Of a DNA stretch of 64,000 bases, positions 1 through 64,000 are shown in pieces. A program made the translations under genes and the position numbers. The stretch covers positions 1-64,000 of the forward strand of contig NZ_JAHBBI010000012.1 of assembly GCF_019331695.1 (NCBI RefSeq). Reading direction: 5' to 3'. Numbering within the stretch: the first letter of the stretch is position 1; every line of letters begins with the position of its first letter. The notes below the pieces were generated by a model. It saw nothing but the letters and a program-made list of their open reading frames with translations, had not been told where the DNA came from and did no database searches. The stretch is from Bifidobacterium pluvialisilvae. Its GTDB lineage: Bacteria > Actinomycetota > Actinomycetes > Actinomycetales > Bifidobacteriaceae.

Positions 1-323
1 GGAGCGGCTGTAGAGGCTGTGGGGGCTGTGGGGGAGGGCGTTGCGGACGCGATTGCGGGGGAAGAGCCGCTCGTTTCTGGAGCCGCCGCCACGGTGTTGG
101 GGGCGGGGACGGCGTTCTTGCGCGCGGTGCGTGCCCGGGCACGGGGCGTCTTGCGGACGGGTTGCCGGCGCGTGGCGCGTTTGGATTTCGGCTCGGGCGT
201 CGTCGCCTCGGCGGTGCGTTCGCGTTCGTCGCCGGCGTCGGCGGAGTCCGCACCGTCGGCGACGTCTTTGTGGGCTTTGACGTCGTCGTGCGTCTTGCGG
301 GAATGCAGAACCGAGAATTTCAT
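1..323 (-). CDS. N-terminal fragment of an unknown, probably disordered protein
   Basis: An open frame on the minus strand starts with ATG at 323-321 (MKFSVLHSRKTHDDV) and runs off the left edge without a stop, giving about 107 residues. The visible part is low in complexity: an Asp/Glu/Ala stretch, a basic stretch (KRATRRQPVRKTPRARARTA), then an Ala/Pro/Thr/Ser-rich stretch. This looks like a disordered, charged N-terminal extension, as found ahead of a folded or membrane domain in several actinobacterial proteins. No family is recognisable. Codon use (GC-rich third positions) supports real coding. The overlapping plus-strand frames look like shadows. Confidence 0.5.
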   Translation of the reverse strand, partial: MKFSVLHSRKTHDDVKAHKDVADGADSADAGDERERTAEATTPEPKSKRATRRQPVRKTPRARARTARKNAVPAPNTVAAAPETSGSSPAIASATPSPTAPTASTAA

Positions 324-691
324 ACCGAACAGCATAGTCGCCGCATCCTATGACGGATGGACGGTATCGGTGTGGGACGCGTGGAACGTATGGCGCACGT
401 AGGACGCGTGGGGCGGCATGGGATGGGCGGGACGGCATGGGATGGCGTGGGATGCGTGGGAGTATGGGACGGCGTGGAATGCGCGGACGGTAGTGGCGTG
501 GGAGCGATGAGGCGGATAAGGCGGTATCGGTGTGGGGCATATGGACGGCATCGGCATGGGACGGATGGTGTCGGCATGGGACGGGCGGCTCGATGTGGGA
601 CGTGCGGGTGTCGGCTCGGGATGAACGGCTCGGCATCGGATGGACGGCTCGGCATCGGATGTGCGGGCGTCCTGTGGCAACGGTGTTTAGA
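324..691. other. G-rich low-complexity gap without a gene
   Basis: This stretch is made of degenerate short repeats on the plus strand (variants of GGGACGGCAT and GGGATGGCGTGG). Long frames cross it only because stop codons are rare in such sequence, and their translations are compositionally meaningless. I see no gene. The promoter of the leftward gene at 323 should lie in its left part. Confidence 0.5.
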
Positions 692-994
692 TTTGTGGGT
701 CTATCGAGTCGCAACAGCGGTTTTGTGGGTCCGTCCTATTCATTAATAGTGGGTTAATCCGTTCATAAAGAGGTTTGTGGGTCTATCGCATACACGAGGA
801 CGGCGAAAATCGGCTCCTCGTGAACTGATAGACCCACAAATCTAATTTGGCGAGCGGATAGGCCCACGAACCTAATTTGGAGAACGGGCGGACCCACGGA
901 CTCGATTTGGCGAGCCGGTGGACCCACAAACCCGATTAGAGAACGGGACGGACCCACGAATCCAATTTGGAGAACGGATAGACCCACAAACCCG
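692..994. repeat. Convergent repeat array around a hairpin, family A, locus 1
   Basis: Plus-oriented copies of TTTGTGGGTC lie at about 692, 720 and 774. A central hairpin spans 774-840, with the core CGCATACACGAGGAC at 787-801. To its right, inverted copies (GACCCAC) follow at a strict 30-bp period: units begin at 845, 875, 905, 935 and 965 with the frame ATTTGGNGARCGG. The left and right halves face each other, so the whole locus is an imperfect palindrome. Related loci are at 44664 and 57597. Small frames here translate into repeated FVGL/FVGP strings and are not considered genes. Confidence 0.8.
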
Positions 995-999
995 TGGGA

Positions 1000-3009
1000 C
1001 TATTGACCGGTGGATATCTTCGGCATCGCATCCGTATCGCGGCGGAACCAGAGGGCGAGGAACGCGAACACGAAGACCAACGGCAGCATGTGGCGGTCGA
1101 AGTTGTTGGCCGGTGCGGTGATCATCACGCCCATGAGCAGCAGCATCGGCAGGTGGAACGCGAGGGCGCGCCAGCGCCGCAGCACCACTTCGGCCGCGCC
1201 GACGACGAGCACGAGAACCGTCCAGAAGTTGCCGTGGATGGGCCAGCCGAGCACCGGAATATGCGACCAGCCGTTGAATGCCCAGGCCACGGCGTCGCGC
1301 CAGCCGCCCATCCAGCCGGCGATATGCGTGGCGTTGGTCTTGATGACGCCGTTGTCGATGTAGTAGATGGCCGAGACGTAGGGGATGTCGGTCACGTCGA
1401 AGTAGCCGTAGCTTTCGGCGAGCAGGGCGTCGATGGCGATGACGGGGTTCGCCTTGACGATCTCCACCCATGCGGCGTTGAACTGCCGCATGTCGTCGGC
1501 GGTGACGGTCTTCCACTGGTAGACGATGGTCTTATCCTCAGCGGAGCCTGACGATTTCATGCGGTCGGCGTCCTGGGGGAAGTAGGCCTGCGCGGCGCCG
1601 TCGAGGTCGATGATGGGGGCGAGCTTCTCGCGGGCGCTTTGGGGGATGCCTTGGGGATTGCGTTGGGCGACGCGGCCGATCTGCTGGAGTTGGATGCCTT
1701 TGCTTTCGATGGCGTCGCCGTTGATGATGGTGTTCGACGCGGTGAGCGCCGTGAGCATGCCCTGGAACGCGATGAGGGGGATGAGCAGGGCGACGGCCCA
1801 TGTGCGCCAGCGGCGGCGGTCGGCCAGCATGGCGAGGACGAACAGCAGTGCGACGACGTAGACCGCGTATTTGGCGCTGGCCAGCATGACGAACGTGGAA
1901 ACGGCGAGCGCGACGGCGGTGCGCGGCGGCACGGGGATGTGGGTGATGGTTCCGCCAACTCGGGTGGCGGGCTTGCTGTTCTGAGCAACGGACTTCTCGT
2001 TCTGGACGGCGGGCGTTCCGTTGCTGCTGCCGTTCTGAGAGGCAGGACTTCCGTTTTCTCGGTCATCCTGAGCGGAGGCCGACAGGCCGGAGTCGAAGAA
2101 TCGTGTGGCGTGAATCTCATACAGCACGCCGAACCACCAGACGAATGCGAATGCGAACAGAGGGGACTTCGTCAATGCGATGGTGCTGGTGACGATGATG
2201 GGGTTGAGGAGCAGCATCGCGAGCACGATGAGGCGGGTGGCGGCGGACCCCTTCGGACCGGCGTCCGCAGGGCGGCCGGTCCCTGCGTCGTGCAGGAACG
2301 GCATGTTGAGGAAGCGGTTCGCGGTGGCGGCGCAGCAGAACGCGGCGAAGGCGAACTGTGCGCCTGACAGCAGCACGACGCCGGCGTCGGGCGCGCCGGT
2401 GAGCGCGCGGCTGGCGAATGCGACGCCGCCATACAGCAGGGTGAGCAGGATGTTGTGCTGGTTGGTGAGGAACGTCGGGTCGGCGGGCCAGAGATAATGC
2501 GCGGTCGGGTAGACGTCCATGATGGTGTTCACCACGCCCGTGCCGTCGAGATAGGTCTGGGGATTGCCGTGGGTCTGCTCCCAGAACGACGTGAATTCGC
2601 GGATCTGCGAGAACAGGTCGGCGCCGAACGCGCTGAGCAGCGTCGCATAGCACCACAGCCATCCGATGAGCAGTATCACCGCGAGCTTCCATGTGCGGTC
2701 GGTCGCGCGTATGATTGTGTCTTCGTACCTCGCGAGGAATCCCCGGGGTTTTCCACCATCGTCGCCGTTTCCGCGCATAACTCTGGGGATACCGGGGATG
2801 CGCCATCCGCTGCGTGCGATGCTCGCCAGACCGATGACCAGCCCGAGATACACGGCGAACGCCGCGACGAGTATCGCCGCATTGCCGAGCGAGAAGTCGG
2901 CTATCGACCCGTCCGCACGGTAGATCGGCCCGACCGCCGTGCAGAAGGCCAGCCACAGGCAGGCCAGGGCCGCCAACATCCATCGCAAAACATTCCAAAC
3001 CGTAGTCAT
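1000..3009 (-). CDS. Multi-pass membrane protein, DUF6020-like
   Basis: The 669-residue protein starts at ATG 3009; a longer frame to 3114 would read through the upstream hairpin. It has about a dozen hydrophobic segments, the first at residues 6-28 and the second near 40-62. The motif GADLFSQIREF after the third segment recalls the DUF6020 family, common in bifidobacteria and resembling lipid-linked glycosyltransferases of the GT39/GT83 fold. Family assignment is from memory of the motif and is tentative; substrate unknown. A hydrophilic Ser/Asn/Gln-rich loop near residues 303-345 contains an in-frame REP-like repeat (2062-2102). Downstream of bioY on the same strand but separated from it by a strong hairpin. 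Confidence 0.6.
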   Translation of the reverse strand: MTTVWNVLRWMLAALACLWLAFCTAVGPIYRADGSIADFSLGNAAILVAAFAVYLGLVIGLASIARSGWRIPGIPRVMRGNGDDGGKPRGFLARYEDTIIRATDRTWKLAVILLIGWLWCYATLLSAFGADLFSQIREFTSFWEQTHGNPQTYLDGTGVVNTIMDVYPTAHYLWPADPTFLTNQHNILLTLLYGGVAFASRALTGAPDAGVVLLSGAQFAFAAFCCAATANRFLNMPFLHDAGTGRPADAGPKGSAATRLIVLAMLLLNPIIVTSTIALTKSPLFAFAFVWWFGVLYEIHATRFFDSGLSASAQDDRENGSPASQNGSSNGTPAVQNEKSVAQNSKPATRVGGTITHIPVPPRTAVALAVSTFVMLASAKYAVYVVALLFVLAMLADRRRWRTWAVALLIPLIAFQGMLTALTASNTIINGDAIESKGIQLQQIGRVAQRNPQGIPQSAREKLAPIIDLDGAAQAYFPQDADRMKSSGSAEDKTIVYQWKTVTADDMRQFNAAWVEIVKANPVIAIDALLAESYGYFDVTDIPYVSAIYYIDNGVIKTNATHIAGWMGGWRDAVAWAFNGWSHIPVLGWPIHGNFWTVLVLVVGAAEVVLRRWRALAFHLPMLLLMGVMITAPANNFDRHMLPLVFVFAFLALWFRRDTDAMPKISTGQ

Positions 3010-3066
3010 CGCCCCGATTCTATCGGGAAAACGCGAGTTGTGGGTGTTCGTATCGGCCGTCACAGA

Positions 3067-3106
3067 GGAAACATGCGGATGTGCTCGGTCACATCCGCAT
3101 GTTTCC
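3067..3106 (-). terminator. Strong hairpin, probable bioY terminator
   Basis: A perfect 17-bp inverted repeat (arms 3067-3083 and 3090-3106, loop of 6) lies just beyond the bioY stop and before the next gene start. There is no clear U-tract on the minus strand, so this may be a rho-independent terminator of the actinobacterial type without U residues, or a processing site. Confidence 0.65.
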
Positions 3107-3133
3107 CGAATCAAAGCCTCACCGCTCGCATAT

Positions 3134-3748
3134 TCACCGTTTGCTGACGGAGAATCCGGCGCAGACGGCGGAAACGATGACGGCCTTCGGCAGGTCGCCG
3201 ACGAGGAAGCCGAGCGACGCCGCCATCACGGCTCCGAACGGCACGCCGGTCAGCACCGACTGCACGAATGCGCCGAACGGGTAGAGCACCACGATCACGC
3301 CCAGCACGATCGCGCCGAAATACCGCAGCGCCGTCAGCAGCCGACCGCGCACCGAATCGGTGCGGGCCCTGCCGCGCACCAGCGCCGTGATGACCACGGC
3401 CGGGAGGAACCCGATGAGGAATCCGGCGCTCGGCCCGACCAGCGCCAGCGTGGACGCGCCGCCCGCGAACACCGGCAGACCAGCCGCGCCGGCCGCCAGA
3501 TACGTGGCCACCGCGCTCGCGGCCTCGCGCCAGCTGAGCGTGAGCCCGGCCAGCATCAGCACGAACGTCTGCATCGTGATGGGCACCGGCGTGCCCGGCA
3601 CCGGAATCTCGCCGGCGGCCGCCGCGGCCCACATGAGGCCGGCGAACAGCAGCGCCTTCGCCCCCGAGGCCAGCAGACGGCGTGCGGTGGCGGCATCGGC
3701 CTCTTGGCGGATGCGCTCAAGGGCTGGACCATGGTGTTGTGAAATCAT
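3134..3748 (-). CDS. bioY: Biotin transporter BioY
   Basis: The product (204 residues) is the substrate-binding membrane component (S component) of an ECF-type biotin importer. Evidence is the BioY signature PVPITMQTFVLMLAGLTLS near residues 55-73, five or six hydrophobic helices and Ala/Gly-rich helix packing. ATG at 3748 is chosen because AGGGA lies 6-8 bases upstream; an upstream ATG at 3790 has no good ribosome site. It is divergent from birA, and the shared 230-bp gap holds a candidate operator, which fits biotin-responsive control. No EcfA/EcfT genes lie nearby, so it would use shared ECF subunits or act alone. Confidence 0.9.
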   Translation of the reverse strand: MISQHHGPALERIRQEADAATARRLLASGAKALLFAGLMWAAAAAGEIPVPGTPVPITMQTFVLMLAGLTLSWREAASAVATYLAAGAAGLPVFAGGASTLALVGPSAGFLIGFLPAVVITALVRGRARTDSVRGRLLTALRYFGAIVLGVIVVLYPFGAFVQSVLTGVPFGAVMAASLGFLVGDLPKAVIVSAVCAGFSVSKR

Positions 3749-3896
3749 ACAAATCCCTTCGATATGCGGCGGCGGCAATAATGGCAACACGTCAAACGTT
3801 CTATGCGCGTATATGTCGTAACCGTTGGAAAATCACGTGTTTCGTACGGCTGGAGGCCGCTGGTATCTCAGCATAAATACCGGTCTTACGGAACCG

Positions 3897-3914
3897 TTTG
3901 TATGAACGTACAAA
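3897..3914. promoter_or_regulatory. Candidate operator between bioY and birA
   Basis: TTTGTA-N6-TACAAA, a dyad in the divergent bioY/birA gap. Its position suggests control of biotin uptake or carboxylase genes. The regulator is not known; the BirA here has no DNA-binding domain, so another protein would be needed. Confidence 0.35.
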
Positions 3915-3981
3915 AACCGGCACCGGATTTTGTCGCTTTGGGGATTCCGTTGCGAGGCCGCGGATTGATAGCGTGACGAAT

Positions 3982-4950
3982 ATGCCGATTCATGACTTTG
4001 TCTGGCGGGCGCCCGCCCCGCGCACCGCCGCCGAGGCGGATTCGCTGACGATTCTGGATACGGTCGATTCCACCAACACGATGATGACCCGTGACATCGC
4101 GGCCGGCGCGCCGGATGCGGACCACGGTGGGGATGCCGTGCACCGCATCGCGCACCTGTACGACGATGCCGCCACCGGGGATGCCGCGGCCGCCGGGAAG
4201 CATGCGCTGCCGGTCGCCGTGGCCGTCTCGGACACGCAGACCAAATGCCACGGCCGTCTCGGCCGCGTCTGGTACAACCGGCCGGGCCAGTCGCTGCTCG
4301 CATCGTTCGCCGTGCCCGCGCCCACCGCGCTCATCACCGCATCGTTGGGTGGCTGGATCACCATGAGCGCCGGCCTCGCCGTGCTCGACGCCATGAGGGA
4401 CGTCGCGGACGAATACAGGATTTCGGCGCTGGGCGCCGATCGGGGGAAGCTCACCATCAAATGGCCGAACGACGTGTTCTGCGACGGGCGCAAGCTGGCC
4501 GGCGTGCTCAGCGAATTCGTGCCCGTCGACGACCGTTGTTCGGCCGTGGTCATCGGCATCGGACTCAACCTGTTCGTGCCGCAGGCCGACCTGCCGACCG
4601 AGATCGCCACGTCGTTGCAGCTGCATTACGGGAACCTTCCCGATTATGCGACGCTGCGCGACGCGTTGATGGCCGGCATCGTCCATCATCTGCGCGAACG
4701 GCTCGAACGGCTTTACGCCGACCCGAAGGCCGGCGTGGCCGACGTGCTGCGCGAGGTCGGGGCGGTGAGCTGGACGCTCGGCCGCCGCGTCGAGGCGCGG
4801 CTCGCCGACGGCGGCAGCGTATGCGGCACGGCGACGGCCATCAACCCCGACGCCTCGCTGACCATCCGCGACGACGCCGGAGCGACCCACGTCGTCACGA
4901 CCGGCGACGTCGGCGTCATGCCGATGCCACCCGCGCCGGCATCCGCCTGA
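3982..4950 (+). CDS. birA: Biotin--[acetyl-CoA-carboxylase] ligase
   Basis: This cytoplasmic 322-residue enzyme activates biotin with ATP and attaches it to the carrier lysine of the carboxylase encoded next. Visible motifs: DSTNT near residue 31, the biotinyl-AMP loop TKCHGRLGRVWYN, the lysine motif KWPND (K160) followed by GRKLAGVL, VVIGIGLNL, and a C-terminal SH3-like domain (DGGSVCGTATAI). There is no N-terminal winged helix, so it is a monofunctional ligase and not a repressor. The start at 3982 (MPIHDFVW) removes a non-conserved 28-residue extension. It is 62 bases ahead of the carboxylase gene and probably co-transcribed with it. Confidence 0.93.
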   Translation: MPIHDFVWRAPAPRTAAEADSLTILDTVDSTNTMMTRDIAAGAPDADHGGDAVHRIAHLYDDAATGDAAAAGKHALPVAVAVSDTQTKCHGRLGRVWYNRPGQSLLASFAVPAPTALITASLGGWITMSAGLAVLDAMRDVADEYRISALGADRGKLTIKWPNDVFCDGRKLAGVLSEFVPVDDRCSAVVIGIGLNLFVPQADLPTEIATSLQLHYGNLPDYATLRDALMAGIVHHLRERLERLYADPKAGVADVLREVGAVSWTLGRRVEARLADGGSVCGTATAINPDASLTIRDDAGATHVVTTGDVGVMPMPPAPASA

Positions 4951-5012
4951 TCGTTGCACAACCCGTTACGAAACCCACCTACGAAACGAAAATCCACGAA
5001 CCGAAGGACCCT

Positions 5013-6905
5013 ATGCGAAAACTGTTGATCGCCAACCGCGGGGAGATCGCCCTGCGCGTGGTGCGAACCGCCCAGGAGATGGGCATCGGCACGGTCGCCG
5101 TCTACGCCGAACAGGACCGTGACGCCATGTACGCGCAGATGGCCGACGAGGCGTATCTGCTCTCCGGCGACACGAACCTCAAGACGTATCTCAACGAGGA
5201 CCTCATCGTCGACATCGCCAAACGCTCCGGCGCCGACGCGCTGCATCCCGGATACGGCTTCCTCTCCGAATTCTCGTCGTTCGCGCGCAAGGTGCAGGAC
5301 GCCGGCATCACGTGGGTCGGGCCGAAGCCCGAGGCGCTCGACGAGCTCGGCGACAAGATCAGCGCCTGCAAGGTGGCGGCCCGCGCCAAGGTGCCGGTCG
5401 TGCCGGGACTGGCCGAACCGGTCACCGACATGCGCACGCTGCTCGACTTCGCCAACGCGAACGGCTACCCGGTGATGATGAAGAAGGCCGACGGCGGCGG
5501 CGGACGCGGCATCACCCTCATCCACAACGACGACGAGCTGCGCCAGTTCTACCTCAACCACGACGCCCTGCAGGGCGGCGACCTCGGCGACTACTTCATC
5601 GAGAAGTTCGTCGACAAGGCCCGCCACGTGGAGACCCAGTCCGGCCGCGACAGCCACGGCAACTTCACCGTCTACTCCACGCGCGACTGCTCCGTGCAGC
5701 GCCGCAACCAGAAGCTCGTGGAGGAGGCGCCCGCGCCGTTCCTCACCGCCGACGTGCGCGCCCAGCTCGAAGGCTTCTCCGAACGGCTCTTCGACACCGT
5801 CGACTACGTGGGCCTCGGCACCTGCGAGTTCCTCGTCACCCCCGCCGGCCGCGTGTACTTCATGGAGGTCAACCCGAGGCTCCAGGTGGAGCACACCGTC
5901 AGCGAGCAGGTCAGCGGCCTCGACCTCGTGCGCGAGCAGCTCACCATCGCCGACGGCGGCGAACTCACCAAGGCGCCCGCCCCGCGCGGCCACGCGTTCG
6001 AGCTGCGCATCACCAGCGAGGACCCGGCCACGAACCTCACGCCGAGCTCCGGCACGCTGGAATCCATCACCTGGCCGTCCGGCCCCGGCATCCGCATCGA
6101 CACCGGCGTGGAGGTGGGCGACACCGTCTCCCCGAAGGACGACTCCATGATGGGCAAGGTCATCGTCACCGCCCAGGACCGTCTCGCCGCCGTGGCCCGC
6201 GTGCGCCGCGCCCTGCGCGAGCTGAGCATCGAGGGCGTGCCCACGCCGGCCAGCCTCTTCCAGAAGATCTTCACCAACCCCGACTTCACCGCCGAGAACG
6301 GCCACCCGTTCGAGGTGACCACCAAGTGGCTGGAACGCAACTACCTCAACGCCAAGCCGCAGGCCGTCTCGGCCGGCCAGCCCGCCTCGGTGAGCGGCCG
6401 CGACGAACGCCGCCCCGCCATGGAGACGTTCAACGTGGAGGTCGACAACAAGCGTGTGAAGCTCGCCGTGCCGTCCGACCTGCTCGCCGGCATCGGCTCC
6501 GGCAGGGGCACGAGCGGCCCGCGCCGCCCCACCCAGCCGCTGCGCGGCACCGGATTGCACGACGTCGGCGAGAACAGCCGTCATACGGACGACGCGGCGC
6601 GGTCCGGCATCATCGTCGCCACCATGCAGGCCGTCGTCACACGCATCAACGTGGCCGAAGGACAGACCGTCGACAAGGGCGACCTGCTCGTCGTGCTCGA
6701 ATCCATGAAGATGGAGAACTACGTGTACGCGCCCGCCAAGGGCGTCATCAAGAAGATCGGCGTGGGCGTGGCCGACGGCGTCGACCCCGGCCAGACGCTC
6801 GTGACGATGGACATCGAAGGCGCCACGCACGAACATGCGAACGACCGCCATGACGATGCGGCCAGTGCGGCCGCACACGATACGACCGACGGAAAGGAGG
6901 CCTGA
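5013..6905 (+). CDS. accC: Acyl-CoA carboxylase alpha subunit (biotin carboxylase plus biotin carrier)
   Basis: The product (630 residues) carboxylates its own biotin with ATP and bicarbonate to supply malonyl-CoA (or methylmalonyl-CoA). Order: N-terminal biotin carboxylase domain (MRKLLIANRGEIALRVVR), ATP-grasp glycine loop KKADGGGGRGI near 156-166, EVNPRLQVEHTVSE, a linker, then a C-terminal biotinyl carrier domain with ESMKMEN in which K566 is the biotinylated lysine. The combination in one chain is the actinobacterial AccA type. Start chosen at ATG 5013 after GAAGGACC; the frame is open further upstream, but that part is the shifted shadow of birA. The partner begins one base after the stop. 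Confidence 0.93.
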   Translation: MRKLLIANRGEIALRVVRTAQEMGIGTVAVYAEQDRDAMYAQMADEAYLLSGDTNLKTYLNEDLIVDIAKRSGADALHPGYGFLSEFSSFARKVQDAGITWVGPKPEALDELGDKISACKVAARAKVPVVPGLAEPVTDMRTLLDFANANGYPVMMKKADGGGGRGITLIHNDDELRQFYLNHDALQGGDLGDYFIEKFVDKARHVETQSGRDSHGNFTVYSTRDCSVQRRNQKLVEEAPAPFLTADVRAQLEGFSERLFDTVDYVGLGTCEFLVTPAGRVYFMEVNPRLQVEHTVSEQVSGLDLVREQLTIADGGELTKAPAPRGHAFELRITSEDPATNLTPSSGTLESITWPSGPGIRIDTGVEVGDTVSPKDDSMMGKVIVTAQDRLAAVARVRRALRELSIEGVPTPASLFQKIFTNPDFTAENGHPFEVTTKWLERNYLNAKPQAVSAGQPASVSGRDERRPAMETFNVEVDNKRVKLAVPSDLLAGIGSGRGTSGPRRPTQPLRGTGLHDVGENSRHTDDAARSGIIVATMQAVVTRINVAEGQTVDKGDLLVVLESMKMENYVYAPAKGVIKKIGVGVADGVDPGQTLVTMDIEGATHEHANDRHDDAASAAAHDTTDGKEA

Positions 6906-6906
6906 G

Positions 6907-8505
6907 ATGACCGATACGCTGGGAGTCTCCGTCGACACGACGAACGCGGCCGCCGCCCGGCACCAGCCGGTGCGCGAGGCCATCGCGCGCGCGGCCGAGC
7001 TCGCGCGCGACGCCGAGGCGAACGCCGTCAAACGGCAGCACGCCAAAGGCAAGTACACGGCGCGCGAACGCCTCGACCTGCTGTTCGACACCGACACGTT
7101 CGAGGAGATCGGCCGGTTCAACGGCGGCGACATCAACGCCGGCAAGGCCGGCTCCGCCGTCATCACCGGCTTCGGCAAGATCTACGACCGCAAGGTGGCC
7201 GTCTACGCACAGGACTTCTCCGTGCGCGGCGGCACCATGGGACTGGCCGAAGGCCGCAAGATCTGCCATCTCATGGACATGGCCATCGATCTGAAGATCC
7301 CCGTCGTCGCGTTGATCGACTCCGGCGGCGCGCGCATCCAGGACGGCGTGGCCGCGCTCGCCCAGTACGGGCACATCTTCCGCAGGACCTGCGAGGCCAG
7401 CGGCTTCATCCCGCAGATCTCCCTGATCCTCGGCCCGTGCGCCGGCGGCGCCGTCTACTGCCCGGCGCTGACCGACCTCATCATCATGACCAAGGAGAAC
7501 TCGAACATGTTCGTCACCGGCCCCGACGTGGTCAAGGCCGCGACCGGCGAGACGATCAGCATGGACGAGCTCGGCGGCGGCTACGTGCACAACGCCACGT
7601 CCGGCGTGGCCCACTATCTCGGCGAGGACGAGGCCGACGCCATCGACTACGCGCGCACCGTGCTCGCCTACCTGCCGTCCAACAGCGACGAACAGGCGCC
7701 GACCTACGCGTACGCGTCCGGCCACGCCGAGCAGGAGGCCGCCAAGCGCATCGGCACCATCATGCCCGATAACGACCGCCAGCCGTACGACGTGCTCGAC
7801 GTGATCCGCTGCATCGTCGACTACGGCGAATTCGTGCAGGTGCAGGAGCTCTACGCGCAGTCCGCCGTCGTCGGCTTCGCCTGCATCGACGGCCGGCCCG
7901 TCGGCGTCGTCGCCAACCAGCCGAACGTGCTGGCCGGCATCCTCGACGTCGAGGCGTCCGAAAAGGTCGCCAGATTCGTACGATTGTGCGACGCGTTCAA
8001 CCTGCCCGTCATCACGCTCGTCGACACGCCCGGATACAAGCCCGGCGCCGACCAGGAGCACAACGGCATCATCCGCCGCGGCGCCAAGGTCATCTACGCG
8101 TACGCCAACGCGCAGGTGCCGATGATCACCATCATCCTGCGCAAGGCGTTCGGCGGCTCATACATCGTGATGGGTTCCAAGGCCATCGGCGCCGACGTGA
8201 ACGTGGCGTGGCCCAGCTCGCAGATCGCCGTGCTCGGCGCGGCCGGCGCGGTGAACATCATCCACCGCAAGGACCTGCAGAAGGCGCGCGAGGCCGGGCA
8301 GGACGTCGACGCGCTGCGGCGACGCCTGGCCGACGAATACGAAAAGACCACGGTGAACGCCAACCTCTCCCTCGAAATGGGCGAGATCGACGCGATGATC
8401 GACCCCGAGCAGACGCGCGACGTCATCGAACGATCGCTGAGGCTGCTCTCCACCAAGCGGCGCGTGCGCCGCACCGGCAAACACCACGGCAACCAGCCGA
8501 TGTGA
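6907..8505 (+). CDS. accD: Acyl-CoA carboxylase beta subunit (carboxyltransferase)
   Basis: 532 residues, of the length and type of PccB/AccD5. It transfers the carboxyl group from biotin to acetyl- or propionyl-CoA. Visible features: the N-terminal carboxyltransferase half with DSGGARIQDGVAAL and the oxyanion region GPCAGGAVYCPALTD, and the C-terminal half with DTPGYKPGADQEHNGIIR and AFGGSYIVMGSKAIGAD. An ideal AGGAGG lies 8 bases before ATG 6907, one base after the alpha-subunit stop, so the pair is translationally coupled. Acetyl-CoA is the likely main substrate because FAS-I follows directly. Confidence 0.92.
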   Translation: MTDTLGVSVDTTNAAAARHQPVREAIARAAELARDAEANAVKRQHAKGKYTARERLDLLFDTDTFEEIGRFNGGDINAGKAGSAVITGFGKIYDRKVAVYAQDFSVRGGTMGLAEGRKICHLMDMAIDLKIPVVALIDSGGARIQDGVAALAQYGHIFRRTCEASGFIPQISLILGPCAGGAVYCPALTDLIIMTKENSNMFVTGPDVVKAATGETISMDELGGGYVHNATSGVAHYLGEDEADAIDYARTVLAYLPSNSDEQAPTYAYASGHAEQEAAKRIGTIMPDNDRQPYDVLDVIRCIVDYGEFVQVQELYAQSAVVGFACIDGRPVGVVANQPNVLAGILDVEASEKVARFVRLCDAFNLPVITLVDTPGYKPGADQEHNGIIRRGAKVIYAYANAQVPMITIILRKAFGGSYIVMGSKAIGADVNVAWPSSQIAVLGAAGAVNIIHRKDLQKAREAGQDVDALRRRLADEYEKTTVNANLSLEMGEIDAMIDPEQTRDVIERSLRLLSTKRRVRRTGKHHGNQPM

Positions 8506-8546
8506 CCGCCGGCCACGTATGCGGCATGCGGAGGCGGAATCCCATG

Positions 8547-8594
8547 CCTCCCTCTGATGAGGGAGGTGGCGCGCCGAAGGCGTGACGGAGGGAG
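8547..8594. repeat. REP-like palindromic element (CTCCCTC type)
   Basis: Imperfect palindromic unit with CTCCCTC/GAGGGAG ends and an inner GCGCCGAAGGCG stem, between accD and fas. The same family, in the other orientation, is carried in the 104-bp tandem units after hsdS. Confidence 0.7.
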
Positions 8595-8707
8595 AGACCA
8601 CAGTCGACATGGCCCAGCCAACACAACCCAGACTTCAATCAACCAACCATCGAACCAACCAACAGACCGATAAGAATCACAAGGAACACAGGAACACAAG
8701 GAACATC

Positions 8708-11700
8708 ATGACCAACGAATTCTTCCTCAGCCGTCTTGCCGACCAGCCGCATGCGCTGGCCTTCGCCGGCCAGTCGACGCCGTGGCCGGTCGCGCTCGCC
8801 GACGAACTGCAGAACCCCGCCCTCGACGAGAAGCTGCGCGGACACGCGGCCGCCGCCCAGCGGCTGCTCACGCCCGTATCCGCCGAACTGCTCGCCACCA
8901 CGGGCCGTCCGGTCGACCTGTTCGGCTTCGAACCGAACCCGGCGCGGCTCGGCGCCGCGGCCGCCGCGCCCGCCAGCGTGCCCGGCATCGCGCTCGCCCA
9001 GCTCGGCGCGCTGCTCGACGCCGCCGACCTCGGCTACGACGTGGCCGGAGCGAAGCCCGTGGCCGTGCTCGGCCACTCGCAGGGCATCCTCGCCGTGCAC
9101 ATGGTCAAGGCCATCCAGAAGGCCGGATCCATCGACGCCGCGTTCGACGCCATCGACGAGATCCTCGCCATCGCCACGCTGATTGGCGTGGCCGGCACGC
9201 GCCAGGCCCGCAGCAGCGCGCTCGCCAGCCGCAGCGGCGAGGCCACGCCGATGCTCTCCGTCAAGGGCGCCACGCGCGAGCAGATCGACGCGCTCGTGGC
9301 CCGCGTGGTCAACCCGCGCGGCCCGATCGCCGTGGCCGTGACCAACTCCGGCAACCACTACGTGCTCTCCGGCTACCCGGAGGACCTCGCCTCCTTCGAG
9401 ATCGAGGCGGGCAAGGAGCATCGCCACCAGGCCGCGCTGCGCGAGGAGAAGGTGCGCGGCGGCCGCGTGTTCGCGCCCGTGCTCGAATACCTTGATGTGA
9501 CCCTGCCGTTCCACAGCCCGATCATGGCCGAGGGCGTGGAGCAGGCCGTGGAGTGGGCCGGCCGGTGCGGACTGGATACGGACCGCGCCCGTCTGCTCGC
9601 CGCCGAAGTGCTGCTCAACCACGTGGACTGGGCGGCCCGCGTGCGCGAGGCCTTGGAATCCACCGACCCGGGCAAACTGTGGGTCGTGGACTTCGGCCCC
9701 GGCACCGTGGTCGGCAAGCTGCTGAGCACCGTGGCCCAGGGCACCGGCGTCGGCGTGGTGGACGCCTCCACCGCGGACGCCCGCGCCGCGCTTTCGACTC
9801 TGGAGTCCGAGCCCGCCCGCACCCAGAACTGGACCCGCTATGCGCCGCGCGTGGTCGCCACCCCGGCCGGCCCGAAGGTGCGCACCGCGTTCAGCGACCT
9901 GACCGGCAAGCCCCCGGTGCTGCTCGCCGGCATGACCCCTACCACCGTGGAGCCGGAGATCGTGGCCGCGGCCGCGAACGCCGGATACTGGGCCGAGCTC
10001 GCCGGCGGCGGCCAGGTGACCGCCGAGGTGTTCGACCGTCACGTCGCCAAGCTCGAGGAGGAGCTCGAGGAGGGGCGCACCGTCGAGTTCAACGCCATGT
10101 TCATGGACCGCTACCTGTGGAACCTCCAGTTCGGCTCGCAGCGCATCGTGCCGAAGAAGCGCGCCTCGGGCACGCCGATCGACGGCGTGGTCGTCTCCGC
10201 CGGCATCCCCGAGCTCGACGAGGCCAAGGAGCTCATCGAGACGCTCAACGCCGACGGCTTCCCCTACGTGAGCTTCAAGCCCGGCACCGTCGACCAGATC
10301 CGCCAGGTCGTGCGCATCGCCAAGGCCGTGGCCCCCACCAAGATCCTCATCGAGGTCGAGGGTGGTGCGGCCGGCGGCCACCACAGCTGGGAGTCCCTGG
10401 ACGACCTGCTTATGAGCACCTACGCCGAAGTGCGCGAGCAGACGAACCTCGTGCTCGTGGTCGGCGGCGGCGCCGGCACGCCCGAGCGCGCGGCCGACTA
10501 CATCACCGGCCAGTGGTCCCGCGCCTACGACCTGCCGCTCATGCCGGTCGACGGCGTGCTCGTCGGCACCGCCGCCATGACCGCCAAGGAGGCGCACACC
10601 AGCCCGCAGGTCAAGCAGCTGCTCGTCGAGACCCCCGGCATCACCGACGCCGACAAGGATGACGACCCGTTCGCCCCGCTCGGCGAGAAGTGGGTGCCGT
10701 CCGGCAAGTCCGTCGGCGGCGTGGCCTCCGGCCTGAGCCACCTGCACGCCGACATCTACGAGGTGGAGAACTCCTCCGCCGTGTGCGGCCGCCTGCTCGT
10801 GCGCGTCATGAAGCACCCCGAGGAGCTTGACGAGCGCCGCGACGAGATCATCGCCGCGCTGAACAAGACCGCCAAGCCCTACTTCGGCGACCTCGAGACC
10901 ATGACCTACTACGCGTGGGCCAAGCGCTTCGCCGACCTTTCGTACCCGTGGGCCGACGAGACCTACGCCGACCGCTTCCTGCACCTGCTGCAGCGCATCG
11001 AGGCCCGTGTGCGCGATCAGGAGTCCGGCGAGTTCGAGTCGCTGTTCGCCGGCCGCGACGACGTGCTCGAACCGGCAGCCGCGCTGAAGAGGCTTAAGGA
11101 CGCCTACCCGCAGTCCGACGAGATCACCGTGGTGCCGAGCGACGTGGCATGGTTCCCCGTGCTCGTGCGCGAATACCCGAAGCCCATGCCGTTCGTGCCG
11201 GTCATCGACAACGACCTGCTGCGCTGGTGGGGCCAGGACCAGCTGTGGCAGTCCGAGGACCCGCGCTACTCCGCCGACTCCGTGCGTATCATCCCCGGCC
11301 CGATCTCCGTGGCCGCCATCACCACCGTGGACGAGCCGATCGCCAGCATCCTCGGCCGTTTCGAGGCCGCCATGGTCGAACGCGTCAACGAGGCTTCCGC
11401 CGACGTCGACGACGCTGCTGCCGACGATGCCGATGCCGCGTTCTCCACGCTCGGCGACTCGACCTCCGCCGAGGAGTTCATTCGCAAGAGCCCGAACATC
11501 TCCTGGGTCGGCCATCTCATGGCCAACCCCGCCTACGGCACCAAGGTCGGCGACGAATACTACGAGATCCGCAAGGTCGGCGAGGACGGCCCCGTCGAGA
11601 AGTTCGATCTCGACATCCATCTCGACACGTACTGGGACAACGATCCCGACGGCGGCAGGAGCAAGCACGCCGTGCGCGACATCGTCATCCCGCTCAACGT

Positions 11701-14700
11701 GAACGGCGACGAGACCGGCCTGTTCCCGGTCGTCGACCGCGAGCGCCTGCCCGAGCACGTGTACCGCATGCTGGCCGACACCGCCGGCATCGGCAACACC
11801 GCCATCACCGGCGACAAGCTCACCGCCATGCCCGAAATCGAGAAGGTCGCCGACACCGCGACGTATCCGTTCGGCCAGGCCCATGCGACGTACACGCTGA
11901 GCGCCAACCTCGGCTTCGACCACGAGGCCGCCACCGGCGGCGCGCTGCCGGCCAGCCTCGTGCCGTCGCGCATCGCGCCCGACGCGCTTGTCGGCCCCGC
12001 ATGGCCGGCCATCTACGCGGCGCTCGGCTCCGTGTACGTGCATGGCTTCCCGGTCATCGAGGGCCTGCTCAACGCCGTGCACCTCGACCATCTCATCCGT
12101 CTCGAGGTCACCGAGGACGAGCTGCTCGCCCACACCGGCGAGACCATCTCGCTGACCAGCTGGGCCGAGGACTACTTCGAGTCCGCGTCCGGCCGCGTCG
12201 TCACCATCCACGTGACCCACACTGCCGCCGACGGCACCGTGCTCGCCAACGAGACCGAGCGCTTCGCCATCCGCGGCCGCGCCTACTCCGACGCGCTGCC
12301 CGCCGAGGCGCCCGACTTCGGCGGCATCGACGCCGAGACGCTCGACACCCCGCGCCGTCTGCTGCGTCGCGTGAAGGTCGTCGCCCCCGGCGAGATGACC
12401 GCGTTCGCCCGCACCTCCGGCGACTTCAACCCCATCCACACGTCGAAGCGCGGCGCCGCCGTCAGCGGCCTCGCCGCCCCACTCGTGCACGGCATGTGGC
12501 TCTCCGCCACCGCCCAGCACGCCGTGCAGGCCGTCGACGACAAGGGCGCCCACTACGAGATCGCCGGCTGGACGTACAACATGTACGGCATGGTCCAGCT
12601 GAACGACGAGGTGGAGATATCCGTCGAACGCGTGGGCAAGGTGAGCCACGGCGGCATGGTGCTCGAGGTCACCAGCCGCATTGACGGCAACATTGTTTCA
12701 CGTGGAACGGCCATCGTGCGTGCGCCGAAGTCCGCGTTCGTCTACCCCGGCCAGGGCATCCAGAAGCAGGGCATGGTGCTCGACGAGCGCGCCAAGTCCG
12801 CCGCCGCCCGCGACGTGTGGGAGCGCGCCGACAGGCTCACCCGCGCCAAGCTCGGATTCTCGATCCTCGCCGTCGTGCGCGACAACCCGAAGGAGCTCAC
12901 CGCCAACGGCGTGACCTACCGCCACCCCGACGGCCTGCTCAACCTCACCCAGTTCACGCAGGTGGCGCTCGCCACCGTGGCGTTCGCCCAGACCGCGCGT
13001 CTGCGTGAGACCGGCAGCGACATCTGGCCCTCCTACTTCGCCGGCCACTCGCTCGGCGAGTACAACGCGCTTTCCGCGTTCGCCCAGGTGATTCCGCTTG
13101 AGACCGTGCTGGAGCTCGTGTTCCACCGCGGCTCGACCATGCACCACCTGATTCCGCGCGACGCCCAGGGACGCTCCAACTACCGTATGGGCGCGCTGCG
13201 TCCGAACCAGTTCGGCGTGGACGACGCGCACGTCAAGCAGTATGTGGAGTCCGTGGCCGAGAAGAGCGGCGAGTTCCTGCAGATCGTGAACTACAACCTC
13301 GCCGGCCAGCAGTACGCCATCGCCGGCACGATCGCCGGACTCAAGGCCCTGAAGGCCGACGCCGCCCGTCGCGTCGCCGAATACGGCGGCAAGCCGGCGT
13401 TCATGCTCGTGCCCGGCATCGACGTGCCGTTCCACTCCACGCTGCTGCGCAAGGGCGTTCCCGAGTTCCGCGACAAGCTCGACGCCCTGCTGCCCCGGCA
13501 CATCGACTACCGTGGACGCCTCGTCGGCCGGTACATTCCGAACCTCGTGGCCGCGCCGTTCGAGATGACCAAGGAGTTCGCGCGGAAGATCCTCGACGTC
13601 GTGCCGTCCGAACGCATCAAGGCCGCGTTGGACGACGACGCCGTATGGCAGTCCTATGCCGAGGATGACCAGAAGCTCGGCCGACTGCTGCTGACCGAAC
13701 TGCTCTCCTGGCAGTTCGCCTCCCCGGTGCGGTGGATCGAGACCCAGGCGCTGCTCTTCGGCGAGCAGGCCAAGGGCGGCCTCGGCGTGGAGGAGTATGT
13801 GGAGGTCGGTCTCGGCAACGCCCCGACGCTCGCGAACCTCGGTGCCAAGACCCTGCGTCTGCCCGACTTCAAGAACCGCAAGGTCACCGTCTACAACGTC
13901 GGTCGCGACGAGGGACGTGTGTATATGACGGATTCTGATTCGCTGGTTCCCGAGGAGGAACCCGTGGAGACTCCCGCCGCTTCGCTCCCGCAGGCGGGAG
14001 CTGGCGCGGCGAACGCCGCGACTGAGGGTGGTAATGCACCGTCTCAGCCCGCCGCCGCACCCACTGCCCCGGCCCCCGCCGCCGCGGCCGCTCCCGATTC
14101 CGCCGTCGACCAGCTCGGCTCCGCCGTCTCCGGCCCCGTCGAGGACCTGCCGTTCAAGGCATCCGACGCCATCGGCGTGCTCATGGCCTACTCCACCAAG
14201 ATCCGTCTCGACCAGATCGGCGAGAACGACACCACCGACACCCTCACCAACGGCGTCTCCTCCCGCCGCAACCAGCTGCTCATGGACATCAGCTCCGAGC
14301 TGGGCGTGGCCAGCGTGGACGGCGCCGCCGAAGCCACGCTGCCGCAGCTCGCGCAGATCGTGAACAAGGTGGCCCCGAACTACAAGCCGTTCGGCCCGGT
14401 GCTTTCCGACGCCATCCGCGACCGCATGCGCTCGCTGTTCGGCGCCGCCGGCGTCAAGCCCGCGCACATCCGCGAGCGCGTGACCGGCGTCTGGCAGCTT
14501 GGCGAGGGCTGGGTTGCCGCCGTCACCGCCGCATTGCTGCTCGACACCCGCGAGGGCGCCAGCTCCCGCGGCGACGACCTGGCCAAGCTGCCCACCGGCG
14601 CCGTGGCCAATGCGGCCGCCGCCGACAAGCTCATCGATGACGCGGTCGTGCTCGTCGGCCAGACCAAGGGCGTGGCCGTCTCCAAGCCGAACGCCGGTGG

Positions 14701-17700
14701 TTCCGCCGGCGGCGCCGTGGTCGATTCCGCCGCGCTCGACGCCTTCGCCGAAAAGGTGACCGGCGCCAACGGCGTGCTCGCCTCCACCGCCCGCTTCGTG
14801 CTGAACGAACTCGGTGTGGCCGCCCCCGTGGCCGAACCCGGCGAGGACGAGAACGCCGCCGTGGTCGAGGCCGTCGACGCCGAACTCGGTTCCGACTGGC
14901 CCAAGCAGGTCGAACCCCGCTTCGACGCCAACAAGGCCATCCTGTTCGACGACCGCTGGGCCTCCGCCCGCGAGGACCTCGCCCGCGCGTTCTACAACGG
15001 CGACGGTTCCGCGCTCGACGGCTCGTTCCGCGGCCTCGGCCAGGCCGTGGCCGACGAGGCCACATGGTTCGCCGATAGACTGGCCGACCATGCTGTCATC
15101 CTGAGCGAAGCCCGTCAGGGCGAAGTCGAAGGATCTGCCGGGAATGATGCCAAGTCCGCCTTCGCCCGCATCGCCAAGGAGGCCCTCGAACCGGCCTCCG
15201 ACGACGAGACCGCATCCCGCTTCGCGGGCGACGTGGCCGTCGTCACCGGTGTGGCGCCGCGTTCGATCGCCGCGCAGGTGGTCAACGGCCTGCTCGCCGG
15301 CGGCGCCACCGTCATCGCCACCTCGCACAGCTTCAAGCCGAGCGTGAAGGCCTGGGCCAAGCAGACCTACCGTGAGCACGCGGCCGGCGACGCGAAGCTG
15401 TGGCTCGTGCCCGCGAACCTCTCCAGCTACCGTGACGTCGACGCGCTCGTCGCATGGGTCGGCAACGTGCAGAAGAAGGTCAACGGCGCCACCACGACCA
15501 TCCTCAAGCCCGCCTACGAGCCGAGCCTGTTCTTCCCGTTCGCGGCCCCGCCGGTGCACGGCACCCTGGCCGACTCGGGCGAACTGTTCGAATCCCAGGC
15601 GCGCCTCATGCTCTGGGGCGTCGAACGTGCCATCGCCGGGCTGTCGAAGATCGGCGCCGACACCGACGTGCAGCACAAGCTGCACGTGGTGCTGCCCGGC
15701 TCGCCCAACCGCGGCATCTTCGGCGGCGACGGCGCCTACGGCGAGGTCAAGTCCGCCTTCGACGCCATCGTCAACCGCGCCCGTGCCGAAAAGACGTGGT
15801 CCGGCCGCGTCACGTTCGCCCATCCGAAGATCGGCTGGGTGCGCGGCACCGGCCTCATGGGCGGCAACGACCCGCTGGTCGCCGTCGTCGAACGCCACGG
15901 CATCCACACGTACTCCACCGCCGACATGGCCGTGAAGCTGCTCGACCTCGCCGACGCCAAGGCCCGCGCCAAGGCCGTCGAGGCCCCGCTCGACGTGGAC
16001 CTCACCGGCGGACTCGGCAACGAGCCCATCGACATCAAGGCCCTGCGCGCCGAGGCCCTCGCCGACGCCGCCGCGGATTCGCTCCCGCTGGCGGGAGCTG
16101 GCGCGGCGAACGCCGCGACTGAGGGTGGCAACGACACACCGGCCAAGGGCGCCGCCATCAAGGCCCTGCCCACGCCGCACGTGCCGCATCAGGCCCCGGT
16201 CGACCTCGCCGACTGGGCGAACGTCACCGCCAGGCCCGAGGACGAGATCGTCATCGTCTCCATCGGCGAACTCGGACCGTGGGGCTCCGGCCGCACGCGC
16301 TTCGAGGCCGAACTCGGCATCCACTCCGACGGCGAGGTCGACCTCTCCGCCGGTGCCGTGCTTGAACTCGCCTGGAACATGGGCCTGCTCACGTGGAACG
16401 ACAGCCCCAAGCCCGGCTGGTACGACACCGACGGCAACCTCGTGCCCGAGGAGGACATCGCCGAACGCTACCACGACGAGGTCGTGGCCCGCTCCGGCAT
16501 CCGCCCGTTCGAGGAAGGCATGGGCAGCGACTACAAGGACGGCGCCGACGAGGAGGAGGCCGAGGTCTACCTCGACCACGACGTCACCTTCTCCGTGCCC
16601 ACCAAAGACATCGCCGACGAATACGTCAAGCTCGACCCGAAGCACACGGACATCACGCCCGACGACGAATCCGGCGAGTGGAACGTCACCCGCCACGCCG
16701 GCTCCATGGTCCGCGTGCCGCGTCGCGCCACGATGAGCCGCACCGTCGGCGGCCAGTTCCCCAAGGGCTTCGACCCGCTCAAGTGGGGCATCCCCGCCTC
16801 GATGGTCGGCGACGTGGACGAGATCGCGCTGTGGAACATCGTCACCACGGTCGACGCCTACCTCTCCGCCGGCTTCACGCCCACCGAGATCCTGCAGTCC
16901 ATCCACCCGTCGCAGGTGGCCAGCACGCAGGGCACCGGCTTCGGCGGCATGGCCTCGATGCGCAAGCTCTACCTCGACCGCTTCCTCAACCACGAGATCC
17001 CGACCGACATCCTGCAGGAGGCCCTGCCGAACGTCGTCGCAGCCCACGTCATGCAGTCCTACATCGGCGGCTACGGCAACATGATCCAGCCGGTCTCCGC
17101 CTGCGCCACCGCCGCGGTGTCGTTGGAGGAGGGCGCCGACAAGATCGCGCTCGGCAAGGCCGACTTCGTCGTCACCGGCGCCATCGACGACATCGGCGTG
17201 GAATCGGTCATCGGCTTCGGCAACATGAACGCCACCGCCAACTCGCAGGAGATGTACGACAAGGGCATCGACGCGCGCTTCTTCAGCCGCGCCAACGACC
17301 GTCGCCGCGGCGGCTTCCTGGAATCCCAGGGCGGCGGCACGATCCTCCTCACCCGAGGCGACATCGCGCTGAAGCTCGGCCTGCCCGTCGCCGGCGTGGT
17401 CGGATTCATCCACAGCTACGCCGACGGCGCGCACACGTCCATCCCGGCACCCGGCCTGGGCGCGCTCGCCGCGGGTCTCGGCGGCAAGGACTCCAAGCTC
17501 GTGCACGATCTGGCGAAGCTCGGCGTCACGCCCGACGACATCGCCGTGGTCTCCAAGCACGACACGTCCACCAACGCCAACGATCCGAATGAGTCCGAGC
17601 TGCACAACACGCTGGCCCACGCCATCGGCCGCACCGATGGCAACCCGCTGTTCGTGATCTCGCAGAAGACCCTCACCGGCCATGCGAAGGGCGGCGCCTG

Positions 17701-18184
17701 CATCTTCCAGGTCAACGGCCTCACGCAGCTGTTCAACAGCGGCGTGATCCCGGCCAACGCCTCGCTCGACTGCGTGGACCCGAAGCTGCGTCGCGACGAC
17801 CACATGGTCTGGCTCACCAAGCCGCTGCACATCGGCAAGGTGAAGGCCGGTCTCGCCACCTCGCTCGGCTTCGGCCACGTCTCCGGCTTCGCGGCGATCG
17901 TGAACCCGGGCGCGTTCGAGGCGGCCGTGGCCAACACCGCCGGCGCCGCCGCGCTCGACGAATGGCGCAAGCGCGCCAACGCCCGCCTCGCCGCCGGCCA
18001 GCGCCGACTCGAGGAAGGCATGATGGGCCGCGCCGCGCTCTACGAGCCGATCGACAACCGCCGCTTCCGCGAGGACGGCACGAAGCTCGCCGACGGCGGC
18101 CGCTACAACGGCCACGAGGTCGAAAAGGCCATGCTCCTCGATCCGGACGCCCGTCTCGGCAAGTCCGGCTATTACGAGGCGTGA
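8708..18184 (+). CDS. fas: Type I fatty acid synthase (single polypeptide)
   Basis: A 3158-residue cytosolic megasynthase that makes long-chain acyl-CoAs. Domains in order: acetyltransferase (GHSQG near 122-126), NMN-binding enoyl reductase (starting near 400, PPVLLAGMTPTTVEPEI), MaoC-like dehydratase (DFNPIH near 1239), malonyl/palmitoyl transferase (GHSLGEY, Ser about 1448), carrier domain (GVSSRRNQLLMDISSELG near 1849, phosphopantetheine on a Ser), ketoreductase (VVTGVAPRSI near 2178) and ketosynthase (SACATAA, Cys about 2799; KHDTSTNANDP and KTLTGHAKGGA supply the histidines). No phosphopantetheinyl transferase domain is present; acpS at 32541 supplies it. ATG 8708 is preceded by AAGGAAC repeats. 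Three REP-like sequences lie in frame in linkers (13984, 15095, 16081), an unusual trait. Downstream of the carboxylase pair on the same strand. Confidence 0.95.
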   Translation: MTNEFFLSRLADQPHALAFAGQSTPWPVALADELQNPALDEKLRGHAAAAQRLLTPVSAELLATTGRPVDLFGFEPNPARLGAAAAAPASVPGIALAQLGALLDAADLGYDVAGAKPVAVLGHSQGILAVHMVKAIQKAGSIDAAFDAIDEILAIATLIGVAGTRQARSSALASRSGEATPMLSVKGATREQIDALVARVVNPRGPIAVAVTNSGNHYVLSGYPEDLASFEIEAGKEHRHQAALREEKVRGGRVFAPVLEYLDVTLPFHSPIMAEGVEQAVEWAGRCGLDTDRARLLAAEVLLNHVDWAARVREALESTDPGKLWVVDFGPGTVVGKLLSTVAQGTGVGVVDASTADARAALSTLESEPARTQNWTRYAPRVVATPAGPKVRTAFSDLTGKPPVLLAGMTPTTVEPEIVAAAANAGYWAELAGGGQVTAEVFDRHVAKLEEELEEGRTVEFNAMFMDRYLWNLQFGSQRIVPKKRASGTPIDGVVVSAGIPELDEAKELIETLNADGFPYVSFKPGTVDQIRQVVRIAKAVAPTKILIEVEGGAAGGHHSWESLDDLLMSTYAEVREQTNLVLVVGGGAGTPERAADYITGQWSRAYDLPLMPVDGVLVGTAAMTAKEAHTSPQVKQLLVETPGITDADKDDDPFAPLGEKWVPSGKSVGGVASGLSHLHADIYEVENSSAVCGRLLVRVMKHPEELDERRDEIIAALNKTAKPYFGDLETMTYYAWAKRFADLSYPWADETYADRFLHLLQRIEARVRDQESGEFESLFAGRDDVLEPAAALKRLKDAYPQSDEITVVPSDVAWFPVLVREYPKPMPFVPVIDNDLLRWWGQDQLWQSEDPRYSADSVRIIPGPISVAAITTVDEPIASILGRFEAAMVERVNEASADVDDAAADDADAAFSTLGDSTSAEEFIRKSPNISWVGHLMANPAYGTKVGDEYYEIRKVGEDGPVEKFDLDIHLDTYWDNDPDGGRSKHAVRDIVIPLNVNGDETGLFPVVDRERLPEHVYRMLADTAGIGNTAITGDKLTAMPEIEKVADTATYPFGQAHATYTLSANLGFDHEAATGGALPASLVPSRIAPDALVGPAWPAIYAALGSVYVHGFPVIEGLLNAVHLDHLIRLEVTEDELLAHTGETISLTSWAEDYFESASGRVVTIHVTHTAADGTVLANETERFAIRGRAYSDALPAEAPDFGGIDAETLDTPRRLLRRVKVVAPGEMTAFARTSGDFNPIHTSKRGAAVSGLAAPLVHGMWLSATAQHAVQAVDDKGAHYEIAGWTYNMYGMVQLNDEVEISVERVGKVSHGGMVLEVTSRIDGNIVSRGTAIVRAPKSAFVYPGQGIQKQGMVLDERAKSAAARDVWERADRLTRAKLGFSILAVVRDNPKELTANGVTYRHPDGLLNLTQFTQVALATVAFAQTARLRETGSDIWPSYFAGHSLGEYNALSAFAQVIPLETVLELVFHRGSTMHHLIPRDAQGRSNYRMGALRPNQFGVDDAHVKQYVESVAEKSGEFLQIVNYNLAGQQYAIAGTIAGLKALKADAARRVAEYGGKPAFMLVPGIDVPFHSTLLRKGVPEFRDKLDALLPRHIDYRGRLVGRYIPNLVAAPFEMTKEFARKILDVVPSERIKAALDDDAVWQSYAEDDQKLGRLLLTELLSWQFASPVRWIETQALLFGEQAKGGLGVEEYVEVGLGNAPTLANLGAKTLRLPDFKNRKVTVYNVGRDEGRVYMTDSDSLVPEEEPVETPAASLPQAGAGAANAATEGGNAPSQPAAAPTAPAPAAAAAPDSAVDQLGSAVSGPVEDLPFKASDAIGVLMAYSTKIRLDQIGENDTTDTLTNGVSSRRNQLLMDISSELGVASVDGAAEATLPQLAQIVNKVAPNYKPFGPVLSDAIRDRMRSLFGAAGVKPAHIRERVTGVWQLGEGWVAAVTAALLLDTREGASSRGDDLAKLPTGAVANAAAADKLIDDAVVLVGQTKGVAVSKPNAGGSAGGAVVDSAALDAFAEKVTGANGVLASTARFVLNELGVAAPVAEPGEDENAAVVEAVDAELGSDWPKQVEPRFDANKAILFDDRWASAREDLARAFYNGDGSALDGSFRGLGQAVADEATWFADRLADHAVILSEARQGEVEGSAGNDAKSAFARIAKEALEPASDDETASRFAGDVAVVTGVAPRSIAAQVVNGLLAGGATVIATSHSFKPSVKAWAKQTYREHAAGDAKLWLVPANLSSYRDVDALVAWVGNVQKKVNGATTTILKPAYEPSLFFPFAAPPVHGTLADSGELFESQARLMLWGVERAIAGLSKIGADTDVQHKLHVVLPGSPNRGIFGGDGAYGEVKSAFDAIVNRARAEKTWSGRVTFAHPKIGWVRGTGLMGGNDPLVAVVERHGIHTYSTADMAVKLLDLADAKARAKAVEAPLDVDLTGGLGNEPIDIKALRAEALADAAADSLPLAGAGAANAATEGGNDTPAKGAAIKALPTPHVPHQAPVDLADWANVTARPEDEIVIVSIGELGPWGSGRTRFEAELGIHSDGEVDLSAGAVLELAWNMGLLTWNDSPKPGWYDTDGNLVPEEDIAERYHDEVVARSGIRPFEEGMGSDYKDGADEEEAEVYLDHDVTFSVPTKDIADEYVKLDPKHTDITPDDESGEWNVTRHAGSMVRVPRRATMSRTVGGQFPKGFDPLKWGIPASMVGDVDEIALWNIVTTVDAYLSAGFTPTEILQSIHPSQVASTQGTGFGGMASMRKLYLDRFLNHEIPTDILQEALPNVVAAHVMQSYIGGYGNMIQPVSACATAAVSLEEGADKIALGKADFVVTGAIDDIGVESVIGFGNMNATANSQEMYDKGIDARFFSRANDRRRGGFLESQGGGTILLTRGDIALKLGLPVAGVVGFIHSYADGAHTSIPAPGLGALAAGLGGKDSKLVHDLAKLGVTPDDIAVVSKHDTSTNANDPNESELHNTLAHAIGRTDGNPLFVISQKTLTGHAKGGACIFQVNGLTQLFNSGVIPANASLDCVDPKLRRDDHMVWLTKPLHIGKVKAGLATSLGFGHVSGFAAIVNPGAFEAAVANTAGAAALDEWRKRANARLAAGQRRLEEGMMGRAALYEPIDNRRFREDGTKLADGGRYNGHEVEKAMLLDPDARLGKSGYYEA
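13984..14031 (+). repeat. REP-like element in frame inside fas (linker copy 1)
   Basis: Palindromic unit CTCCCGCAGGCGGGAG plus GCGGCGAACGCCGC, translated as LPQAGAGAANAATEGG between the transferase and carrier domains. Nearly identical to the copy at 16081. Confidence 0.85.
15095..15136 (+). repeat. REP-like element in frame inside fas (TCATCCTGAGC type)
   Basis: Matches the intergenic elements at 31771 and 60702 (TCATCCTGAGCGAAG ... GTCGAAGGATCT). Translated as VILSEARQGEVEGS, in the segment before the ketoreductase domain. Confidence 0.85.
16081..16128 (+). repeat. REP-like element in frame inside fas (linker copy 2)
   Basis: Second copy of the unit at 13984 (one base differs in the first hairpin loop), translated as LPLAGAGAANAATEGG, between the ketoreductase and ketosynthase domains. 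Confidence 0.85.
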
Positions 18185-18254
18185 TGCCTGACCGGGGTCG
18201 CGTCCGGATTCCGTGCGCGGCCTTGGCGGCCCCGGTCACACCCCCGGCTCCCTT

Positions 18255-18301
18255 GGCTCCCCTCTGGAGGGGAGCTGTCGGCGTAGCCGACTGAGGGGAG
18301 G
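18255..18301. repeat. REP-like element (CTCCCCTC type)
   Basis: Unit GGCTCCCCTCTGGAGGGGAG followed by a TCGGCGTAGCCGA stem and CTGAGGGGAG, 70 bases after the fas stop. It may also act as its terminator. The rest of 18302-18539 holds no gene; the promoter of the tRNA pair should lie in it. Confidence 0.75.
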
Positions 18302-18539
18302 CTGACCCGTCAAATAGCCTTCTCTGAATTCCCAATGGCTCCTTTCATCCCCGAAGGGAGCCGAGGGCGTTGCGCATATCGGGAAGGATATTGGATTGTG
18401 AAATCGTTCGCGGGCGTCGACTTGCGTGGGCCGCGTTCCCGTGCCATCATATTCAGGTTGCCTGAAGCGAGCAGACCGAGCAGGCCAAACAGGCCAGACG
18501 CGAACGAACTCGGCTTCCTGGTCGCGAAGGAAACAGACC

Positions 18540-18621
18540 GGCGGATTTCCCAAGCGGTCAAAGGGAGCTGACTGTAAATCAGCCGCTTCGTGCTTCAGTG
18601 GTTCGAATCCACTATCCGCCA
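18540..18621 (+). tRNA. tRNA-Tyr (anticodon GTA)
   Basis: The acceptor arms GGCGGAT and ATCCGCC pair (18540-18546 with 18614-18620). The anticodon arm CTGACT-GTA-AATCAG puts GTA at 18574-18576. The long variable arm and 82-base length fit tRNA-Tyr, and the T arm GGTTCGAATCC is present. CCA is not encoded. Confidence 0.95.
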
Positions 18622-18622
18622 C

Positions 18623-18694
<72 letters not shown>

Positions 18695-18742
18695 CTCCTA
18701 ATTTCTATTTCCCGTTTATCTCCCGTTTATGCGCCCTGCGGT

Positions 18743-18925
18743 ATGTGACTGGGTGCGTGTGGCTGTGACAGGGCACACCCGCACCCGGTCACGCTGTTGT
18801 ATAAACGTTGAAATTGCAACGTTTTTGAAGTTGCGTGACTCGGTGCACCCGCGCCCAGTCACGTTTTACCTACCAAACCCGCACCCGGTCACGTATTACG
18901 CACTGAACTTGCACCCGGTCACACT
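18743..18925. repeat. Inverted and direct copies of GCACCCGGTCAC around a small hairpin (family B)
   Basis: The motif GCACCCGGTCAC (or GCGCCCAGTCAC) occurs at about 18781, 18851, 18881 and 18911, the last three exactly 30 bp apart. Inverted forms (GTGACTGGGTGC, GTGACTCGGTGC) lie near 18745 and 18835. A perfect 8-bp stem palindrome AAACGTTG-AAATTG-CAACGTTT is at 18803-18824. The design resembles families A, C and D. No gene is visible between the tRNAs and hsdM. Confidence 0.65.
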
Positions 18926-18986
18926 TCCAACCCCGCACAACTCACCCCATCCAACCCACACCCCACCCACCAACCCGCCCATCCAC

Positions 18987-18992
18987 TATGCT
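18987..18992 (+). promoter_or_regulatory. -10 box of a leaderless hsdM promoter
   Basis: TATGCT lies 7 bases before ATG 19000 (TATGCTGGGAACCATG), leaving no room for a ribosome site, so the transcript probably starts at or next to the AUG. The same spacing and a near-identical GGGRACC linker precede hsdS. Confidence 0.5.
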
Positions 18993-18999
18993 GGGAACC

Positions 19000-20463
19000 A
19001 TGCTTGCAGGAGAAGTGCGTAACAAGATCGACCGTGTGTGGGATGCGTTCTGGTCGGGCGGCATCTCGAATCCGCTGGAGGTCATCGAACAGATCACGTA
19101 TCTGCTGTTCCTTCGTCGTCTCGACATGAACCAGCAGCGCGAGGAGAACAAGGCCCGTCGTCTTCGCCGGCCCATCGCCCACCCCATCTACACGGAGTCG
19201 CAGCAGGACCTGCGTTGGCACGTGTTCATCGAAACCGATCCGCAGACCATGTACGAGACGGTTTCCGAACGCGTGTTCCCGTTCCTGAGGTCGATGGGCG
19301 GCGAGCGTTCGTCGTATGCCGAGCAGATGAAGGATGCGCGCTTCACCATTCCCACGCCCGTGCTGCTGGCCAAGGTCGTGGAGCTGGTCGATGAGATTCC
19401 GCTCGACAACACCGATACGAACGGCGACCTGTACGAATACTTGTTGTCGAAGTTGGCGAGTTCCGGCGTCAACGGCCAGTTCCGCACGCCGCGGCATATC
19501 ATCCATCTGATGGTCGAGATGATGGCTCCCGCGCCCGACGACCGCATCTGTGATCCGGCGTGCGGTACGGCCGGGTTCCTTGTGGCGGCGAGCGAGTACA
19601 TGCGCGAGCATCATCCGCAGGTGCTGTCCGACCCCGACCTGCGTGCCCGCTATGGCACCGACATGTTCCACGGCTACGATTTCGACCATACGATGCTGCG
19701 CATCGGCAGTATGAATCTGATGTTGCATGGCATCGAGAATCCGAACGTGCATTACAAGGATTCGTTGAGTGAGTCCGGCGACGAGGACGAGGGCCGGTAT
19801 TCGTTGATTCTTGCGAATCCGCCGTTCTCCGGCAGTCTTGATTATGAGACGACGAGCGCGAAGCTGCTGCGTCAGGTGAAGACGAAGAAGACGGAGCTGT
19901 TGTTCCTCGCGCATTTCCTCCGTATGCTCCGGCCGGGTGGCCGCGCCGCCGTGATTGTGCCCGAGGGTGTGCTGTTCGGTTCCACGTCCGCGCATAAGAA
20001 GTTGCGTAAGGCGTTGGTGGAGGAGCAGAAGCTTGACGCGGTCGTCAAGCTTCCCAGCGGCGTGTTCAAGCCGTATGCCGGCGTGAGCACGGCGATTCTC
20101 GTGTTTACGAAAACCGATTCCGGCGGCACCGATGACGTGTGGTTCTACGACGTCCATGCCGATGGGTTCTCGTTGGACGACAAACGCAATCCCGTCGATG
20201 CGAATGATCTGCCGGACGTGCTGGCCCGCTGGCCGCATCGTGCCGAGGAGTCGGAGACCGGGCGGCCGCGCACCGCGCAGTCGTTCGTCGTGCCGAAGAA
20301 GGAGATCGCCGAACAGGATTACGACCTGAGTCTCAACCGGTACAAGGAGATCGAATACGAGGAGGAGGAGCATCGCGACCCCGCCGAGATCCTCGCCGAC
20401 ATCGACGCCCTGAATGCCGGCATCACGAACGACGTCGCCGCCCTGCGCGACCTGCTCGCGTAG
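19000..20463 (+). CDS. hsdM: Type I restriction-modification system, methyltransferase subunit
   Basis: 487-residue N6-adenine methyltransferase, working as HsdM2S with HsdS for modification and with HsdR for restriction. Evidence: N-terminal helical HsdM domain (NKIDRVWDAFWSGGISNPLE), SAM-binding motif I DPACGTAGFL at D185, catalytic NPPF at N273. Start at ATG 19000 (MLAGEVRNK, the usual family N-terminus); an in-frame ATG at 18988 overlaps the -10 box. Downstream, an oppositely oriented ATPase gene separates it from hsdS, so the hsd genes are not one simple operon. Confidence 0.93.
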   Translation: MLAGEVRNKIDRVWDAFWSGGISNPLEVIEQITYLLFLRRLDMNQQREENKARRLRRPIAHPIYTESQQDLRWHVFIETDPQTMYETVSERVFPFLRSMGGERSSYAEQMKDARFTIPTPVLLAKVVELVDEIPLDNTDTNGDLYEYLLSKLASSGVNGQFRTPRHIIHLMVEMMAPAPDDRICDPACGTAGFLVAASEYMREHHPQVLSDPDLRARYGTDMFHGYDFDHTMLRIGSMNLMLHGIENPNVHYKDSLSESGDEDEGRYSLILANPPFSGSLDYETTSAKLLRQVKTKKTELLFLAHFLRMLRPGGRAAVIVPEGVLFGSTSAHKKLRKALVEEQKLDAVVKLPSGVFKPYAGVSTAILVFTKTDSGGTDDVWFYDVHADGFSLDDKRNPVDANDLPDVLARWPHRAEESETGRPRTAQSFVVPKKEIAEQDYDLSLNRYKEIEYEEEEHRDPAEILADIDALNAGITNDVAALRDLLA

Positions 20464-20527
20464 CGTCCGTCGCTGACGTCCAACCGCCGCCACCGTCCAA
20501 CCGTCCCCGACACCGACGTCCCCGGAA

Positions 20528-21952
20528 CTATTCGATGTCGAACATCTCATCCGCCGAGATGAACATCGTGCCGGGGTCGTTGGCGTATTTTTCCCGGGTT
20601 GCCTCGTGCACGGGGTTCTTGGTGAAGAACGCGAGCAGTGTTTCCTTGTATCCGCGAATCAGGCCGATGCGTTCCCGTAATGATTCGATCATGTCGGTTT
20701 CGTTGACGTGGTTGCGCCATTTGCATTCGCCGAGCAGCAGCTTTCGGTCGAAGGTGTCCGCGGCCACCACGTCGATGTCGGTCTCCTCGCGTTTCAGGGG
20801 ATTGTTGCCCCACCATTTGCCGGTCTGCACCGGTAGCAGTGGTATGCGTTCGTCGCGTCCTGCCCGTAGCACCCATTGCAGGCAGATGTTCTCGAATTGC
20901 TGGCCGACGTAGGTGGTGAATGGCTCGCTGTTTGCTACGCGTTTCGCTATCATGCCGCCGCTGCCGGTTTCGATGAAGGTGACGTTCGGGGCCACGAACC
21001 GGTACCAGTAGGCGAAGAACGGGTCTTTGATGCGCAGTCGTGATTTTCGCGACGTGGGCTTGTCACCGAAGGGGATGATGCGTTCCACGAGTCGTAGGCC
21101 CTCCAGTGTTTTGAGATAGAACGGCAGGGAGGTCGTTTCCATGCCGATTCTGTCGGCGATGGTTTTTGGCGTATTGCATCCGTTGCTGATCGCCTGCAGT
21201 ATGGAATCGTAGATTGCCGGGCTTTTCAGTTCCTCGCGCAGCAGCATCAGCGGTTCTTCGTAGAGGATGCCGGTTTTGGAGAAGCAGAGGTTGGCTATGT
21301 TCTGCTCATACGAGAGTCCGGGACGTAGCTGGGCCAGGTAATATGGTGTGCCTCCGAATGTGGCGTAGTATTTCACCAGCTCTTCGGCGGGGTGGCCGTC
21401 GAGGAATCGTGCGGCGTCGAAGCAGTCGAATGGTTGGAGGTTGAGTTGGCCGGTCCGGCGTCCGTACAGTGGGCTTTTGCTGCCGAGGACCTCGCGCTCC
21501 ATGAATCCTTGGTTGCTGCCGGAGAGGATGATCATGGTGTTGGTGCTGTTGAATCCGTGGTCGATGGCGATTTGGAGCATCGAGGGGAGTCCTGGTTCCG
21601 CTTCCGCGGCATAGGGGAACTCGTCGAAGACGATGACGGTTTTGCCATCTCCCGCTTCACTGTTTTTCTTGGCGTTTTCCACCAGGAAGTTGATGGCATT
21701 GTCCCAGTTGTCGAAGGTCAGTGGCGTGGAGAAGCCGTAGTATTCGGATATCGCTGTGCAGAACGCCTGGAGCACCAGTCGTGAGCTCTGCTGCCGCGCG
21801 GTGAAGTATAGGGCTTTCTTGCCGCTCAGGAACCGGTCGATGAGTGATGTCTTTCCTACGCGGCGGCGTCCGTAGAGCACCATCATCTCGAATCGTGTGC
21901 TGGCGTACATGGCTTCCAGCGACTGGAGTTCTTCCTGTCTTCCGATGAACAT
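20528..21952 (-). CDS. ATPase with C-terminal PD-(D/E)XK-like domain (archaeal ATPase/DUF234 type)
   Basis: 474 residues. An N-terminal P-loop ATPase begins at once (MFIGRQEELQSLEAMY; Walker A GRRRVGKTS, residues 28-36; a DEFPYAAEAEP Walker-B-like segment). A winged-helix-like region follows (NGCNTPKTIADRIGMETTSL). The C-terminus holds TDIDVVAADTFDRKLLLGECKW: D392/D394, E409 and K411 form a PD-(D/E)XK-type nuclease signature, as known for DUF234. It lies antisense to, and between, hsdM and hsdS, with its own AT-rich promoter holding two 23-bp repeats. Its function is unknown; its location suggests a defence accessory or an inserted module. Lower GC than the neighbours points to recent acquisition. 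Confidence 0.8.
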   Translation of the reverse strand: MFIGRQEELQSLEAMYASTRFEMMVLYGRRRVGKTSLIDRFLSGKKALYFTARQQSSRLVLQAFCTAISEYYGFSTPLTFDNWDNAINFLVENAKKNSEAGDGKTVIVFDEFPYAAEAEPGLPSMLQIAIDHGFNSTNTMIILSGSNQGFMEREVLGSKSPLYGRRTGQLNLQPFDCFDAARFLDGHPAEELVKYYATFGGTPYYLAQLRPGLSYEQNIANLCFSKTGILYEEPLMLLREELKSPAIYDSILQAISNGCNTPKTIADRIGMETTSLPFYLKTLEGLRLVERIIPFGDKPTSRKSRLRIKDPFFAYWYRFVAPNVTFIETGSGGMIAKRVANSEPFTTYVGQQFENICLQWVLRAGRDERIPLLPVQTGKWWGNNPLKREETDIDVVAADTFDRKLLLGECKWRNHVNETDMIESLRERIGLIRGYKETLLAFFTKNPVHEATREKYANDPGTMFISADEMFDIE

Positions 21953-21990
21953 GATGTCCTTTCCCGCGACGACAACAACCAGTGAAAATA

Positions 21991-22043
21991 TTAATATAGA
22001 TTTTTCAATATTAGAAATTACTAATATAGAGTTTTCAATATTA
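21991..22043. promoter_or_regulatory. Two AT-rich 23-bp direct repeats upstream of the ATPase gene
   Basis: YTAATATAGAKTTTTCAATATTA occurs at 21991-22013 and 22021-22043, exactly 30 bp apart with two mismatches, just before the ATPase start at 21952 on the minus strand. This is a candidate operator pair or promoter element in a very GC-rich genome. Confidence 0.55.
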
Positions 22044-22070
22044 TTTGCGATGGGGGTTGGCGGCGTTCCG

Positions 22071-22226
22071 TTCCTGTTTGTTGCGGAGGATGCGACGGAT
22101 GGGAAATGTGTGGGATGCTGGGTTCCTGTTTGTTGTGGCGCGTATGACGGATGGGAACTGTGCCGTCGTTTGGGTTCCTGTTCGTCGTGATGTGTATGGC
22201 GGATGGGAACCGTGGATTCGCTGATT
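22071..22226 (+). repeat. Three 52-bp tandem repeats
   Basis: Units begin with TTCCTGTT at 22071, 22123 and 22175 and contain GGATGGGAA near their middle to end, so each unit is itself a weak inverted repeat (TTCC ... GGAA). They lie between the ATPase promoter and hsdS. No gene is seen. Confidence 0.7.
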
Positions 22227-22238
22227 CGTCCCGCCCGC

Positions 22239-22244
22239 TACAGT
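22239..22244 (+). promoter_or_regulatory. -10 box of a leaderless hsdS promoter
   Basis: TACAGT sits 7 bases before ATG 22252 (TACAGTGGGGACCATG), the same layout as at hsdM. Confidence 0.45.
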
Positions 22245-22251
22245 GGGGACC

Positions 22252-23511
22252 ATGACACACGACGATGGAATTGACGCGGCACAGGCGACGAAGCCGGCTC
22301 CCTCCAACGAGGGAGCTGTCGAGCGCAGCGAGACTGAGGGTGGCCGGATTCCTATGGTGAAGCTGGGGGATGTGGCGACTATACGTCGTGATGTTGTCGA
22401 TCCGGGCGAAGTCGATGTGACGACTGCGTATCTTGGGCTGGAGGATATCGAACGCGGTGGTCGTATACTGCAATATCGTCATGTTGTCGATTCAGGATTG
22501 ACCAGTTCCAAGTTCGCGTTTTCCAAGACCGATTTGCTATACGGCAAGCTTCGTCCGAATCTTGGCAAGATCGCGAAGCCTGAGCGTGACGGAATCTGCA
22601 GCACTGATATTCTTCCGATTGTTCCCGGAGAATCGCTGCATAGGGATTTTCTGGGATATTATCTTTCTCAGCCTAAGATGGTTGCGTTTGCTGCCTCCCG
22701 AACGAGTGGGGCGAATCTGCCGAGAATTAGTCCAAAGACCCTGCTCCAGATTCCCGTTCCCCTCCCGCCGCTTTCTGAGCAGAGGCGTATCGTCGCCATC
22801 CTCGACCGCGCCGACGCCATCCGCACCAAGCGTCGTCAGGTGCTGGATGCGTTGGATGAGCTGCCGCGCTCGCTGTTCGCCGAGATGTTCGGGGATCCGG
22901 TTTTGAATCCGAAAGGATGGAATTGCAGCCCTCTGTCGAACTTAGGTGCGTTCAAGAACGGGTTGAACTTCGGCAAAGGGGAAACCGGTTGCGAATTGAA
23001 AGTTATCGGAGTCGGGGATTTTGGCTCCCGTTTTAGTCTGAATACCTTCGATGATATTGCCTTGGTTTCGATGAATGCCATGCCTAGTCAGGAATATCTG
23101 TTGAAGGACGGCGATATTCTGTTTGTTCGTTCCAACGGTAATAAAGCACTTGTTGGAAGAAGTCTTTTAGTATATCCGGGCGAGGAACGTGTGTCGTATG
23201 GTGGTTTCTGTATTAGGTTCCGTTTGAATAGCGAAGATAGGCTGTTGCCGTTGTACTTGAATGCTGTGTTGCAGTCGAAGTCTGTTCGGCAACACGTGCT
23301 CGGTCGCGGTCGAGGATCGAATATTGCGAATCTGAATCAAAAAATGTTGCAGCCGGTACGCATCCCTCTTCCGCCCCTCTCCCTTCAGCATGAGTTCGCG
23401 GAGAAGGTTGCCGCCATCGAGGATGCGCGCAGGAAGGTCGAGCGGGCGCTGGAGCTGGATGAGGAGTTGTTTGGCTCCTTGCAGTCGCGCGTGTTTCGGG
23501 GTGGAATCTGA
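22252..23511 (+). CDS. hsdS: Type I restriction-modification system, specificity subunit
   Basis: 419 residues; selects the bipartite DNA target for HsdM and HsdR. Two target-recognition domains are each followed by a conserved helix: first PVPLPPLSEQRRIVAILDRADAI (about residues 160-180), second IPLPPLSLQHEFAEKVAAIE near the C-terminus. The start at 22252 agrees with a leaderless promoter, but the usual family start is MVKLGDVATIRR at 22354. The 34 extra residues are encoded largely by a REP-like element (22296-22343: PAPSNEGAVERSETEGG), so either an in-frame repeat extended the protein or translation begins at 22354. The last codons (VFRGGI-stop) are duplicated with variation in the tandem repeat that follows. 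Lower GC than the housekeeping genes. Confidence 0.9.
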   Translation: MTHDDGIDAAQATKPAPSNEGAVERSETEGGRIPMVKLGDVATIRRDVVDPGEVDVTTAYLGLEDIERGGRILQYRHVVDSGLTSSKFAFSKTDLLYGKLRPNLGKIAKPERDGICSTDILPIVPGESLHRDFLGYYLSQPKMVAFAASRTSGANLPRISPKTLLQIPVPLPPLSEQRRIVAILDRADAIRTKRRQVLDALDELPRSLFAEMFGDPVLNPKGWNCSPLSNLGAFKNGLNFGKGETGCELKVIGVGDFGSRFSLNTFDDIALVSMNAMPSQEYLLKDGDILFVRSNGNKALVGRSLLVYPGEERVSYGGFCIRFRLNSEDRLLPLYLNAVLQSKSVRQHVLGRGRGSNIANLNQKMLQPVRIPLPPLSLQHEFAEKVAAIEDARRKVERALELDEELFGSLQSRVFRGGI

Positions 23512-24050
23512 GGCGGTGGTGTCTCTCCCTCCGTCACGGCTTCGCCGTGCCACCTCCCTCGTCAGAGGGAGGCAAGTGGATGAGGCGGTCGCGTGTGTTT
23601 CGGGGTGGTTGCTGAGGTGGTGGTGTCTCTCCCTCCGTCACGGCTTCGCCGTGCCACCTCCCTCGTCAGAGGGAGGCAAGTGGGTGAGGCGGTCGCGTGT
23701 GTTTCGGGGTGGAATCTGAGGTGGTGGTGTCTCTCCCTCCGTCACGGCTTCGCCGTGACACCTCCCTCGTCAGAGGGAGGCAAGTGGGTGAGGCGGTCGC
23801 GTGTGTTTCGGGGTGGAATCTGAGGTGGTGGTGTCTCTCCCTCCGTCACGGCTTCGCCGTGCCACCTCCCTCGTCAGAGGGAGGCAAGTGGGTGAGGCAG
23901 TCGAGCGTGTTTCGGGGTGGAATCTGAGGCGGTGGTGTCTCTCCCTCCGTCACGGCTTCGCCGTGCCACCTCCCTCGCCAGAGGGAGGCAAGTGGGTGAG
24001 GCAGTCGAGCGTGTTTCGGGGTGGTTGCTGAGGCGGTGTCGTCTCTCCCG
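23491..24050 (+). repeat. 104-bp tandem repeat that copies the hsdS 3' end plus a REP-like element
   Basis: GTGTTTCGGGGTGG recurs at 23491, 23595, 23699, 23803, 23907 and 24011, exactly 104 bp apart: five full units and a partial sixth. The first unit contains the true hsdS stop. Every unit carries a hsdS-like VFRGG-stop end, the sequence CTCCCTCCGTCACGGCTTCG, a GAGGGAGG arm and a GGTGAGGCGGTCGCG tail. Copies differ by only a few bases (GGAATCTGA versus GGTTGCTGA), so the expansion is recent. Confidence 0.95.
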
Positions 24051-24052
24051 TT

Positions 24053-25159
24053 CTACCCATGCTTTTGGCTGCGCAGGTATTCGCGTAGGAACGGAATCGC
24101 AAAGTCCACCTGTCCCCGCGCCGGCGATGTGATGATGTGTTCGCCAATCAGACGCTGGCGGTAGATGTTCGCATAATCCATGCTTTCTCCCATACGCTGC
24201 GCGACATCTGATGTGGCGGATGGCCCATCGTCGACCGCCATGGCATTCAGATAATCGAGGGCGCGTTCGGAAAGCTGCTTGACGACGGGTGCGCACGCTC
24301 CTTCGCCGAGCTTGGCCCGGGCCTGCTCCACTCCGCTATGTACATCGTCCACCGTAATGACGTTGCTCGGGCCATCCTGTCTTCTGCGTGCATGACGCCA
24401 CATGTGATAGCCGACCAACTGAATCATATACGGGTACCCGCCAGTCGCTTCGGTGGCGATATCCAATGCCTCATCGTCAATGCCGATTCCGGCTCCATGA
24501 ATCGTCGAGGAGAACGCCTCCCGTACCTCCTGCAACGGCACATCGCCCAGCTCCTTGATGGAGGCGCGGCGCAGGAACGTCAATACCTTGGCGTTCAACA
24601 GGTCGGAAATCAGTGAGGGAAGCCCCGCGAACACAAAAGCGACCTCGGCATTCTCCCGCAGCATATGCTGGGCCGCCGTTGCCAATGCGGTCATGTCTTC
24701 GATTGAAGCGTCCTGCGTCTCATCAAGCGTGATCAGCAGCCCCTTCCCCTTGCCGAGAGCATGCAGTCTGGCCGTCATGGCGTCGCGCAGTGTGGAAGGC
24801 CGCAGAGCCGGAGCGATGCTGAATTCGCCGAGACTCGCCCCCATGACCGATGGTTTGAAAGAAACCCCGGAAATCCGACTCGGCTCCGGGGCGATACGTG
24901 AGATAAGCCGATCCGTCAGCCCCTCGGATGCTGTTTCGTCAATGACCATCCAGCGATGCTTCGACGCCATTTTGCCGAGCTCGGTAAGCATCACCGTCTT
25001 ACCGCTGCCTCGCGGCCCGGTGATTAGCATAAGCCGGTCAGGGGCTCCGGGGCCGTCACTGAGCCCCTCATCGAAATCGGCAACGACCGATTCCCTTCCG
25101 ATTAACACCGGCGGCATGACTCCGGCGGTGGGTTTGAATGGATTCGCAGGGAAAATCAT
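24053..25159 (-). CDS. AAA+ ATPase (ORC1/CDC6-like, ATPase_2 type)
   Basis: 368 residues. Walker A GPRGSGKT (48-55), Walker B LLITLDETQD (141-150), then a helical lid and a C-terminal winged-helix-like region (QLSERALDYLNAMAVDDG...). It resembles stand-alone ORC1/CDC6-like AAA proteins found next to defence and mobile genes. ATG 25159 has AGAGGTGG 5 bases upstream; the frame extends to 25228 without a better start. It lies antisense between hsdS and hsdR and shares an AT-rich 250-bp divergent promoter region with hsdR. No nuclease motif is evident. Role unknown; physical embedding in the hsd locus is the only functional hint. Confidence 0.75.
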   Translation of the reverse strand: MIFPANPFKPTAGVMPPVLIGRESVVADFDEGLSDGPGAPDRLMLITGPRGSGKTVMLTELGKMASKHRWMVIDETASEGLTDRLISRIAPEPSRISGVSFKPSVMGASLGEFSIAPALRPSTLRDAMTARLHALGKGKGLLITLDETQDASIEDMTALATAAQHMLRENAEVAFVFAGLPSLISDLLNAKVLTFLRRASIKELGDVPLQEVREAFSSTIHGAGIGIDDEALDIATEATGGYPYMIQLVGYHMWRHARRRQDGPSNVITVDDVHSGVEQARAKLGEGACAPVVKQLSERALDYLNAMAVDDGPSATSDVAQRMGESMDYANIYRQRLIGEHIITSPARGQVDFAIPFLREYLRSQKHG

Positions 25160-25411
25160 GGGCCACCTCTTTGCTATGCAATCCGAGCAGAAGATTTTTC
25201 CCTTGATGATATCCATCAAATAGAACAAATAGAAAATCTATAGAAAAACATATTTGCTGTCGGAAATGTCCGATAATCCCATATATTGCAAGGAAAATAA
25301 TGGTATTCGCGATGACTGTATAGAACAAATAGAACAACGTGCATATGGGGGAGATTCGTCATCGAACGTGGGTATAGTGCGACGTAACGGCTCCAGCGAG
25401 GGAGGAAGGCA
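25160..25411. promoter_or_regulatory. AT-rich divergent promoter region of the ATPase gene and hsdR
   Basis: Much lower GC than the surroundings. TAGAACAAATAGAA occurs twice (about 25221 and 25321, 100 bp apart), a candidate shared regulatory site. No gene is seen. Confidence 0.45.
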
Positions 25412-28400
25412 ATGGGGAACTTCGATTTCGTACGGGAAGTGTTTCCAGGCACGGACATCATCAACAACTGTGAGAGTGCAGAATCATATCTTATGTCCGA
25501 TCCGGTGACCTCCTGCTTCTACGATCGCCGTGCCATCGAGGCCCTGGTGGAATACCTGTATTACGATGTGCTCGGCTTGCGCCGTCCGTATGGTAGCGAC
25601 AATCTCAACGCGCTACTCAACGAGTCGGGTTTCAAATGTCGCGTCGACCCCTCCATTTGGGAGAAATTCGATACCGTCAGGCGCGTCGGCAACAGGGCCG
25701 CACACGACGGCAAACCGAATATCAGCGCGAAGAAGGCGCAGGACGTCATCGAAGACCTCTATCTCGTAATGATCTGGGCCGGTTATAACATGACCGCGCA
25801 TTACGACAAGGTGCCGATGGGCACCCGGTTCGATGTGAAGCTTGCCAAACAGGCAATGGCGCTGAATCCCGATCAATTCAAAACCCTGCTGGTCAACACG
25901 CAAAAGAAATTCAATGAGCATCGCAAGGCCATCGAGGAGCGCGAACGACTCATCGAGGCCAAGGACGAGGCCATCGCCGAGCAACTGGCCGAGCTCAAAC
26001 GGCTGCGCGAGCAGATCAAACAGGCACAGGCCGCCGCCCCCGCCGACACGCACGACTACACGTATAACGAAGCGGCGACGCGGGCGCTGCTCATCGACGA
26101 ACTGCTCGCCGAACAAGGCTGGCGGCTTGGCGACAACAATCGCGAATTCAAGATCACCGGTCTGCCGAAGACGCCGCAACGGCCCTCCGGCATCGGCTAC
26201 GCCGACTACGTGCTGTGGGACGACGACGGACTGCCACTCGCCGTCGTGGAAGCCAAGAAGTCGGCGACCAGTGTGGAGGTCGGCCTGCGTCAGGCGCGCG
26301 AATACGCCGACGGACTGGAGAAGATGACCGGCCAGCGTCCGGTGATCTTCGCATCCAACGGCTACGAAACGAAGATCTGGGACGACGCCGCCGGATACCC
26401 CGAACGCAGCGTGGCCGGATTCTACCGGAAGAACGAACTGCGGCGGCTCATCCAACGGCGTACCGACGCCCGACGACTCATCGACGAATCGCCCAACACC
26501 GCCATTGCCGGCCGACCATACCAGCTCGAAGCCATCGCTAAGGTGGACGAGGCGTTCGACGAACGCCATCGTGCCGCACTGCTGGTCATGGCCACCGGCA
26601 CCGGCAAAACCCGCGTGACCATCGCGCTCATCGACCAACTGATGAAGGCCGGATGGGTGAAAAACGTGTTGTTCCTCGCCGACCGCCGGGCGCTGGTCAA
26701 TCAGGCGGCGAAGGCGTTCCGCGACCCGAAAAGCGGTCTTGGCGCCTCCACGCCCATCGTCAACCTGTTGAACGATCCCGACGCGACCGGACGCATCTAC
26801 CTGAGCACATATCCGACCATGATGAACCTCGTCAACGCACGGCGGCGGGGAAGCGGCGGCGCGGGGGACGGCGTCGACGACGACTTCGGCGAACTGAAAT
26901 TCGGTCCCGGATTCTTCGACCTCATCGTCATCGACGAGGCGCACCGTTCCGTCTACGCAAAATACGGATTCCTGTTCGACTACTTCGACTCGCTGCTGGT
27001 GGGACTCACCGCCACGCCGAAAAACGAAGTGGATCGCAACACGTATCGGCTGTTCAATCTCGAATACGACGAGCGCAAAGGCGGCGTGCCCACCGCCGCA
27101 TATTCGCTCGACGAGGCCGTACGCGACGGCTATCTCGTACCGGCCCGCGGCGTCCAGGTCAGCACCGGATTCATACATGATGGAATATCATATGAATTGC
27201 TTTCCGACGAGGAGAAACTCGAATGGGAGGAGCAGGACTGGAACGAGGACGGTGACGTGCCCGACTCGGTGAGCGCCGGCGACATCAACCGGTTCCTGTT
27301 CAACGACGACACCATCGACAAGGTGCTCAAGACGGTCATGGAGAACGGCATCAAGGTCGACGACGGCAATGCGCTCGGCAAGACCATCATCTTCGCGCGC
27401 AACCAACGTCACGCCGAAGTCATCAAGGCGCGGTTCGACGCGAACTGGCCGGAATACGGCGGCACATTCGCGCAGATCATCACCCACCAGACGCGCAACG
27501 CGCAGCAACTCATCGACGACTTCTCCGAGGCGGACAAAAGGGAACCGCAGATCGCCATCAGCGTCGACATGCTCGACACCGGCATCGACGTGCCCGAAGT
27601 CGTGAACCTCGTGTTCTTCAAACCGGTGATGAGCAAAACCAAATACTGGCAGATGATCGGCCGCGGCACCAGACTGTGCCCGGGACTGTTCGGGCCGGCG
27701 GGGGAGCCGGGCTCCGACAAAACCGAGTTCCGCGTGTTCGACTGCTGCGGGAACTTCGAATTCTTCAACGAGAACCCACCCGAAGCCTCGACACGGCAGA
27801 GCATGTCGCTCAACGAACGGCTGTTCCGACTGCGGGTCGGGCTCGTGGAGACGATGGACGCGGCCCGGCGGGGTGCGGGCGGTACTGCGGGTGCTGGCGG
27901 TGCGGGTGACGCTGGTGCTGGTGGCGGCGATGCCGATGATGGCGGTGCGGGTGACGCTGCCGTGGCGGACCTCGACGACGACATCCGCGAGTATCGCGCC
28001 GCATTGGCGAGGTCGCTCGGCGGATACGTCGCCGGCATGGACGCGCGATCCAACGTGCTGGTGCGGCCGCATCGGCAGGTCGTCGAAGAAATCAACGGCG
28101 GCGGTGGTGCTGCTACGGACGGTGGCGGCGCGGATGGCGCTCGCGGCGCGGCTGGTGGTATGGCTGGCGGCGCGGATGGCTCCTGGTGGGACGACGTCAC
28201 GCCTGCCAAGGCCGCCAAGGTCGTCACCCTGGCCGGGCTGCCGTCGAGTTTCCGACTCGACGATGAGGGCGCGGGCGTCGACGGGGGCGGCATGGCGTTG
28301 TCGTCGGTCGCCAAACTGCCGGCGAAACGATTCGACGAACTCATGCTGCGCTACGAACTGGGCGTGCTGCTGGCCGAAAACCAGAAACGCGGCATCGGAA

Positions 28401-29302
28401 CGTCCCCCGACGCAGCTCCCGGCGCCGATGGCGACGACCTCGGCATCGGACTGCCGCAACACAACCTCCTTTCGGTCAAGAACGCGGTGCGAGACATCGT
28501 CACCGAACTCATGTCGCCGAAGAACCGCGCCATTCCGTCGGTTCAGGCACAGTCCGAACTGCTGGAGGCCGTGGCCGGTGAGGACTGGTGGCAGGACGTC
28601 ACCGTGCCCATGCTCGAACACGCGCGCAAATCGTTGCGCGGCATCGCCCACTATGCGGCGGCGTCGAAACGCAACATCGTGCACACGGATTTCGAAGACA
28701 CGTTGGATGAAGTGCGTGAAGTGGAGATTGTGCGCGGCGGCGACGTCGCCGACGTGGACTACCGGCGATTCCGCGAACGCGCCCTGGCGTTCCTGCGTTC
28801 GGAGGAAGGGGAGTCCGGCGCCGCCGACGTATTGCGACGCGTACGTTCCGGCGCCCAGCTGACGCAACATGACCTGGACGATCTCGGCAGGATGTTCGTG
28901 GAGCATGGCGTCGGCAGCGAGGACGACATCGCCGCCGCCGGCAGCAAGGCCAAGGAGGACTGCCATGTTGACGACGACGGCGACCATGGCACCGAGATCG
29001 ACGGCTTCGGACTGTTCCTGCGCTCGCTGGTCGGACTCGACCCGGCCGCCGTGCAGCAGGTGTTCGCAAGGTTCCTCGACGGCAAGCGGTACAGTGCGCG
29101 GCAGATCGAGTTCGTGAACGCCATCGTGCGCGAGCTCACCGCCAAGGGCGTGATGGACGGGTCGAGACTCTACGAGCAGCCGTTCGTCGACCTCGCGGCG
29201 GGCGGACCCGACGACCTGTTCGTGGAAAGCGACCTCGACGACATGTTCGCGATCCTCGACGGCGTGACGCAGTCGGCCATTCCGCTGCGTAAGGCCGCGT
29301 GA
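25412..29302 (+). CDS. hsdR: Type I restriction endonuclease, R (motor/nuclease) subunit
   Basis: 1296 residues, EcoEI-like. Order: N-terminal DUF4145-type helical domain (to about 130), coiled-coil segment (EHRKAIEERERLIEAKDEAI), nuclease motif with E280 and K282 in VVEAKKS, SF2 translocase with Walker A ATGTGKT (K399), VIDEAHRS (D508) and SVDMLDTGIDVPEVVNLVFF plus MIGRGTRL, then a C-terminal helical domain for assembly on HsdM/HsdS. Start at ATG 25412 after GGAGGAAGG. Oddities: three Gly/Ala/Asp-rich stretches (near residues 476-488, 818-850 and 894-920) that are absent from typical family members and look like expandable linkers. Transcribed toward the right, divergent from the embedded ATPase. 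Confidence 0.94.
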   Translation: MGNFDFVREVFPGTDIINNCESAESYLMSDPVTSCFYDRRAIEALVEYLYYDVLGLRRPYGSDNLNALLNESGFKCRVDPSIWEKFDTVRRVGNRAAHDGKPNISAKKAQDVIEDLYLVMIWAGYNMTAHYDKVPMGTRFDVKLAKQAMALNPDQFKTLLVNTQKKFNEHRKAIEERERLIEAKDEAIAEQLAELKRLREQIKQAQAAAPADTHDYTYNEAATRALLIDELLAEQGWRLGDNNREFKITGLPKTPQRPSGIGYADYVLWDDDGLPLAVVEAKKSATSVEVGLRQAREYADGLEKMTGQRPVIFASNGYETKIWDDAAGYPERSVAGFYRKNELRRLIQRRTDARRLIDESPNTAIAGRPYQLEAIAKVDEAFDERHRAALLVMATGTGKTRVTIALIDQLMKAGWVKNVLFLADRRALVNQAAKAFRDPKSGLGASTPIVNLLNDPDATGRIYLSTYPTMMNLVNARRRGSGGAGDGVDDDFGELKFGPGFFDLIVIDEAHRSVYAKYGFLFDYFDSLLVGLTATPKNEVDRNTYRLFNLEYDERKGGVPTAAYSLDEAVRDGYLVPARGVQVSTGFIHDGISYELLSDEEKLEWEEQDWNEDGDVPDSVSAGDINRFLFNDDTIDKVLKTVMENGIKVDDGNALGKTIIFARNQRHAEVIKARFDANWPEYGGTFAQIITHQTRNAQQLIDDFSEADKREPQIAISVDMLDTGIDVPEVVNLVFFKPVMSKTKYWQMIGRGTRLCPGLFGPAGEPGSDKTEFRVFDCCGNFEFFNENPPEASTRQSMSLNERLFRLRVGLVETMDAARRGAGGTAGAGGAGDAGAGGGDADDGGAGDAAVADLDDDIREYRAALARSLGGYVAGMDARSNVLVRPHRQVVEEINGGGGAATDGGGADGARGAAGGMAGGADGSWWDDVTPAKAAKVVTLAGLPSSFRLDDEGAGVDGGGMALSSVAKLPAKRFDELMLRYELGVLLAENQKRGIGTSPDAAPGADGDDLGIGLPQHNLLSVKNAVRDIVTELMSPKNRAIPSVQAQSELLEAVAGEDWWQDVTVPMLEHARKSLRGIAHYAAASKRNIVHTDFEDTLDEVREVEIVRGGDVADVDYRRFRERALAFLRSEEGESGAADVLRRVRSGAQLTQHDLDDLGRMFVEHGVGSEDDIAAAGSKAKEDCHVDDDGDHGTEIDGFGLFLRSLVGLDPAAVQQVFARFLDGKRYSARQIEFVNAIVRELTAKGVMDGSRLYEQPFVDLAAGGPDDLFVESDLDDMFAILDGVTQSAIPLRKAA

Positions 29303-29311
29303 TCGTGACGG

Positions 29312-29510
29312 ATGGCGTCGCGATGGACGACGTCGCTATGGACGACGTTGCAAAAATACGATTGTGCGGCGTCGTCCATCATCATTAATCGTTCGTCTTC
29401 TTGGGAACGTTGGAATCATGCGGTTTCTGATGTTGGGGATATGAATTTTCCGTGGATTGCGCCGTGTTTTCGTCGAAAATCGGCGTCGTCCATCGTTGCG
29501 TTATCAATTC
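29312..29510. repeat. Convergent repeat locus, family C, locus 1
   Basis: ATGGACGACG copies (29321, 29338) face GTCGTCCAT copies (29371, 29483). The inverted pair 29338-29352/29365-29379 and a second dyad around TTTTCGTCGAAAA (29467-29479) can each form a hairpin. Related to 45186-45482. No gene between hsdR and the amylosucrase gene at 29654. Confidence 0.6.
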
Positions 29511-29653
29511 CCTATCCGATGTGAGCGTTACCCCTTATGCGACACGGTTGCGAATCGGTGCGATACGGCATGGGTGCGATACGATGGTGAATGCATTCAC
29601 GTTGAATCGCGGGCATCATGACCCAGGCACCTGATGAAACGAAGGAGTTTCCC

Positions 29654-31558
29654 ATGCCGAAGGAGAAGAAGACAGGGAAGAGGACCGTCGCACGGACCAC
29701 GCGCGTCACACCGACCAATACCACCGCAACGACGACACCGGCAAAACCCGCCACGACGGCCTCCGATGCCGTCTTCCGCAAGCGTCTCGCCGGTCATGCC
29801 GCCGAACTCGAACGCCTGTTCCGCGAACTCTACGGCGACAGTCCCGCCATCGACGACCTCAAGAACGCCATGGCCGAGGCATACGCCGCCCGCCCTGACG
29901 ACCTCAAGGAGCTCGACGCCAGACGCGAGGCCGACCCCGACTGGTACAAGCGCGGCAACATGTTCGGCATGACCCTCTACACGGACCTGTTCGCCGGCGA
30001 CCTGAAGAAGCTCGCCGACCGCGTGCCCTACCTCGAAGAGCAGAAGCTCACCTATCTGCACCTCATGCCGCTGCTGCAGATGCCGCACCCACAGAACGAC
30101 GGCGGCTACGCGGTCGAGGACTTCGACAACGTCGACCCCACGCTCGGCACCAACGAGGACCTCGCCGCACTCACCGCCAAGCTGCGCAAGGCCGGCATCA
30201 GCCTCTGCCTCGACTTCGTGATGAACCACACCGCGTCGAGCCACCGCTGGGCCAAGGCGGCACAGGCCGGCGACCCCGAATACCAGGACTACTACTTCTG
30301 CTACGACGACCGCACCATCCCCGACCAGTACGACGCCGTCGTGCCGCAGGTGTTCCCCGGCACCGCGCCCGGCAACTTCAGCTGGAACGCGCAGATGGGC
30401 AAGTGGGTCATGACCCAGTTCTACCCGTTCCAGTGGGACCTCAACTACCGCAACCCCAAGGTGCTTGTCGCCATGCTCTCCAGCGCGCTGCATCTCGCCA
30501 ACCTCGGCGTGGAGGTGCTGCGCATAGACGCCGTGCCCTACATCTGGAAGGTGCTCGGCACCAACTGTCGTAATTTGCCGCAGGTACACACCATCGTGCG
30601 CATGCTGCGCATCGCCCTCGAATGCGTGTGCCCGGCCGTCGTGCTCAAGGGCGAGGTGGTCATGGCGCCCAAGGAGCTCGCCGCCTACTTCGGCACCGAA
30701 GAGGCCCCCGAATGCCACATGCTGTACAACGTGTCGATCATGGTGAACCTGTGGAGCGCGCTCGCCAGCCAGGACACGCGCCTGCTCAAGACCCAGATCG
30801 ACAAGCTCAACGCCCTGCCCGAGAACTGCTGGTTCGTCAACTACCTGCGCTGCCACGACGACATCGGCTGGGGGCTCGACGAGGACGTGGAGGAGGAGCT
30901 CGGCATCGACCCGCTCAAGCACAAGGAATTCCTCTACCACTTCTACGAGGGCTGCGTGCCCGGCAGCTGGGCCATGGGCGAGCTCTACAACTACGACCCC
31001 GCCACCAAGGACGCGCGCAGCTGCGGCACCACCGCCAGCCTGTGCGGCGTGGAGAAGGCGCTCATCACCCACGACCGGCCGTCGTACGAGCGCGCCCTCG
31101 AACGCGACCTGCTCATGCATCGCGCCATGGCGTTCCTGCGCGGCTTCCCCATGCTCAACTGCGGCGACGAGATCGGCCAGCTCAACGGCTGGGACTACAA
31201 GGAGGACTCCGCCCGCGTGGAGGACAGCCGCAACCTGCACCGCAGCAGGTTCAATTGGGAGAAGGCCGCGTTGCGCAAGGAACCCGGCACGTTGCAGAAC
31301 CGCCTGTGGGAAGGCATGGAGGGCCTGCGCGAGATGCGCGACGACCCGTGCTTCGCGCCCGACGCCTGGACGAGCACATGGGACACGCATAACAACGCCG
31401 TGCTCGCCGTGATTCGCAAGCATGAGGACAAGGTGCTCATCGGCCTGTTCAACTTCTCCGGATTCGAGCAGACCGCCTACCTCGACGGCTACGACGGTGT
31501 GATCGCCCAGGTCTCCGCCGACCTCAAGCCCTACGAGGCCAAGCTCATCAGACTGTAG
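29654..31558 (+). CDS. Amylosucrase-like glycoside hydrolase, GH13 subfamily 4
   Basis: 634 residues. Amylosucrases use sucrose to build alpha-1,4-glucan and release fructose; related members hydrolyse or isomerise sucrose. The barrel motifs follow Neisseria amylosucrase closely: TYLHLMPLLQMPHPQNDGGY, LDFVMNHTASSHRWA, FQWDLNYRNP, nucleophile D292 in VLRIDAVPYIWK, acid/base E334 in VLKGEVVM and D402 in LRCHDDIGW. ATG 29654 follows AAGGAG; the first 45 residues are Lys/Thr/Ala-rich and probably disordered. No signal peptide, so intracellular. A hairpin terminator with a T-run follows. The exact reaction (polymerase or hydrolase) cannot be told from motifs alone. Confidence 0.85.
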   Translation: MPKEKKTGKRTVARTTRVTPTNTTATTTPAKPATTASDAVFRKRLAGHAAELERLFRELYGDSPAIDDLKNAMAEAYAARPDDLKELDARREADPDWYKRGNMFGMTLYTDLFAGDLKKLADRVPYLEEQKLTYLHLMPLLQMPHPQNDGGYAVEDFDNVDPTLGTNEDLAALTAKLRKAGISLCLDFVMNHTASSHRWAKAAQAGDPEYQDYYFCYDDRTIPDQYDAVVPQVFPGTAPGNFSWNAQMGKWVMTQFYPFQWDLNYRNPKVLVAMLSSALHLANLGVEVLRIDAVPYIWKVLGTNCRNLPQVHTIVRMLRIALECVCPAVVLKGEVVMAPKELAAYFGTEEAPECHMLYNVSIMVNLWSALASQDTRLLKTQIDKLNALPENCWFVNYLRCHDDIGWGLDEDVEEELGIDPLKHKEFLYHFYEGCVPGSWAMGELYNYDPATKDARSCGTTASLCGVEKALITHDRPSYERALERDLLMHRAMAFLRGFPMLNCGDEIGQLNGWDYKEDSARVEDSRNLHRSRFNWEKAALRKEPGTLQNRLWEGMEGLREMRDDPCFAPDAWTSTWDTHNNAVLAVIRKHEDKVLIGLFNFSGFEQTAYLDGYDGVIAQVSADLKPYEAKLIRL

Positions 31559-31583
31559 GTTGTTAGGTTCACTCATTTCCGAT

Positions 31584-31620
31584 GGCCGCCAGGCTCCTCA
31601 GGAGCCGGGCGGCCCCTTTT
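31584..31620 (+). terminator. Rho-independent terminator of the amylosucrase gene
   Basis: GGCCGCC-AGGCTCC-TCA-GGAGCC-GGGCGGCC followed by CCTTTT, 26 bases after the stop codon. Confidence 0.9.
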
Positions 31621-31806
31621 CGTCATCTTGAGTGGTCGTCCCTTTCCTTTCGTCATCTTGAGTGGCCGTCCCTTTCCTTCTGTCATCTTGAGTGGCTGTC
31701 CCTTTCCTTCTGTCATCTTGAGTGGCTGTCCCTTTCCTTCTGTCATCCTGAGTGGCTGTCCCTTTCCTTCTGTCATCCTGAGCGAGCGAAGCGAGTCGAA
31801 GGATCT
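31621..31806 (+). repeat. Exact 30-bp tandem array ending in a REP-like element
   Basis: Five units of the type YGTCATCTTGAGTGGYYGTC + CCTTTCCTTY start at 31621, 31651, 31681, 31711 and 31741. The sixth position (31771) begins identically but continues as the dispersed element TGTCATCCTGAGCGAGCGAA ... GTCGAAGGATCT, so the array looks like an amplification of the head of that element. Confidence 0.9.
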
Positions 31807-32104
31807 AATGAGTCGAAGGATCTCCTGACGTCCTGAGATCCTTCGACTCCGGGCTTCGCCCTCCGCTCAGGATGACATGAGCAGGTGATGTGCACCGTCC
31901 TTCGCTCAGGATGACAGTGGGCGAGGGGTCTGATGTCTGCTCCCGCTCCATCCCAATGGGCTCCCCTCATAATTGAGGGGAGCTGACCGCCGTAGGCGGT
32001 CTGAGGGGAGTTGAATCTGAAGGCTGTGTGGCGCACACCTCCCCTCAGTCGGCTGCGCGTCGCATAAGACGTCGGGAGCTGTCATGCTCCGCATGATTGG
32101 GGGG
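31807..32104. repeat. Cluster of dispersed palindromic elements
   Basis: Contains a partial direct copy and two inverted copies of the GTCGAAGGATCT element (about 31812, 31837-31880, 31898-31919), then two CTCCCCTC-type REP units in opposite orientation (31959-32010 and 32038-32104). No gene is visible. Confidence 0.8.
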
Positions 32105-32187
32105 CTGAGTTGGTGGTGGCCTCCCCGAACATCACCGTAGCCCTGTAGTCGCCTCTGGCGTCCGTCATTTCGCTTCGCGATGTTCAC

Positions 32188-32396
32188 CTATCTCCATCTT
32201 CTGGAGTGATTGGGTGCCTTGGCGGTACCTATCTTCGACTTCTGGGGTGTGTACATGCGGAATCCGAAGTATGCTCGTTGCAATTCCGCCGGACATACTC
32301 CGGATTGCGCTGATTGTTGCCCCAGAAGTTGCAGATAGGTGTCCGCGGCCTCTTCGAATCACCCCGGAAAATGGAGATGGCCCGACGGATGGGACG
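32188..32396. repeat. Convergent repeat locus, family D, locus 1
   Basis: CTATCTCCATCTTCTGGAGT (about 32190) and CTATCTTCGACTTCTGGGGT (about 32229) face CCCCAGAAGTTGCAGATAGG (about 32320) and CCCCGGAAAATGGAGATGG (about 32363). In the middle, arms GCGGAATCCGAAGTATG (32257-32273) and CATACTCCGGATTGCGC (32294-32310) pair at 15 of 17 positions. A related set lies at 61858-62020. Confidence 0.7.
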
Positions 32397-32540
32397 GTTC
32401 CCGCCGTGCACAGCGCAAGAGGGGCCGGCAAGGCGATGGTTGGCCTCCGGCTGGTGCGACGCCTGGCGACTGGGTGCGCCACCTGCCGTCATATGATATT
32501 GACGAGCCTCGCCTGCAGCACACAAGAAAGGAGACGGTGC

Positions 32541-32987
32541 ATGCCGATACTGGGACTGGGCCACGACGTGGTGGACATAGCCGCATTCGCCGAGCAGTTG
32601 GCCGAGCCCGGCTCCCGTATGCGCCGGCTGTTCTCACCGCGCGAACTGCGGCAGGCCGCCATGCGCGCCCGCACCAAGCACGACGCCGAATCCGCGCATC
32701 TCGCCGTGCGGTGGGCCGGCAAGGAAGCCGTGCTCAAGGCGTGGGGCGAGGCGCTCGCCGACCGTCCGGCCCCCTACACAATCGACGATTTCCCGTGGAA
32801 TGGCATCGAGATCCTCGATGATTCGCGCGGCCGGCCGAGCGTGACGCTCCGCGCCGATGTCGACCGAACGCTGCACGAGTCGCTCGCCGAGGCCGCATCA
32901 CCGTCCCATCCATCGCCAGCGTGGCATGTCTCGCTCAGCCATGACGGGCCCGTCGCCTCCGCCGTCGTCCTGCTGGTCCACGGTTGA
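32541..32987 (+). CDS. acpS: Holo-[acyl-carrier-protein] synthase
   Basis: 148 residues. It transfers 4'-phosphopantetheine from CoA to the carrier serine, here presumably of the FAS-I carrier domain, which lacks its own transferase. Motifs: GLGHDVVDIAAFAEQL at the N-terminus (catalytic Asp), FSPRELRQA, and WAGKEAVLKAWGEAL (Mg-binding Glu), ending with HVSLSHDGPVASAVVLL. ATG 32541 follows AAAGGAG; the frame extends upstream into the repeat locus, which is not coding. It stands alone between a repeat cluster and a symporter gene. Confidence 0.93.
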   Translation: MPILGLGHDVVDIAAFAEQLAEPGSRMRRLFSPRELRQAAMRARTKHDAESAHLAVRWAGKEAVLKAWGEALADRPAPYTIDDFPWNGIEILDDSRGRPSVTLRADVDRTLHESLAEAASPSHPSPAWHVSLSHDGPVASAVVLLVHG

Positions 32988-33461
32988 CTGTTGGCGTGAT
33001 GGACTGTGACGTGGTTGGCTACGGCCACCGTTGCCGGGTCTTGCACGGGCATTCGCGAGACTCCGTCACCCCCGCCTCGTCGCTGTTTGCCGGTGTTTCC
33101 GCGTGGGATAAGCGGCGATGGAAAACGCAACATTATGAACATCGGTGCCGGCTATGTTCATTTTTGTTAGCATGGGCCGTCGGGGGCAAACGAAGTCAAC
33201 GATTCCGGTAATGTGAAATACTTCACATTTGTTATATAAACTTGGCCAAAACGGCAAAATATCAACAATAATCATCGAAAGCAAACAGGAACCATTGTTT
33301 ACTTGGCTCCATATTGTGCTGTTCCTGTTCCTCTTTGTTGCATCCGTGTTTGACTTATTGCGTTTTTAGCGTAAGAATGGCAAATGTTCACGCAAACCGA
33401 TGACGGTATTGCATTCCGGCGCCGCAGCCGGGACGGACACTTGGAAGGAAGGACGGACAGC
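32988..33461. promoter_or_regulatory. Regulatory region of the symporter gene with two dyads
   Basis: AT-richer gap without a gene. It holds the palindrome TGTGAA-ATAC-TTCACA (33212-33227) and the inverted pair ATGAACAT (33135-33142) / ATGTTCAT (33154-33161). Both are candidate operators for the transporter that follows. Confidence 0.45.
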
Positions 33462-35210
33462 ATGATTACTGGTGCTGTTGGGGAGTCTGCGATTCGCCTG
33501 TCGCTAAGCTGGGTGGATTGGCTGATCCTCGTTATTTATTTCGCAATGATCGTGTGGATTGGCTACACCATCCACAAGCAGCAGAAGTCCAGTGAGGACT
33601 TCCTGCTGGCGGGACGTTCGATGCCGGCATGGATCGCAGGCCTCGCGTTCTGCGCCGCAAACCTCGGCGCCACCGAGATCCTGGGTATGGCCGCCAACGG
33701 CGCCCAGATCGGTATGCCGACCATCCACTACTACCTCATCGGCGCCATCCCTGGCATGGTGTTCCTCGGCATCTTCATGATGCCGTTCTACTACGGTTCC
33801 GGCGTGCGCTCGGTTCCTGAGTTCATGCGCAAGCGCTTCGGCAAGGGCGCGCAGCTCATCGTGTCGCTCTGCTTCGCCGTCTCCACGATTCTGCAGGCCG
33901 GCATCAACCTGTACGCCATGGCCCTGATCCTGCAGGCCATGCTCGGCTGGAGCCAGTGGACCGCCATCATCCTGTCCGCCATCTTCGTGCTCGCCTACAT
34001 CACGCTGGGTGGCCTGACCTCCGCAATCTACAACGAGGTCATGCAGTTCTTCGTCATCGTCGCAGCCCTGATCCCTGTGACCATCGTCGGTCTGCACCAG
34101 GTCGGCGGCTGGAGCGGCCTGACCGCCAAGCTGTCCTCCATGCAGGACTGGTCCGGCTCCATCCACGCCTGGGCCGGCACCGGCCTCGGCAACGTGACCA
34201 ACCCGGTCGGCGGCGACTGGTTCTCCATCCTCATGGGCCTCGGCTTCGTGCTCGGCTTCGGCTACTGGACCACGAACTTCACCGAGGTGCAACGCGCCTT
34301 CGCCGCGAAGAGCATGACCGCCGCCCGTATGACGCCTATCATCGGCGCCATCCCGAAGATGCTCATCTGGCTCATCATCATCATCCCTGGTCTTGTGGCC
34401 GCCGCCACCGTCGGCAACCTGTTCGCCGGTGACCACCCGGTGCTCCAGTACAACGAAGCCATTCCGTACCTGTTCAAGATGTACCTGCCGAACGGCGTGC
34501 TCGGCGTCGCCATCACCGGTATGATGGCCTCCTTCATGGCCGGCATGGCCGCGAACGTCTCCTCGTTCAACACCGTCGTCGTCTACGATCTCGTGCAGGA
34601 CTACATCAAGCCCGGCGAGAAGGACTCCTACTACCTCAAGCTCGGCCGCTGGATCACCTTCGCCGGCATCGTCATCTCCGTCGGCACCGCATGGATCGCC
34701 AGCCAGTTCGGCAACATCATGACGTACCTGCAAACGCTGTTCAGCTTCTTCAACGCCCCGCTGTTCGCCGTGTTCATCCTCGGCCTCGTGTGGAAGCGCG
34801 TGAGCAACGTGGCCGGCACCGTCGCCTACGTGGCAGGTATCATCGCCCCGCTCATCACGTACATCCTGTACCTGAACTCCGTGGCCGCCGGTCATCCGAT
34901 CTTCGGCTCCGCGACCGCCGAGACCTGGTACGGCGCCATCATCTCCCTGTTCGCGACCTGGATTGTGGCGGCCATCCTCACGCCGTTCACCAAGGCCAAG
35001 ACCGAGAAGGAGCTTGAGGGCCTCACCTTCTCCACCGGTGGCATGAAGTACTTCAAGGCCGCCAAGGACGAGGAGCTCGAGGACGCCAAGCGCGCCGCCA
35101 AGGGCGTCAAGGATACCGCACTGGTCAAGGTTCCGTGGTTCAAGAAGCCGGCCGTTCTCGGTACCGTCATCTTCATCCTTGGTCTCGTGTTCTACATCCC
35201 GTTCTTCTAA
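33462..35210 (+). CDS. Sodium:solute symporter (SSS family), probably for a sugar
   Basis: 582-residue membrane transporter with about 14 hydrophobic helices. Family marks: DWLILVIYFAMIVWIGY in the first helix, SEDFLLAGRSMPAWIAGLAF after it, the Na-site helix near GATEILGMAANGAQIGM, and GFGYWTTNFTEVQRAFAAKS. The pattern is closest to SglT/SGLT-type glucose/galactose carriers, but substrate is an inference. ATG 33462 follows GGAAGGAAGGA. A small two-helix protein follows after 36 bases, and the pair ends at a strong terminator. Confidence 0.85.
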   Translation: MITGAVGESAIRLSLSWVDWLILVIYFAMIVWIGYTIHKQQKSSEDFLLAGRSMPAWIAGLAFCAANLGATEILGMAANGAQIGMPTIHYYLIGAIPGMVFLGIFMMPFYYGSGVRSVPEFMRKRFGKGAQLIVSLCFAVSTILQAGINLYAMALILQAMLGWSQWTAIILSAIFVLAYITLGGLTSAIYNEVMQFFVIVAALIPVTIVGLHQVGGWSGLTAKLSSMQDWSGSIHAWAGTGLGNVTNPVGGDWFSILMGLGFVLGFGYWTTNFTEVQRAFAAKSMTAARMTPIIGAIPKMLIWLIIIIPGLVAAATVGNLFAGDHPVLQYNEAIPYLFKMYLPNGVLGVAITGMMASFMAGMAANVSSFNTVVVYDLVQDYIKPGEKDSYYLKLGRWITFAGIVISVGTAWIASQFGNIMTYLQTLFSFFNAPLFAVFILGLVWKRVSNVAGTVAYVAGIIAPLITYILYLNSVAAGHPIFGSATAETWYGAIISLFATWIVAAILTPFTKAKTEKELEGLTFSTGGMKYFKAAKDEELEDAKRAAKGVKDTALVKVPWFKKPAVLGTVIFILGLVFYIPFF

Positions 35211-35246
35211 ACATCGGTTTGAGCATAATTTTCTAAGGAGTTTGCA

Positions 35247-35597
35247 ATGGCAGAAGATACCAAGGCCGGCACTGCCGGCAAGGGCCTGTTGACTCAGGCC
35301 GAAAAGGACCAGGCCGTCAAGGCCGCCCGCCGCAACGACCTGCGGCTGCTGATCGGCGTGCTGTTCGCGATCTACGGCGTCATCGTGACCATCGTCGGCA
35401 TCGTCGACCCGGCCGCCGACGTCGCCAAGACCGGCGGCATCGCCATCAACCTGTGGACCGGCATCGGCATGCTGATCGTCGGCGTGCTGTTCCTCGTGTG
35501 GAACTTCGCCCGTCCGCTCGCCGCCGAGGACATCATCGCCTCCGCCGAGGCGTCCGCGGCCAAGGCGCAGATCCAGCATGAGGGCCGCAAGGACTGA
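35247..35597 (+). CDS. Small two-helix membrane protein, symporter partner
   Basis: 116 residues: a charged N-terminus (about 32 residues), helices at about 33-53 and 68-86, and an Ala/Glu-rich tail. TAAGGAG lies 7 bases before the start. It is in the same transcript as the symporter, between it and a terminator, like the small subunits that accompany some SSS carriers. No family is recognised with certainty. Confidence 0.7.
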   Translation: MAEDTKAGTAGKGLLTQAEKDQAVKAARRNDLRLLIGVLFAIYGVIVTIVGIVDPAADVAKTGGIAINLWTGIGMLIVGVLFLVWNFARPLAAEDIIASAEASAAKAQIQHEGRKD

Positions 35598-35650
35598 TTG
35601 CCGGGCGCTGATTGCCCGCGTGGGTTCGCGCTGAATCACTGATTCACTGC

Positions 35651-35698
35651 AAAAGGGGCCTTCCGAGCCGGTTTCCGCCGGTCCGGAAGGCCCCTTTT
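35651..35698. terminator. Bidirectional-looking terminator after the symporter operon
   Basis: 15-bp perfect stem (AAAAGGGGCCTTCCG at 35651-35665 with CGGAAGGCCCCTTTT at 35684-35698), T-run at the 3' side. Confidence 0.92.
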
Positions 35699-35855
35699 GC
35701 GTGCGGTCCACGCCCAACTCGAGGTTTACGGGTGGGGAGGTCCCGCGGGCGGTCGAAAGGGCGGGACGACAGTCCCGCGAAAGGTGTCGATACCGTCGGC
35801 GGCGCCGGATTCCTAGACTGTGAGGTACCGAAAACCCCATGGTGAAAGGAACGTG

Positions 35856-36560
35856 ATGGCGATGACTGGATATCACGATGACCGCGACGGCGATGACCGC
35901 AACGAACGCGACCGCAACACCGGCAACGGCTTCGGCCGGAACCCCGGGCGCGGGGAGGGGCCGCTCACCCCGGACGACATCTACGAGCCGGTCGACCCGT
36001 TCCGCCTCATCGTGGACGACCTGCCCCGCCGCGCCCGGAACATCGTGCGCTCCATCTACGGCGTCGTGGGCGCGGTGGCCGTGGTCGTCGGTCTGGCGTT
36101 GTTGCTCATCCCCGGCAAGACCATGCGCGTCGTCGCCGTCGCGCTCGGCCTGTACTTCATCGTCTCCGGGGTGGCGCGCGCGATCGGCGCGATCGTGGAA
36201 CCGTTCCTGCCGGGCGGGTGGCGCGTGCTCGACATCCTCTTCGGCACGCTGCTGGTCATCGGCGGCGTGGTCATCATGAAGGATACGGCGTTCTCCTCCG
36301 AGGCGCTGGCGCTGATCGTCACCATCACCATCGGCATCGGATGGATCATCGAGGGCGTGCTCACGCTCCTGGAATCGTGGGCGCTGCCGAGCTCCGGCTG
36401 GGCCGTGGCCACGGCGATCCTCTCCATCCTCGCCGGCGTCGTGATCCTCGTGAGCCCGGTGCAGTCCACGGTGTGGCTGGTCATGTTCACCGCCTGTGCG
36501 CTGATTGTGCTCGGCGTGATGTCGCTCGTGCGCGCGCTCACCTTCGGACGAGGGCGGTAA
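35856..36560 (+). CDS. HdeD/DUF308-type membrane protein
   Basis: 234 residues. A hydrophilic Asp/Arg/Asn/Gly-rich N-terminus of about 50 residues precedes six hydrophobic helices arranged as three pairs, as in DUF308 (HdeD) proteins; GLALLLIPGKTMRVVAVALG is typical of the repeat. The family is linked to acid stress in Escherichia coli, but function here is unknown. AAAGGAAC precedes ATG 35856. Convergent with the next gene; a nested hairpin lies between them. Confidence 0.75.
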   Translation: MAMTGYHDDRDGDDRNERDRNTGNGFGRNPGRGEGPLTPDDIYEPVDPFRLIVDDLPRRARNIVRSIYGVVGAVAVVVGLALLLIPGKTMRVVAVALGLYFIVSGVARAIGAIVEPFLPGGWRVLDILFGTLLVIGGVVIMKDTAFSSEALALIVTITIGIGWIIEGVLTLLESWALPSSGWAVATAILSILAGVVILVSPVQSTVWLVMFTACALIVLGVMSLVRALTFGRGR

Positions 36561-36564
36561 CACC

Positions 36565-36645
36565 CGAAATCCGCGATTCATGGTGCCAAATGGTCGTTCT
36601 CAGCCGGAAAAACGACCGAAAGACACCGCAAAATCGCGGATTTCG
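36565..36645. terminator. Nested long-range hairpin between convergent genes
   Basis: Outer arms CGAAATCCGCGATT (36565-36578) and AATCGCGGATTTCG (36632-36645) are perfect complements. Inside them GGTCGTT and AACGACC also pair. The structure fills the whole gap between two converging genes and probably terminates both. Confidence 0.7.
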
Positions 36646-36650
36646 CGCCC

Positions 36651-37862
36651 CTATTCCGCGAACACGTATTCGCTGAGGCGCCGCATGGCCTCCTCGACGC
36701 GCGACTTCGGCAGCGCCAGGTTCATGCGAATAGCGCACGGATGCTGGAACTGCCGGCCGTCCTGCCAGCCGACGCCCACGTCCCAGCCGCGCTTCTCCAG
36801 GTCTGCGATGCCCAACCCGTGCTTCTCGCACCACGACGTACAGTCGAGGAACAGCATGTACGTGCCCTGCGGCCGCGCCACCGTGATGCCGTCGAAATGC
36901 GCGTTGATGTAGTCGGTCGCGTATGCCACGTTGTCGGAGAGCACGTCGAGCAGCTCGTCCAGCCACTGCCGCCCCTCGGGACTGTAGGCGCCGACGAGCG
37001 CGTGCATCGACAGCACGTTCATGGCGTTGTAGTGCGTCTTCTCGCTGACCGCCACGAGCCGGTCGCGCAGATAGTCGTCGTACACGATGTGGTAGCTGCC
37101 GACGAGCCCGGCCAGCGAGAACGTCTTGCTCGGCGCGTAGAACGCGATGGTCCGCCGGCGTGCGTCGTCGCTCACCGTCTGCGTGGGGATGTGGTGGTTG
37201 CCGCGCAGGATGATGTCGGACCAGATCTCGTCGGAGACGACCACGCAGTCGTTGGCCGCGTAGACCTCCATCGCGCGTTCGATCTCCCAGCGCTCCCACA
37301 CGCGCCCGCATGGGTTGTGCGGCGAGCAGAACACGGCCACGTGGATGTTGTTCTCCTTGATCTTGCGGTCCATGTCGTCGAAGTCCATGCGCCACACGCC
37401 CGCTTCGTCGCGTTTGAGCGGACTGTGCACGATGCGGTAGCCGTTGCCGCCGATCGACATCGTGAACCCGACGTATGTGGGGGAGTGCAGCAGCACCGCG
37501 TCGCCGGGCGTGGCGAACGCCTTCATCGCGCTGACCACGCCGCCGAGCACGCCGTTCTCGTAGCCGATGTGCCTGGCCTCAAGGCCGGTGACGCCGTTGC
37601 GTCTGGCCTGCCAGTCGATGATGGCGTCGAAGTACTCGTCGGACGGATCGAAGTATCCGAACAGCGGATGCGACGTGCGTTCCATTATCTGCCGGGTGAT
37701 GGCCGGTGCGGTGGGGAAGTTCATGTCGGCGATCCACATGGGGATCTCGTCGAATCCGGGCTTGGGCTTCTCGGGCGCGAATCCGGGCATGGCGCCGACG
37801 CCGTCCACGGCGATCGCGTCCTTGCCGCGGCGGTCGATGATCGAAGTGAAATCGTAGGGCAT
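36651..37862 (-). CDS. PLP-dependent aminotransferase, MalY/PatB (cystathionine beta-lyase) type
   Basis: 403 residues. Fold-type I PLP enzymes of this group cleave C-S bonds (cystathionine to homocysteine, or cysteine desulfhydration). Signs: N-terminal PMWIADMNFPTAPAI (MalY-like MWVADMDF), GYFDPSDEYFDAIIDW, SPHNPCGRVW, VSDEIWSDI, and the PLP lysine K246 in APSKTFSLAG; Arg of RMNLALPKSRVEEAM near the end. It ends at a nested hairpin and is transcribed toward the DUF308 gene. The frame is intact and of normal length. Confidence 0.88.
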   Translation of the reverse strand: MPYDFTSIIDRRGKDAIAVDGVGAMPGFAPEKPKPGFDEIPMWIADMNFPTAPAITRQIMERTSHPLFGYFDPSDEYFDAIIDWQARRNGVTGLEARHIGYENGVLGGVVSAMKAFATPGDAVLLHSPTYVGFTMSIGGNGYRIVHSPLKRDEAGVWRMDFDDMDRKIKENNIHVAVFCSPHNPCGRVWERWEIERAMEVYAANDCVVVSDEIWSDIILRGNHHIPTQTVSDDARRRTIAFYAPSKTFSLAGLVGSYHIVYDDYLRDRLVAVSEKTHYNAMNVLSMHALVGAYSPEGRQWLDELLDVLSDNVAYATDYINAHFDGITVARPQGTYMLFLDCTSWCEKHGLGIADLEKRGWDVGVGWQDGRQFQHPCAIRMNLALPKSRVEEAMRRLSEYVFAE

Positions 37863-38043
37863 ATAAGTAAGGTATCGACACGCGCGGCGATACGCGCCGG
37901 TCGGGGATATAACGCTGCTTATCGGGTTATGGCAATGTCGAATACCGATGATTGTGGCATGGAACCGTGGGCCGGCTACACCCGATTTTGCAAAATCGGG
38001 AACGTATGTAATAATCGTGACTCGGAAGTTTTGCGCTTCCGCT

Positions 38044-38114
38044 GCGGATGTAGCTCAATGGTAGAGCCTCAGTCTTCCAAACTGATTACGCGGGTTCGAT
38101 TCCCGTCATCCGCT
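38044..38114 (+). tRNA. tRNA-Gly (anticodon TCC)
   Basis: Acceptor arms GCGGATG/CATCCGC, D arm GCTCAATGGTAGAGC, anticodon loop CT-TCC-AA with TCC at 38076-38078, T arm GCGGGTTCGATTCCCGT. CCA is encoded at 38115-38117. A short hairpin with GTTGCCATAGCAAC and TTTTC follows. Confidence 0.95.
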
Positions 38115-38248
38115 CCACGTCGAACCGTTGCCATAGCAACGGTTTTCTTGTATCTAGGATGGAGATGTCGAAATATATCCGACCATCGGATTATCGGGGA
38201 TGCCGCATCGGTTTCCTATGTGTCGACGATCGGACGATTGGAGCGAGC

Positions 38249-38890
38249 ATGACGACCGGACCAGAGCCGAAGCAGCAGAAGCGGCAGACCGACCCGAGCG
38301 AATCGCATCCCCGTGTGCCGTCGATGGCCGAGGTGGAACGCCGTCAGTGGCACAAGGGACGTTGGATCGTGTTCATCGTCGCGCTGATCGTGGCCATCAT
38401 CGTGCCGTACGGCGTCGGACGCATGCTGGCCATGAACGACACGCAGGCCATCGTCGACATCGTCGAACCGTTCGACCCCAACGGCATGGCGCTGGTCTCG
38501 TGGGCCATCACCGTGGCGATGTTCGCCTCGCTGGGCATGGCGGTCATGGAGACGCGGCGCGCGTTGTGGCGCGTGCTGTTCATCATCGGTCTGGCCTTGG
38601 AGCAGCTGCTCGCCGGCATCGGCATGCTGCGGCTGAACTTCTGGTATTCCACGTATGTGGTGTACGGGGATTCCGCGGCGCCGATCAACGCGTCGAACCT
38701 CGGCATCATCGCCGCCGCGCTCGGACTGGCCGTGTTCGCGGTGGTCTACGTCGGCCTGCTGGTCGTGATCCGCAAGGATTCGCGGCTCAACGTGCTGACA
38801 CGCAGCTGGTCGGCGCTTGCGATGTTCTTCATACTCGAGGTGATCACGCTGGCGGTGGTGCTGCTCAGCGGCCTGTCCACCATCGTGTGA
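38249..38890 (+). CDS. Membrane protein of unknown function (four or five helices)
   Basis: 213 residues: hydrophilic N-terminus (about 35 residues), then helices near 37-60, 78-98, 105-128, 150-175 and 190-210. ATG 38249 (MTTGPEPKQQKRQTD) has GGAGCGAG upstream and removes a non-conserved extension that overlaps the tRNA-Gly downstream region. No motif or family is recognised. It stands between tRNA-Gly and rpsO. Confidence 0.65.
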   Translation: MTTGPEPKQQKRQTDPSESHPRVPSMAEVERRQWHKGRWIVFIVALIVAIIVPYGVGRMLAMNDTQAIVDIVEPFDPNGMALVSWAITVAMFASLGMAVMETRRALWRVLFIIGLALEQLLAGIGMLRLNFWYSTYVVYGDSAAPINASNLGIIAAALGLAVFAVVYVGLLVVIRKDSRLNVLTRSWSALAMFFILEVITLAVVLLSGLSTIV

Positions 38891-39061
38891 GGGACGGCCT
38901 GCGGTATCCGTCGTGTCCGCTCGCGTCGTGGTCCGTGGCCCAACACTCCGGTCCGGCCTGCGTGTATACTTAAATTTTGGCGTGTTTCGCCCGCGGATAG
39001 AGAGCGCTGTGGCCGTCATGGTCATGGCACCGCGCAACGACACTGAATATAAGGAGGAGCT

Positions 39062-39331
39062 GTGGCTCTTAGCAACGCTGAAAAGCAGGCAATCATTTCC
39101 GAGTACGCGACGCACGAGGGCGACACCGGCTCGCCCGAGGTTCAGGTGGCGCTGCTGTCCAAGCGTATCTCCGACCTGACCGAGCACCTGAAGATGCACG
39201 CTCACGATCACCACTCCCGTCGTGGCATGCAGCTGATGATCGGTGATCGTCGTCGTCTGCTGGACTACCTCAAGCGTAACGACATCGAACGTTACCGTTC
39301 CCTGATCGAACGCCTCGGTCTGCGCCGATAA
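39062..39331 (+). CDS. rpsO: 30S ribosomal protein S15
   Basis: 89 residues, the standard length. Binds the 16S rRNA central domain. The family pattern is complete: [69 protein letters not shown] lies directly upstream. A terminator follows, then pnp, an arrangement found across bacteria. Confidence 0.98.
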
Positions 39332-39342
39332 TTGAATTCTTC

Positions 39343-39372
39343 CGCCCGGGCATAACCTGCTCGGGCGCTTTT
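39343..39372 (+). terminator. rpsO terminator
   Basis: CGCCCGGGC-ATAACCT-GCTCGGGCG followed by CTTTT, 11 bases after the stop. Confidence 0.9.
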
Positions 39373-39542
39373 GCATGTCGGGAAGGATCACGGGATCCAT
39401 GGCCGGTGAAGGAATCCGGGGAATGATGTAAGAGGACGTGCGCGGTCAGGTACGCCGCGTCCGGCCATGAATCCGATGTGCGAAAGACGTGTGGCCCACG
39501 TTCATGGGACCATGCGCAGGGAGGACGGAGTACCGTTCTTCC

Positions 39543-39570
39543 CCCGGCGTCCCCCAGCGGGACGGCCGGG
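39543..39570 (+). promoter_or_regulatory. Stem-loop in the pnp leader
   Basis: CCCGGCGTCCC-CCAGC-GGGACGGCCGGG, about 50 bases before the pnp start. In Escherichia coli, pnp is autoregulated through a processed leader stem; a similar role here is only an analogy. Confidence 0.45.
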
Positions 39571-39622
39571 AAAATGAAGAGGCTGAATAGACAGATAACA
39601 GGAACAACAAAAGGAGGAACCC

Positions 39623-42331
39623 TTGGAGGGTCCCGAGATCAAGGCCGTTGAGGCCGTTATCGACAATGGTTCATTCGGCAAGCGTACGCTGCGCTTCGAG
39701 ACGGGTCGTCTCGCCCAGCAGGCGGATGGGGCAGTAGCCGCCTATCTTGATGATGATTCCATGGTGCTGAGCACCACCACCGCCGGCTCCAGCCCGAAGG
39801 AGAACTACGACTTCTTCCCGCTGACCGTCGACGTCGAGGAGAAGATGTACGCCGCGGGCAAGATCCCCGGATCCTTCTTCCGCCGCGAGGGCCGTCCGAG
39901 CTCCGAGGCCATCCTGGCCTGCCGCATCATCGACCGCCCGCTGCGTCCGCTGTTCCCGCACACGCTGCGCAACGAGGTGCAGGTCGTCGAGACCATTCTT
40001 TCCATCAACCCTGATGACGCCTACGACGTCATCGCGCTGAACGCCGCCTCCGCCTCCACGCTGATTTCCGGCCTGCCGTTCGAAGGCCCGGTCTCCGGCG
40101 TGCGTCTGGCGCTCATCGACGGACAGTGGGTCGCCTTCCCGCGCTGGAGCGAGCGCGAGCGCGCCGTGTTCGAGATCGTGGTCGCCGGCCGCGTGATCGA
40201 GAACGGCGACGTCGCCATCGCCATGATCGAGGCCGGTGCCGGCAAGAACGCCTGGAAGCTCATCTACGAGGATGGCCAGACCAAGCCCGACGAGACCGTC
40301 GTGGCCGGTGGCCTCGAGGCCGCCAAGCCGTTCATCAAGGTCATTTGCGAGGCCCAGAACGAGCTCAAGGCCAAGGCCGCCAAGGAGACCCGCGAGTTCC
40401 AGCTGTTCCCGGAGTACACCGACGACCTGTACAACCGCATCGACGAGATCGCCCACGGCCAGCTCGACGAGGCCCTGTCCATCGCGGAGAAGCTGCCGCG
40501 CCAGGACCGCATCGCCGAGATCAAGCAGCAGGTGAAGGACACCCTCGCCGGCGAGTTCACCGACATGGACGACGCCGAGAAGGAGAAGGAGATCGGCAAC
40601 GCGTTCAAGGAGCTGCAGCGCCAGATCGTGCGCCGCCGCATCCTCACGCAGGACTACCGCATCGACGGCCGCGGCCTGCGCGACATCCGCACCCTCTCCG
40701 CCGAGGTCGACATCGTGCCGCGCGTGCACGGCTCCGCCCTGTTCCAGCGCGGCGAGACCCAGATCCTGGGCGTCACCACGCTGAACATGCTCAAGATGGA
40801 GCAGCAGATCGACGCGCTGTCCGGCCCGAACACCAAGCGTTACATGCACAACTACGAGATGCCGCCGTACTCCACCGGCGAGACCGGCCGCGTCGGCTCC
40901 CCGAAGCGCCGCGAGATCGGCCACGGCGCCCTCGCCGAGAAGGCCATCGTGCCGGTGCTGCCGAGCCGCGAGGAGTTCCCCTACGCCATCCGCCAGGTCT
41001 CCGAGGCCATCGGCTCCAACGGCTCCACCTCCATGGGCTCCGTGTGCGCCTCCACCCTGTCGCTGCTCGCCGCCGGCGTGCCGCTGAAGGCCCCGGTCGC
41101 GGGCATCGCCATGGGTCTCGTCTCCGGCGATGTGGACGGCCAGCACGTCTACAAGACCCTCACCGACATCCTGGGCGCCGAGGACGCGTTCGGCGACATG
41201 GACTTCAAGGTGGCCGGCACCAGCGAGTTCATCACCGCCCTGCAGCTCGACACCAAGCTCGACGGCATCCCCGCCGACATCCTGGCCGCCGCCCTGCAGC
41301 AGGCCCACGAGGCCCGCGCCACGATCCTCGACCTCATCAACGAGTGCATCGACGGCCCGGCCGAGATGAGCGAGTACGCCCCGCGCATCATCACCACCAC
41401 CGTCCCGGTCGACAAGATCGGCGAGGTCATCGGCCCGAAGGGCAAGATGATCAACCAGATCCAGGAGGACACCGGCGCCGAGATCGCCATCGAGGACGAC
41501 GGCACCGTGTTCATCTCCTCCGAGGGCGGCGAAGGCGCCGAGAAGGCCAAGGCCATCATCGACCAGATCGCCAACCCGCATGTGCCGGAGGCCGGCGAGC
41601 AGTACAACGGCAAGGTCGTCAAGACCACGTCGTTCGGCGCGTTCGTCAACCTCACGCCGGGCACCGACGGTCTGCTGCACATCAGCCAGATCCGCAACCT
41701 CGCCAATGGCGAGCGCATCGACGCCGTCGAGGACGTGCTCAAGGAAGGCGACACCGTCGAGGTCGTCGTGCAGGGCGTGGACGACCGCGGCAAGATCTCG
41801 CTGGCCATCCCCGGCTTCGAGGACCAGGAGTCCGGCGCCTCCCGCGGCGGCGACCGTGGCGGACGTGGCCGCGGCGACCGTGACGACCGCCGTGGCGGAC
41901 GCGACCGCGACCGTGACGACCGCGGCTTCCGCGGACGTGGCCGTCGTGACGACCGTCGTGACCGTGATGACCGTCGTGACCGCGACGATCGTCCGCGTCG
42001 TCGCCGTTACGATGACGACCGCTACGACAACGACCGTTACGATGACGACGATCGTCGTTCCGACCGTGACTTCGACCGCGATGACCGCGACTACCGTGAC
42101 GACCGTCGTGACCGTGACGACCGCCGAGGCGGCCGCCGTGGCGGACGTCGTGACCGTGATGACCGTCGTGACCGCGACTACCGTGACGATCGTCGTGGTG
42201 GCCGCCGCGACGACCGCAACCCGCGTTACGCCGTCGACGACTCCTACGACGAGTACCGCGCCGACCGCGAGGAGCGTTCCGAGCGCCCGCGCCGCCGCGT
42301 CCGTCGTGACTTCGATCCGTTCGAGGACTGA
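39623..42331 (+). CDS. pnp: Polyribonucleotide nucleotidyltransferase with an Arg/Asp-rich tail
   Basis: 902 residues; a phosphorolytic 3'-5' exoribonuclease. Two RNase PH domains (first begins [20 protein letters not shown]; second [19 protein letters not shown] with [14 protein letters not shown]), a KH domain ([19 protein letters not shown] near 595-613) and an S1 domain ([25 protein letters not shown] near 660). Start is TTG 39623 with AAAGGAGG 9 bases upstream. Residues from about 738 to 902 are a low-complexity tail of RDDRRD, RGGR and DDRYDND repeats ending RRDFDPFED, far longer than the short tails usual in the family and probably disordered. The 3' end is partly duplicated downstream. 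Confidence 0.97.
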
Positions 42332-42475
42332 TTCCGGTTTTCTGGCTCCCCTCTTTGAGGGGAGCTGTCGGCGGAGCCGACTGAGGGGAGTTGCACACCT
42401 TGTGTGTGGAATGTCTCCGCTTGACGGCTCGGCATTCGAGGACTGATTCCGGTTTCCTGGCTCCTCTCTTTGAGG
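42320..42475 (+). repeat. Direct repeat of the pnp 3' end plus REP-like element
   Basis: 41 bp containing the last pnp codons and stop plus the head of a CTCCCCTC-type REP (42320-42360) recur at 42435-42475 with two mismatches. A complete REP occupies 42344-42390. In the second copy the REP is interrupted by a palindromic insert with ATTCTGCC/GGCAGAAT ends (about 42475-42520). Confidence 0.85.
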
Positions 42476-42585
42476 ATTCTGCCGTGAAGCAAACGGCAGA
42501 GGCGTTTGCAGGCAGAATGCGAGCCGACAGGGGAGCCGCCGCACTCCCTCCGCGCGCGATTTCCGTCTGACGACCGATAATCCAA

Positions 42586-42617
42586 GGGGCCGTGACATCC
42601 TGTGATGTCACGGCCCC
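42586..42617. terminator. Strong terminator-like hairpin
   Basis: GGGGCCGTGACATC-CTGT-GATGTCACGGCCCC, a perfect 14-bp stem, between pnp and the sugar-acid island. Confidence 0.85.
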
Positions 42618-42783
42618 TGCTTATTCCTATTCCCGCGTTTTCTCCCGACATTCGTACCCGCCTCATCGCAAGCCGCTGCAGTGTCGCATGGCTTTGTTGG
42701 CGCCCCACGATTCCCGCGTCGTCGCCCATCATCTGTTCAGATGAATCGATAAACCAACCATTGGTGTTATTATCGGGTAATAC

Positions 42784-42846
42784 ATCAGTTATAACCACGG
42801 AATAACCAGGGGATGCCGACGACGATTCCTTGTGGTTTCAACGGTT
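42784..42846 (+). promoter_or_regulatory. Conserved 63-bp regulatory region upstream of the DlgD-like gene
   Basis: Aligns without gaps to 53197-53259 upstream of the second MDR dehydrogenase (about 49 of 63 identical, by hand). Shared blocks: ATCARTTATAAC, AATAAYCA, GATTCCTTRTG and CAACGGTT. A dyad GTTATTA-TCGG-GTAATAC lies just before it (42766-42783). It is 185 bases ahead of the start, implying a common regulator and long leaders. Confidence 0.6.
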
Positions 42847-43030
42847 CGCATCAGTGGCGAAGCGGTCAGGACCCTGCCTGTGGCAGCATCGCGCAGGGCC
42901 GGATGCCAGACGAAGGCCCGATGCGGGGCGGCTGCGGGACCACGGCCGGCGACGGCGTCCCCGCGCATGGTCGTAACCGACGTCCCATAACCGCATCGGC
43001 GGCCACGCCGCCAAGCCAAGGAGCAGCCCC

Positions 43031-44080
43031 ATGAGCAAGCGAATCCCCTACGAGCAGGTCGAGGAAACCATCCGCAAGGCGTTCATCGCCATCGGCATGG
43101 ACGAGGACAAGGCGGCGACATGCGCCGCCGTGCACACGGAATCCAGCGCCGCCGGCGTCGAAAGCCACGGCCTGAACCGCGTGCCGCGCTTCGTGGAATA
43201 CGTGCGCAAGGGCTGGATCAACCTCGACGGCGAACCGCAGCTGGTCAAGGCCGTGGGCGCCGTGGAGAACTACGACGGCCAGCTCGGCGTCGGCGTGCTC
43301 AACGCCCTGTTCTGCACCGACCGTGCCATGCAGCTCGCTAAGGAGCACGGCATCGGCTGCGTGACCCTGCGCAACACGACCCACTGGATGCGCGGCGGCA
43401 CCTACGCGTGGCGTATGGCCGAAGCCGGATACGTGGGCATGAACTGGATTAACACCGAAAGCTGCATGCCGATGTGGGGCAGCGTCGAACCAAGCGTGGG
43501 CAACAACCCGTTCTGCATGGCCATCCCGCGCGAGAACGGGCCTGTCGTGGTCGACATGGCCATGAGCCAGTACGCGTACGGCAAGCTCGGCGTCTACCGT
43601 CTCGCCGGCAAGAAGCTGCCGTTCCCCGGCGGATTCGACGTCGACGGCAACCTTACCGACGACCCGGGCAAAATCGAGGAAAGCATGCGCATCCTGCCCA
43701 CCGGCTACTGGAAAGGCAGCAGCATGGCCATCGCCATGGACCTTGCCGCCGCACTGATGTCGAACGGCATGACCGGCTCCGACATCGACCAGGGCGGACA
43801 CGGCAGCTGCGGCGGCTGCAGCCAGGTGTTCATCGCCTTCGACCCCGACCTGTTCGGCGGCCACGACGAGAACCAGGCCAAGCTCGACCGTCGCATCGAC
43901 GCCGTGCACAACGCCCGCCCCGAAAACCCCGACCGTCCGGTCGCATACCCCGGTGAGCACGCGCTCGCCAACCTCGAACGCAGCCGCAGGGAGGGTGTCG
44001 TCGTGGACGAGACCATATGGGATCAGGTGCGCTCGATCGCCGACGGCAACCTCGACGTCGTGGACATCGCCAGCAGGTGA
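43031..44080 (+). CDS. Malate/L-lactate dehydrogenase family oxidoreductase, DlgD (YiaK)-like
   Basis: 349 residues. Members reduce 2-keto acids with NAD(P)H in a non-Rossmann fold. It follows Escherichia coli YiaK (2,3-diketo-L-gulonate reductase) closely: SAAGVESHGLNRVPRFVEYV, GIGCVTLRNTTHWMRGGTYA, GSVEPSVGNNPFCMAIP, VDMAMSQYAYGKLGVYRLAG and ILPTGYWKGSSMAIAMDLAA. GGAGCAGCCCC precedes ATG 43031. A YiaL-like gene follows after 107 bases, as yiaK and yiaL are paired in enteric bacteria, which supports a role with keto-sugar acids. The exact substrate is unproven. Confidence 0.85.
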   Translation: MSKRIPYEQVEETIRKAFIAIGMDEDKAATCAAVHTESSAAGVESHGLNRVPRFVEYVRKGWINLDGEPQLVKAVGAVENYDGQLGVGVLNALFCTDRAMQLAKEHGIGCVTLRNTTHWMRGGTYAWRMAEAGYVGMNWINTESCMPMWGSVEPSVGNNPFCMAIPRENGPVVVDMAMSQYAYGKLGVYRLAGKKLPFPGGFDVDGNLTDDPGKIEESMRILPTGYWKGSSMAIAMDLAAALMSNGMTGSDIDQGGHGSCGGCSQVFIAFDPDLFGGHDENQAKLDRRIDAVHNARPENPDRPVAYPGEHALANLERSRREGVVVDETIWDQVRSIADGNLDVVDIASR

Positions 44081-44187
44081 GTGTTCATGAAACCGATTCC
44101 ATCTTTGGGTTGTTCCCGAGTAAGGTGAGCATCGGGTAATTCCGTCAGGATAATTCCTCCATCGAATATCGAACGAAAGGAATCCAC

Positions 44188-44646
44188 ATGTTCGCTGCTG
44201 GCATCGACGCCGCGGAACGCTACGACTACCGCGACGACGAATTCAAGACCGTCTACGCCTGGCTGCGCGATCCGGCCCTCGCAACGCTCGAACCGGGCAC
44301 ATACCCCATCGAAGGCTCGCACAGCGTGGCCTACGTGCAGGAGTACGACACGCGCGAGGCCGACGAGGGGCGTTTCGAGACACACGACCATTTCTTCGAC
44401 GTCCACTACGTCATCTCCGGGCGCGAACGCGTCTACCTGTGCAAGCGCGACGGCCTTGTGCTGCATGAGCGTGACGACGACACCGACCTGTCGTTGTACG
44501 ACGATCCGGCCATCGACGGCGGCCTGCTGCTCGAGGCCGGCTCGTTCGTCGTGGTCGCTCCCGAGGACGCGCACAAGCCGCGCTGCTCCGCCCGGCCGGG
44601 CAATCGCGAGCACGTGCGCAAGGTCGTCGTCAAGGTCCCCGTCTGA
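44188..44646 (+). CDS. YhcH/YjgK/YiaL family protein
   Basis: 152 residues, the usual length of this cupin-like family, which includes YiaL and sugar anomerase-like proteins. Visible: EGSHSVAYVQEYDTR, ETHDHFFDVHYVISGRERVYL (metal-binding His residues) and FVVVAPEDAHKPRCSA. AAAGGAATCC lies upstream. Same direction as the DlgD-like gene and probably co-transcribed. Molecular function is not settled for the family. Confidence 0.85.
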   Translation: MFAAGIDAAERYDYRDDEFKTVYAWLRDPALATLEPGTYPIEGSHSVAYVQEYDTREADEGRFETHDHFFDVHYVISGRERVYLCKRDGLVLHERDDDTDLSLYDDPAIDGGLLLEAGSFVVVAPEDAHKPRCSARPGNREHVRKVVVKVPV

Positions 44647-44663
44647 CCTCTCGCGGGACTGGG

Positions 44664-45180
44664 TTTGTGGGTCTATCTGTTCCCGCGTGGAAAAGTGGGC
44701 CTATCCGTTCGCCGGTTTCGGGGTTTGTGGGTCTGTCCGTTTGTAGGGTCCGGGGTTTGTGGGTCTGCCCGCCCGCCGGGTTCGGTTTGTGGGTCTATCC
44801 ACTCCTGAAAACATGGAAAGTGGGTCTATCCGTCCGTAGGTTTCGGGGTTTGTGGGTCTATCCGTTTGCCAAAAAATGAAAGTGGGTCTACCGCATACAC
44901 GAGGACAGTGTTTTCGGCGTCCTCGTGTATACGGTAGACCCACAAACCCGTTTATGAACGGTTTGGCCCACTCTTCGTGAATGGTCTGGACCCACTAATC
45001 TGCTGTATAGTTGGCCGGGACCCACAATCCTCCTCGTTTGTGATTGGCTGAGCCTGCTAATCCGTCTTGTGGTTGGTCGGATTGACGATTGCGGTCGGCT
45101 TGGCCTGCGATTGCGGCCGATTTGACCTATGACATGGCTGGTTGGTCTGCGATTGCGGCAGGCTGGACCCACTAATCTTT
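44664..45180. repeat. Convergent repeat array around a hairpin, family A, locus 2
   Basis: GTGGGTCT (or GTGGGCCT) occurs at 44667, 44695, 44727, 44759, 44789, 44820, 44852 and 44882, 28-32 bp apart. The central hairpin has 25-bp arms (44882-44906 and 44919-44943, one mismatch) that include the core CGCATACACGAGGAC. To the right the motif is inverted (GACCCAC or near forms near 44937, 44966, 44990, 45019) and becomes degenerate, with a last copy near 45168. It fills the gap between convergent genes. Confidence 0.85.
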
Positions 45181-45185
45181 CCTTT

Positions 45186-45482
45186 GGCTTGGTCGATGAT
45201 GGAGCATGCTGCATATGCTCGGTTTTGCGTCGTGGTCCATCAATTTTGGCCTGTTTTTCATGGATTATGGCGAATTTTGTTGAAAATGTGGCGCAATCCA
45301 TCGGCTGGAGGATATCGGTCATCGAGAAACCGCATGATTGCAACGGTTCTGGATTTCAGGCCGTGATGGTGCGATGGACGGCGTGACAAAACGCCCGATA
45401 TGCGTCGTAGTCCATCGGAATCCAGCTGATTCCCATGGACCACAACACATTCCACCAACACTGCGTCATGGTCCATCGGTGA
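45186..45482. repeat. Convergent repeat locus, family C, locus 2
   Basis: Directly follows family A. Copies of GCGTCGTGGTCCATC-like sequence (near 45227, 45400, 45465) and inverted GATGGACGGCG/CATGGACCAC (near 45372, 45434) surround a dyad with TTTTGTTGAAAA at its centre (45260-45301), comparable to TTTTCGTCGAAAA at locus 1. No gene is visible. Confidence 0.55.
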
Positions 45483-45547
45483 TGTCTGATTGTTGCGAAT
45501 TCCGTCACTATGTTGATTCGACGATCTATCGATTCGGCAATTGGTGG

Positions 45548-46456
45548 TCAGTCATCCTGCTGGCACAGTTGATGGATTGTCTTAAACTGTTCGTCAGTGA
45601 GTTGCACGGCCGGTTCTCTGACAAGGGTGGAAATCGGCAGGCCTTTGGCCTTGACCGCGCCTTTGATGGCGGAGATGAACAAATCGGCCTGGTCGTAGAT
45701 CGCCATGAGCCGGCTGATTCGTTGGGCCGCGGTGATGGCCGTGGCATAGTCTCCGGATTCGTACGCCCGGTGCATGGTGACGAACGTCTCCGGTTCCACG
45801 TTGGTCAAGCCGCACAGCACTCCGTCGCCGCCGGAGACTCGGTTGACCAGATAGTATTCGTCGTATCCGGACAGTACCGAGAAATCATGGGTGACGGGTC
45901 TGACGGCGGTGATGACTTTACGCGTATGGCTGATGGTGTCGACCGTGTCCTTGATGCCGACGATGGTCGGGTGTCGTTGCCGTAGTCGTGCCACCAGTTC
46001 CGGATTGAGGTCATTGCCGGTACGGGCGGGGAAGTTGTAGAGGATGACCGGTAGGTCGGTGGCTTCGGACACCGTGGCGAAATACCGTTCGGCAGCGGCA
46101 TCGTCGGGGCCGAAATAATAGGGGCTTACCGCCACCAGTGCGTCAACACCTGCGTGCTCGCAGAACTTTGCGAAGTCGACGACGTTGTCGATGTTTGTAT
46201 CCCCGATACCGACGAGGACGCTTATGCGTCCCGCTACATGCCGTACCACGAATTCGACGGCGCGTTTCTTTGTCTCCAGAGGGAAGGCGAAGAACTCACC
46301 GATGCTGCCGAAGATCAGTACACCGTCGATGCCGGCCTCGACCAGATGGTCGAGATGGCGTCCCCAGAGTTCGAGTTCGAGGTCACCGTCATCGTCGGTG
46401 ATGGTGATGGAGGGGCAATATATCCCTGTGAATCGTCTGGTGGATTGTGCGGTCAT
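45548..46456 (-). CDS. DapA-superfamily 2-keto-3-deoxy sugar acid aldolase (YagE/YjhH type)
   Basis: 302 residues. Schiff-base aldolase that splits a 2-keto-3-deoxy acid into pyruvate and an aldehyde. The sequence tracks E. coli YagE: GSIGEFFAFPLE, AGVDALVAVSPYYF, catalytic Tyr in VILYNFPARTGNDLNPELVA, Schiff-base K169 in IVGIKDTVD, LSGYDEYYL and GGDGVLCGL. ATG 46456 has AAGGAGC 7 bases upstream; a longer frame to 46546 lacks support. It is divergent from the first MDR dehydrogenase, and the gap holds a GntR-type operator. In the context of fuconate dehydratase, a 2-keto-3-deoxy-L-fuconate-like substrate is a fair inference. Confidence 0.85.
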   Translation of the reverse strand: MTAQSTRRFTGIYCPSITITDDDGDLELELWGRHLDHLVEAGIDGVLIFGSIGEFFAFPLETKKRAVEFVVRHVAGRISVLVGIGDTNIDNVVDFAKFCEHAGVDALVAVSPYYFGPDDAAAERYFATVSEATDLPVILYNFPARTGNDLNPELVARLRQRHPTIVGIKDTVDTISHTRKVITAVRPVTHDFSVLSGYDEYYLVNRVSGGDGVLCGLTNVEPETFVTMHRAYESGDYATAITAAQRISRLMAIYDQADLFISAIKGAVKAKGLPISTLVREPAVQLTDEQFKTIHQLCQQDD

Positions 46457-46638
46457 GATGTGCTCCTTAATGGCGGCGTATGGACGTCGCCGGTGGTGGG
46501 CCGTCGTCGGAATCGCTGGTTCCATCGGCTTCGATGGGGCCGACACGCCGTTGTCGTCGTTGAAAACAGTGGCATTGTCGATTTCGATGTGACGTGCGCT
46601 TTGCGTCGTGCACTCTCCATGATATCGTAATTACACAA

Positions 46639-46650
46639 CTTGTATACAAG
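46639..46650. promoter_or_regulatory. Palindromic operator CTTGTATACAAG
   Basis: Perfect 12-bp palindrome in the divergent gap between the aldolase and dehydrogenase genes, of the TTGTATACAA kind bound by FCD-type GntR regulators; two such regulators are encoded nearby. Confidence 0.55.
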
Positions 46651-46735
46651 ATGTATTCAAAAAACGCATCGAATATACGGGCTGTACGTATAACACGGAA
46701 ACGCCGTCGGCGATGCCTTCCGAACGAAGTTGTTC

Positions 46736-46746
46736 GGGGGGGGGGG
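46736..46746 (+). repeat. Homopolymeric tract of 11 G
   Basis: An uninterrupted run of 11 G, 245 bases before the first MDR dehydrogenase. Such tracts are prone to slipped-strand mispairing. A small dyad CCGAAC/GTTCGG abuts it. Confidence 0.9.
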
Positions 46747-46848
46747 CTTACGTCGAAGGTTTTCGCGCATCACCATAACAGTCAATAGTCAATTTCCATA
46801 TGCATGCATTACGCGTGTGGCTTCAACGAAGAAGTGAAAGGAGTGCGC

Positions 46849-46920
46849 ATGATCGACAGCGAAGCCGAGATCAGGCGCAACATGCCTGATTACCAGCTTT
46901 CCTCCGCCTGCCTTGGATGA
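46849..46920 (+). CDS. Possible 23-codon leader ORF ahead of the MDR dehydrogenase
   Basis: ATG 46849 is preceded by GAAAGGAG at ideal spacing and opens a 23-residue frame (starts MIDSEAEIRR, ends SSACLG) that stops 70 bases before the dehydrogenase start. It may be a regulatory leader peptide or the remnant of a lost gene. It has no run of one rare residue typical of attenuators. Support is the ribosome site only. Confidence 0.35.
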   Translation: MIDSEAEIRRNMPDYQLSSACLG

Positions 46921-46990
46921 CCGTGCCCATGGGGTCCGGAAGTGGGCCCGATTGGATAACCAGACAAGTCAAGCGTAAGGAAAGCAATCA

Positions 46991-48013
46991 ATGAAAGCAG
47001 CAGTAGTCTATGGTCCCAACGATTTGAGGATCGAAGAACGTCCGATGCCGAAAATCACGGCGGCTGATGATGTTCTTGTCAAGATTCGCGCCGTCGGCGT
47101 ATGTGGTTCCGACATCCATATGCTCGCGGGCGAGAATCCGTTCGCGAAATTCCCCAGGGTCATGGGGCATGAGATGGTCGGTGAGGTGGTGGAGTTCGGT
47201 GAGGACGTCCATGATCTCGAGCCGGGCGACCACATCGTCATCGAGCCGATTACCTACAGCGGTAAGAGCTATGCGGTGCGTCGCGGCATGCCGAACGTGA
47301 GCGAGGACCTCAAGGTCAACGGCGTTCATGTGGACGGTGGGCAGCAGGAGTATCTCGTCATTAAGAACATCCAGGCCCACAAGATCCGCAAGGACATCCC
47401 GTGGACCACGGCCGTGCTCGCCGAACCGTACACCATTGCCGGGCAGTCGTCCACCCGCGGACAGGTCGGTGCCGCCGACCGTGTGTTCATCCACGGTGCC
47501 GGACCGATTGGTATCGCGTTGACCCGCATATGCAAGGTCAAGGGCGCGACGGTCATGGTCTCCGACGTGGTCGATGACAAGCTCGAGTTCGCCAAGGCCA
47601 ATGGCGCCGACGTGGTCGTCAACCCCACGAAGGACGACCTTGTGCAGGCCGTCTCCGACTGGACCGGTGGGGAGATGGCGAATATCGTCATCGATGCGGC
47701 ATGTCTGCCGCAGACCTTCCAGAAAAGTTTCGATCTGGTGTCGGTGGCCGGCACGATCGTCGTGCTCGGCATGAACGAAACCCCGGTGCCCATTGCCCAG
47801 AAGCCGTTCATGGCGAAGCAGCTCACCGTGGTAGGATCCCGCCTCCAGGCGTTCCAGTTCGATCCGATCATCCGTCTGCTGGAGGCCGGTGTAATCGGCG
47901 ACGATGGGCTGGTCACCCACGTGATTCCGTTCGAGAAGGTGCAGGAGGGCATCGATCTGATGCATGAGCATCCCGAACAGGTCAAGAAGCTCGTGCTCAC
48001 TTTCGAGGACTGA
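46991..48013 (+). CDS. MDR-family (zinc-type) sugar or sugar-acid dehydrogenase, copy 1
   Basis: 340 residues. NAD(P)-dependent oxidation of a secondary alcohol or lactol. N-terminal GroES-like domain with catalytic-zinc residues C38 (VCGSDIH) and H60-E61 (GHEMVGE), then Rossmann domain with GAGPIGIALTRI. The structural-zinc lobe is kept in length, but its four cysteines are replaced (S90, S93, V96, S104 at the exact C-x2-C-x2-C-x7-C spacing). AAGGAAAGC precedes the start. Paralogous to the gene at 53474, with a block near residues 77-113 almost identical at DNA level. Neighbours suggest L-fucose-, L-galactonate- or related oxidation. Confidence 0.85.
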   Translation: MKAAVVYGPNDLRIEERPMPKITAADDVLVKIRAVGVCGSDIHMLAGENPFAKFPRVMGHEMVGEVVEFGEDVHDLEPGDHIVIEPITYSGKSYAVRRGMPNVSEDLKVNGVHVDGGQQEYLVIKNIQAHKIRKDIPWTTAVLAEPYTIAGQSSTRGQVGAADRVFIHGAGPIGIALTRICKVKGATVMVSDVVDDKLEFAKANGADVVVNPTKDDLVQAVSDWTGGEMANIVIDAACLPQTFQKSFDLVSVAGTIVVLGMNETPVPIAQKPFMAKQLTVVGSRLQAFQFDPIIRLLEAGVIGDDGLVTHVIPFEKVQEGIDLMHEHPEQVKKLVLTFED

Positions 48014-48113
48014 GCCATATCATGACCGATTTGTGACGCCCCTCGACGTTGTGGCGGTGTCACGGCAGGATAAGGGGTTTCCCTCCCTGCGTTCCACATG
48101 AAACATTCCCTGT

Positions 48114-48153
48114 TCCGGTGTGTGGCAAGGCGCTAGCACGCCTTGCCACCGGA
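48114..48153 (+). terminator. Hairpin between dehydrogenase 1 and the MFS gene
   Basis: TGGCAAGGCG-CTAGCA-CGCCTTGCCA (48123-48148) extended by TCCGGTG/CACCGGA outside. No T-run, so it could reduce read-through or protect the upstream mRNA. Confidence 0.6.
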
Positions 48154-48194
48154 GCGGGTGTCTCCCCAATGATGCAGAGAAAAAAGGAACGAAT

Positions 48195-49511
48195 ATGAGC
48201 AATAGCCAAGACGTGCAAGCCAAAAGATCCTGGCTTCCCAAGGCACACCCGGTCTCCTGGGGCATGCTGGCGATCGGTACCAGCTCCATGCTGCTGATTT
48301 CCATCGACCGTCAGATTCTGCCCACCGTACTGCCGGCCATCATGAAGGAGTTCGGCATGAACTCCACGCAGGGTGGCTTCATCAGCTCGCTGAACTTCAT
48401 CGGCACCTTGCTCGGCGCCGCGATCATCGGCGTCGTCGCCGACAGCATCGGCCGTGGCTACAAGCGTACATGGGCTTGGTGGGGAAGCTGCTTCCTCGCC
48501 ATCATCTCCGGTCTGGCCACGTTCTTCACCAAGGGCGTGTTCAACCTTCAGCTGTGGCGAGTGGTCATGGGCCTTGGTACCGGTGCCATGGAGCCGGCGA
48601 ACGTTGCGTTGGTCAGCGACTTCTGGCAGAAGGAGAACCGAGGATTCGCGCTCGGCGTGAACCACACCGGCATGCCGCTGGGCCAGTTCATCGGACCGGC
48701 GCTGCTGTCGGTTGTGCTGCTCTATGGCGGCTGGCGTGACGCCTTCCTGTGGATTCCCGCCATCGGCATCCTGCTGATTCTCGCCCAGTGGCTCGTAGGC
48801 AGCAAGAAGAACGAAATGAAGGTCCGCGGATGGATCGACGAACACAACATGACCCAGCCGTACTCCAAGGAAGACGTGGAGAACAAGCTTGGCGTCAAGC
48901 AGTCGTTCATGAATGCCGTCAACTCGTTGAAGAACCGCAACATCCGTCTGGCCATCACCATGGACTTCCTGTTCCTGTGGACGGAGATGGGCGTCGCCAC
49001 CTTCCTCACCCTGTATCTCATGGACCATCTCGGCATCGGTCTGGCACAGGCCGCGCTGATCTCCGGCGCCTCCGGTATCACCGGATGGTTCGGTCTGATT
49101 CTGTGGGGCACGGTCTCCGACCACATCGGTCGTCGTCCCGCCCTCGGTATCGTCACTGTGGGCTTCGCCGCCACTGTGTTCTGCCTCACCTTCATCAACA
49201 GCGTGCCGACCGCTTGGGCCATGCTCATCGTCTGGGGACTCTTCCGCAATGCGCCGTTCGCCGTTATCAACTCCCTGACCGTCGACTCCGCCCCGAAGGA
49301 GGCGGCCTCCTCGCTCGGCTTCCTCGTCGGCATCGGCTACGGCCTCTCCGGAACTCTGGTCTCCCCGGTCATCGGCTGGGTCATCGACCAGTGGGGCTAC
49401 TCCACCAGCTACGTCATCCTCGCCATCTCCTGCCTGCTGGTATTCATCCCGCTGCTCATGGCCAAGGAGACCGCCGGTCGCAAGCTCAAGGAGCGCCAGC
49501 TCCAGGGCTGA
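48195..49511 (+). CDS. MFS transporter, probably for a sugar acid (ACS type)
   Basis: 438 residues with 12 predicted helices. Motifs: SIDRQILPTVLPAIMKEFG in helix 1, GVVADSIGRGYKR in loop 2-3, GTGAMEPANVALVSDFW, and VSDHIGRRPALG in loop 8-9. The layout fits the anion:cation symporters that import hexuronates, galactonate and similar acids. AAAAGGAACGA precedes ATG 48195. It lies between the dehydrogenase and lactonase genes in one direction, consistent with a transport-catabolism operon. Confidence 0.8.
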   Translation: MSNSQDVQAKRSWLPKAHPVSWGMLAIGTSSMLLISIDRQILPTVLPAIMKEFGMNSTQGGFISSLNFIGTLLGAAIIGVVADSIGRGYKRTWAWWGSCFLAIISGLATFFTKGVFNLQLWRVVMGLGTGAMEPANVALVSDFWQKENRGFALGVNHTGMPLGQFIGPALLSVVLLYGGWRDAFLWIPAIGILLILAQWLVGSKKNEMKVRGWIDEHNMTQPYSKEDVENKLGVKQSFMNAVNSLKNRNIRLAITMDFLFLWTEMGVATFLTLYLMDHLGIGLAQAALISGASGITGWFGLILWGTVSDHIGRRPALGIVTVGFAATVFCLTFINSVPTAWAMLIVWGLFRNAPFAVINSLTVDSAPKEAASSLGFLVGIGYGLSGTLVSPVIGWVIDQWGYSTSYVILAISCLLVFIPLLMAKETAGRKLKERQLQG

Positions 49512-49623
49512 TCATGCGGCAACGGCCGGTTCCTCTTCAATCGGCCGGTACCGCCCTCGAACATCAATCCATAACTGTCGGACAACCAACCAAATATCAA
49601 CAACCAATCGAAAGGCCACAATC

Positions 49624-50502
49624 ATGACTGAAGTACAGACGCTGGTGGAATGCCACAACCGACTCGGTGAGGGACCGTCCTACGACGACGTCAACGATTT
49701 GCTCTACTGGGTGAACATCTTCGAAAAGGAGATCTTCCGGTACGACTTCGCGACCGGCGAAGTCGAAAAGAGGACCCTCCCCAAGTACGTCGGATACATC
49801 GTCCCCACGGAAAAGAAGGGAGTCGTGCTTGTCGGACTGCAGGACGGCGCCTATCTGTATGACTACAGCGACGCGACGCTGGAATTCGTCGGAGGTCCCG
49901 TGGGCCATGATCCGCTGACGTACCGCTTCAATGATGGCAAGTGCGATGCCAAGGGCCGCATCTGGGCCGGTACCGCCTCCTGGTTCGAGGAGCGGTTCGA
50001 TGCCTCCTTCTACCGTGTGGAGAACGGTGAGTTCACTCCGATGCTCTCCGGTGTGAACGTCTCCAACGGACTCGGGTGGAGCCCCGACAACAAGCACCTC
50101 TTCTACATCGACTCCGGCAAATACACGGTCTACAAGTTCGATTTCGATCTTGAGACCGGTGCGCTGTCCAACAAGCGGGTCCTCATCGACTTCAAGGACC
50201 AGAACGCCAATCCGGACGGTATGACCGTCGATGCCGACGGCAACCTGTGGATTGCCAACTGGGGAGGATTCAAGGTCTCCCAGTGGAATGGCGAAACCGG
50301 AGAGAAGATGCGTGAGATTATGTTCCCCGCCAAGCGCGTGACCTGCCCGGTGTTCGCCGGCAAGGACTACTCCAAGATGATTGTGACCACGGCGTCGCAT
50401 GGACTCTCCGACGAGGAGCTGGCCGAGGGGCCGGGCGCCGGCAATGTGTTCATCGTTGATGCCGGTGTCAAGGGTTTCAAGACCAACTTCTACGCACTGT
50501 AG
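49624..50502 (+). CDS. SMP-30/gluconolactonase family sugar lactonase
   Basis: 292 residues, the normal length of this six-bladed beta-propeller family, which hydrolyses sugar lactones using a divalent metal. Metal ligands are seen as the Glu of NRLGEGPSYDD, the Asn of VNVSNGLGWSPDN and the Asp of NANPDGMTVDADGNLWIANW. AAAGGCCACAATC precedes the start. It follows the MFS gene by 112 bases. It would open the lactone made by the nearby dehydrogenases before dehydration. Confidence 0.87.
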   Translation: MTEVQTLVECHNRLGEGPSYDDVNDLLYWVNIFEKEIFRYDFATGEVEKRTLPKYVGYIVPTEKKGVVLVGLQDGAYLYDYSDATLEFVGGPVGHDPLTYRFNDGKCDAKGRIWAGTASWFEERFDASFYRVENGEFTPMLSGVNVSNGLGWSPDNKHLFYIDSGKYTVYKFDFDLETGALSNKRVLIDFKDQNANPDGMTVDADGNLWIANWGGFKVSQWNGETGEKMREIMFPAKRVTCPVFAGKDYSKMIVTTASHGLSDEELAEGPGAGNVFIVDAGVKGFKTNFYAL

Positions 50503-50733
50503 ACGTATGGTCCGGTGGACGCCGGGCCACATGATTCCGATGCATCTCATCCCGGCCGGACAGGTCTCCCCTTCCGCCTGTCCGGTTACGGTGCCGATGC
50601 CCGCGGGAACGATGGCAGTCTTCCCGCACGGCGTCGGCGCCACTCATCGATTCCCAGAATGGGTGGCGCAGACGTTTTCTTGGTGCCGGAGCCATTCATG
50701 AAGAAAGGAGTACGCGTAACCTATAGTGCTACT

Positions 50734-51396
50734 ATGACGCAAAGCAAGAGGGACACGGCATACGAGTTCATCCGCGAACGGATTGTCATGGGGCAATATC
50801 GTCCCGGCGACCTGCTGGATGAGCAGACGTTGGCCCGTGAGAACGGCGTAAGCCGCACTCCGATTCGGGAGGCGACGCGACGTCTTGTGGAAGAAGGTCT
50901 GGTGCAGGTGCTGCCGCGCCGGGGCATACTGGTCAGTCGTATCTCTCTGAAAAGCATCAATGACATGATGGAGGCCAGGTACCTGATTGAACCGTTCCTG
51001 CTGCGCAAGGGATTCCACTTGCTGAATGCCGGACGGCTGGCCGAATTCCGTGATCATGAACAGTCGAAGATCGTGACCGGGGATGCACGGGTGGAGCAGT
51101 CCGTCGAGGATTTCGACACCACGTTGCACCTGTATCTCACCGGCGCGGGGGATAACGACTATCTGAATGACACCATGCGTCGTCTCATGACGCAGAACCA
51201 GCGCATGCGTGCCATCACTTCATCCCTGAGTAGCGAACGAGTGCTCGAATCATGCCACGAACATGTGGCGATACTCGATAAGGCCATCGATGATGACCTT
51301 GACGGGGCCGTAGAAGCGTTGCGAACGCACCTGCGGCGTTCCCGCGAAAGCTACGATCGGCTTGGGGACTTCAATCACGAATATTTCAGTCTGTAA
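50734..51396 (+). CDS. GntR-family regulator with FCD domain, copy 1
   Basis: 220 residues. N-terminal winged helix (LLDEQTLARENGVSRTPIREATRRLVEEGLV) and a C-terminal helical FCD ligand domain with metal/sugar-acid-binding His residues (FDTTLHLYLTG, CHEHVAIL). ATG 50734 (MTQSKRDTAYEF) aligns with copy 2 at 56783. TATAGT 6 bases ahead suggests a leaderless transcript; the alternative ATG 50698 is less likely. It lies between the lactonase and dehydratase genes and probably controls this half of the island, for example through CTTGTATACAAG. Confidence 0.87.
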   Translation: MTQSKRDTAYEFIRERIVMGQYRPGDLLDEQTLARENGVSRTPIREATRRLVEEGLVQVLPRRGILVSRISLKSINDMMEARYLIEPFLLRKGFHLLNAGRLAEFRDHEQSKIVTGDARVEQSVEDFDTTLHLYLTGAGDNDYLNDTMRRLMTQNQRMRAITSSLSSERVLESCHEHVAILDKAIDDDLDGAVEALRTHLRRSRESYDRLGDFNHEYFSL

Positions 51397-51460
51397 TACG
51401 GAGCCATAGGCATGCTCACGCATCCGGCTCCATGAACATACAAAGGCAAAGGAGCCTGTT

Positions 51461-52744
51461 ATGAGTCGTTTTACTGCGGTGAGGGTGTTTGATTTTCGTT
51501 TTCCGACGTCGAGTACGTTGTCGGGTTCGGATGCGATGAATCCGGATCCGGATTATTCGTCGGCGTATGTGGAGGTGCACACGGATGCGGACGACGGGAT
51601 CAAGGGCGTGGGCTTCGTGTTCACGATCGGCCGCGGCAACGACGTGGTGTGCAGGGCCATCGAGTCGATGGGCGGGCGTCTGGTCGGCATGGAGGTCGAG
51701 CCGCTGCTGGACGACATGAAGAAGGCGTGGGACCTGTTCGTCCATGATTCGCAGCTGCGTTGGCTCGGCCCGGAGAAGGGCGTGGAGCACATGGCCATCG
51801 GCGCGGTGCTCTCGGCCCTGTGGGACGTCAAGGCCAGGCGTGCGGGCAAGCCGCTGTGGCGGCTGCTGGCGGAGATGGAGCCGGAGGAGCTGGTCTCCAC
51901 GCTCGACTTCCGCTATCTGTCGGACGCGCTGCGCCCGGAGGAGGCCGTCGAGATCCTCAGGGCCGGGCGGAAGGGCAAGGAGGCTCGCATCCGGCACCTG
52001 CTTGAGACCGGCTATCCTGGTTATTCCACCGCTGCCGGCTGGCTCGGTTACTCCGACGAGAAGATGGTCGCCCTTGCCAGGGAGGAGTCCCGGGTCAAGG
52101 GGTTCAGGCAGATCAAGCTCAAGGTCGGGCAGGACGTGGACGACGACCTGCGCCGCCTGGCCCTGGCGCGCGAGGCGATCGGCCCGGACGTGCGACTGGC
52201 GGTGGACGCGAACCAGGTGTGGGATGTGCCCGAGGCGATCGAGTGGATCAACCGGTTCCACGAGTTCGATCTGGCGTGGGTGGAGGAGCCCACGAGCCCG
52301 GACGACGTGATCGGCCACGCGACGATCGCGCGGGCGATCAACCCGATTCCGGTCGCGACCGGCGAGCAGATGCAGAGCCGGATCATGTTCAAGCAGTATC
52401 TGCAGGCGAACGCGTTCGGCATCATGCAGGTCGACGCCACGCGTGTGGCCGGTCCGCAGGAGATCGTGCTGGAGTACCTGCTCGCCAGGAAGTTCAACAA
52501 GCCGGTGTGCCCGCACGCCGGCGGCGTGGGCCTGTGCGAGGCGGTGTGCCATTTCGCGATGTTCGACTACGTGGCCGTCTCCGGCACGACCGAGGGCCGC
52601 ATGATCGAGTACGTCGACAACCAGCACGAGCACTTCGTCCACCCCACCGAGATTAGGAACGGCAACTACGTGGCCCCGACCGCGCCCGGCAACGGCACCG
52701 AGATGACCCTCGAAACCGCCGAGAAATACCTATACAAGGGCTGA
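51461..52744 (+). CDS. L-fuconate dehydratase (enolase superfamily)
   Basis: 427 residues. Removes water from L-fuconate to give 2-keto-3-deoxy-L-fuconate; relatives also accept L-galactonate or D-arabinonate. Diagnostic stretches: SGSDAMNPDPDYSSAYVEV, DSQLRWLGPEKGVEHMAIGA, LDFRYLSDALRPEEA, YSTAAGWLGYSDEK. Catalytic pieces: KxK at K219/K221, VDANQ with D249, EEPTSPDD, and H352 in CPHAGGVG. AAAGGAGCC precedes the start. It ends shortly before a long hairpin. Its presence is the main reason to propose an L-fucose-type non-phosphorylating route here. Confidence 0.9.
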   Translation: MSRFTAVRVFDFRFPTSSTLSGSDAMNPDPDYSSAYVEVHTDADDGIKGVGFVFTIGRGNDVVCRAIESMGGRLVGMEVEPLLDDMKKAWDLFVHDSQLRWLGPEKGVEHMAIGAVLSALWDVKARRAGKPLWRLLAEMEPEELVSTLDFRYLSDALRPEEAVEILRAGRKGKEARIRHLLETGYPGYSTAAGWLGYSDEKMVALAREESRVKGFRQIKLKVGQDVDDDLRRLALAREAIGPDVRLAVDANQVWDVPEAIEWINRFHEFDLAWVEEPTSPDDVIGHATIARAINPIPVATGEQMQSRIMFKQYLQANAFGIMQVDATRVAGPQEIVLEYLLARKFNKPVCPHAGGVGLCEAVCHFAMFDYVAVSGTTEGRMIEYVDNQHEHFVHPTEIRNGNYVAPTAPGNGTEMTLETAEKYLYKG

Positions 52745-52763
52745 GCCAACAATAAATATCGGG

Positions 52764-52827
52764 AATTTGGTCGATTCATCATAAGGATGAGGATTGTGAT
52801 GTCCTCACGATATGAATCGACCAAATT
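52764..52827. terminator. Long hairpin after the fuconate dehydratase gene
   Basis: Perfect 16-bp arms AATTTGGTCGATTCAT (52764-52779) and ATGAATCGACCAAATT (52812-52827) with GAGGA/TCCTC pairing in the loop. TATCGGGA occurs just left of it and again at about 52846. Confidence 0.7.
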
Positions 52828-53189
52828 TCTGTTTTGTGACCAATTATCGGGACGAATGGGGGAGCTGGCGGGTGAATCCGCGAAAGTCGGTTGTGGTGGA
52901 TTTGCGCGAGAACATGCTCCGAGAGGCATCCGGGGCATCGGGGGAGCAGTCGTGGGAAGCGATAACAATCGCCGGATACGGCCGATGGGCAAAACCGCGG
53001 AGTCGGGCGTCTTCGATGGAGCCAGGGGAAAACCACAGGTAATCGAAATCCGAGCCATCCGTGAGGGTTGGGACAGCGTGTCGCAAGCTGTCGCAATGTG
53101 ACCGCGGAACCATCCATTATTGCGAAAACCTTTTTTGATGCATCGTTTTCCGGTCTGGTTGACGAAGGGATTTTTTATGTTATTATCTT
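52828..53189. other. Gap without a recognisable gene
   Basis: Short frames exist on both strands (for example 52812-53042 plus), but none has a ribosome site or a family pattern. It might be a decayed gene. The right end becomes AT-rich toward the promoter of dehydrogenase 2. Confidence 0.4.
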
Positions 53190-53259
53190 GTTATAAATCA
53201 ATTATAACTAAATAATAATCAAGGGATAACGAAGAGGATTCCTTATGATTCCAACGGTT
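53190..53259 (+). promoter_or_regulatory. Operator-like dyad and conserved 63-bp leader upstream of dehydrogenase 2
   Basis: GTTATAAATCAATTATAAC (53190-53208) is a near-perfect dyad in an AT-rich promoter. 53197-53259 matches 42784-42846 without gaps (see the finding). The start codon is 214 bases further on, so the mRNA probably has a long leader. Confidence 0.55.
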
Positions 53260-53473
53260 GTACGACCAGTACGACCAAGGAAGCACATCGAATCGGATTC
53301 GCGGGGCGTCGAACGACATCGGGTTGCGTTCGGCCGCCGACAGCACCACAACCCGGACTCCTCGACGACGAAGAGGAAACAGCGACGTGTTCAGCGATGA
53401 ACCCGATGCCAGCCGACGACGGTCGACAGACCGACGTCACGAGGGCAGCGCCGCACCAAGGAAAGGACGACCA

Positions 53474-54496
53474 ATGAAGGCCATTGTAGTCAAGGGACCC
53501 CACGAGCTCAGCATCGAAGAGGTGGCCAAGCCGCAGATCGAGGAACGCGACGACGTGCTCGTCAAGATCAAGGCCGTGGGCGTATGCGGCTCCGATGTGC
53601 ATATTCTCCATGGCGAGAACCCGTTCGTCACCTACCCCCGCGTGATGGGCCACGAGATGGTGGGCGAGGTCGAGGAGGTCGGCGCCGGCGTCGACGACCT
53701 CGAGCCGGGCGATCACATCGTCATCGAGCCGATCACCTACAGCGGCAAGAGCTATGCGGTGCGTCGCGGCATGCCGAACGTGAGCGAGGACCTCAAGGTC
53801 AACGGCGTCCACGTGGACGGCGGCGAACAGGAATACCTCGTCATCAAGAACATCCAGGCCCACAAGATCCGCAAGGACATCCCGTGGACCACGGCCGTGC
53901 TCGCCGAGCCGTACACCATCGCCGGCAACTCCACCACCCGCGGCGACGTGCGCGCCGGTGACCGCGTGCTGGTGCAGGGCGCCGGCCCGATCGGCATCGC
54001 CATCCTGCGCGTGGCCAAGGCCAAGGGCGCGACCGTGATGGTCTCCGACATCGTCGACGAGAAGCTCGAGTTCGCCAAGGCCAACGGCGCCGACGTGGTC
54101 GTCAACACCAGGACCCAGGACCTCAAGGAGGCCGTCGCCGAGTGGACGCACGGCGAGATGGCGAACGTCGTGCTCGACGCCGCCTGCCTGCCGCAGACCT
54201 TCCAGGCCTGCTTCGACCTGGCTTCGGTGGCCGGCACCATCGTGGTGCTCGGCATGAGCCCCGAACCCGTGCCGATTCCGCAGAAGCCGATCATGGCCAA
54301 GCAGCTCACCGTGGTGGGCACGCGTCTGCAGGCGTTCCAGTTCGACCCGATCATCCGCATGATGGAGGCCGGCACGCTGGGTGACGACGGCATGGTCACG
54401 CACGTCTTCGACTTCAACGACGCCGAACAGGCCTTCAAGCTCCTCGATGAGCATCCCGAGGAGGTCAAGAAGCTCGTCCTGACCTTCGGCGACTGA
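53474..54496 (+). CDS. MDR-family (zinc-type) sugar or sugar-acid dehydrogenase, copy 2
   Basis: 340 residues, colinear with copy 1 (46991) over the full length. Same catalytic-zinc residues (C38, H60, E61), same cysteine-free structural lobe (S90, S93, V96, S104), and Rossmann motif GAGPIGIAILRV. AAAGGACGACC precedes ATG 53474. Followed by an MHS-type transporter and a second FCD regulator, so the island seems to have two similar transport/oxidation modules for two related substrates. The N-terminal 35 residues differ most between the copies. Confidence 0.85.
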   Translation: MKAIVVKGPHELSIEEVAKPQIEERDDVLVKIKAVGVCGSDVHILHGENPFVTYPRVMGHEMVGEVEEVGAGVDDLEPGDHIVIEPITYSGKSYAVRRGMPNVSEDLKVNGVHVDGGEQEYLVIKNIQAHKIRKDIPWTTAVLAEPYTIAGNSTTRGDVRAGDRVLVQGAGPIGIAILRVAKAKGATVMVSDIVDEKLEFAKANGADVVVNTRTQDLKEAVAEWTHGEMANVVLDAACLPQTFQACFDLASVAGTIVVLGMSPEPVPIPQKPIMAKQLTVVGTRLQAFQFDPIIRMMEAGTLGDDGMVTHVFDFNDAEQAFKLLDEHPEEVKKLVLTFGD

Positions 54497-54801
54497 CGTT
54501 CGTCGAATCGCCGCATAGGATTTCGGCGGCGGACGTATTCCGCGCCGCCGCCGATCGATGAACGCCCATGGCCATGCTCCGGGGCGGGATGTTGTCTTCC
54601 GTCCTAGGGATTTCCCGCCCCCGGTCCGCCCTTCCCCTTATTCCGGCATGGCCATCCGCGTTCTGCTCCCCGCCGATATCGCCGGGACGGCAATCATCGT
54701 CACGATTGCCGATTGTGATATTGTCCAGATTTTCCGCGGACGACGTTGCCCGCGGCGACGATGTCCGCCATCGTCGCATGCAGTATGAAAGAGAGACGAA
54801 A
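54497..54801. other. Leader region of the second transporter gene, no gene seen
   Basis: About 300 bases with no supported frame. An ATG at 54568 is in frame with the transporter, but the intervening residues have no family pattern. Confidence 0.4.
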
Positions 54802-56271
54802 ATGTCTGACTCCACCGTCACCACCACCGAGGCGAAAGGTGCCGAGCCGACGCTGGCCCAGCGCACCACCGCCGATCTCATCAAGGCCGCCGTCTCCGGC
54901 TGGCTGGGCACCGCACTCGAGTTCATGGACTTCCAGCTCTACTCGCTGGCAGCGGCCCTTGTGTTCAAGGACATCTTCTTCGGGCACGGTTCGCAGGCCA
55001 TCGCCATCATGTCGGCCATGGCCGTCTACGGCGTGGGCTACGTGGCCCGCCCGATCGGCGCATGGTACTTCGGTCGCCTCGGCGACCGCATCGGCCGCAC
55101 CAAGGTGCTGTTCATCACCATCGCCATCATGGGCTGCGCCACCACGCTGATCGGCGCACTACCTACGTATGACCAGGTGGGTCTGCTCGCCCCGGCCCTG
55201 CTCGTGCTGCTGCGTCTGGCCCAGGGCTTCGGCGCCGGCGCCGAGATCGCCGGCTCCTCGGTGCTCCTCGCCGAATACGCACCGAAGAAGCACCGCGGCA
55301 TCGTCTCCGCCTTCACCGCACTCGGCACCAACTCCGGCACCCTGTTCGCCGGCCTGATCTGGGCCATCCTGCTCGGCTGGCTCGGCAACGACGCGGTCGT
55401 CAACTGGGGCTGGCGCATCCCGTTCCTCGGCTCCGTCATCGTGATGGCCGTGGCCGTGTTCATCCGAATCCACCTCAAGGAGACCCCGGTCTACGAGACC
55501 TCCGTCGAGGAGACCATCGCCGGCTACGACAAGCCGCTCGACAAGGACGCCGAGAAGGCCCGCAAGGAGGCCGAGAAGAAGGCCGCCGCCGAGATCGCCA
55601 AGACCCCGCGCTCCCTCAAGGCGTTCCTGGTCGCCTGCGTGCTGCGCTTCGGCCAGTGCGGCAACTCCGGCATGGTGCAGACCTACCTCATCACCTTCCT
55701 CACCGCCAACCTGCTCGTCTCCAAGTCCGTCGCCTCGAACGTGGTCGTGTACTCGTCGCTCGTCGGCTTCCTGACCGTACCGTTCATCGGCTGGCTCGGC
55801 GACAGGTTCGGCCGCGAGCACATGTACAAGGTCGTCACCATCATCGGTCTGATCCTCATCGTGCCGTGCTTCCTGCTCATGGTCAACAACCTCGGCACCG
55901 ACACCACGCTCGAGCAGACCGCCACCGGCATGGTCCCGCACTTCTCCAACCCGACGCTGCTGTTCTTCATCGGCTACATCGTGATGCACAACGTCACCGT
56001 GCTCTCCTTCTTCTCGCTGGAGAACATCACCATGGCGGAATGCTTCGGCTCCGCCCACCGCTACGAGCAGCTCGCCCTCGCCAAGGAGATCCCGAACCTC
56101 ATCACCGGAGGCTTCGGCCCGCTGGTCGCCGCCGCCTTGGTCGCCGTGTTCAACTCCTGGATCGCCCTCGCCGTGCTCATGGCCTTCTACACCATCTGCA
56201 CCCTCATCGCCGCGGTGGTCATGCCCGAGGTCTCCGGACGCGACCTGACCGTCCGAGAGGACGCGATGTGA
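54802..56271 (+). CDS. MFS transporter of the metabolite:H+ symporter (MHS) type
   Basis: 489 residues, 12 helices, like shikimate/citrate/ProP-type carriers. Marks: GWLGTALEFMDFQLYSLAA in helix 1 (MHS pattern GNxxEWFDF), YFGRLGDRIGRTKVLF in loop 2-3, GFGAGAEIAGSSVLLAEYAP in helix 4-5, and a long charged central loop (EKARKEAEKKAAAEIAK). GAGAGACG precedes ATG 54802. Unrelated in family to the MFS protein at 48195. Substrate probably an organic or sugar acid, by context only. Confidence 0.8.
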   Translation: MSDSTVTTTEAKGAEPTLAQRTTADLIKAAVSGWLGTALEFMDFQLYSLAAALVFKDIFFGHGSQAIAIMSAMAVYGVGYVARPIGAWYFGRLGDRIGRTKVLFITIAIMGCATTLIGALPTYDQVGLLAPALLVLLRLAQGFGAGAEIAGSSVLLAEYAPKKHRGIVSAFTALGTNSGTLFAGLIWAILLGWLGNDAVVNWGWRIPFLGSVIVMAVAVFIRIHLKETPVYETSVEETIAGYDKPLDKDAEKARKEAEKKAAAEIAKTPRSLKAFLVACVLRFGQCGNSGMVQTYLITFLTANLLVSKSVASNVVVYSSLVGFLTVPFIGWLGDRFGREHMYKVVTIIGLILIVPCFLLMVNNLGTDTTLEQTATGMVPHFSNPTLLFFIGYIVMHNVTVLSFFSLENITMAECFGSAHRYEQLALAKEIPNLITGGFGPLVAAALVAVFNSWIALAVLMAFYTICTLIAAVVMPEVSGRDLTVREDAM

Positions 56272-56335
56272 TCTGCCACAGTGCGATTGCCACAGTGTGA
56301 TCTGCCACAGTGCGATTACCGCAATGTGATCGCAT
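56268..56335 (+). repeat. Short tandem repeat after the MHS transporter gene
   Basis: Four or five degenerate 14-15-bp units of the form GTGATCTGCCACA / GTGCGATTGCCACA directly after the stop codon. Confidence 0.75.
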
Positions 56336-56467
56336 CCGATGGCGGCCTCCGCAGGGCGGTCGCCATCCGACAACTGTTCATCAACCGGTTCCCGCGGCCG
56401 AAGCGGACGATCCGCCGGAGGCCTGACCGCCCGCGCTGCCAGCGGCCAACGGAACCTCGATGACGCC

Positions 56468-56512
56468 GATTGCGCCCGGCTTCGGGGAACGCCCCCGAGA
56501 CCGGGCGCAATC
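56468..56512 (+). terminator. Terminator-like hairpin after the MHS transporter gene
   Basis: GATTGCGCCCGG (56468-56479) pairs with CCGGGCGCAATC (56501-56512), with an inner GGGG/CCCC stem. Confidence 0.8.
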
Positions 56513-56531
56513 ATTATTCCCGGCACGTCGT

Positions 56532-56541
56532 GGGGGGGGGG
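56532..56541 (+). repeat. Homopolymeric tract of 10 G
   Basis: An uninterrupted G run in the 512-base gap before the second FCD regulator, 241 bases from its start. It is similar in length and distance to the 11-G tract before dehydrogenase 1. The rest of the gap has no gene; GCATAACATTATCGGGAAAA near 56711 is a possible promoter or operator part. Confidence 0.9.
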
Positions 56542-56782
56542 CATCCTCGCCTGCGGCACGTCGTCCGAAGGCATCGGCCCCGACCCATGGCCGAAATCGA
56601 AGACCGATGCCATAGGCAATCGTTTTCTCCCCATTTCCTCGTATTCGGCGTCATCGATGACGATGAACCCGCCGTTCAACCGCAGGAATAACGTTACACG
56701 TTCGGCGAACGCATAACATTATCGGGAAAAAGTTGGAACTATCGGTTTTTCGGCCTCTTTACCACAGGTATTATGCGTAACT

Positions 56783-57439
56783 ATGACACGGAGCAAGAAG
56801 GATATCGCCTACGATTATCTGCGTCAGCGGATCATAGCGTGCGAACTGAAACCCGGTGATTATCTCGACGAGCAGGAGGTCGCTCAGGCACTGGGCATCA
56901 GTCGTACCCCCGTCCGCGAGGCCGTCAACCGGCTCGCGGAGGAGAAGCTGCTGCAGCTTATGCCACGCAAGGGCGTGATCGTCAGCCAGTTGTCCGTCAA
57001 AGACGCCTTCGACATGCTTGAAGCCAGACTGATGATCGAACCGGAAATGCTGCGCAAGGCGTTTCCGAACCTCGACAGGACGTCGGTGGTCAAATACCGC
57101 GACTATGTGGTCGCCAAGATCGAATCCGACGACACCACCGAGGAGGTCAGTCAGGACTTCGATTTCGAACTCCATATGTATTTCGCGGAGCGGACCGGCA
57201 ACTCCTGCCTCGTCGACATCATGAAGATGCTGATGACGCAGAACCAGCGCGTACGGTCGGTCATGGCGTCGATCCGCGCCGAACGCGTGCGCGACGCGTG
57301 CAGGGAGCATCTGGTGATTCTCAACGCCATCCTTGACGGCGACGTGGACGCCGCGGTCGAGGCAATGCGTGCGCATCAGCGCAGCGCCCTCGAGGACTTC
57401 CAGCAGCATTACCGCAGCCGGCAGGCGTTCTTCATGTAG
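56783..57439 (+). CDS. GntR-family regulator with FCD domain, copy 2
   Basis: 218 residues. Winged helix YLDEQEVAQALGISRTPVRE and FCD domain with FDFELHMYFAE and CREHLVILN, colinear with copy 1 at 50734 (both begin MT-SK-D-AY). TATTAT GCGTAAC T ATG suggests a leaderless promoter. It is placed after dehydrogenase 2 and the MHS transporter and is the likely regulator of that module. Confidence 0.87.
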   Translation: MTRSKKDIAYDYLRQRIIACELKPGDYLDEQEVAQALGISRTPVREAVNRLAEEKLLQLMPRKGVIVSQLSVKDAFDMLEARLMIEPEMLRKAFPNLDRTSVVKYRDYVVAKIESDDTTEEVSQDFDFELHMYFAERTGNSCLVDIMKMLMTQNQRVRSVMASIRAERVRDACREHLVILNAILDGDVDAAVEAMRAHQRSALEDFQQHYRSRQAFFM

Positions 57440-57473
57440 ACGGCGCATCACATGGCGTCGGGTATATGGCATG

Positions 57474-57525
57474 GCGTCAGGTTGGCGTCAGGTTGGCGTC
57501 AGGTTGGCGTCAGGTTGGCGTCAGG
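57474..57525 (+). repeat. 11-bp tandem repeat
   Basis: GTTGGCGTCAG repeated about four and a half times, directly after the second regulator gene, inside a stretch with further GTATATGGCATGGCG copies. Confidence 0.85.
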
Positions 57526-57596
57526 TGTATGGCATGGCGCCAGGTATATGGCATTGCGTCAGGATAGTGCCGGGTATATGGCATGGCGTTATTGGC

Positions 57597-57933
57597 TTTG
57601 TGGGTCTGCCGCGTTGGTTTTGTGGGTCCATACGATCGTCGGAGTTGGTTTTGTGGGTCCGTCCGGTCGCGGAAAAACGAAAGTGGGTCTATCCGTTCAT
57701 GAGGACGGTGTTTTCGGCGTCCTCGTGTATGCGGTAGACCCACAAACCCGTTTATGAACGGTTTGGCCCACGGTTATTGAACAGGGCGGACCCACAAATC
57801 CGCCTCGTGGTCGTCTGGACCCACGAACGTGAACGTAGGGACCCACTAATGTGAACGTCGGGACCCACAAATCCGGGTTGCGATTCCGGGTTGTGATTGT
57901 CCAGACCCACGAATGTGATTGTCCGGACCCACT
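57597..57933. repeat. Convergent repeat array around a hairpin, family A, locus 3
   Basis: Left arm: TTTGTGGGTC at about 57597, 57620, 57649 and AGTGGGTCTATC at 57682. Central hairpin arms 57682-57706 and 57719-57743, the latter containing GTCCTCGTGTATGCG, the exact reverse complement of the shared 15-bp core. Right arm: GACCCAC at about 57737, 57790, 57819, 57840, 57862, 57903 and 57926. A stretch of about 65 bases from the loop rightward (57701-57770) is almost identical to locus 2. Confidence 0.85.
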
Positions 57934-58136
57934 GGCGATGGGCCGACAGGTGTTCTTCATGGAGACGACACCATGGCTCATGGCCTGTGCGTAGGTGGGC
58001 GTCGTGGTCTGTGGCCCGCACCCTGTGGCTGTAGACGGGCGTCGGGTGTCGCGGCCGTGTGCGGTTCCCCTCACACTAGACTGAGAGGGCGGACGTCCGT
58101 TCGTCCGGTGATCTTTCCGAATCTAAGGAGCTGCAC

Positions 58137-59003
58137 ATGGTGATGCATCGCAATCTCGGCCCGTTCGACACGACGGCCATCGGCCACGGCGAGATGCCGC
58201 TGACCATCGAGAACAACCGCGGACACGACGTCGGCATCGAGACGCTGCACGCCTCGCTCGACGCCGGCTGCCGCCACATCGACACCGCATGGGCGTACTA
58301 CACGCCGGGCGAGGAGGAACAGACCGGCGAGAAGCTCACCCGCGAGGCCCTTGAGACCTGGAACGGCCCGCGCGACGAGGTGACGGTGGCCACGAAGATC
58401 GGTCTGCGTCGCGAATGGGGACCGAACGGTGAGCCGCTGTGGCCGCGCGACGGCAAGCCCGAACATCTGCTCGCCTACGGCAAGCAGTCGGCGCAGGCGC
58501 TTGGCGTCGACGCCATCGACCTGCTGTACCTGCACCGTCACGACCCCGAGGTGCCGTACAACGAATCCATCGAAGCGTTGAAGCAGCTCGTGGACGAAGG
58601 CGTGGCCAAGTACGCCGGCGTCTCCAACGCAAGCATCGAGCAGATCGACATCGCACGTTCGATCCTCGGCGACAAGCTCATCGCCGTGCAGAACCAGTAC
58701 TCGCCGATCTATCTCGACACGCAGGACACGCTCGACTACTGCGCCAAGCTGGGCCTTGCGTTCGTCTGCTGGAGCCCGCTCGGCGGCTACCGTCATCCGT
58801 ACGACGAATCGAAGTTCGACCCGTTCCGCGAGGTCGCGGCCGCGCATGGCGTGAGCTATCAGCAGGTCGTGCTCGCCTGGGAGCTCGCCAAGGGCGACCA
58901 CATGTTCGTGATCCCCGGCGCGCACCGCCCGGAGACCATCCTCGACTCGCTCAAGGCCGGCGACCTCGAACTCACTGAAGAGGAGCTTGCCAAGCTCGGC
59001 TGA
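58137..59003 (+). CDS. Aldo/keto reductase
   Basis: 288 residues. NADPH-dependent TIM-barrel reductase. The catalytic tetrad is visible: Asp in CRHIDTAWAYY, the Tyr after it, Lys in VATKIGL and His in LLYLHRHDPEVPYNES; YAGVSNASIEQ and NQYSPIYLD follow. AAGGAGCTGCAC precedes ATG 58137. In a fucose-type pathway it could reduce lactaldehyde to 1,2-propanediol, but this is only contextual. It is separated from the island by a family A repeat, so membership is not certain. Confidence 0.87.
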   Translation: MVMHRNLGPFDTTAIGHGEMPLTIENNRGHDVGIETLHASLDAGCRHIDTAWAYYTPGEEEQTGEKLTREALETWNGPRDEVTVATKIGLRREWGPNGEPLWPRDGKPEHLLAYGKQSAQALGVDAIDLLYLHRHDPEVPYNESIEALKQLVDEGVAKYAGVSNASIEQIDIARSILGDKLIAVQNQYSPIYLDTQDTLDYCAKLGLAFVCWSPLGGYRHPYDESKFDPFREVAAAHGVSYQQVVLAWELAKGDHMFVIPGAHRPETILDSLKAGDLELTEEELAKLG

Positions 59004-59035
59004 GCCGGGTTGCCTGAATCGGCCGACAGCCAGAT

Positions 59036-59068
59036 CGAACCGGCGAACCATTGCGGCTCGCCGGTTCG
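59036..59068. terminator. Terminator between convergent genes
   Basis: CGAACCGGCGA-N11-TCGCCGGTTCG with T-rich sequence after it, serving the aldo/keto reductase and perhaps the MocR gene. Confidence 0.8.
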
Positions 59069-59076
59069 TTGTCGTT

Positions 59077-60660
59077 TCAGCCCAACTCGCGCACCACTCC
59101 GGCCAATCGTTCGGCGGCGTCGGCGAACTCGGCCGGCGTGGTGTATGCGTAGCTGAGACGCAGCGAATTATCGCCCTCGAAATCATAGATATCACCGGGG
59201 TTGAGCAATACGCCCGCCTCGACGGCCTTGGCGAACAGCCGGCCCATCGGCATCGGTTCGTCGAACGTCAGCCAGATGTAGAATCCGCCGCCGGGCCGGT
59301 TCCAATGCGCCACGTCGCCGAACAGCCGGTCGAGCGTCATCAGCGCGGCGTCACGGCGCCGGCGCAGCTCCGACCGCAGTTCGCCGAGGAACCGGCCGTA
59401 CATGCCCGTGGCGAGGAACCGTGCGAACACCCATTGCGAGAGCCGGCTCGCACCATAGTCCATCTGCATCTTCACGTCGGCCAGCCGGTGCACAATCGGT
59501 TCGGGCGCCACGATCCATCCGATGCGCAGGCCGGGCGCCAGCGCCTTGGACGCGCTACCGAGATAGATGACCATGCCGGTCTCGTCCATTGATTTGAGCG
59601 GAGTCGGCGGCGCGGAAGGAACGGGGAAGCCGGACGCGGGAACGTCGTCGTCGAAGACGAGGTCCTGGTACGCGCCGTCCTCGATGATCGGCAGACGGTT
59701 GGCCACACAGCATTCCAGCAGCTCACGGCGTCGTGCCGCGCTCATGATGATGCCCGCGGGATTATGGTTCGTCGGAATCGTATACAGCACCGAACCACGG
59801 CCGTTGCGGCTGTTGCGACGCGACGTCGCAGAGGAGAGAAGCGGCGTCGTCTTCGGTCCGCCATCCAAGGCCGCGGCCGCGGATGCCGCACCGCCGGAGA
59901 GGATATTCGACAGCGCCGTGACATCGATGCCGTCCGCATCCATGGGTACGCCGGCGAGATGCATGCCCGCCGACTGGAACACCTGCAGGGATTTGATATA
60001 GCTCGGCGCCTCGGCGAACACGGTCGATCCCGAGCTCAGCAGACTCACCGAGATGATCTGCAATGCCTGCAGGGCGCCCGACGTCACGAGGATTTGCTCC
60101 GGGCCGGTCTCGATGCCGGATTCGCGCATGTGTTCGGCGATGGCCTCGCGCAGTTCGGGAATGCCCTCCGGCTCGGGATATCCCATCGATGTGATTTCGT
60201 CGGCCGCCTCCGTCAGTACGGCACGCCACATGTCGCGGGGGAAGAGTCGCGGATCGAGCTCGCCGGTGCCGAGACGCGCCATGGACGGGTCGAACTCCAG
60301 ACGGTTTATGGCCTGGATGGTGGTGTTGTTCGCCTTGAAGAACCCCGACGACACGTAGTCCGCCCAGTCGGGCGCGCCCGGCAGCATCAGCGACCATGTG
60401 TTGCTGACGATGCGCGTGCCCGCACCGTGCAGTCCCTCGACAATACCGTAGTCGGCCAGTTCGTTGACGGCCGCGATGACCGTAGACCGGTTCACGCCGA
60501 ACCCCTCGGCCATCGCGCGCTGCGATGGCAGCCGCGACCCGATGGGCCAGGCGCCGCCCGAGACCTGCGCGCACATGTACTGCACGATCTGCTCGGTGAT
60601 TGGTGTGTCCGACGTGCGGTCCGGCTTCCAATCGATGGCAAGTGGTGCCGGTCGTGACAT
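59077..60660 (-). CDS. MocR-family transcription regulator (GntR winged helix plus aminotransferase-like domain)
   Basis: 527 residues. N-terminal GntR-type HTH (SRLPSQRAMAEGFGVNRSTV near 42-61) fused to a fold-type I aminotransferase domain that binds PLP through K372 (YLGSASKALAPGLRIGW). Such regulators sense PLP adducts of amino acids and activate divergent genes. Here the divergent gene is a LysE-type exporter, and GGTTGG-rich inverted repeats lie in the gap, the typical arrangement for autoregulation plus exporter control. The frame is intact. Confidence 0.9.
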   Translation of the reverse strand: MSRPAPLAIDWKPDRTSDTPITEQIVQYMCAQVSGGAWPIGSRLPSQRAMAEGFGVNRSTVIAAVNELADYGIVEGLHGAGTRIVSNTWSLMLPGAPDWADYVSSGFFKANNTTIQAINRLEFDPSMARLGTGELDPRLFPRDMWRAVLTEAADEITSMGYPEPEGIPELREAIAEHMRESGIETGPEQILVTSGALQALQIISVSLLSSGSTVFAEAPSYIKSLQVFQSAGMHLAGVPMDADGIDVTALSNILSGGAASAAAALDGGPKTTPLLSSATSRRNSRNGRGSVLYTIPTNHNPAGIIMSAARRRELLECCVANRLPIIEDGAYQDLVFDDDVPASGFPVPSAPPTPLKSMDETGMVIYLGSASKALAPGLRIGWIVAPEPIVHRLADVKMQMDYGASRLSQWVFARFLATGMYGRFLGELRSELRRRRDAALMTLDRLFGDVAHWNRPGGGFYIWLTFDEPMPMGRLFAKAVEAGVLLNPGDIYDFEGDNSLRLSYAYTTPAEFADAAERLAGVVRELG

Positions 60661-60701
60661 GGTGCGGGTCCTTTCGTTGGGTGGTGCGGGGTGTGGGTGG
60701 A

Positions 60702-60920
60702 AGATCCTTCGACTCGCTGCGCTCGCTCAGGATGACAGTGGGGTGTGGGCTTGCTTGGGATGACAGTGGGGTGTGGGTTTGCTTGGGATGACGGTGGGGT
60801 GTGGGCTTGCTTGGGATGACGGTGGGGCGTGGGCTCGCTCAGGGTGAAAGTGAGTGGCGTGTGGCGCCGGGGATCTCCTGTCATGCTGAGCGGAGGCCGT
60901 TGGCCGGAGTCGAAGCATCT
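60702..60920. repeat. REP-like elements enclosing a 28-bp tandem array
   Basis: An inverted GTCGAAGGATCT-type element (60702-60738), then GGATGACRGTGGGG recurring exactly every 28 bp (60732, 60760, 60788, 60816), then another element with TCATGCTGAGCGGAGG (60880-60920). The array begins in the tail of the first REP, as the 30-bp array at 31621 adjoins the head of one. Confidence 0.85.
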
Positions 60921-61110
60921 TTCACGGGCTTGGATTGTCGTTCTTGATGCGCATCACCTTCCTTAACACATCGTGCTCTTTGGTTGAGTACCCTCATTAT
61001 ATTTTGGCTGGTTGCTGATTGGTATTGTACTCCTACAATAATCGTTTGGTTATCGAGGATTGCAGTAATTGCAATGGAAACAGTCGGTTAACGTATGTAT
61101 ATTTGGCTGT

Positions 61111-61141
61111 CTTTGGTTGGTTGGTGTCAAACCAACCAAAG
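61111..61141. promoter_or_regulatory. Operator-like inverted repeat between MocR and exporter genes
   Basis: CTTTGGTTGGTT-N7-AACCAACCAAAG, perfect 12-bp arms, followed by another TTGGTTGACCGACC. Probable binding site of the adjacent MocR protein, 50 bases before the exporter start. Confidence 0.75.
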
Positions 61142-61191
61142 ATGACTTGGTTGACCGACCGAGATGAAGCGAGAAGGAACGGAACGCAATC

Positions 61192-61854
61192 ATGGGATTC
61201 TATCTGCAGGGACTCACGGTCGGATTGGCGTACATCGCGCCGATCGGCATGCAGAATCTGTTCGTCATCAATTCGGCGCTGACCAAGACGCGGCGTCGCG
61301 CGCTGATGACCGCGCTCATCGTCATCGTGTTCGAGGTGGCGCTCTCGCTGTCGTGCTTCTTCGGCGTCGGCTCGCTCATGCAGCGGTACGAGTGGCTACA
61401 ACTTGGCGTGCTGGCCGTCGGCGGCCTCGTGGTGATCCGCATCGGGGCCGGTCTGCTGCGCGCGAAGCCGGAGGACGCCTCCGGCTCGGCCGCCACCGCG
61501 GAACGGGACTCCGGTAGGAAGACGTCGGTGAAGTCCGCGGCGGGGTCCGACGACCTCGGCCGCACCATCTCCACGGCGTGCGTGGTCACGTGGTGCAACC
61601 CGCAGGCCCTCATCGACGGCACGCTCATGCTCGGCGCGTTCAGCGCCACGCTCACCGCCTCGCAGTCCACGCCGTTCATCACCGGCGTCGAGACCGCGTC
61701 GGTCGGCTGGTTCATCGGCATCACGCTGCTGGTCTCCGCGTTCCGCGACCGGTTCAGCCCCAAGGTCGTGAACGTGCTCAACAAGGTGTGCGGCGTGGTC
61801 ATCATCGTCTACGGGCTCAAGCTGCTTGCCGAATTCGCCATGGCGGTGCTGTAG
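61192..61854 (+). CDS. LysE-family amino acid exporter
   Basis: 220 residues, six hydrophobic helices. N-terminal GLAYIAPIGMQNLFVINSAL is the LysE/ArgO signature; CVVTWCNPQALIDGTLMLGAF is the conserved second-half motif. The cytoplasmic loop (about 90-118) is longer and more charged than usual. AGAAGGAACGG lies upstream of ATG 61192. Divergent from the MocR regulator, which probably responds to the exported amino acid. Basic amino acids are the family's typical substrates. Confidence 0.85.
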   Translation: MGFYLQGLTVGLAYIAPIGMQNLFVINSALTKTRRRALMTALIVIVFEVALSLSCFFGVGSLMQRYEWLQLGVLAVGGLVVIRIGAGLLRAKPEDASGSAATAERDSGRKTSVKSAAGSDDLGRTISTACVVTWCNPQALIDGTLMLGAFSATLTASQSTPFITGVETASVGWFIGITLLVSAFRDRFSPKVVNVLNKVCGVVIIVYGLKLLAEFAMAVL

Positions 61855-61857
61855 ACG

Positions 61858-62020
61858 ACACCTATCTGCATCTTCTGGTGTCCCGACGCCGCGTTCGAGC
61901 TGTATGGCCTCCGGAATTCCAACGGTGCTACTCGGCATATCGCCCTGCGTCGCCCCGGAAGATGGAGATTGCCCTTCGCGCCGGGGAAAATCCGCCCAGA
62001 ACTTGGAGATAGCCCTCGGC
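61858..62020. repeat. Repeat locus, family D, locus 2
   Basis: CTATCTGCATCTTCTGGTGT (about 61863) faces CCCCGGAAGATGGAGATTGC (about 61954) and AGAACTTGGAGATAGCCC (about 61997). These are the same two half-motifs, in the same facing orientation, as at 32188-32396, with a weaker centre. Confidence 0.6.
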
Positions 62021-62036
62021 TAGACTGGCCTATGCT

Positions 62037-63689
62037 ATGACTTCATCAACTGAAACCCTGAACATCCCGCAGACGTCGGCCGGGCTCCGCCGACGTCGCC
62101 GACCCGAGGTGCTGGCCCCCGCCGGCAACCTGCGCGGACTCAAGACGGCCGTCGACTACGGCGCGGACGCCGTCTACTGCGGCGGCAAGGCCTTCGGCAT
62201 GAGAAGCGCTCCGCGCAACCTGAGCCTCGCCGACTTCGAGGAGGGCGCACGCTACGCCCACGCCGTCGGCTCGCGCGTGTACGTGACGCTCAACGTGCTG
62301 CCGCGCAACGCCGAAGTCGAGGCGATCCGCGACTACATCGGCCAGCTCAAGGACACCGGCATCGACGCGCTCATCGTCACCGACATCGGCGTGATGATGA
62401 TGGCCCACCAGATCGCGCCCGACCTCGAACTGCATGTGAGCACGCAGGCCGGCGTCACCAACTACGGCGCCGCGCAGGCGCTGTACGAGTTCGGCGCGCG
62501 CCGCGTCGTGCTCGCACGCGAAATGGACCTGCAGGCCGTGCGCGACATCCGCGCCCGCATCCCCGACGACATGGACATCGAATGCTTCGTGCACGGCGCC
62601 ATGTGCATGGCGTTCTCCGGCCGCTGCCTGTTCTCCAACTACCTCACCGGCCGCGACGGCAACCACGGCGAATGCGCGCAGCCCTGCCGCTGGAAGTATT
62701 CCATCGTGGAGGAGAAGCGGCCCGGCCAGTACTATCCCATCGAACAGACCGAGGAAGGCGCGTACCTGTTCAACTCGCAGGACATGAACATGCTTGAGCA
62801 CATCGACGACCTGCTCGACTCGGGCGCCAGCAGCCTCAAGATCGAAGGCCGGTCCAAGAGCGCCTACTACGTGGCCGCCATGACCAACGCGTACAAGACC
62901 GCCGTCGACGCCTACATGGTGCAGCGCGGATTCGAGGACGCCGATGGCAACGTGCTCAAGCCATACCAGGACCGGGTGATTCGTCCCGGCGACCCGGACT
63001 TCGCGCGGACTGCCGACGACGTCATCGAGCACAACGCCGACAAGGCGTTCGCCGGCATGCCGGGCGAACCGCCGACCGCGGACGACGGTGCCGACGGAAC
63101 CGCAGGCGTCAACGGAACCGCCGATGCCGTGGAGGACGCGGCCGCACGCTCCGCCGGCGGCGCGAAACTCGACGACATGAGCTACCGGGCCCGCTCCACC
63201 CGACGCAAGTCCAACACGCGCGAGGAGGTGCTGCCCGAAGGCTGGCACCATGCGAAATGCCGCCCGGCACCGCACGTCGAACTGCCCGACTGGCTGGTCG
63301 AGGAGCCGTACAAGGTCGCCCACCGCGACTACTCCACGGGATTCTATTACCCCGAACACAAGGTGACGCAGAACACCGACCGGTCCGCATACTTCCGCGA
63401 CTGGCTCGTCGTGGGCGAAGTACTCGACTGGAGCGCCGAACGCGGCGGCCGGGCGACCATCATGGCCCGCAACAAGATCGAACCCGGCCAGCTCGTCGAA
63501 TTCGTGCTGCCCGGCGAGGCGCCGCTCGCCTACACCGTGCCCGCCGACGGACTGGAGGACGCCGACGGCGTGCCCGTCGCCGAGATCAACCATCCGGCGC
63601 GCGTGTTCTCCCTGCCCTGCCCGCATAAGGTGCCCATCAACGCCGCCATGCGTTCACGCACCAAAAAGCCCACGCTCAAAGCCGCCTAG
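62037..63689 (+). CDS. U32 peptidase-family protein (tRNA/rRNA hydroxylation type)
   Basis: 550 residues. U32 proteins of this group (TrhP/RlhA) contribute to 5-hydroxylation of RNA pyrimidines, though many are annotated as peptidases. Visible: EVLAPAGNLRGLKTAVDYGA, AVYCGGKAFGMRS, LHVSTQAGVTNYGAAQ, and the Cys-rich signature ECFVHGAMCMAFSGRC with DGNHGECAQPCRWKY. A Gly/Ala/Asp-rich linker near residues 340-375 divides it from the C-terminal part. TATGCT directly before ATG suggests a leaderless start. Full length. Confidence 0.87.
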   Translation: MTSSTETLNIPQTSAGLRRRRRPEVLAPAGNLRGLKTAVDYGADAVYCGGKAFGMRSAPRNLSLADFEEGARYAHAVGSRVYVTLNVLPRNAEVEAIRDYIGQLKDTGIDALIVTDIGVMMMAHQIAPDLELHVSTQAGVTNYGAAQALYEFGARRVVLAREMDLQAVRDIRARIPDDMDIECFVHGAMCMAFSGRCLFSNYLTGRDGNHGECAQPCRWKYSIVEEKRPGQYYPIEQTEEGAYLFNSQDMNMLEHIDDLLDSGASSLKIEGRSKSAYYVAAMTNAYKTAVDAYMVQRGFEDADGNVLKPYQDRVIRPGDPDFARTADDVIEHNADKAFAGMPGEPPTADDGADGTAGVNGTADAVEDAAARSAGGAKLDDMSYRARSTRRKSNTREEVLPEGWHHAKCRPAPHVELPDWLVEEPYKVAHRDYSTGFYYPEHKVTQNTDRSAYFRDWLVVGEVLDWSAERGGRATIMARNKIEPGQLVEFVLPGEAPLAYTVPADGLEDADGVPVAEINHPARVFSLPCPHKVPINAAMRSRTKKPTLKAA

Positions 63690-63723
63690 ACGTCCCCGCC
63701 GGCGACAGCAGACGGCTGATTCT

Positions 63724-63842
63724 CCGCCCCCGCCGGCGGGGGCTGGATCGACGGCAGTCGAGATTGGGGGTGGTCGAGCATGCCTGATATGACCTGACCA
63801 CCCTCAGTCAGCCTCACGGCTGACAGCTCCCGCCGGCGGGAG
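63724..63842. repeat. Pair of REP-like elements in opposite orientation
   Basis: CCCCCGCCGGCGGGGG ... TTGGGGGTGG (63724-63773) faces CCACCCTCAGTCAGCC ... CTCCCGCCGGCGGGAG (63798-63842), together an inverted pair of the type found in frame inside fas and hsdS. It may act as terminator for the U32 gene. Confidence 0.85.
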
Positions 63843-63881
63843 CCGACACCCTACAGCGATCCCAACACACAAGAAGGCACC

Positions 63882-64000
63882 ATGACCAACTCCGACCCAA
63901 CCGACACCAACCCGCTGAACAACCCCAACCCCGACGACCCCAAGGCGAAGATCCTCGACAGCAACACGCTGCCCACCCACTACGACGATGGCCGCCCCGT
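63882..64000 (+). CDS. Start of an unidentified gene, cut by the window end
   Basis: AAGAAGGCACC precedes ATG 63882, opening a frame to the edge (39 codons). The visible part is Asn/Pro/Asp/Thr-rich (TNSDPTDTNPLNNPNPDD) and then KAKILDSNTLPTHYDDGRPV. It looks like a hydrophilic N-terminal tail of a larger protein; no family can be named. Confidence 0.5.
   Translation, partial: MTNSDPTDTNPLNNPNPDDPKAKILDSNTLPTHYDDGRP

Follow-up and report, generated by a model that had tools for sequence, protein, structure and literature searches.

Three described groups of bacterial repeats come closest to the elements considered here. REPINs consist of an inverted conserved pair around a hairpin, show compensatory changes in the inner stem and are extragenic, as described in PMC3116915; their sequences are lineage-specific and are thought to co-evolve with the RAYT enzyme (PMC3116915, PMC8049555). 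REPs and BIMEs are intergenic palindromes with inverted arrangements and tandem clusters (PMC8266576, PMC3733652). REPs are described as 20-50 nt long with a GTAG-type tetranucleotide, of which GTGG is a known variant in one REP family (PMC3733652); the phyla that this source names for REPs are other ones, and its main text makes no mention of ‘Actinobacteria’ or ‘Bifidobacter’. Pneumococcal BOX elements are composite and modular, vary in unit number, are over-represented between convergent genes and have been proposed to be parasitic and non-autonomous, according to the account in PMC3049150. No bifidobacterial repeat of the kind presented here turned up among the papers listed in searches of the open-access literature.

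The window, which is the whole stretch of 64,000 nucleotides of Bifidobacterium pluvialisilvae DNA that was analysed, holds three loci at which arrays of the box TTTGTGGGTC point inward at a palindromic core (Table 1). Short hairpin-forming intergenic elements of this family occur by the dozen in many Bifidobacterium genomes. Each is built from a palindromic core of ~66 bp and a directional tail of boxes, the first step of which is 28-30 bp in every box group read, and in the lineage of the window long arrays stand on both sides of the core. One predominant box per lineage is common to both core arms and to the arrays, and the elements lie in gaps bordered by one or two gene 3′ ends, almost never in divergent gaps.

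The likeness to REPINs lies in the conserved inverted pair and the compensatory inner stem, which are found for the family and are weak in the window's own lineage. The elements differ in having an unbroken stem of up to ~26 bp, in the single boxes arrayed outside the hairpin at steps of 22-34 bp, and in the absence of Y1_Tnp from the eight carriers of the genus. Specifically, a scan of the nine genus genomes found RAYT (Y1_Tnp, PF01797) in one, namely G003, which has no match to our structured model. A REP with its RAYT was rejected on the absence of PF01797 from the genus carriers, and the element, although it works in the manner of a REPIN, is not counted among REPINs. The boxes that were read also lack the GTAG or CGTC tag of REPINs and REPs, beginning instead with GTGG, CTGG or TTGG, although this lack is not absolute because GTGG is known as a GTAG variant. 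REPs and BIMEs resemble the family as intergenic palindromes that are inverted and clustered, and a previous sequence-only reading of the window was right in seeing a repeated palindromic element flanked by facing arrays and in setting the loci apart from ordinary REPs. With BOX the family shares a tandem unit in variable number, a modular build and a convergent bias, whereas the BOX unit lies between two ends (boxA-boxB(n)-boxC) and the present one lies outside the palindrome and faces it; BOX belongs to another phylum and is set apart here by unit order, not by sequence. MITEs are likewise short, non-coding and dispersed, with inverted arms, but no general target-site duplication was seen here and no autonomous partner was found near the copies (58 neighbour proteins). 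CRISPR had also been dismissed, correctly by layout, as the units are degenerate and lie in two facing orientations.

Table 1. Features of the palindrome-and-box elements in the window (R1, sequence-only profile; R2, structured model; folds are for single-stranded DNA)
Feature	Position	Strand	Details
Locus 1 B-arm	692..773	(-)	boxes 28, 24, 30 bp apart going out from the core; exact TTTGTGGGTC at 692 and 722
Locus 1 palindromic core	774..840	(-)	R1 match 722-838, 102 bits (copy among the sequences used in building R1); R2 match 721-840, 101.9 bits; fold -21.8 kcal/mol, z -8.0
Locus 1 A-arm	841..994	(-)	5 boxes, 30-bp steps
Locus 2 A-arm	44664..44878	(+)	box steps 28-32 bp
Locus 2 core	44879..44946	(+)	near-perfect palindrome, 51-bp form; R2 112.5 bits (core among the copies used in building R2); fold -27.4 kcal/mol, z -10.7
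Locus 2 B-arm	44947..45031	(+)	boxes decay in the direction of 45180
Fourth family member, lone palindrome	52764..52829	(+)	box TTTGGTCGATTC, G002-type; R2 34.7 bits, E 1.6e-9 (absent from the R2 building set); fold z -7.0
Locus 3 A-arm	57597..57679	(+)	box steps 22, 31, 30 bp
Locus 3 core	57680..57746	(+)	R2 113.1 bits (core among the copies used in building R2); fold -22.1 kcal/mol, z -8.1
Locus 3 B-arm	57747..57933	(+)	steps 28, 24, 29, 22 bp, wider further out

Within the window, exact TTTGTGGGTC occurs 18 times, each time inside one of the three loci, and the 15-mer CGCATACACGAGGAC is found without mismatch at 787-801 (+), 44892-44906 (+) and 57719-57733 (-), with only one further copy in the genome (C6:29971). 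The coordinates and motifs given in the sequence-only reading, the identity of the 15-mer at all three loci and the inward facing of the arrays on a palindromic core were thus confirmed. Locus 1 lies in reverse orientation, with its B-arm on the window's left. The GC content of the three 120-bp matches (0.46-0.52) is lower than that of the window (0.63), though they are not AT-rich. The lone palindrome at 52764-52829, with its G002-type box, indicates that one genome can hold two box types. Other repeats were observed around the loci: the end of a GntR-type gene (GGCAGGCGTTCTTCATGTAGACGGCG) reappears, altered, just right of the locus 3 array (window 57400-57990); next to locus 2, at 45226-45479, TGCGTCRTRGTCCATCGG is present four times with up to 3 mismatches and in both orientations, in a region that is 75.6% alike to the DNA beside element L093 of B. 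primatium; and the gaps that hold elements contain degenerate tandem runs at 361-680 (GGGATGGCGTGG...) and 57481-57530 (GGCGTCAGGTT...).

What had been taken for three loci is really a dispersed family, of which they make up 3 of the 36 clusters with at least three boxes (31 in a first set and 5 more) in stretches fetched from the window genome, in addition to the fourth window member. These stretches were taken around motif sites and at further places of the genome (G000; 2.66 Mb, 21 contigs) and amount to 33 sources and 271 kb including the window. Genome-wide, TTTGTGGGTCTATC with up to one mismatch has 103 sites (1 for a reversed control) and the core pattern, at the same tolerance, 38 (0 for the control). 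A consensus scan of the fetched stretches gave at least 40 cores, which is a lower bound because the scan overlooks some (e.g. L062 and the first core of L071). Across 40 copies, column conservation extends over ~180 bp and falls to background level beyond. The box at +28 is kept in 38 of 58 cores of G000, G004 and G005, and a 120-bp alignment of the cores that have it contains 21 invariant columns, some of them inside the box used for selection.

Oriented by the core, boxes of the A side stand mostly 30-32 bp apart, while those of the B side follow first steps of 28, 24 and 29/30 bp and afterwards mostly 22 bp, so that the spacing of about 30 bp claimed from the letters alone holds for the A-arm and not for the B-arm. 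The companion claim that all motifs face the same side of the DNA is at best approximate for the A-arm, where 30 bp correspond to 2.86 turns at 10.5 bp per turn and the drift is 17-51 degrees per unit; it fails for the B-arm, because steps of 22, 24, 28 and 30 bp are out of helical phase (phases 34 to 309 degrees). Heptamers with up to one mismatch, at 40-500 bp from a core, point inward in 414 of 480 cases and outward in 66. For 120 pairs of exact heptamers separated by two periods, GTGGGTC (up to one mismatch) fills the position halfway in 83, against 1 of 120 at control offsets; with that position located via the flanking bases the figure is 64 of 120, and the adjoining spacers are 44% identical. 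The heptamer is kept while the spacers drift, and it is therefore the box that is conserved, not the spacer.

The gene setting was read with our own simple gene caller. Overlap with predicted genes stays within 60 bp for all 31 clusters of the first set; the gap is convergent for 13, tandem for 17 and divergent for none, and one cluster has a missing neighbour. Of 27 element gaps 0 are divergent, while for the remaining gaps of these stretches the figure is 20 of 79 (p 0.0016). Among 58 proteins neighbouring the clusters of the first set (a few of them second neighbours) none belongs to a transposase Pfam family, and for 7 no Pfam family was found. Single cores fold well, and well-paired and poorly paired cores occur side by side. 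Further features of the same stretches include a 342-aa ORF without a Pfam family between two full arrays (L069, 3698-4726), the flanks of which have some likeness to DNA beside elements in G001, G007 and G068; a second dispersed repeat with the 11-mer CTCAGGATGAC (26 copies in 271 kb, in L053-L077 and the window); and CATCCTGAGCG, found 19 times in 239 kb of this genome and at most once in each of the samples from five relatives.

Distribution was assessed with two models, the R1 profile and the structured R2 model. R1 matches 18 of 189 family genomes at E <= 0.01, more weakly outside the window genome, and 20 matches that were read have an equal layout and different boxes. R2 matches 35 of 189 Bifidobacteriaceae genomes at E <= 0.01; in 24 of these the best E is <= 1e-6, namely in 8 of the 9 genomes of the genus and 16 in genus g5, with 11 of the 24 having supplied sequences to R2 (so that they match partly by construction) and 13 not. 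The repeat is therefore not confined to the window or its genome, which contradicts the absence elsewhere that would have refuted the sequence-only reading. The other 11 family genomes match more weakly (best E 2.5e-4 to 0.0088) and are not counted as members. Copy numbers from R2 are lower bounds, with no more than 19 candidates scored per genome. In a sample of 396 genomes from the order, 8 reach E <= 0.001. Half of these belong to the family; the 4 matches outside Bifidobacteriaceae are not convincing, since they cover only 38-60 of 122 positions. Close species differ in the number of motif sites (103 in G000, 17 in G004 and 14 in G005; G004 and G005 are 96.3% identical). Samples of other genomes hold hairpin-like repeats as well, such as CCCCTCAGTC, with 22 copies across 156 kb from G002 and 13 across 159 kb from G001, and CCTCATCAGTC, with 18 copies across 398 kb from G006; lone palindromes at L186 8787-8862, L080 and L217 14844 lie behind a tRNA gene and a terminator-like hairpin (the L217 tRNA being a reading of the sequence).

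While the palindrome and the first tail step are common to the family, the box is lineage-specific and changes together in core and tail, with GTGGGTC, CTGGGTA, GTGGGCAT, CTGGGCAT, TTGGCC and TTTGGTC as lineage boxes. Boxes were read in 19 of the 24 genomes from the best-scoring copies, in seven of them from one copy only. G000, G004 and G005 have TTTGTGGGTC; G001, G007 and G008 mostly TCTGGGTATA; G031, G068, G026 and G058 GTGGGCAT; G074, G089, G095, G037 and G069 TTCTGGGCATA; G076 TTCTGGGCC; G024 GTGGGGATT; G002 has TTTGGTCG, TTTGGTAAA and relatives; and G006 has TTGGCC, besides lone palindromes with TTGGCAAATCC. Judged by the final base of the box word, the two boxes of a core, left and right, match in 73 of 74 elements, and of 148 tail places 110 agree with the core, 6 disagree and 32 are without a box. 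Counted by group within 260 bp of 73 elements, the own box points inward/outward 24/0 times in group A (3 elements), 85/9 in B (27), 54/4 in E (18) and 41/0 in F (14); groups C (13/10, 6 elements), whose box is nearly self-complementary, and D (3/0, 5 elements) are little informative. Boxes of foreign groups mostly number 0-4 per group, except that the short D word comes up as often as 8 times inward and 11 times outward around the elements of B. On the right arm, groups B to F all begin with a step of 28-30 bp; the next one measures 22-24 bp in B, C and F and 34 bp in E, and the window copies have 28 and then 24 bp. Left arms have inward boxes as well (13 for B, 14 for E, 13 for F), which means that the facing layout is not limited to the lineage of the window. 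There are exceptions to the box rule, as G006 has two box subfamilies, G002 is mixed and G000 has at least one member with a G002 box. G000 and G002 themselves, which share 92.8% of 3191 positions in an alignment of four gene fragments, have different predominant boxes and some sites in common. In samples L189, L190, L192, L194, L200, L202, L203 and L205 of G006, lone palindromes of type TTGGCAAATCCAAGCTTGAAGA occur without arrays; several are near-perfect, and they form a second subfamily within one genome.

The sequence-only reading had called the hairpin conserved, and this stands at the level of the family, where it is borne out by covariation, and only weakly in the window species and the two relatives that share its box. 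In 24 diverse cores, 81.1% of positions are paired, compared with 65.7% in shuffles, and covariation is 0.414 against 0.177 +/- 0.016 (0 of 500 shuffles as high; slid controls at most 0.129). Both sides vary in 20 of 26 pairs, which 3 of 500 shuffles reach, and further pair types number 43 against 37 (14 of 500 shuffles). RNAalifold pairs the left box with the +28 box in the alignment of these 24 cores, because all boxes are alike. Relatedness among copies can push up the result against shuffles; slid controls preserve it and reach at most 0.098 in two sets drawn from within groups. The 27 cores of G001, G007 and G008 are 86.3% paired (81.1% in shuffles) with a covariation of 0.216 (0.121; 0 of 500), and the 18 cores (17 distinct) of G031, G068, G026 and G058 are 92.1% paired (83.8%) with 0.312 (0.164; 0 of 500). 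In both sets the box pairs are nearly invariant, and the inner stem differs between copies yet stays paired, G-U pairs included. The 58 cores of G000, G004 and G005 are 73.4% paired where shuffles give 72.1% (2 of 500 reach the real value), with a covariation of 0.127 against 0.111 (3 of 500) and one slid control higher, at 0.133; RNAalifold retains four outer pairs. Pairing thus supports the palindrome weakly in the box group of the window, whose core acts for the most part like conserved sequence.

With the cores masked, the flanks of 123 elements were compared with one another. Window locus 2 and G002 L258 lie between the same gene pair, the gap measuring ~900 bp here and ~130 bp there, where a lone TTTGGTCG palindrome is followed by one tail box; further cases with two matching flanks are L065 with G002 L313 (524 and 112 bp) and L070 with G006 L192 (1114 and 142 bp). 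Arrays at one site thus differ in length. A consistent flank match to an element of the window genome was seen for 10 of 47 genus elements, or 8 of 47 without L234 and L282, which match only via the possibly repeated ORF type of L069. By rough estimate 1.9 are expected, or 3.8 if half of the gaps can hold elements, which gives P of 3e-5 or 0.006 for ten and 0.0008 or 0.04 for eight; the sharing may also reflect a common insertion preference. At locus 3, the distance between gene matches is ~682 bp in G000 and 152, 105 and 120 bp in G002, G004 and G005. Several other elements are in the same place in G004 or G005, which suggests that movement is old or rare. No general target-site duplication was seen among the clusters: only locus 3 (46, the score of the recurring GntR-type gene end) and L153 (54) exceed the null maximum of 32, and the flanking-repeat score of L153 comes from the array units themselves. 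No clean insertion edge was seen, because alignment breaks down in the intergenic part of the empty site.

Several ideas were discarded. A phage or plasmid origin found no blastn match; 8 viral pattern matches and 13 of 17 genome_contigs matches have no palindrome around them and are probably fortuitous, the remaining 4 coming from B. saimiriisciurei and B. primatium. Near-identical stretches of G004 and G005 are not a mobile island, since the identity continues (94.5-99.4% over 11-19 kb) and the species are close. Loss of the family from G002 was refuted by at least 17 R2 matches, five of which were read and carry other boxes, and the notion that G006 is full of TTTGGCCTGACCGTTC arrays failed with 4 sites against 2 in the control. 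De novo k-mer arrays gave nothing comparable in samples of G006, G001 and G002, though R2 later found the family there. Large target-site duplications are not general, and the ORF between the L069 twin arrays, considered as an autonomous copy, has no Pfam family. Uptake signals are scattered, whereas the exact window boxes sit in arrays only, which speaks against a DNA-uptake sequence. Such sequences are named in the discussion of pneumococcal repeats (PMC3049150).

In our judgement there is about an even chance that the elements are a REPIN/BOX-like, non-autonomous, dispersed, non-coding palindromic repeat whose box is read by a putative protein; we infer recognition, mobility, the route of growth and the protein. 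A trans-acting DNA-binding protein (transposase-like or processing single-stranded DNA, with no detected Y1 RAYT) would recognise box and hairpin and may have spread the element as a non-autonomous mobile repeat. Arrays would have grown at standing sites via local duplication of the binding unit, extra boxes being extra binding sites, and the box would drift jointly with its protein. The gap sizes at locus 2 support growth at standing sites, and those at locus 3 amount to presence and absence between close relatives and favour the mobile-repeat reading, against which stand the lack of a transposase family among the 58 neighbouring proteins, of Y1_Tnp in the genus carriers and of a general duplication or clean insertion edge, the places kept between species, the weak pairing in the window's lineage and the exceptions to the box rule. 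The matches across the family, the covariation of the core, the concordant and inward-facing boxes, the heptamer conserved amid drifting spacers and the dearth of divergent gaps also count in favour of this reading, of which the protein-binding platform suggested in the sequence-only reading forms a part. A real rival, rather unlikely in our estimate, is a platform kept by the host, in which a chromosomal protein (nucleoid, segregation or regulatory) would bind the boxes, arrays would be selected for dosage or looping and the box would co-evolve with the host protein. Such a platform accords with a heptamer kept among near-random spacers, with boxes that change in concert and with sites common to genomes with different boxes, more often than expected (10, or 8 without the L069 ORF-type matches, against ~1.9 to 3.8). 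It sits badly with site numbers that vary widely among close species (103, 17, 14), a site that can be empty in relatives (locus 3), the absence of any match at E <= 0.01 from one genus member and 154 of 189 family genomes, and B-arm steps that are out of helical phase.

That the loci form a long structured RNA, as had also been suggested from the letters, was not upheld: an Rfam 15 covariance-model scan of the window and 16 loci at gathering score returned tRNAs only, and orientation to the upstream gene is inconsistent overall. We regard as decidedly unlikely a related 3′-UTR element, whose transcribed hairpins would end transcription or protect the mRNA ends of upstream, often convergent, genes. 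The scarcity of divergent gaps (0 of 27 here, 2 of 47 elsewhere) and stem covariation with G-U pairs fit it, as does the RNA fold of locus 2 (z -8.5), though inverted arrays of a single motif are bound to pair. Orientation in tandem gaps leans to the sense of the upstream gene outside G000 (21 of 29, p 0.024), but to the opposite in G000 (6 same, 14 opposite, p 0.12), and is unbiased when pooled (27 and 22, p 0.57), though a palindrome acts on both strands; the relatives' count starts from 72 elements, from which one overlapping a predicted gene and 24 without a called neighbour were dropped. This inconsistency makes an RNA role less likely, pairing is weak in the window's own lineage, and there is no obvious part for boxes arrayed at fixed steps to play in an RNA. 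It is very unlikely, in turn, that the elements have no function and are the neutral residue of an old repeat, kept palindromic through template-switch correction and lengthened by slippage: variable array length at one site, the coexistence of well-paired and poorly paired cores and the other tandem noise in element gaps would suit this, yet it leaves unexplained the intact boxes amid drifting spacers, the single predominant box per lineage and the first tail step common across lineages.

Beyond the mobile-repeat reading itself, it is possible, though we remain doubtful, that the elements embody a two-part code, in which a structural hairpin is combined with a genome-wide ‘address box’ that would be rewritten in concert at standing sites as lineages split, with a fast-evolving, non-RAYT putative DNA-binding reader, the boxes having multiplied into facing arrays in one lineage. 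If true, this would be a new element class with its own co-evolving reader. The loci of the window are also an unusual case in which arrays of putative binding sites, facing one another, have grown round a hairpin. The recognition box has been switched naturally between close species (e.g. G000 and G002), and the putative reader protein could therefore be traced through DNA-binding genes that change with the box. Finding this reader would test how such repeats spread or persist.
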